A DNA stretch of 13,766 nucleotides, from positions 1 through 13,766 of the forward strand of contig JABIDL010000008.1 in NCBI GenBank assembly GCA_018651745.1, in the 5' to 3' direction. The notes under the pieces were generated by a model that saw nothing but the letters and a program-made list of their open reading frames with translations, did no database searches and was not told the origin of the DNA. Shown piece by piece: positions 1 to 13,766 of this stretch. Position numbers and translations under genes: made by a program. The stretch comes from Candidatus Neomarinimicrobiota bacterium (GTDB lineage: Bacteria; Fidelibacterota; Marinisomatia; Marinisomatales; TCS55). Positions within the stretch are counted from its first letter, which is position 1; every line of letters begins with the position of its first letter.

Positions 1-51
1 CGACCCCCTGCTCCCAAAGCAGGTGCGCTAACCGGGCTGCGCTACACCCCG
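1..51 (-). tRNA. tRNA-Pro (anticodon TGG), 3' part beyond window edge
   Basis: Read on the minus strand from 51, the sequence gives an acceptor strand CGGGGTG, TA, a D arm with GCGC stems, and an anticodon stem CCTGC/GCAGG enclosing the 7-base loop TTTGGGA. The loop places TGG at positions 34-36, which reads proline codons CCN (CCA best). The C at position 1 and the GCGC D-stem are usual for bacterial tRNA-Pro. Only 51 bases are present; the T arm and the 3' acceptor strand lie left of the window. It is the last recognisable member of a leftward tRNA cluster that begins with tRNA-His. Confidence 0.9.
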
Positions 52-74
52 AATTTTCAAACATTTTTTCACAA

Positions 75-171
75 CCAAAGCAGGTACACTAATCAGCCCA
101 CTCCGCCATCCGGCAAATACGGCGGACAAGCCCGGCTGCCTGTCCCGCTAAAAGTGGGGCGCTACATCCCG
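75..171 (-). pseudogene. decayed partial tRNA-Pro copy, interrupted in the D arm
   Basis: Two blocks match the neighbouring tRNA-Pro. The 5' block (158-171 region) has the same GCGCTACAYCCCGAA as the end of the intact copy, with one C/T change. The second block, 75-96, matches the D-arm-to-anticodon-loop part with a handful of differences that are all transitions (G to A or C to T). The blocks are separated by about 62 bp of inverted-repeat DNA, and the match stops inside the anticodon loop after TTTGG. There is no 3' anticodon strand, T arm or acceptor 3' strand, so it cannot fold as a tRNA. I infer a duplicated tRNA-Pro that was interrupted and decayed; a fragment left by an integration event is an alternative. 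Confidence 0.55.
97..158. repeat. ~62 bp palindromic element inside the tRNA-Pro copy
   Basis: The ends are inverted repeats, CCCACT (97-102) and AGTGGG (153-158). Directly inside the left end is a second perfect stem, TCCGCC (102-107) with GGCGGA (121-126). The remaining part (127-152) is GC-rich (CCCGGCTGCCTGTCCCGCT), in contrast to the AT-rich flanks. It has no coding capacity. Terminal inverted repeats, small size, nested hairpins and a location that breaks an otherwise continuous tRNA-like sequence suggest a REP- or MITE-like repeated element. Its copy number elsewhere in the genome cannot be seen here. A rho-independent terminator is unlikely because no T-run follows the stem on either strand. 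Confidence 0.5.
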
Positions 172-190
172 AAAAATTATCCAAAAACCG

Positions 191-216
191 TCACTCGTCA
201 CTCATAACTCATCACT
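191..216. repeat. short imperfect tandem TCACTC-like repeat
   Basis: TCACTCG, TCACTCA, TAACTCA and TCACTA follow one another as imperfect units of about 7 bp between the tRNA-Pro remnant and tRNA-His. It is low-complexity spacer with no coding or clear regulatory content. Confidence 0.5.
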
Positions 217-221
217 AAAAG

Positions 222-296
222 GGTGAGCGATGGGACTTGAACCCACGGCCTCCTGGGCCACAACCAGGTGCTCTAACCAGCTGAGCTACGCCCACC
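222..296 (-). tRNA. tRNA-His (anticodon GTG)
   Basis: On the minus strand, acceptor GTGGGCG (from 295) pairs with CGCTCAC (223-229 region), with one G-U pair. The D arm is GCTC..GAGC, the anticodon stem CCTGG/CCAGG encloses TTGTGGC with GTG at 34-36, and the T arm contains GGTTCAAGTC. A G at 296 supplies the extra G-1 diagnostic of tRNA-His, facing discriminator C at 222. The 3' CCA is not encoded: the sequence continues CTTTTAG, so CCA must be added by nucleotidyltransferase. The tRNA is complete and is the promoter-proximal member of the leftward cluster. Confidence 0.95.
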
Positions 297-371
297 ATTC
301 GACCCATTAAAGGGCTGGCAAAGTTAGCCGTTTCTGCCATTGCACAAAAGATTTTAAGCAAAGAATTCATC

Positions 372-387
372 AATGGAATTTTCCATT
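372..387. promoter_or_regulatory. 16 bp dyad in the tRNA-His / lptF divergent region
   Basis: AATGGAA and TTCCATT form perfect 7 bp arms around a 2-base centre. It lies in the 177 bp between the leftward tRNA-His and the rightward lptF-type gene, about 86 bp before the latter's start. Such a compact dyad could be a regulator binding site, but the arms are AT-rich and it could be chance. I see no convincing sigma70-like -35/-10 pair in this region. Confidence 0.25.
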
Positions 388-473
388 AATTGTACCCAAT
401 TAAATTTGAAAACCCAAAACGGAAACTAAAATGAGTATTCTGACTAAAAGGATCAACTAATGTAACTTTTCCT

Positions 474-1844
474 ATGCGCCTTCTTTCAAAGTATGTCATG
501 CGGCAGCTATTCCCGCCGTTTATTTTTTCCCTGTTAGTAATCGTTTTTATCTTATTCACCAACTTTTTCCTAAGAGCCATTGACCGCTTCCTCGGGAAAG
601 GTCTTAATATATTTACAATTTTCGAATATCTGTTTTTGAATCTCGCTTGGATTGTGGCTCTCGCCGTGCCGATGGCGGTTCTCATCGCCGCATTAATGAC
701 ATTCGGGCGTATGTCGGAAGAAAACGAAATTACTGCTATGCGGACGTCCGGAATCAGTTACCTTAAAATTATCCGGCCGGTGCTTTTCTTCGGAACCATC
801 GTTGCCATCATACTCATTTATTTTAATAATTACATTCTCCCTGATATGAATTTTCGGGCGCGACTCTTGTCCGGAGATATTTATCGAAAACGTCCCGATA
901 TGAATATCGATCCCGGACATTTCATTGACGACATTCCCGATTACAGTATGATCATCCGGGGCAAAGAAGGAAATCTAATGAAAGACGTTCGGATTTTTAG
1001 CAAGTCCCCTGTGGAAGCACAAACTAGTATTTATTCCGAATCAGGCACATTGCATACGGATGAAAATTTAATCGTCCTCACACTCTTTAACGGGGAAATA
1101 CATGAACTTGATCTGGATGATTTTGGAAATTATCGTAGAATTGCTTTCGAAAAACATATTATTAATATTCCGGCAGATGATCTTGTTTTAATGCGACGCG
1201 ATTCTGCCAGCCGACGCGATCGTGAAATGACCATCCCTATGATGCTAACGAAATACAAATCCTATGAACAACGGATTGACCGTCTGCGTCATCGAATTGG
1301 ATCTTCATTTAAAAAAACAACCGGTGACAGTATTTCACCTCAATCTTTAACCATTGCAAATGCCGAATTGGAAACTTTCAAAGAAAATCTAAAAGTCGAT
1401 AGCATCATCACAAAAAAAGATCGAACAGTAAAAAATAGACAATTAAATCGCCTTCAGCGGCAATTAAAAAATGAATTCAACCTCATCAATAGTTATAGTA
1501 GAAGTAAAAATAAATACAGTGTGGAAATTCATAAAAAAATAACGTTACCCGTTGCGTGCATATTATTTGCTGTGGTTGGCGGCGGGTTGGGTGTCCTTGT
1601 ACGTAAAGGAGGATTTGCGGTTGCAACAAGCCTTAGCTTTGGCTTCTTTTTAATCTATTATATTTTCCTGATTGGCGGAGAAGAATTGGCCGATCGAAAT
1701 ATCATTTCACCATTTTTAGGAATGTGGTCTCCCAATATTTTTCTTGCTGTTGTGGCAGGATATTTAACATTACACACCGTTCGCGAGCGCGCTCCTATTC
1801 AGTTCAATTTTTCCATTAGAAAATATTTCAAAAAAGAATCATGA
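474..1844 (+). CDS. LptF/LptG (YjgP/YjgQ) family lipopolysaccharide export permease
   Basis: This is an inner-membrane component of the Lpt machine, which extracts lipopolysaccharide from the inner membrane and passes it to the LptA bridge using the LptB ATPase. Six hydrophobic segments are visible at about residues 13-34, 54-77, 99-122, 357-377, 381-401 and 417-435, three on each side of a large periplasmic part, as in the family. The conserved cytoplasmic stretch ENEITAMRTSGIS (83-95) follows TM2. The conserved C-terminal pattern LADRNIISPFLGMWSPN (405-421) joins TM5 to TM6. At 456 residues it is roughly 90 longer than E. coli LptF or LptG; the excess is a charged, probably helical or coiled-coil insert around 245-350. 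The start follows no strong Shine-Dalgarno sequence. Its stop overlaps the next gene's start (ATGA), implying translational coupling. Whether it is the F or the G paralogue cannot be decided from sequence alone, so no symbol is given. Confidence 0.9.
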   Translation: MRLLSKYVMRQLFPPFIFSLLVIVFILFTNFFLRAIDRFLGKGLNIFTIFEYLFLNLAWIVALAVPMAVLIAALMTFGRMSEENEITAMRTSGISYLKIIRPVLFFGTIVAIILIYFNNYILPDMNFRARLLSGDIYRKRPDMNIDPGHFIDDIPDYSMIIRGKEGNLMKDVRIFSKSPVEAQTSIYSESGTLHTDENLIVLTLFNGEIHELDLDDFGNYRRIAFEKHIINIPADDLVLMRRDSASRRDREMTIPMMLTKYKSYEQRIDRLRHRIGSSFKKTTGDSISPQSLTIANAELETFKENLKVDSIITKKDRTVKNRQLNRLQRQLKNEFNLINSYSRSKNKYSVEIHKKITLPVACILFAVVGGGLGVLVRKGGFAVATSLSFGFFLIYYIFLIGGEELADRNIISPFLGMWSPNIFLAVVAGYLTLHTVRERAPIQFNFSIRKYFKKES

Positions 1845-3142
1845 ATTCGACTGACCTCATCGCTAAAAAACAATCTGGAGAAGCGCTCAGCCGTAGGGAA
1901 CTAAGTCCTTTTCTAAGTGCATTTGTCGATGGATCCATACCAGATTCGGATATGGTTACCTTTTTGAATGCGGTTTATAATAATGGAATGACTGAAGAAG
2001 AAATCTATATTTTAGTGGAACTCATGATTGAATCCGGTGAAAAGGTGGATTTCTCTCATTTGAATTCTTTCCCTGCAGATAAACATTCTACCGGGGGCGT
2101 TGGAGATAAAGTGTCGCTCGTGCTTGCTCCCATTCTTGCAACTTTGGGACTTTCCATACCAATGATTTCTGGCCGATCTCTTGGTCATACGGGGGGCACT
2201 CTGGATAAACTAGAATCTATAGCAGGATTTAAAACAGATTTAAGTTTAGATGATTTCAAAACTCAAGTAAAAAAGATTGGTGTTTGCCTCATTGGGCAAA
2301 CGCATGAAATTTGTCCTGCCGATAAACGTATGTATGCGTTACGCGATGTTACCCACACAATTGATTCGATTCCGCTGATTTGCGGTTCGATTATGAGCAA
2401 AAAAATTGCCGAAGGAATCCGCGGACTTGTTTTGGACATAAAAGTTGGAAACGGTGCCTTCATGAAATCTATCCCAAAAGCAAAATATTTGGGGGAAATG
2501 ATGAAAAAAATCGGACAGAAATTTGGCGTAAAAACTGAAGTGGTTTATACGTCTATGAATCAGCCACTCGGGCGATTTGCCGGGAATTGGTGTGAAGTGA
2601 AAGAATCGGTGGCTTGTCTGCAAGGCCACGGTCCAAAAGATACCATGAAGGTTGTATTTGAAACGTGCTCCGTTTTATTGATGCAATCCGGAATTTCTAC
2701 AAACAAAAAAAAGTCCATTGAACTGATTGAGAATACAATTCACTCCGGCACAGCAATGGAAAAATGGCTGGAATTGGTTTCTACCCAAGGTGGCGACGCC
2801 ACGATTTTTGATAGGTTGGATCGTCAGAATATCCCAAAATATTCTTCAGAATTGGTTGCTAAATCTTCTGGGTTTGTTTCAGTAATGAATACGCTTGGAA
2901 TCGGGAATGCCGGAATTCCGCTCGGCATTGGAAGAGCAAAAAAAAATGAACCTGTTGACCCAACAGCCGGGATGGAATTTCTAGCGAAAATCGGTGAACC
3001 GGCAAAAAGCAATCAGCCTTTAATTCGGCTTTTTAATTCAAATCAGAAAAAATTAGAAGAAGCGCAATCAATGCTACAAGACACCGTTTTGATTACAGAG
3101 GAAAAACCAAACCCCCATTGTTTGATATTAGGCGAAACCTAA
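1841..3142 (+). CDS. deoA: pyrimidine-nucleoside / thymidine phosphorylase
   Basis: Cytosolic salvage enzyme that reversibly phosphorolyses thymidine (and possibly uridine) to base and (deoxy)ribose-1-phosphate. The family signature is intact: SGRSLGHTGGTLDKLE at 110-125. The phosphate-binding KHSTGGVGDK sits at 81-90. Residues R168, S183 and K187 have the same spacing as the base-binding R171, S186 and K190 of E. coli thymidine phosphorylase, followed by KVGNGAFM (201-208). Length is 433 residues against about 440 for the E. coli enzyme, so it is complete, with the N-terminal helical, central alpha/beta and C-terminal domains. The start overlaps the upstream permease stop by 4 bp. The choice between DeoA (thymidine-specific) and Pdp (broad pyrimidine) cannot be settled here, so the symbol is provisional. 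Confidence 0.92.
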   Translation: MNSTDLIAKKQSGEALSRRELSPFLSAFVDGSIPDSDMVTFLNAVYNNGMTEEEIYILVELMIESGEKVDFSHLNSFPADKHSTGGVGDKVSLVLAPILATLGLSIPMISGRSLGHTGGTLDKLESIAGFKTDLSLDDFKTQVKKIGVCLIGQTHEICPADKRMYALRDVTHTIDSIPLICGSIMSKKIAEGIRGLVLDIKVGNGAFMKSIPKAKYLGEMMKKIGQKFGVKTEVVYTSMNQPLGRFAGNWCEVKESVACLQGHGPKDTMKVVFETCSVLLMQSGISTNKKKSIELIENTIHSGTAMEKWLELVSTQGGDATIFDRLDRQNIPKYSSELVAKSSGFVSVMNTLGIGNAGIPLGIGRAKKNEPVDPTAGMEFLAKIGEPAKSNQPLIRLFNSNQKKLEEAQSMLQDTVLITEEKPNPHCLILGET

Positions 3143-3144
3143 TA

Positions 3145-5265
3145 TCAATACCCGCGGTGAACCATACACGTTTGGGTTGGCTGAGTATTCTCTATAAATA
3201 TTTCCGGGTTTGATTCAACCGGGCAAAATTCTGTGGGTACATCTTTAGTAATAGAACAAATTTTCATTTCAATGATTGACTGCGGCCGATCAAATCCGAT
3301 CCGCTTATAGCCCAGTGTATCATGCGCATCACGCATAAATTGAGCCCAAATAGGAAGAGCTGCTTTACTACCGTCCTGTCCCTCCCCCAGGCTAACCCTC
3401 GCATCATCAATTCCGCTCCACACGCCGGCAGTGATAAACGGAGAAAATCCTAAAAACCACGCATCCGTCCAACCTTGTGTGGTTCCTGTTTTCCCTCCTG
3501 CAGGATGATAAAAATGATATTTCCAACGCGAGCTTCCTCCCGTTCCTCTATCTAAAACTGTCTGCATTAAATTCGTCATGATGTATGCAGTTCCGGTACT
3601 TAGCACTTCATTTTTAATCGGTTTATATTCCTTCAAAACACTTCCAAAACGATCTTCTATTCTTGTGATTGCGAACGGCTCATTATGTACACCTTTATTG
3701 GAGAATATGGAATATGCGCCCACCATTTCCAACAGATATACTTCGGATGTTCCTAGCGCAATGGCATCTACAGCGCGAATATCAGTGGATATTCCCATTC
3801 GTTGTGCTAATTTTTTTACTTGTTGCGCCGGTGCGAGACCTTTCTGAACCATTCGTACCGAAATTAAATTTAAAGATCGCCTCAGACCTTCTCGCATTGT
3901 GGTCAAACCACTGGTATTTCCATCATAATTCCGAGGTTTCCATTTAACCCAGTCCCCATCTGCATTTTGAACATTTAGAACCACCGGTTGGTTTTGAAGT
4001 TGTTCTACGACGGTATATCCATTTTCAATTGCTGTTGCGTACACCATCGGTTTAAAAACCGATCCCGGCTGGCGCTTTGCTTGAATAGCTCGATTAAATT
4101 GATCCCGATAATCGGGCCGGCCTCCAATCATAGCAAGAATGGCACCGGTCCTGGAATCGAGGGCAACAAAAGCTGATTGCACCAATAACTGCTTCCGCAA
4201 TTCTTTAAAAAGTTCCGCCTCACCCTTCATCATTTTTTTCACAGTATCTTCAGGAAAAATAGACAAATAGCCAAGCGTTTCGAATTCTTCTTTATCGTTG
4301 AAAAGGCGTTTATTCAGAACCGATTGATTTCGCATAATCGTTTCCATCATTGCCTGTTCTGCAATGTCTTGAAGCCGAGAATCCAGTGTGGTGTAAATTT
4401 TGAGACCATCTCTGTATATATTGATTCCAAGTGACTCATCTTCCTTTTCCAAAAGCCGACGAACATATTCGGTAAAATAAGGCGCCTTCCCTTGTAATTG
4501 TTCCGTGAGGACCGTTTCTAATGACATCGCCCTCGCTTCGGAATAAGAGGCAGGTGTAATCACCTTTTGATCTAGCATTAACCTGAGAACGGTATTCCTA
4601 CGTTTAATGGCTTTTTCGGGATAGCGAACCGGTGTGTACCGCGCGGGAGCCGGAAGCACTCCGACCAAAAGAGCGCTTTCGTCCAAAGTGAGATCATGAG
4701 CTCCTTTTGCAAAATACCTCTTTGCGGCAGCCTGAACACCATACGTCCCATGGCCAAAATGAACACTGTTAAGATACATTTCAAGAATTTCATCCTTCGT
4801 GTAAGTTCGTTCAATTTGGATTGCCGTGATAATTTCTTTCAACTTTCGCGTAATGGTTTTTTTGAATCCGATTGTATCATAAAGATTTCGTGCAAGCTGC
4901 TGAGTGAGCGAACTAAATCCCTGAGTATAGCTCATCGAAAGTGTGTTAATAACAATCGCTCGAAAAACATCGCGGAGTGAAATTCCCCAATGCGATCGGA
5001 ATCGGCGATCCTCAGATGCAATGACAGCATCCTGCATATAGGTTGGAATTTCTTCGAGTGACACAAACACGCGTTTCTCTAAAAACAACTCATGCAGTAC
5101 TTTTCCATCTGCTGAGTAAATCCGAGTCACTAGATTCGGATCGTAATTTTCAAGTTGCTCAATTGAAGGAAGGTCGCGAGATAATAAAAATAAATAAATT
5201 AAAATGACCACAGCGCATCCAAAGAGGAAAATCGCTGTTCTTTTAATAATTTGATACCAAGACAT
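3145..5265 (-). CDS. bifunctional class A penicillin-binding protein (PBP1A type)
   Basis: Membrane-anchored peptidoglycan synthase that polymerises lipid II into glycan strands and crosslinks them in the periplasm. A short cytoplasmic N-terminus precedes one membrane anchor (about 10-28). The glycosyltransferase-51 domain has EDRRFRSHWGI (85-95, catalytic E85), GFSSLTQQLARN (116-127), RKLKEIITAIQIER (140-153) with the second glutamate E144, and EMYLNSVHFGHGTYGVQAAA (162-181). The transpeptidase domain carries S402-V-F-K405, S464-L-N466 and K592-T-G-T595, so all three active-site motifs are present. Three cysteines lie in the tail (670, 681, 700). The first GT51 glycine pair reads GF where GG is usual. 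The gene lies 76 bp after fumC on the same strand and ends 2 bp from the opposing phosphorylase gene. No strong Shine-Dalgarno sequence precedes the start. Confidence 0.93.
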   Translation of the reverse strand: MSWYQIIKRTAIFLFGCAVVILIYLFLLSRDLPSIEQLENYDPNLVTRIYSADGKVLHELFLEKRVFVSLEEIPTYMQDAVIASEDRRFRSHWGISLRDVFRAIVINTLSMSYTQGFSSLTQQLARNLYDTIGFKKTITRKLKEIITAIQIERTYTKDEILEMYLNSVHFGHGTYGVQAAAKRYFAKGAHDLTLDESALLVGVLPAPARYTPVRYPEKAIKRRNTVLRLMLDQKVITPASYSEARAMSLETVLTEQLQGKAPYFTEYVRRLLEKEDESLGINIYRDGLKIYTTLDSRLQDIAEQAMMETIMRNQSVLNKRLFNDKEEFETLGYLSIFPEDTVKKMMKGEAELFKELRKQLLVQSAFVALDSRTGAILAMIGGRPDYRDQFNRAIQAKRQPGSVFKPMVYATAIENGYTVVEQLQNQPVVLNVQNADGDWVKWKPRNYDGNTSGLTTMREGLRRSLNLISVRMVQKGLAPAQQVKKLAQRMGISTDIRAVDAIALGTSEVYLLEMVGAYSIFSNKGVHNEPFAITRIEDRFGSVLKEYKPIKNEVLSTGTAYIMTNLMQTVLDRGTGGSSRWKYHFYHPAGGKTGTTQGWTDAWFLGFSPFITAGVWSGIDDARVSLGEGQDGSKAALPIWAQFMRDAHDTLGYKRIGFDRPQSIIEMKICSITKDVPTEFCPVESNPEIFIENTQPTQTCMVHRGY

Positions 5266-5341
5266 AGAAATAATTTACAACGACGTAGCTATAGTACCCT
5301 TCCTTGATTGAATGAGATTCGAAAAAAGAATGGTTTGAAAA

Positions 5342-6739
5342 TTATGATTCAGTTTTTGGGTGAATCATTTCTTCTGGGCAAACAAGTTTGTCAAATTCGT
5401 CTACAGATAAATAATTGAGTGCAACGGCAGCATCTTTGAGTGATGTATTTTCTTTATGAGCTTTTTTGGCGACTTCAGCCGCTTTTTCATACCCAATATG
5501 CGGATTTAATGCCGTAACCAACATGAGCGAATCCCGCAGATTTTTATCTATTCCTATTTCGTTGGCTTCAATCCCATCCACACAGTTTTTAGCGAAAGAT
5601 TGGCACGCATCTCCAATGAGTTTGATGGATTGTAAAATATTAAAAGCTATCACAGGCCTGTACACATTAAGTTCAAAATTTCCACTTGCACCAGCTATAG
5701 AAATAGTGACGTCATTTCCCATTACTTGTGTGCACACCATGGTCACAGCTTCGCATTGTGTTGGGTTCACTTTCCCCGGCATAATAGAAGATCCGGGCTC
5801 ATTTGCCGGTAGGTTCAATTCACCAAAACCGCCACGCGGGCCACTGGCAAGCCAACGAATATCATTTGCAATTTTAAATAAACTTCCGGAAAGCGTTTTT
5901 AACGCCGAAGAAAGTTCAACAATGGAATCTTGGGCACCGAGCGCTTCAAATTTATTAGGTGCAGATTTGAATGGAAGACCCGTAATAGATGCAATTTGCT
6001 TAGCTGCCTTTTCTCCGAAACCTTTTCTTGAATTAATACCCGTACCAACTGCAGTACCTCCCATAGCCAGCTCATAACAATGATCTAGGGCTTTTTCAAT
6101 TCGAGATAATCCATGTTCCAATTGGGATGCATACCCAGAGAATTCTTGACCAAGACTAAGAGGAGTCGCATCCTGAAGATGGGTTCTTCCCAGTTTGACA
6201 ATTTTCTCAAAATCGCGAGACTTAGCCTCAAGAGATTCTTTTAATCTTTTAACAGCAGGAATCATGTGATGGGTGACCGATTCTACAGCGGCAATATTAA
6301 TTGCGGTTGGAAACGTGTCATTGGTGGATTGAGACATGTTCACATGGTCATTCGGATGAACAGGTTTTTTACTTCCAAGTTCTCCACCCATCATTTCAAT
6401 AGATCGGTTTGAAATCACTTCATTAACGTTCATGTTTGTTTGAGTCCCACTTCCAGTTTGCCATACTACAAGGGGAAAATGGTCATCCAATTTTCCGCTA
6501 ATAACCTCATCTGCAGCTTTTCCAATTCCATCCGCAATCTCATCAGTCAAGTCACCGTAAGATTGATTTACAGAGGCGGCGGCTTTTTTAAGGATGCCGT
6601 ATGCGCGAATCAATTCACGGGGAAATCGTTCATCGCCAATTTTAAAATTATCAAGCGATCGTTTGGTTTGTGCGCCATAATATCGATCGGTCGGGACTTC
6701 AATGACGCCCATGCTATCTTTTTCTTTGCGAGTTTTCAT
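5342..6739 (-). CDS. fumC: fumarate hydratase class II
   Basis: Catalyses the reversible hydration of fumarate to L-malate in the cytosol, without the iron-sulfur cluster of class I fumarases. The superfamily signature [11 protein letters not shown] is at 316-326 and contains the catalytic serine S318; H187 in [10 protein letters not shown] (184-193) is the partner histidine. [17 protein letters not shown] (96-112) and [12 protein letters not shown] (135-146) favour fumarase over aspartate ammonia-lyase, which has GAGTSTNMN at the first site. Length (465) and N-terminus ([12 protein letters not shown]) match E. coli FumC closely, supporting this start. The gene is 48 bp downstream of korB on the same strand, which suggests one TCA-cycle transcription unit. 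Confidence 0.96.
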
Positions 6740-6787
6740 TCTTAGGATTTTCTCATTTTATTTACGCCTCTTTAGTGCATTTTTTCG

Positions 6788-7807
6788 TTAATCAACAATC
6801 CATGTATCACCAGCATTTAATAATGATTTAATATCACCCTCCCCCAATTTTTCCTTAGCAGAATTGATTTGGTCTTCAAGCATTTCATCATAAGTAGGTT
6901 CGGTCACATTGTAAAAAACACCAATTGGTTCTGGAAAATTTTCATTAGATGTAAAATTTGCCAATGTTGATGCAATTAAATAATCAGATTCATCATGAAC
7001 CAATACATCATCGACATTCCACTTTCCCCCGAGCTCAATAACTTGAGGTATATTCCCATCCATACGGATACCTTTATTCTGATCTGCACCAAATACCATT
7101 GGTTTTTTATCTTCGAGCCATAGAACAGATTGGGCTTTGGTTTCTTTTTCTGTGTACTGAAAATATGCACCATTGTTAAAGATATTGCAGTTCTGATAAA
7201 TTTCAAGAAACGTAGCACCTTTATGATTGTAACATCTGGAAATCATATCCTGAAGATGCTTGGTCTCCCTGTCCACGGACCTGGCTACAAAAGTTGCATG
7301 CGAACCCAAGGCTAGGGCCGGTGGGTTGAAAGGGCGGTCAAGCGACCCCATTGGAGTGGATTTGGTAATTTTCCCAAGTTCAGATGTTGGAGAATATTGT
7401 CCTTTTGTGAGCCCATAAATACGATTGTTGAACAGCATAATATTGATGTCCATATTTCTTCGAATTAAATGAATCGTATGGTTCCCGCCAATAGAAAGTG
7501 CGTCTCCATCCCCCGTTACCACCCAAACTGAAAGGGACGAATTTGCTAATTTTACACCGGATGCAATGGCGGTCGCCCTGCCATGAATGGTGTGAAATCC
7601 AAATGTATTCATATAATATGGGAAACGGCTTGAGCAGCCAATTCCGGATATAAAAACAAACTCTTCTTTCTTCCTTCCAAACGTTGGGAATGTCTTTTGT
7701 ACTTGAGCTAAAACCGCATAATCGCCACACCCGGGACACCAACGGACGCCCTGGTCAGAAGTATAATCTTGTCGGGATTGAGCCGGTGCTATCTGTTGTT
7801 CTGCCAT
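6788..7807 (-). CDS. korB: 2-oxoglutarate:ferredoxin oxidoreductase, beta subunit
   Basis: The thiamine-diphosphate-binding subunit, which with KorA oxidatively decarboxylates a 2-oxoacid to the acyl-CoA and reduces ferredoxin, or runs in reverse in a reductive TCA cycle. WCPGCGD (23-29), GIGCSS (55-60) and C207 in QNCNIFNN supply C24, C27, C58 and C207. Their spacing matches the four cysteines that hold the single [4Fe-4S] cluster in Sulfolobus two-subunit 2-oxoacid:ferredoxin oxidoreductases. The TPP/Mg site is GDGDALSIGGNH (99-110) with NNRIYGLTKGQ (127-137). The 339-residue length suits the family. The start lies 2 bp after the korA stop and a GGTGA sequence overlaps the end of korA. Specificity for 2-oxoglutarate rather than pyruvate rests on family resemblance and on fumC next door; other 2-oxoacids remain possible. 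Confidence 0.93.
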   Translation of the reverse strand: MAEQQIAPAQSRQDYTSDQGVRWCPGCGDYAVLAQVQKTFPTFGRKKEEFVFISGIGCSSRFPYYMNTFGFHTIHGRATAIASGVKLANSSLSVWVVTGDGDALSIGGNHTIHLIRRNMDINIMLFNNRIYGLTKGQYSPTSELGKITKSTPMGSLDRPFNPPALALGSHATFVARSVDRETKHLQDMISRCYNHKGATFLEIYQNCNIFNNGAYFQYTEKETKAQSVLWLEDKKPMVFGADQNKGIRMDGNIPQVIELGGKWNVDDVLVHDESDYLIASTLANFTSNENFPEPIGVFYNVTEPTYDEMLEDQINSAKEKLGEGDIKSLLNAGDTWIVD

Positions 7808-7809
7808 AT

Positions 7810-9645
7810 TTATTTCACCAATTCTTTTACTGCGGTTACAATTTCTCCGACGCTATAAGGTCTTCCTCTTACCAAGTTTAGCCCCTTTGCGTCCACAAGA
7901 TATTCCCCTCGGATTATTTTAATCAGCTGACCATAATTGATTTCGGGGATCAGAATATTATTATACTTTATCAGGATTGCTCCTAAATCTTTAGGCAAAG
8001 GATTTATCCAACGAAGGTGACAATGTCCAACTTTTGATTTTTCTTTCAAAAGGATTTCAGTCGCAGCTTTTGCAGATCCATATGTCCCACCCCAACTTAA
8101 TATTAATACATCACCACTTGTGTCTCCAAAAATAGGAGTTTTTGGAATTTCGTTCACAATACCGGCTATTTTCTCAGCACGTAGTGTTGTCATTGTATGG
8201 TGATTCACAGGATCATAGCTCACATTCCCGGTTATATTTTCTTTTTCCAGACCGCCAATGCGATGCTCAAGCCCTGGAGTTCCTGGAATAGCCCACGGAC
8301 GACGAAGGGTTTTCTTGTCTCTCTCGTAAGGATGAAATGGTTCATTTTCTGAAGAAGTATGATAATTCGCTTTGAATTTTTCCAAAGATTCAACGTCAGG
8401 TATTTTCCATGGTTCCGATCCATTTGCGAGATAACCATCCGTTAACAAGATTATCGGAGTCATGTATTTAACTGCAACCATGGCTGCTTCGTAGGCTGCA
8501 TAAAAACAATCTCCCGGTGTCTGTGCTGCGATCACCGGAAGGGGAGCGTCGCCATTCCTTCCATACATAGCCTGAAAAAGATCAGACTGCTCAGTTTTGG
8601 TTGGTAGTCCGGTACTCGGCCCGCCCCTTTGCACATTAACAATAACAAGCGGCAATTCAGCGATGATGGCAAGACCAATGGCTTCTCCTTTAAGTGCAAT
8701 TCCCGGACCTGAACTGGCAGTAACGGCAAGATTTCCGGCGAATGCTGCGCCGATTGCTGCTGTAATCCCTGCGATTTCATCTTCCGCCTGAAATGTTTTA
8801 ATCCCATAATTCCGCCAAACTGCGAGCTGATGTAAAATTTCAGATGCCGGTGTAATCGGGTAGCCACCATAAAAAAGAGGAATCCCGGAATGTTTTGCCG
8901 CAGCTGCTAATCCAATACAAGTGGCAAGATTTCCTGTCACATTTCGATATGTACCTGAAGGAAGATTCGCTTTATCTACTTTAAAACGAGTGGTAAAAAT
9001 TTCTGTTGTTTCTCCATAATTGTACCCCGCATTCAGTGCCTTTGAATTTGCTTCAACTAATTCCGGCCGAGATCCAAATTTCTTTTCTAAATATTGCAAA
9101 GTAGATTTCAAGGGACGGTCAAACATCCAAAAACATACGCCGAGTGCAAAAAAATTCTTGGTACGATCTACCAGTTTGGGTTTAAGTCCCAAGCCTTCAC
9201 AAGAATTTTTTACCATTTCACTCATTTTAATACTAAGGAGTAAATAAGGTTCTAAACTTCCATCCTTTAGTGGATTATCTTTGTAGCCGGCAAATTTTAA
9301 ATTTTTGGCTGTGAATGCATTTTCATTAACAATAAGGTAACCGCCCCTTGGTAAATCCTGAAGATGAACCTTTAGAGCTGCCGGATTCATCGCAATCAAA
9401 ACATCTGGGTAATCGCCCGGAGTATGAATATCGGTAGAACTGAACTGTAGCTGGAATGCGCTCACACCGGCGACAGAACCCGCAGGAGCTCGAATTTCCG
9501 CGGGATAATCCGGTAGCGTCGCAATATCATTGCCAATCATTCCGGACGTTTCAGTAAAGCGTGTACCGGTAAGTTGCATTCCGTCACCGGAATCGCCGGC
9601 AAATCGAATTACTACGCGTTCTTTTTGTTCTAAATTTTTTGGCAT
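7810..9645 (-). CDS. korA: 2-oxoglutarate:ferredoxin oxidoreductase, fused gamma-alpha subunit
   Basis: Partner of KorB. The N-terminal gamma domain spans about 1-195: RFAGDSGDGMQLTG (14-27) and APAGSVAGVSAFQLQF (53-68). The alpha (pyrimidine-binding) domain starts near 235: GYPITPASE (261-269), QAEDEIAGITAAIGA (286-300), SGPGIALKGEAIGLA (312-326), RGGPSTGLPTKTEQSDL (340-356) and YGRNGD (361-366). A C-terminal domain II extends to residue 611. A fused gamma-alpha chain with a separate beta chain is the two-subunit arrangement of aerobic or microaerophilic KorAB-type enzymes; no separate ferredoxin-like delta subunit is encoded beside it. It appears to be the first gene of a leftward korA-korB-fumC(-PBP) unit. 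The Shine-Dalgarno signal is weak. Confidence 0.94.
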   Translation of the reverse strand: MPKNLEQKERVVIRFAGDSGDGMQLTGTRFTETSGMIGNDIATLPDYPAEIRAPAGSVAGVSAFQLQFSSTDIHTPGDYPDVLIAMNPAALKVHLQDLPRGGYLIVNENAFTAKNLKFAGYKDNPLKDGSLEPYLLLSIKMSEMVKNSCEGLGLKPKLVDRTKNFFALGVCFWMFDRPLKSTLQYLEKKFGSRPELVEANSKALNAGYNYGETTEIFTTRFKVDKANLPSGTYRNVTGNLATCIGLAAAAKHSGIPLFYGGYPITPASEILHQLAVWRNYGIKTFQAEDEIAGITAAIGAAFAGNLAVTASSGPGIALKGEAIGLAIIAELPLVIVNVQRGGPSTGLPTKTEQSDLFQAMYGRNGDAPLPVIAAQTPGDCFYAAYEAAMVAVKYMTPIILLTDGYLANGSEPWKIPDVESLEKFKANYHTSSENEPFHPYERDKKTLRRPWAIPGTPGLEHRIGGLEKENITGNVSYDPVNHHTMTTLRAEKIAGIVNEIPKTPIFGDTSGDVLILSWGGTYGSAKAATEILLKEKSKVGHCHLRWINPLPKDLGAILIKYNNILIPEINYGQLIKIIRGEYLVDAKGLNLVRGRPYSVGEIVTAVKELVK

Positions 9646-9678
9646 AATGGAATGATTATTAAGGCTTTGAGTAAATAA

Positions 9679-9744
9679 CTAAGAGGATACTCTTTGCCCA
9701 TTTTTAGGATTATTTTTCGCCGGTTCTTTTTCTTCTTTGGACAT
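9679..9744 (-). CDS. possible 21-residue peptide upstream of korA
   Basis: An ATG at 9744 opens a 21-codon frame ending in TAG at 9679, 33 bp before the korA start and on the same strand. The peptide begins MSKEEKEPAKNNPKN and is strongly hydrophilic, rich in lysine, glutamate and asparagine. It resembles no family I know and could equally be leader sequence. No clear Shine-Dalgarno sequence precedes it. The start sits right at a GACC-AA-GGTC dyad (9745-9754). Confidence 0.2.
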   Translation of the reverse strand: MSKEEKEPAKNNPKNGQRVSS

Positions 9745-9762
9745 GACCAAGGTCTCAATTTA

Positions 9763-9781
9763 CCAAGTCCAAATCACTTGG
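9763..9781. promoter_or_regulatory. dyad CCAAGT-N7-ACTTGG in the korA / 268-aa gene divergent region
   Basis: Perfect 6 bp arms (9763-9768 and 9776-9781) lie around a 7-base centre, roughly midway between the two divergent genes. The spacing suits a dimeric regulator site, or a small hairpin in the korA leader RNA. A second small dyad (GACC-AA-GGTC, 9745-9754) sits 8 bp away on the korA side. Function is inferred from position only. Confidence 0.3.
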
Positions 9782-9813
9782 AGCAATGGGTTATCATTTT
9801 TTTTCAGTTCATT

Positions 9814-9833
9814 GCTTTCTGATTTCAGAAAGC
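9814..9833. promoter_or_regulatory. 20 bp perfect dyad just before the 268-aa gene
   Basis: GCTTTCTGA (9814-9822) and TCAGAAAGC (9825-9833) are perfect 9 bp arms around TT. The dyad ends 13 bp before the ATG at 9847, so it covers the expected promoter or ribosome-binding region. It could be an operator, or an RNA hairpin limiting translation; in the RNA the inner pairs would open to give a loop. No T-run follows directly, so a terminator is unlikely. No recognisable regulator gene lies beside it. Confidence 0.4.
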
Positions 9834-9846
9834 TTAAAATCGGGTT

Positions 9847-10653
9847 ATGATAGATGAACTAGAAGATCCCGGGCAATTGCCTCTATTCCCTGAACTCTCG
9901 ACCGGACAAAATATCCCGTCTTTGGCAACACTTCCGGAATTTGGGAAAGCGCTACAAAACCTAATTCGCATGAGCGACCTCGGAGCCTTCATCGAACTTA
10001 ACATACAGGGTGTTGATAAATTGTACACCATAAACCTTCATGATCTTGACATCCCAAAAGATTTTTTAAAAAATATGACCAACTATTCCCCTCTTACTGT
10101 CAAACTATTTTCCAATGACATCAGAAACGAAATTCATAAACTGACTTATGACATTAAATCCTTCTTCAATTCAAAAAACTCTTTTAAAACATCGTTTGGC
10201 TTTTTCCTGTTCCGCACTCATTTTGATGCTTGGAAAAACACCCTGGCGGAACGACAAGAATCACTTCAATCATATTTAGCCAACACATTGGGCAAAGGGA
10301 AATACGGTCATAATTGTGTAGACTTTTTTAGACTGGGATACGAACATATTGAGTCTTATTCAGATATTACCGCACCATGGGAATTTAAAAAACGCCCACT
10401 ACTAAAAGATATTGAATCAGCACGTAAAATACTGCACGAAAACCAACAAACTTTATTTACACTCAAACAAACAGAAATTGAATTTCCCTTTAATGTTATC
10501 ACACTGAAAACAGGACGCGTCCCGCTCGTACTCCACCAATTTCAATCTCAGGTACATGTACATTCTATTTTTAAAACGATTCATATGGAATACCTTGCCG
10601 ATACCGCAATCGAATCTCTGGATGATATTCGTCAGCTTACAGAAAGTATGTGA
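9847..10653 (+). CDS. uncharacterised 268-residue protein with an N-terminal QLPLF motif
   Basis: I do not recognise a family. There is no signal peptide or membrane segment, so it should be cytosolic. The N-terminus is acidic (MIDELEDPG) and then reads QLPLFPE; Q10-L-P-L-F14 resembles the QLxLF pentapeptide by which many bacterial replication and repair proteins bind the DNA polymerase sliding clamp. The rest is mixed alpha/beta in character with several lysine- and aromatic-rich stretches (around 85-125 and 150-165), including FGFFLFRTHFDAW (117-129), and ends in LTESM. There is one cysteine (about 157). It stands alone: divergent from korA, with a 20 bp dyad in front, and followed by a non-genic stretch before selD. 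Coding is likely because the frame is long, antisense frames are short, and the ATG sits after the dyad. A role in DNA replication or repair is only a suggestion from the motif. Confidence 0.7.
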   Translation: MIDELEDPGQLPLFPELSTGQNIPSLATLPEFGKALQNLIRMSDLGAFIELNIQGVDKLYTINLHDLDIPKDFLKNMTNYSPLTVKLFSNDIRNEIHKLTYDIKSFFNSKNSFKTSFGFFLFRTHFDAWKNTLAERQESLQSYLANTLGKGKYGHNCVDFFRLGYEHIESYSDITAPWEFKKRPLLKDIESARKILHENQQTLFTLKQTEIEFPFNVITLKTGRVPLVLHQFQSQVHVHSIFKTIHMEYLADTAIESLDDIRQLTESM

Positions 10654-10687
10654 AATTGAAACAGAAAGAATTGAATATATACCATGA

Positions 10688-10837
10688 CGAGTTGGGGTTA
10701 TCGTGCAATTGTTAGATGCCGCCACCGGCGATGTCCTTGGGGCTAATTCTTATTGGTATTCTTCATTGAGTTTGTCTAGTGCTGTAAATAATTCCATTTA
10801 CGGTGCTATAAAACCATTGAAAAAATTATTGAAATAG
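10688..10837 (+). pseudogene. C-terminal remnant of a protein gene
   Basis: A 49-codon frame opens directly after a TGA (10685-10687) and ends at TAG (10835-10837). Its translation looks like a natural protein C-terminus: RVGVIVQLLDAATGDVLG, then SYWYSS, and a closing helix AIKPLKKLLK. The VxLxDAxTGxVL pattern followed by an amphipathic end recalls the C-termini of CsgG/LpoB-like outer-membrane lipoproteins, which is a weak resemblance by eye. There is no ATG in frame before it, only GTG (10703) or TTG. The same frame upstream of the TGA reads ETERIEYIP, so the older gene may have extended leftwards and been lost. A short expressed peptide is not excluded. Confidence 0.3.
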
Positions 10838-10931
10838 GATAACGATTATTGGATTTCTTTCCGTTTAAAAATTTTTGGCTGTTTTATTTTTTAAGCCAAC
10901 TATCACACCGTTAAATTCTTTCTCATTAGAA
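10838..10931 (+). promoter_or_regulatory. AT-rich leader of selD with a small inverted repeat
   Basis: This 94 bp stretch should contain the selD promoter and leader. TTGGCT (10875-10880) and AGCCAA (10894-10899) form a 6 bp stem with a 13-base T-rich loop. I see no confident -35/-10 pair and no strong Shine-Dalgarno sequence before the ATG. It could be simple spacer. Confidence 0.2.
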
Positions 10932-11978
10932 ATGGATATGAATCAAAAACTAACAACACTTTCACACGGTTCTGGCTGAGCGTGCAAGATAGGTCCTGGT
11001 GACCTCGCTCAGGTTCTGGGCGATCTTGTATTAGAAACAGATGATCGTGTAGTTGTCGGCTTTGATGGCGCCGATGATGCCGCCGTGGTGCGCCTGGATA
11101 ACGGACGCCTTCTGGTGCAAACGCTGGATTTTTTTACGCCTATCGTAGATGATCCATATGATTTTGGGCAGATCTCTGCTGCAAATGCCCTTTCCGATAT
11201 TTATGCGATGGGCGGAACCCCTTTGTACGCATTAAACATTGTTGGATTTCCTATTCATGATCTTCCAAAAGAAACACTTACAACCATTCTGCAAGGTGGT
11301 GCAGATAAAGCAAAAGAAGCAGGAATTCCTGTCGTTGGCGGACATTCTGTGGATGACAAAGAACCGAAATATGGCATGGTGGTTACAGGAGAAGTATCTG
11401 AGAAAAACCTTGTGCGGAATTCCACCGCCCGCCCCGGAGATGCGTTAATGCTCACTAAACCGCTTGGTACCGGCATCATTGCGACCGCAATCAAAAAAAA
11501 CAAAGCATCGGATGAAATCATTTCCGCAGCAACAATTTCCATGGCAACATTAAATAAAGCCGGAGCGGATGCAATGAAACAAGTCAATGTTCATTCTGCC
11601 ACAGATGTTACTGGTTTTGGATTGTTAGGGCATTTATTCGAAATGTGCAAAGCTAGTGGAGTTTCGGCAGAAGTGAATTTTAGTGCATTGGAATTTCTTC
11701 CTGGCGTCCGGGATTTAGCAGAAGCGAACATCATACCGGGTGGAACCCAGCGAAACCTGGATTATGTAAAAGATTCCGTAGCGTTTGATTCTGCATTAAC
11801 TGAAACCGATCGGATGATGGTAGCCGATGCCCAAACTTCAGGCGGGTTATTGGTAGCCCTCCCCAAAAATGATGCACAAGATTTTATCAACGCATTTGAT
11901 TCAGAATATTTTTACAAGCCAATTCAGATTGGTGAAATATCCAATCAAAACAGTTCAGTTATTACATTAAACAACTAA
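10932..11978 (+). CDS. selD: selenide, water dikinase, predicted selenoprotein (Sec at residue 16)
   Basis: Makes selenophosphate from selenide and ATP, the selenium donor for selenocysteyl-tRNA and 2-selenouridine. A plain ORF search starts only at 11085, but the frame extends upstream to ATG 10932 through one in-frame TGA at 10977-10979. The read-through sequence is TTLSHGSG-U-ACKIGPGDL, where U16 replaces the catalytic cysteine (C17 in E. coli) and K19 is the essential lysine. Conserved parts continue: GADDAAV (46-52), LDFFTPIVDDPYDFG (65-79), SAANALSDIYAMGG (82-95), GGHSVDD (136-142) and TDVTGFGLLGH (224-234). Read-through length is 348 residues, against 347 in E. coli. The alternative start at ATG 10938 would remove two residues. 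The gene converges on rsmA with a 19 bp gap. SelA, SelB and tRNA-Sec are not in the window. Confidence 0.93.
10977..11011 (+). promoter_or_regulatory. bacterial SECIS-like hairpin for the selD UGA
   Basis: The hairpin begins at the UGA itself. UGAGCG (10977-10982) pairs perfectly with CGCUCA (11006-11011), and above a one-sided bulge (10983-10990) AGGUC (10991-10995) pairs perfectly with GACCU (11001-11005). The apical loop is CUGGU. The loop lies about 16 bases after the UGA and contains adjacent G and U, as expected for a SelB-bound bacterial SECIS. Both stems fall within conserved coding sequence, as bacterial SECIS elements do. Confidence 0.75.
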
Positions 11979-11997
11979 TTGATCGAAAAGTAACAAT

Positions 11998-12780
11998 TCA
12001 ATCCTTTGCCAATTCCGAGAATTCTTTTATAGTTAACGTTTCCGGCCGTCTTGTAAAATCAATTTTTTCTTGGATTTCTATTGAAAAGTCAAAACTATTT
12101 AGGGTGTTTTTTAACATTTTTCTCCGCTGAGAAAATGCCGCTTTTACGATCTTTTGAAACCTCGGAAAATCCTCTTCCGGAACAATCGGTTGAGGTTTTT
12201 TAGATAATTCAATAATGGCGGACTGCACTTTCGGGCGGGGAAAAAACACCTTCGGTGAAATAGTAAAATGCTTCTTCACATTTAGGAATGACTGCACCAT
12301 TACGGATATTCTGCTATACGCCTTTATTCCGGGACGTGCAGCAAGCCTGTCTGCAACCTCTTTCTGAACCATGAGAAATGTTTTATTCCATTCCATTTGT
12401 TGATCTAATAGATGAAAAATCAATGGAGACGTAATGTTGTAAGGGATATTTCCGACAATTTTCAAGGATGGCTCATGAACGACATCTTTAACCAATATTT
12501 TCAAAATATCAGCATGAACAAAGTTCACATTTTGAAGCGATTCTTCTTCCGTTAATTGCTTAAACAACATCGGATCAATTTCTACAGCCGAAAGATGCTG
12601 TACCTTATCCACCAATTGCCGGGTTAGCGCACCGTCTCCCGGGCCGATTTCCAAAATTGAATCTGTCGGTTTTGGGTTGATGGCGTGGACAATTTTCCGA
12701 ACCAGGTTTGGGTCGGAAAGAAAATTTTGTCCCCATTTTTTACGAAAGGTATGTTGCGTTCTTCCTGTCACAGATGTCAC
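11998..12780 (-). CDS. rsmA: 16S rRNA (adenine1518/1519-N6) dimethyltransferase
   Basis: KsgA/RsmA uses S-adenosylmethionine to dimethylate two adjacent adenines in the 3' hairpin of 16S rRNA late in 30S assembly. Motifs in order are KKWGQNFLSD (14-23), the SAM-binding LEIGPGDGALT (43-53), E67 in SAVEID, DILK (91-94), the catalytic NIPYNITSP (111-119), SPKVFFPRPKVQSAI (175-189) and AFSQRRKMLKNTL (215-227). Length (260) is close to the usual 265-275. The start codon is GTG at 12780, 6 bp after the tatD stop; a second GTG at codon 4 is an alternative. It is co-oriented with tatD, a common bacterial pairing, and converges on selD. Confidence 0.96.
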   Translation of the reverse strand: MTSVTGRTQHTFRKKWGQNFLSDPNLVRKIVHAINPKPTDSILEIGPGDGALTRQLVDKVQHLSAVEIDPMLFKQLTEEESLQNVNFVHADILKILVKDVVHEPSLKIVGNIPYNITSPLIFHLLDQQMEWNKTFLMVQKEVADRLAARPGIKAYSRISVMVQSFLNVKKHFTISPKVFFPRPKVQSAIIELSKKPQPIVPEEDFPRFQKIVKAAFSQRRKMLKNTLNSFDFSIEIQEKIDFTRRPETLTIKEFSELAKD

Positions 12781-12786
12781 AGTGGT

Positions 12787-13542
12787 TTATAAATTGAACA
12801 GGGTTGTAGCATTAGCGGTAGTTTTTTCAGCAATGATGTCTAAAGTGACGCCGTGTATTTCAGCCAATTTCTCCGCGACAAATCGAGTGCGTCCCGGCTC
12901 ATTTGGTTTCCCTCGAAAAGGAACAGGGCTCAAATAGGGTGAATCAGTTTCCACAAGTAATTTATCCAATGGCAGCTCTTTTGCTACATCAGGTAAATGA
13001 CTGTTTTTAAATGTAAGATTGCCTGAAAAAGAAAGGTAAAAACCCATTTCAATGAAAGCTTCAGCTGTTTTGAGATCACTTGAAAAACAATGTGCAACCC
13101 CGGTTACATTCGGAAAATCTGATAAAATCTTGAGCACATCTGCATCTGCATTCCTGTTATGAAAAATAACCGGTTTTTCTAATCGTTGCGCTAAAACCAA
13201 CTGTTCACGAAATACGTTTTTTTGCAAATCCGGTTCAGAAATATTTCTGAAATAATCCAAACCCATTTCCCCAACTGCCAGCATTTTATCAAATGTCATG
13301 AGGTCAGCTATCTGATCAAGATAATCCTCCGGTGCATCTTTAGCATCGTGCGGATGAATGCCGGCTGTGGCAAAAATATGTTCATTTTCTGCCGCCAGTT
13401 TCAAACATTCAGTTGAATCATCTAAATTGGTGCCAACGCAAATAAATCTGTTCACACCCAACTCGCCAGCACGATCAAGCACAGCCGGAAGATCTTTTTT
13501 AAGATCAGGATAAAAAAGATGGCAGTGTGTGTCGGTAAGCAT
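12787..13542 (-). CDS. tatD: TatD family metal-dependent hydrolase / DNase
   Basis: Cytosolic TIM-barrel hydrolase of the amidohydrolase superfamily; characterised members are metal-dependent 3'-5' exonucleases (TatD, YcfH/YjjV groups). The metal ligands are all present: H6 and H8 in TDTHCHL, E92 in VGEMGLDY, H128 in VIFHNR, H151 in VAHCFS and D200 in ETDSPYLSP. The family tail RGKPNEP (210-216) follows. At 251 residues it is full length. It lies 6 bp upstream of rsmA, probably co-transcribed. Which TatD subgroup it belongs to is not settled by sequence alone, so the symbol is at family level. Confidence 0.93.
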   Translation of the reverse strand: MLTDTHCHLFYPDLKKDLPAVLDRAGELGVNRFICVGTNLDDSTECLKLAAENEHIFATAGIHPHDAKDAPEDYLDQIADLMTFDKMLAVGEMGLDYFRNISEPDLQKNVFREQLVLAQRLEKPVIFHNRNADADVLKILSDFPNVTGVAHCFSSDLKTAEAFIEMGFYLSFSGNLTFKNSHLPDVAKELPLDKLLVETDSPYLSPVPFRGKPNEPGRTRFVAEKLAEIHGVTLDIIAEKTTANATTLFNL

Positions 13543-13607
13543 TTTGTGTTTTTCAGCTTTAAATTAAGTAAGATAAAGATTCTGCACTAAAGAAATAAAG
13601 GAATGAC

Positions 13608-13643
13608 ATGAATAAATTTAGTATAATTAAATTGTGGCAATGA
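13608..13643 (+). CDS. possible 11-residue leader peptide overlapping the next gene
   Basis: ATG 13608 opens the frame MNKFSIIKLWQ, which ends in TGA overlapping the ATG of the following gene (ATGA, 13640-13643). AAAGGAA (about 13597-13603) lies at a usable ribosome-binding distance and is the clearest Shine-Dalgarno-like sequence in this part of the window. It may be a translationally coupled leader; chance is not excluded. Confidence 0.25.
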   Translation: MNKFSIIKLWQ

Positions 13644-13766
13644 AAATGATTTTAAAAATAATTATTATCATTACTGTCGTTTTGACTAATTCTCACGGAA
13701 GTGAGAATAATCTTACACAAGTATATACACTAATTGATTCTGCTAAATATTACACGAAACAATTAC
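13640..13766 (+). CDS. N-terminus of an exported protein, cut by the window edge
   Basis: The frame starts MKMILKIIIIITVVLTNS and is open to the window end (42 codons). A lysine-containing start, a strongly hydrophobic core of about 14 residues and a polar stretch (SHGSENN) look like a signal peptide or N-terminal anchor. The part after it (TQVYTLIDSAKYYTKQL) is helical and amphipathic, which would suit the first helix of a TPR-type periplasmic domain, but too little is present to name a family. It is divergent from tatD, with 97 bp between the starts. Confidence 0.55.
   Translation, partial: MKMILKIIIIITVVLTNSHGSENNLTQVYTLIDSAKYYTKQL

Follow-up and report, generated by a model that had tools for sequence, protein, structure and literature searches.

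We found that the selenide, water dikinase gene (selD) in a 13,766-nt contig stretch of Candidatus Neomarinimicrobiota bacterium (the whole stretch of DNA analysed, hereafter the window) almost certainly reads an in-frame TGA at position 10977 as selenocysteine (Sec), so that its product would be a Sec-containing SelD. Translation of the gene with TGA as Sec gives MDMNQKLTTLSHGSGUACKIGPGDL..., with a single in-frame TGA; two ATG codons are both possible as its start (Table 1), and the upstream frame is open to 10869. The read-through product matched the NCBIfam selD model TIGR00476 over residues 6-314 with 407.9 bits (cut-off 125), the Pfam domains AIRS and AIRS_C, and Escherichia coli SelD (PDB 3u0o) over residues 5-336 (E=9e-81), with homology that begins at residue 5 or 6, crosses the TGA and extends to the C-terminus. 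Residue 16 (U16) aligned with the catalytic Cys of 3u0o and with the Cys of Aquifex SelD (2yye), and U16-A-C-K19 was aligned to C-G-C-K of the E. coli enzyme, showing the catalytic Cys or Sec followed by a lysine by which SelD membership is judged. Within the active-site run SHGSG-U-A-C-K, the Sec is followed by Cys C18 and Lys K19, the latter corresponding to the lysine known to be essential in the E. coli enzyme. These TIGR00476 and 3u0o alignments bear out the initial annotation, in which the TGA coincided with the catalytic Cys, SelD homology continued to either side and the lysine was retained. It had also predicted that the first 51 residues and the active site would be lost without read-through, and this is what a table 11 reading gives, the first start 3′ of the TGA being GTG 11085 (297 aa), while an ATG-only gene call would lose more than 51 residues. 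Automatic annotation removes these 51 residues and the active site from selD, and does the same for its relatives in the phylum. Upstream of selD lies a 268-aa ORF (window 9847-10653, plus strand) with no Pfam match, and an Rfam scan of the window gave one match only, a tRNA at 222-295.

Table 1. Features of selD in the window and of the Sec pathway and other TGA-containing genes in the source genome (C numbers denote contigs; unprefixed positions are those of the window).
Feature	Location	Strand	Details
selD, predicted complete CDS read through TGA	10932..11978	+	348 aa; start ATG 10932, alternative start ATG 10938; stop TAA 11976-11978
Predicted Sec codon TGA, residue 16	10977..10979	+	Aligned to catalytic Cys of E. 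coli SelD; TGA kept in 39/39 covering family matches
K19 codon (U-A-C-K)	10986..10988	+	Conserved lysine
Truncated ORF expected from standard gene call	11085..11978	+	297 aa, table 11 reading
Hairpin 1, GGUC(C)...GACC	10992..11004	+	3′ of UGA, 5′ of hairpin 2; restricted codon choice
Hairpin 2, GCUCAG-GUU-CUGGGC	11007..11021	+	Best SECIS candidate for SelB binding; covariation in 43 sequences
selC, tRNA-Sec	C33:17551-17641		68.7 bits, over gathering score; ARAGORN tRNA-SeC, anticodon tca (UCA)
selA	C40:67558-68889		502 bits, cut-off 268
selB	C40:68914-70749		Directly after selA; 355 bits, cut-off 242
BCP-type peroxiredoxin, TPGU	C43:24228	-	Pfam domain spans TGA
BCP-type peroxiredoxin, second, TPGU	C10:15909	-	
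ArsC-type arsenate reductase, NPRUSKS	C22:99571	-	Pfam domain spans TGA
LVIVD/AhpC-TSA protein, UPVC	C43:29519	+	Pfam domain spans TGA
Omp28-related selenoprotein, UPYC	C20:28652	-	NF045500, 394.7 bits, cut-off 200
UshA-like protein, CGU	C20:63663	-	NF041198, 217.5 bits, below cut-off 275
Multihaem cytochrome with GGGGGUGG	C16:28523-29926, TGA 29728	-	L263; copies L264-L268
52-aa membrane peptide, GVPTU	C11:7637-7792, TGA 7705	-	L269; homologues L270-L292

Downstream of the UGA, the candidate SECIS element, hairpin 2, has an apical loop GUU that begins 33 nt after the UGA on a stem of 6-7 bp, and with a flanking C-G pair its minimum free energy (MFE) is -8.2 kcal/mol (fold z -3.75). It agrees in every respect with the published bacterial SECIS model, which has a loop of 3-9 nt starting with G and then G or U, a stem of 4-16 bp, a distance of 16-37 nt from the UGA and an MFE of at most -7.5 kcal/mol (PMC13188914). 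We aligned 43 Sec-SelD genes, in which pair counts refer to related sequences and not to independent events, and found the six pairs of hairpin 2 (columns 31-36/40-45) formed in 98.8% of cells, with changes on both sides at four of the six. For the two-helix structure as a whole, both sides had changed in 25 cells of this alignment, and covariation was 0.220 compared with 0.104 for shuffled alignments (0 of 500 shuffles as high). Nearly all of this covariation sits in hairpin 2, where it was destroyed by sliding the partner strand, and RNAalifold recovered the hairpin 2 helix unprompted. Against a control in which each codon was redrawn from the codons used for its amino acid in its own column (300 draws), the Sec-SelD genes formed 5.47 of 6 hairpin 2 pairs compared with 4.96 (maximum 5.21), whereas the same columns in 51 Cys-SelD genes formed 3.45, equal to their own codon control. 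The loop reads GUN in 44 of 47 Sec-SelD genes. Hairpin 1 is distinguished by codon choice: among Sec-SelD genes, GGT is used in 39/41 cases versus 385/1354 elsewhere in the same genes, and GAC in 38/42 versus 257/1081 (p ~1e-18), with no such bias in the 51 Cys-SelD genes. Both hairpins form when 67 nt are folded, joined in a three-way junction, and it is possible that hairpin 1 is part of the SECIS or of such a junction with hairpin 2.

It is unlikely, though worth weighing, that the protein contains Sec and that SelB nevertheless binds hairpin 1 or a UGA-containing lower stem in place of hairpin 2. Hairpin 1 is 16-17 nt downstream of the UGA, has the strong codon bias just described, and is well paired (5 or 6 of 6 positions) in the five of 47 Sec-SelD genes in which hairpin 2 is absent (L080, L081, L126, L132 and L148), so the assignment of the SECIS to hairpin 2 is not universal; its loop in the window, however, is CUGGU, without the G in the first two places found in the PMC13188914 model, whereas a G-U loop and almost all of the covariation belong to hairpin 2. 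The lower stem uses the UGA itself and is favored by MFE, to the exclusion of hairpin 2, when the first 47 nt are folded (z only -0.6), but its pairing was no better than in shuffles and it was dropped as a SECIS candidate. With hairpin 2 retained as the probable element in the window, the five genes that have hairpin 1 and lack hairpin 2 suggest that the hairpin bound by SelB may have shifted by about 15 nt from one lineage to another.

Focusing on the TGA itself, we detected a SelD match in 38 of the 40 genomes in the GTDB family of the source, and all 39 matches covering residue 16, from 37 genomes, have exactly one TGA; the sole family copy without it lies on a contig edge and starts only at residue 71. 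Such conservation, with homology running across the TGA, excludes chance. Across 245 surveyed genomes of the phylum, SelD matches of approximately 350 aa from the source's own order and class nearly all had the TGA, and the matches in the survey without TGA were nearly all cut at a contig end or located in frames of 736-762 aa. TGA-bearing relatives included another Neomarinimicrobiota SelD (L069, 86% identity) and SelD of Poribacteria, Acidimicrobiia, Gemmatimonadetes and Nitrospirae MAGs, and relatives share the N-terminal segment SHGSGUACKIGP that contains the TGA. Relatives with Cys at this position occur elsewhere, mostly in Firmicutes, and the Firmicutes examined have Cys. In the comparison with Sec- and Cys-type SelD that the initial annotation had proposed, U16 stood on the Cys of 3u0o and the TGA was kept in Sec-type relatives.

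Given this pattern, it is very improbable that the TGA is a true stop, with selD decaying or a shorter SelD made from GTG 11085: the 297-aa downstream frame is open, but the short form would be devoid of the catalytic residue and Lys19, the segment preceding and following the TGA is kept in relatives, and selection acts on the RNA signal. Harder still to credit is an error for TGC or TGT in an ordinary Cys-SelD, which the initial annotation had named as a finding that would overturn it; the assembly is a draft of 43 contigs, yet the TGA recurs in 37 separately assembled family genomes and in most SelD copies of the order and class, and is thus not a read error, and the SECIS-type codon constraint 3′ of it is absent from Cys-SelD genes.

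A few genomes showed other arrangements. G022 and G031 each had two TGA-bearing SelD copies, and G111 and G112 each had one TGA-bearing copy and one TGA-less copy in a frame of approximately 740 aa; all four are possibly mixed bins. Judged from their length, the TGA-less 736-762-aa frames, which occur in classes of the phylum other than that of the source and as an additional copy in two genomes, resemble Ndh-SelD, a Cys-type (CxxC) fusion described previously (PMC2398784, PMC4561486). This fusion shares the SelD domain, whereas the protein encoded in the window is a single-domain SelD with a predicted Sec. Within the same order, the small genomes listed for genus g16 of family f9 (0.4-1.0 Mb) had no SelD match, which suggests that selenium use was lost as the genomes became smaller.

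Sec-containing SelD (Sec-SelD, or SPS2) occurs in Haemophilus influenzae and many bacteria. The selD gene studied here is of this well-known kind, and for SelD our result is what the literature would predict: it belongs to the same family, its predicted Sec occupies the only position known for Sec, in the N-terminal loop, its coding sequence contains a bacterial SECIS, and we saw no mechanistic difference. The details particular to this lineage are the Neomarinimicrobiota host, the hairpin 33 nt downstream and a second conserved hairpin between it and the UGA. Cys-SelD, such as the E. coli enzyme (3u0o), has the same domains and the neighbouring lysine, with its Cys beneath U16, but encodes that residue as TGC or TGT and showed no downstream codon constraint in the 51 genes examined. 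As the initial annotation had held, Sec-SelD is established in other bacteria; 19% of prokaryotic SelD contain Sec, invariably at this one position (PMC4561486), and SelD ranks as the second most widespread prokaryotic selenoprotein (PMC13188914).

The source genome (1,863,596 bases, or 1.86 Mb; a draft of 43 contigs, 95.8% complete) contains selA, selB and tRNA-Sec (Table 1), the full set that the initial annotation had expected and whose absence it had said would count against it. The features of a bacterial selenoprotein gene are thereby all present for selD, namely a UGA at the catalytic Cys, two-sided homology, selA/selB/selC and a SECIS hairpin, and the proposal that SelD is itself a selenoprotein is supported by the conservation of the TGA, the three pathway genes and the co-varying hairpin. 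From the sequence, its conservation, the pathway and the RNA signal, we infer both Sec insertion and a catalytic role for Sec16. Reassignment of TGA to a different amino acid, for example Trp or Gly, is scarcely conceivable, since TGA is the stop of 397 out of 1309 long ORFs, tRNA-Sec, selA and selB are present, and the in-frame TGAs, though found in several genes, sit at catalytic Cys positions (SelD, peroxiredoxin, ArsC, thioredoxin-fold). In the proposed mechanism, SelB carrying Sec-tRNA-Sec would bind the hairpin at 11007-11021 and decode UGA 10977 as Sec; Sec16, through its selenol, and Lys19 would take part in selenophosphate synthesis from selenide and ATP; and the selenophosphate would feed SelA and thus the cell's selenoproteins. 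SelD would be among these, making its own supply dependent on selenium in a positive feedback. No match to the selenouridine synthase MnmH scored over the cut-off in this 96% complete genome, and Sec synthesis is therefore probably the only use of SelD in it. Selenocysteine use is thus predicted for a widespread, mostly uncultured marine phylum, and our literature search for Marinimicrobia together with selenocysteine returned nothing on the subject.

We screened all TGA codons of the genome by coding model and homology, with BLAST restricted to coding-like ORFs, and compared TGAs with those of a near relative, G010, of which approximately 0.27 Mb was covered. As the initial annotation had anticipated in calling for such a search, at least eight likely selenoprotein genes were found besides selD, most of them in described selenoprotein families or published tables (Table 1). 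The UshA-like protein has one TGA in 30 out of 30 of its closest family copies. In the multihaem cytochrome, which has no good NCBIfam match, the TGA falls in a glycine-rich linker (GGGGGUGGS) and is kept in five of six family copies; the linker varies around it (GSTUGDAG in L267), and L268 has lost the TGA. The literature already includes a family of cytochrome c selenoproteins, to which this cytochrome may belong. One further TGA in a UxxC-like context (C33:13997) was judged from its coordinates to lie in a shadow frame inside another ORF.

Following up selD in this way also led to a probable new family of small membrane selenoproteins. The 52-aa peptide on C11 has one predicted membrane helix followed by PKMGVPTUHNPFP, and its family, about 50 aa in length, shares the motif PK-x-G-[VI]-PT-U. 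Each of the 24 homologues in the phylum has exactly one TGA, with PTU in 23 and VLTU in one, and no Cys form was found in the 244 genomes searched. Several members compared with NCBIfam and Pfam gave no match apart from one spurious NCBIfam hit (nanA), and we saw no entry bearing this motif in the 2026 selenoprotein inventory. It is likely, overall, that the Sec pathway of this lineage serves at least one family outside the published inventory, represented by this peptide, and that its SelD SECIS comprises two conserved hairpins, with some other lineages seeming to rely on only the hairpin nearer to the UGA. In nearly all of the peptide genes, a hairpin with a G[G/U] loop lies approximately 16-20 nt after the TGA. 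On C11, the peptide gene stands in a row with same-strand genes encoding a rhodanese, a DUF6132-like protein, a DUF302 protein and an FmdB zinc ribbon, and the peptide may therefore act as a membrane-anchored relay for sulfur or selenium.
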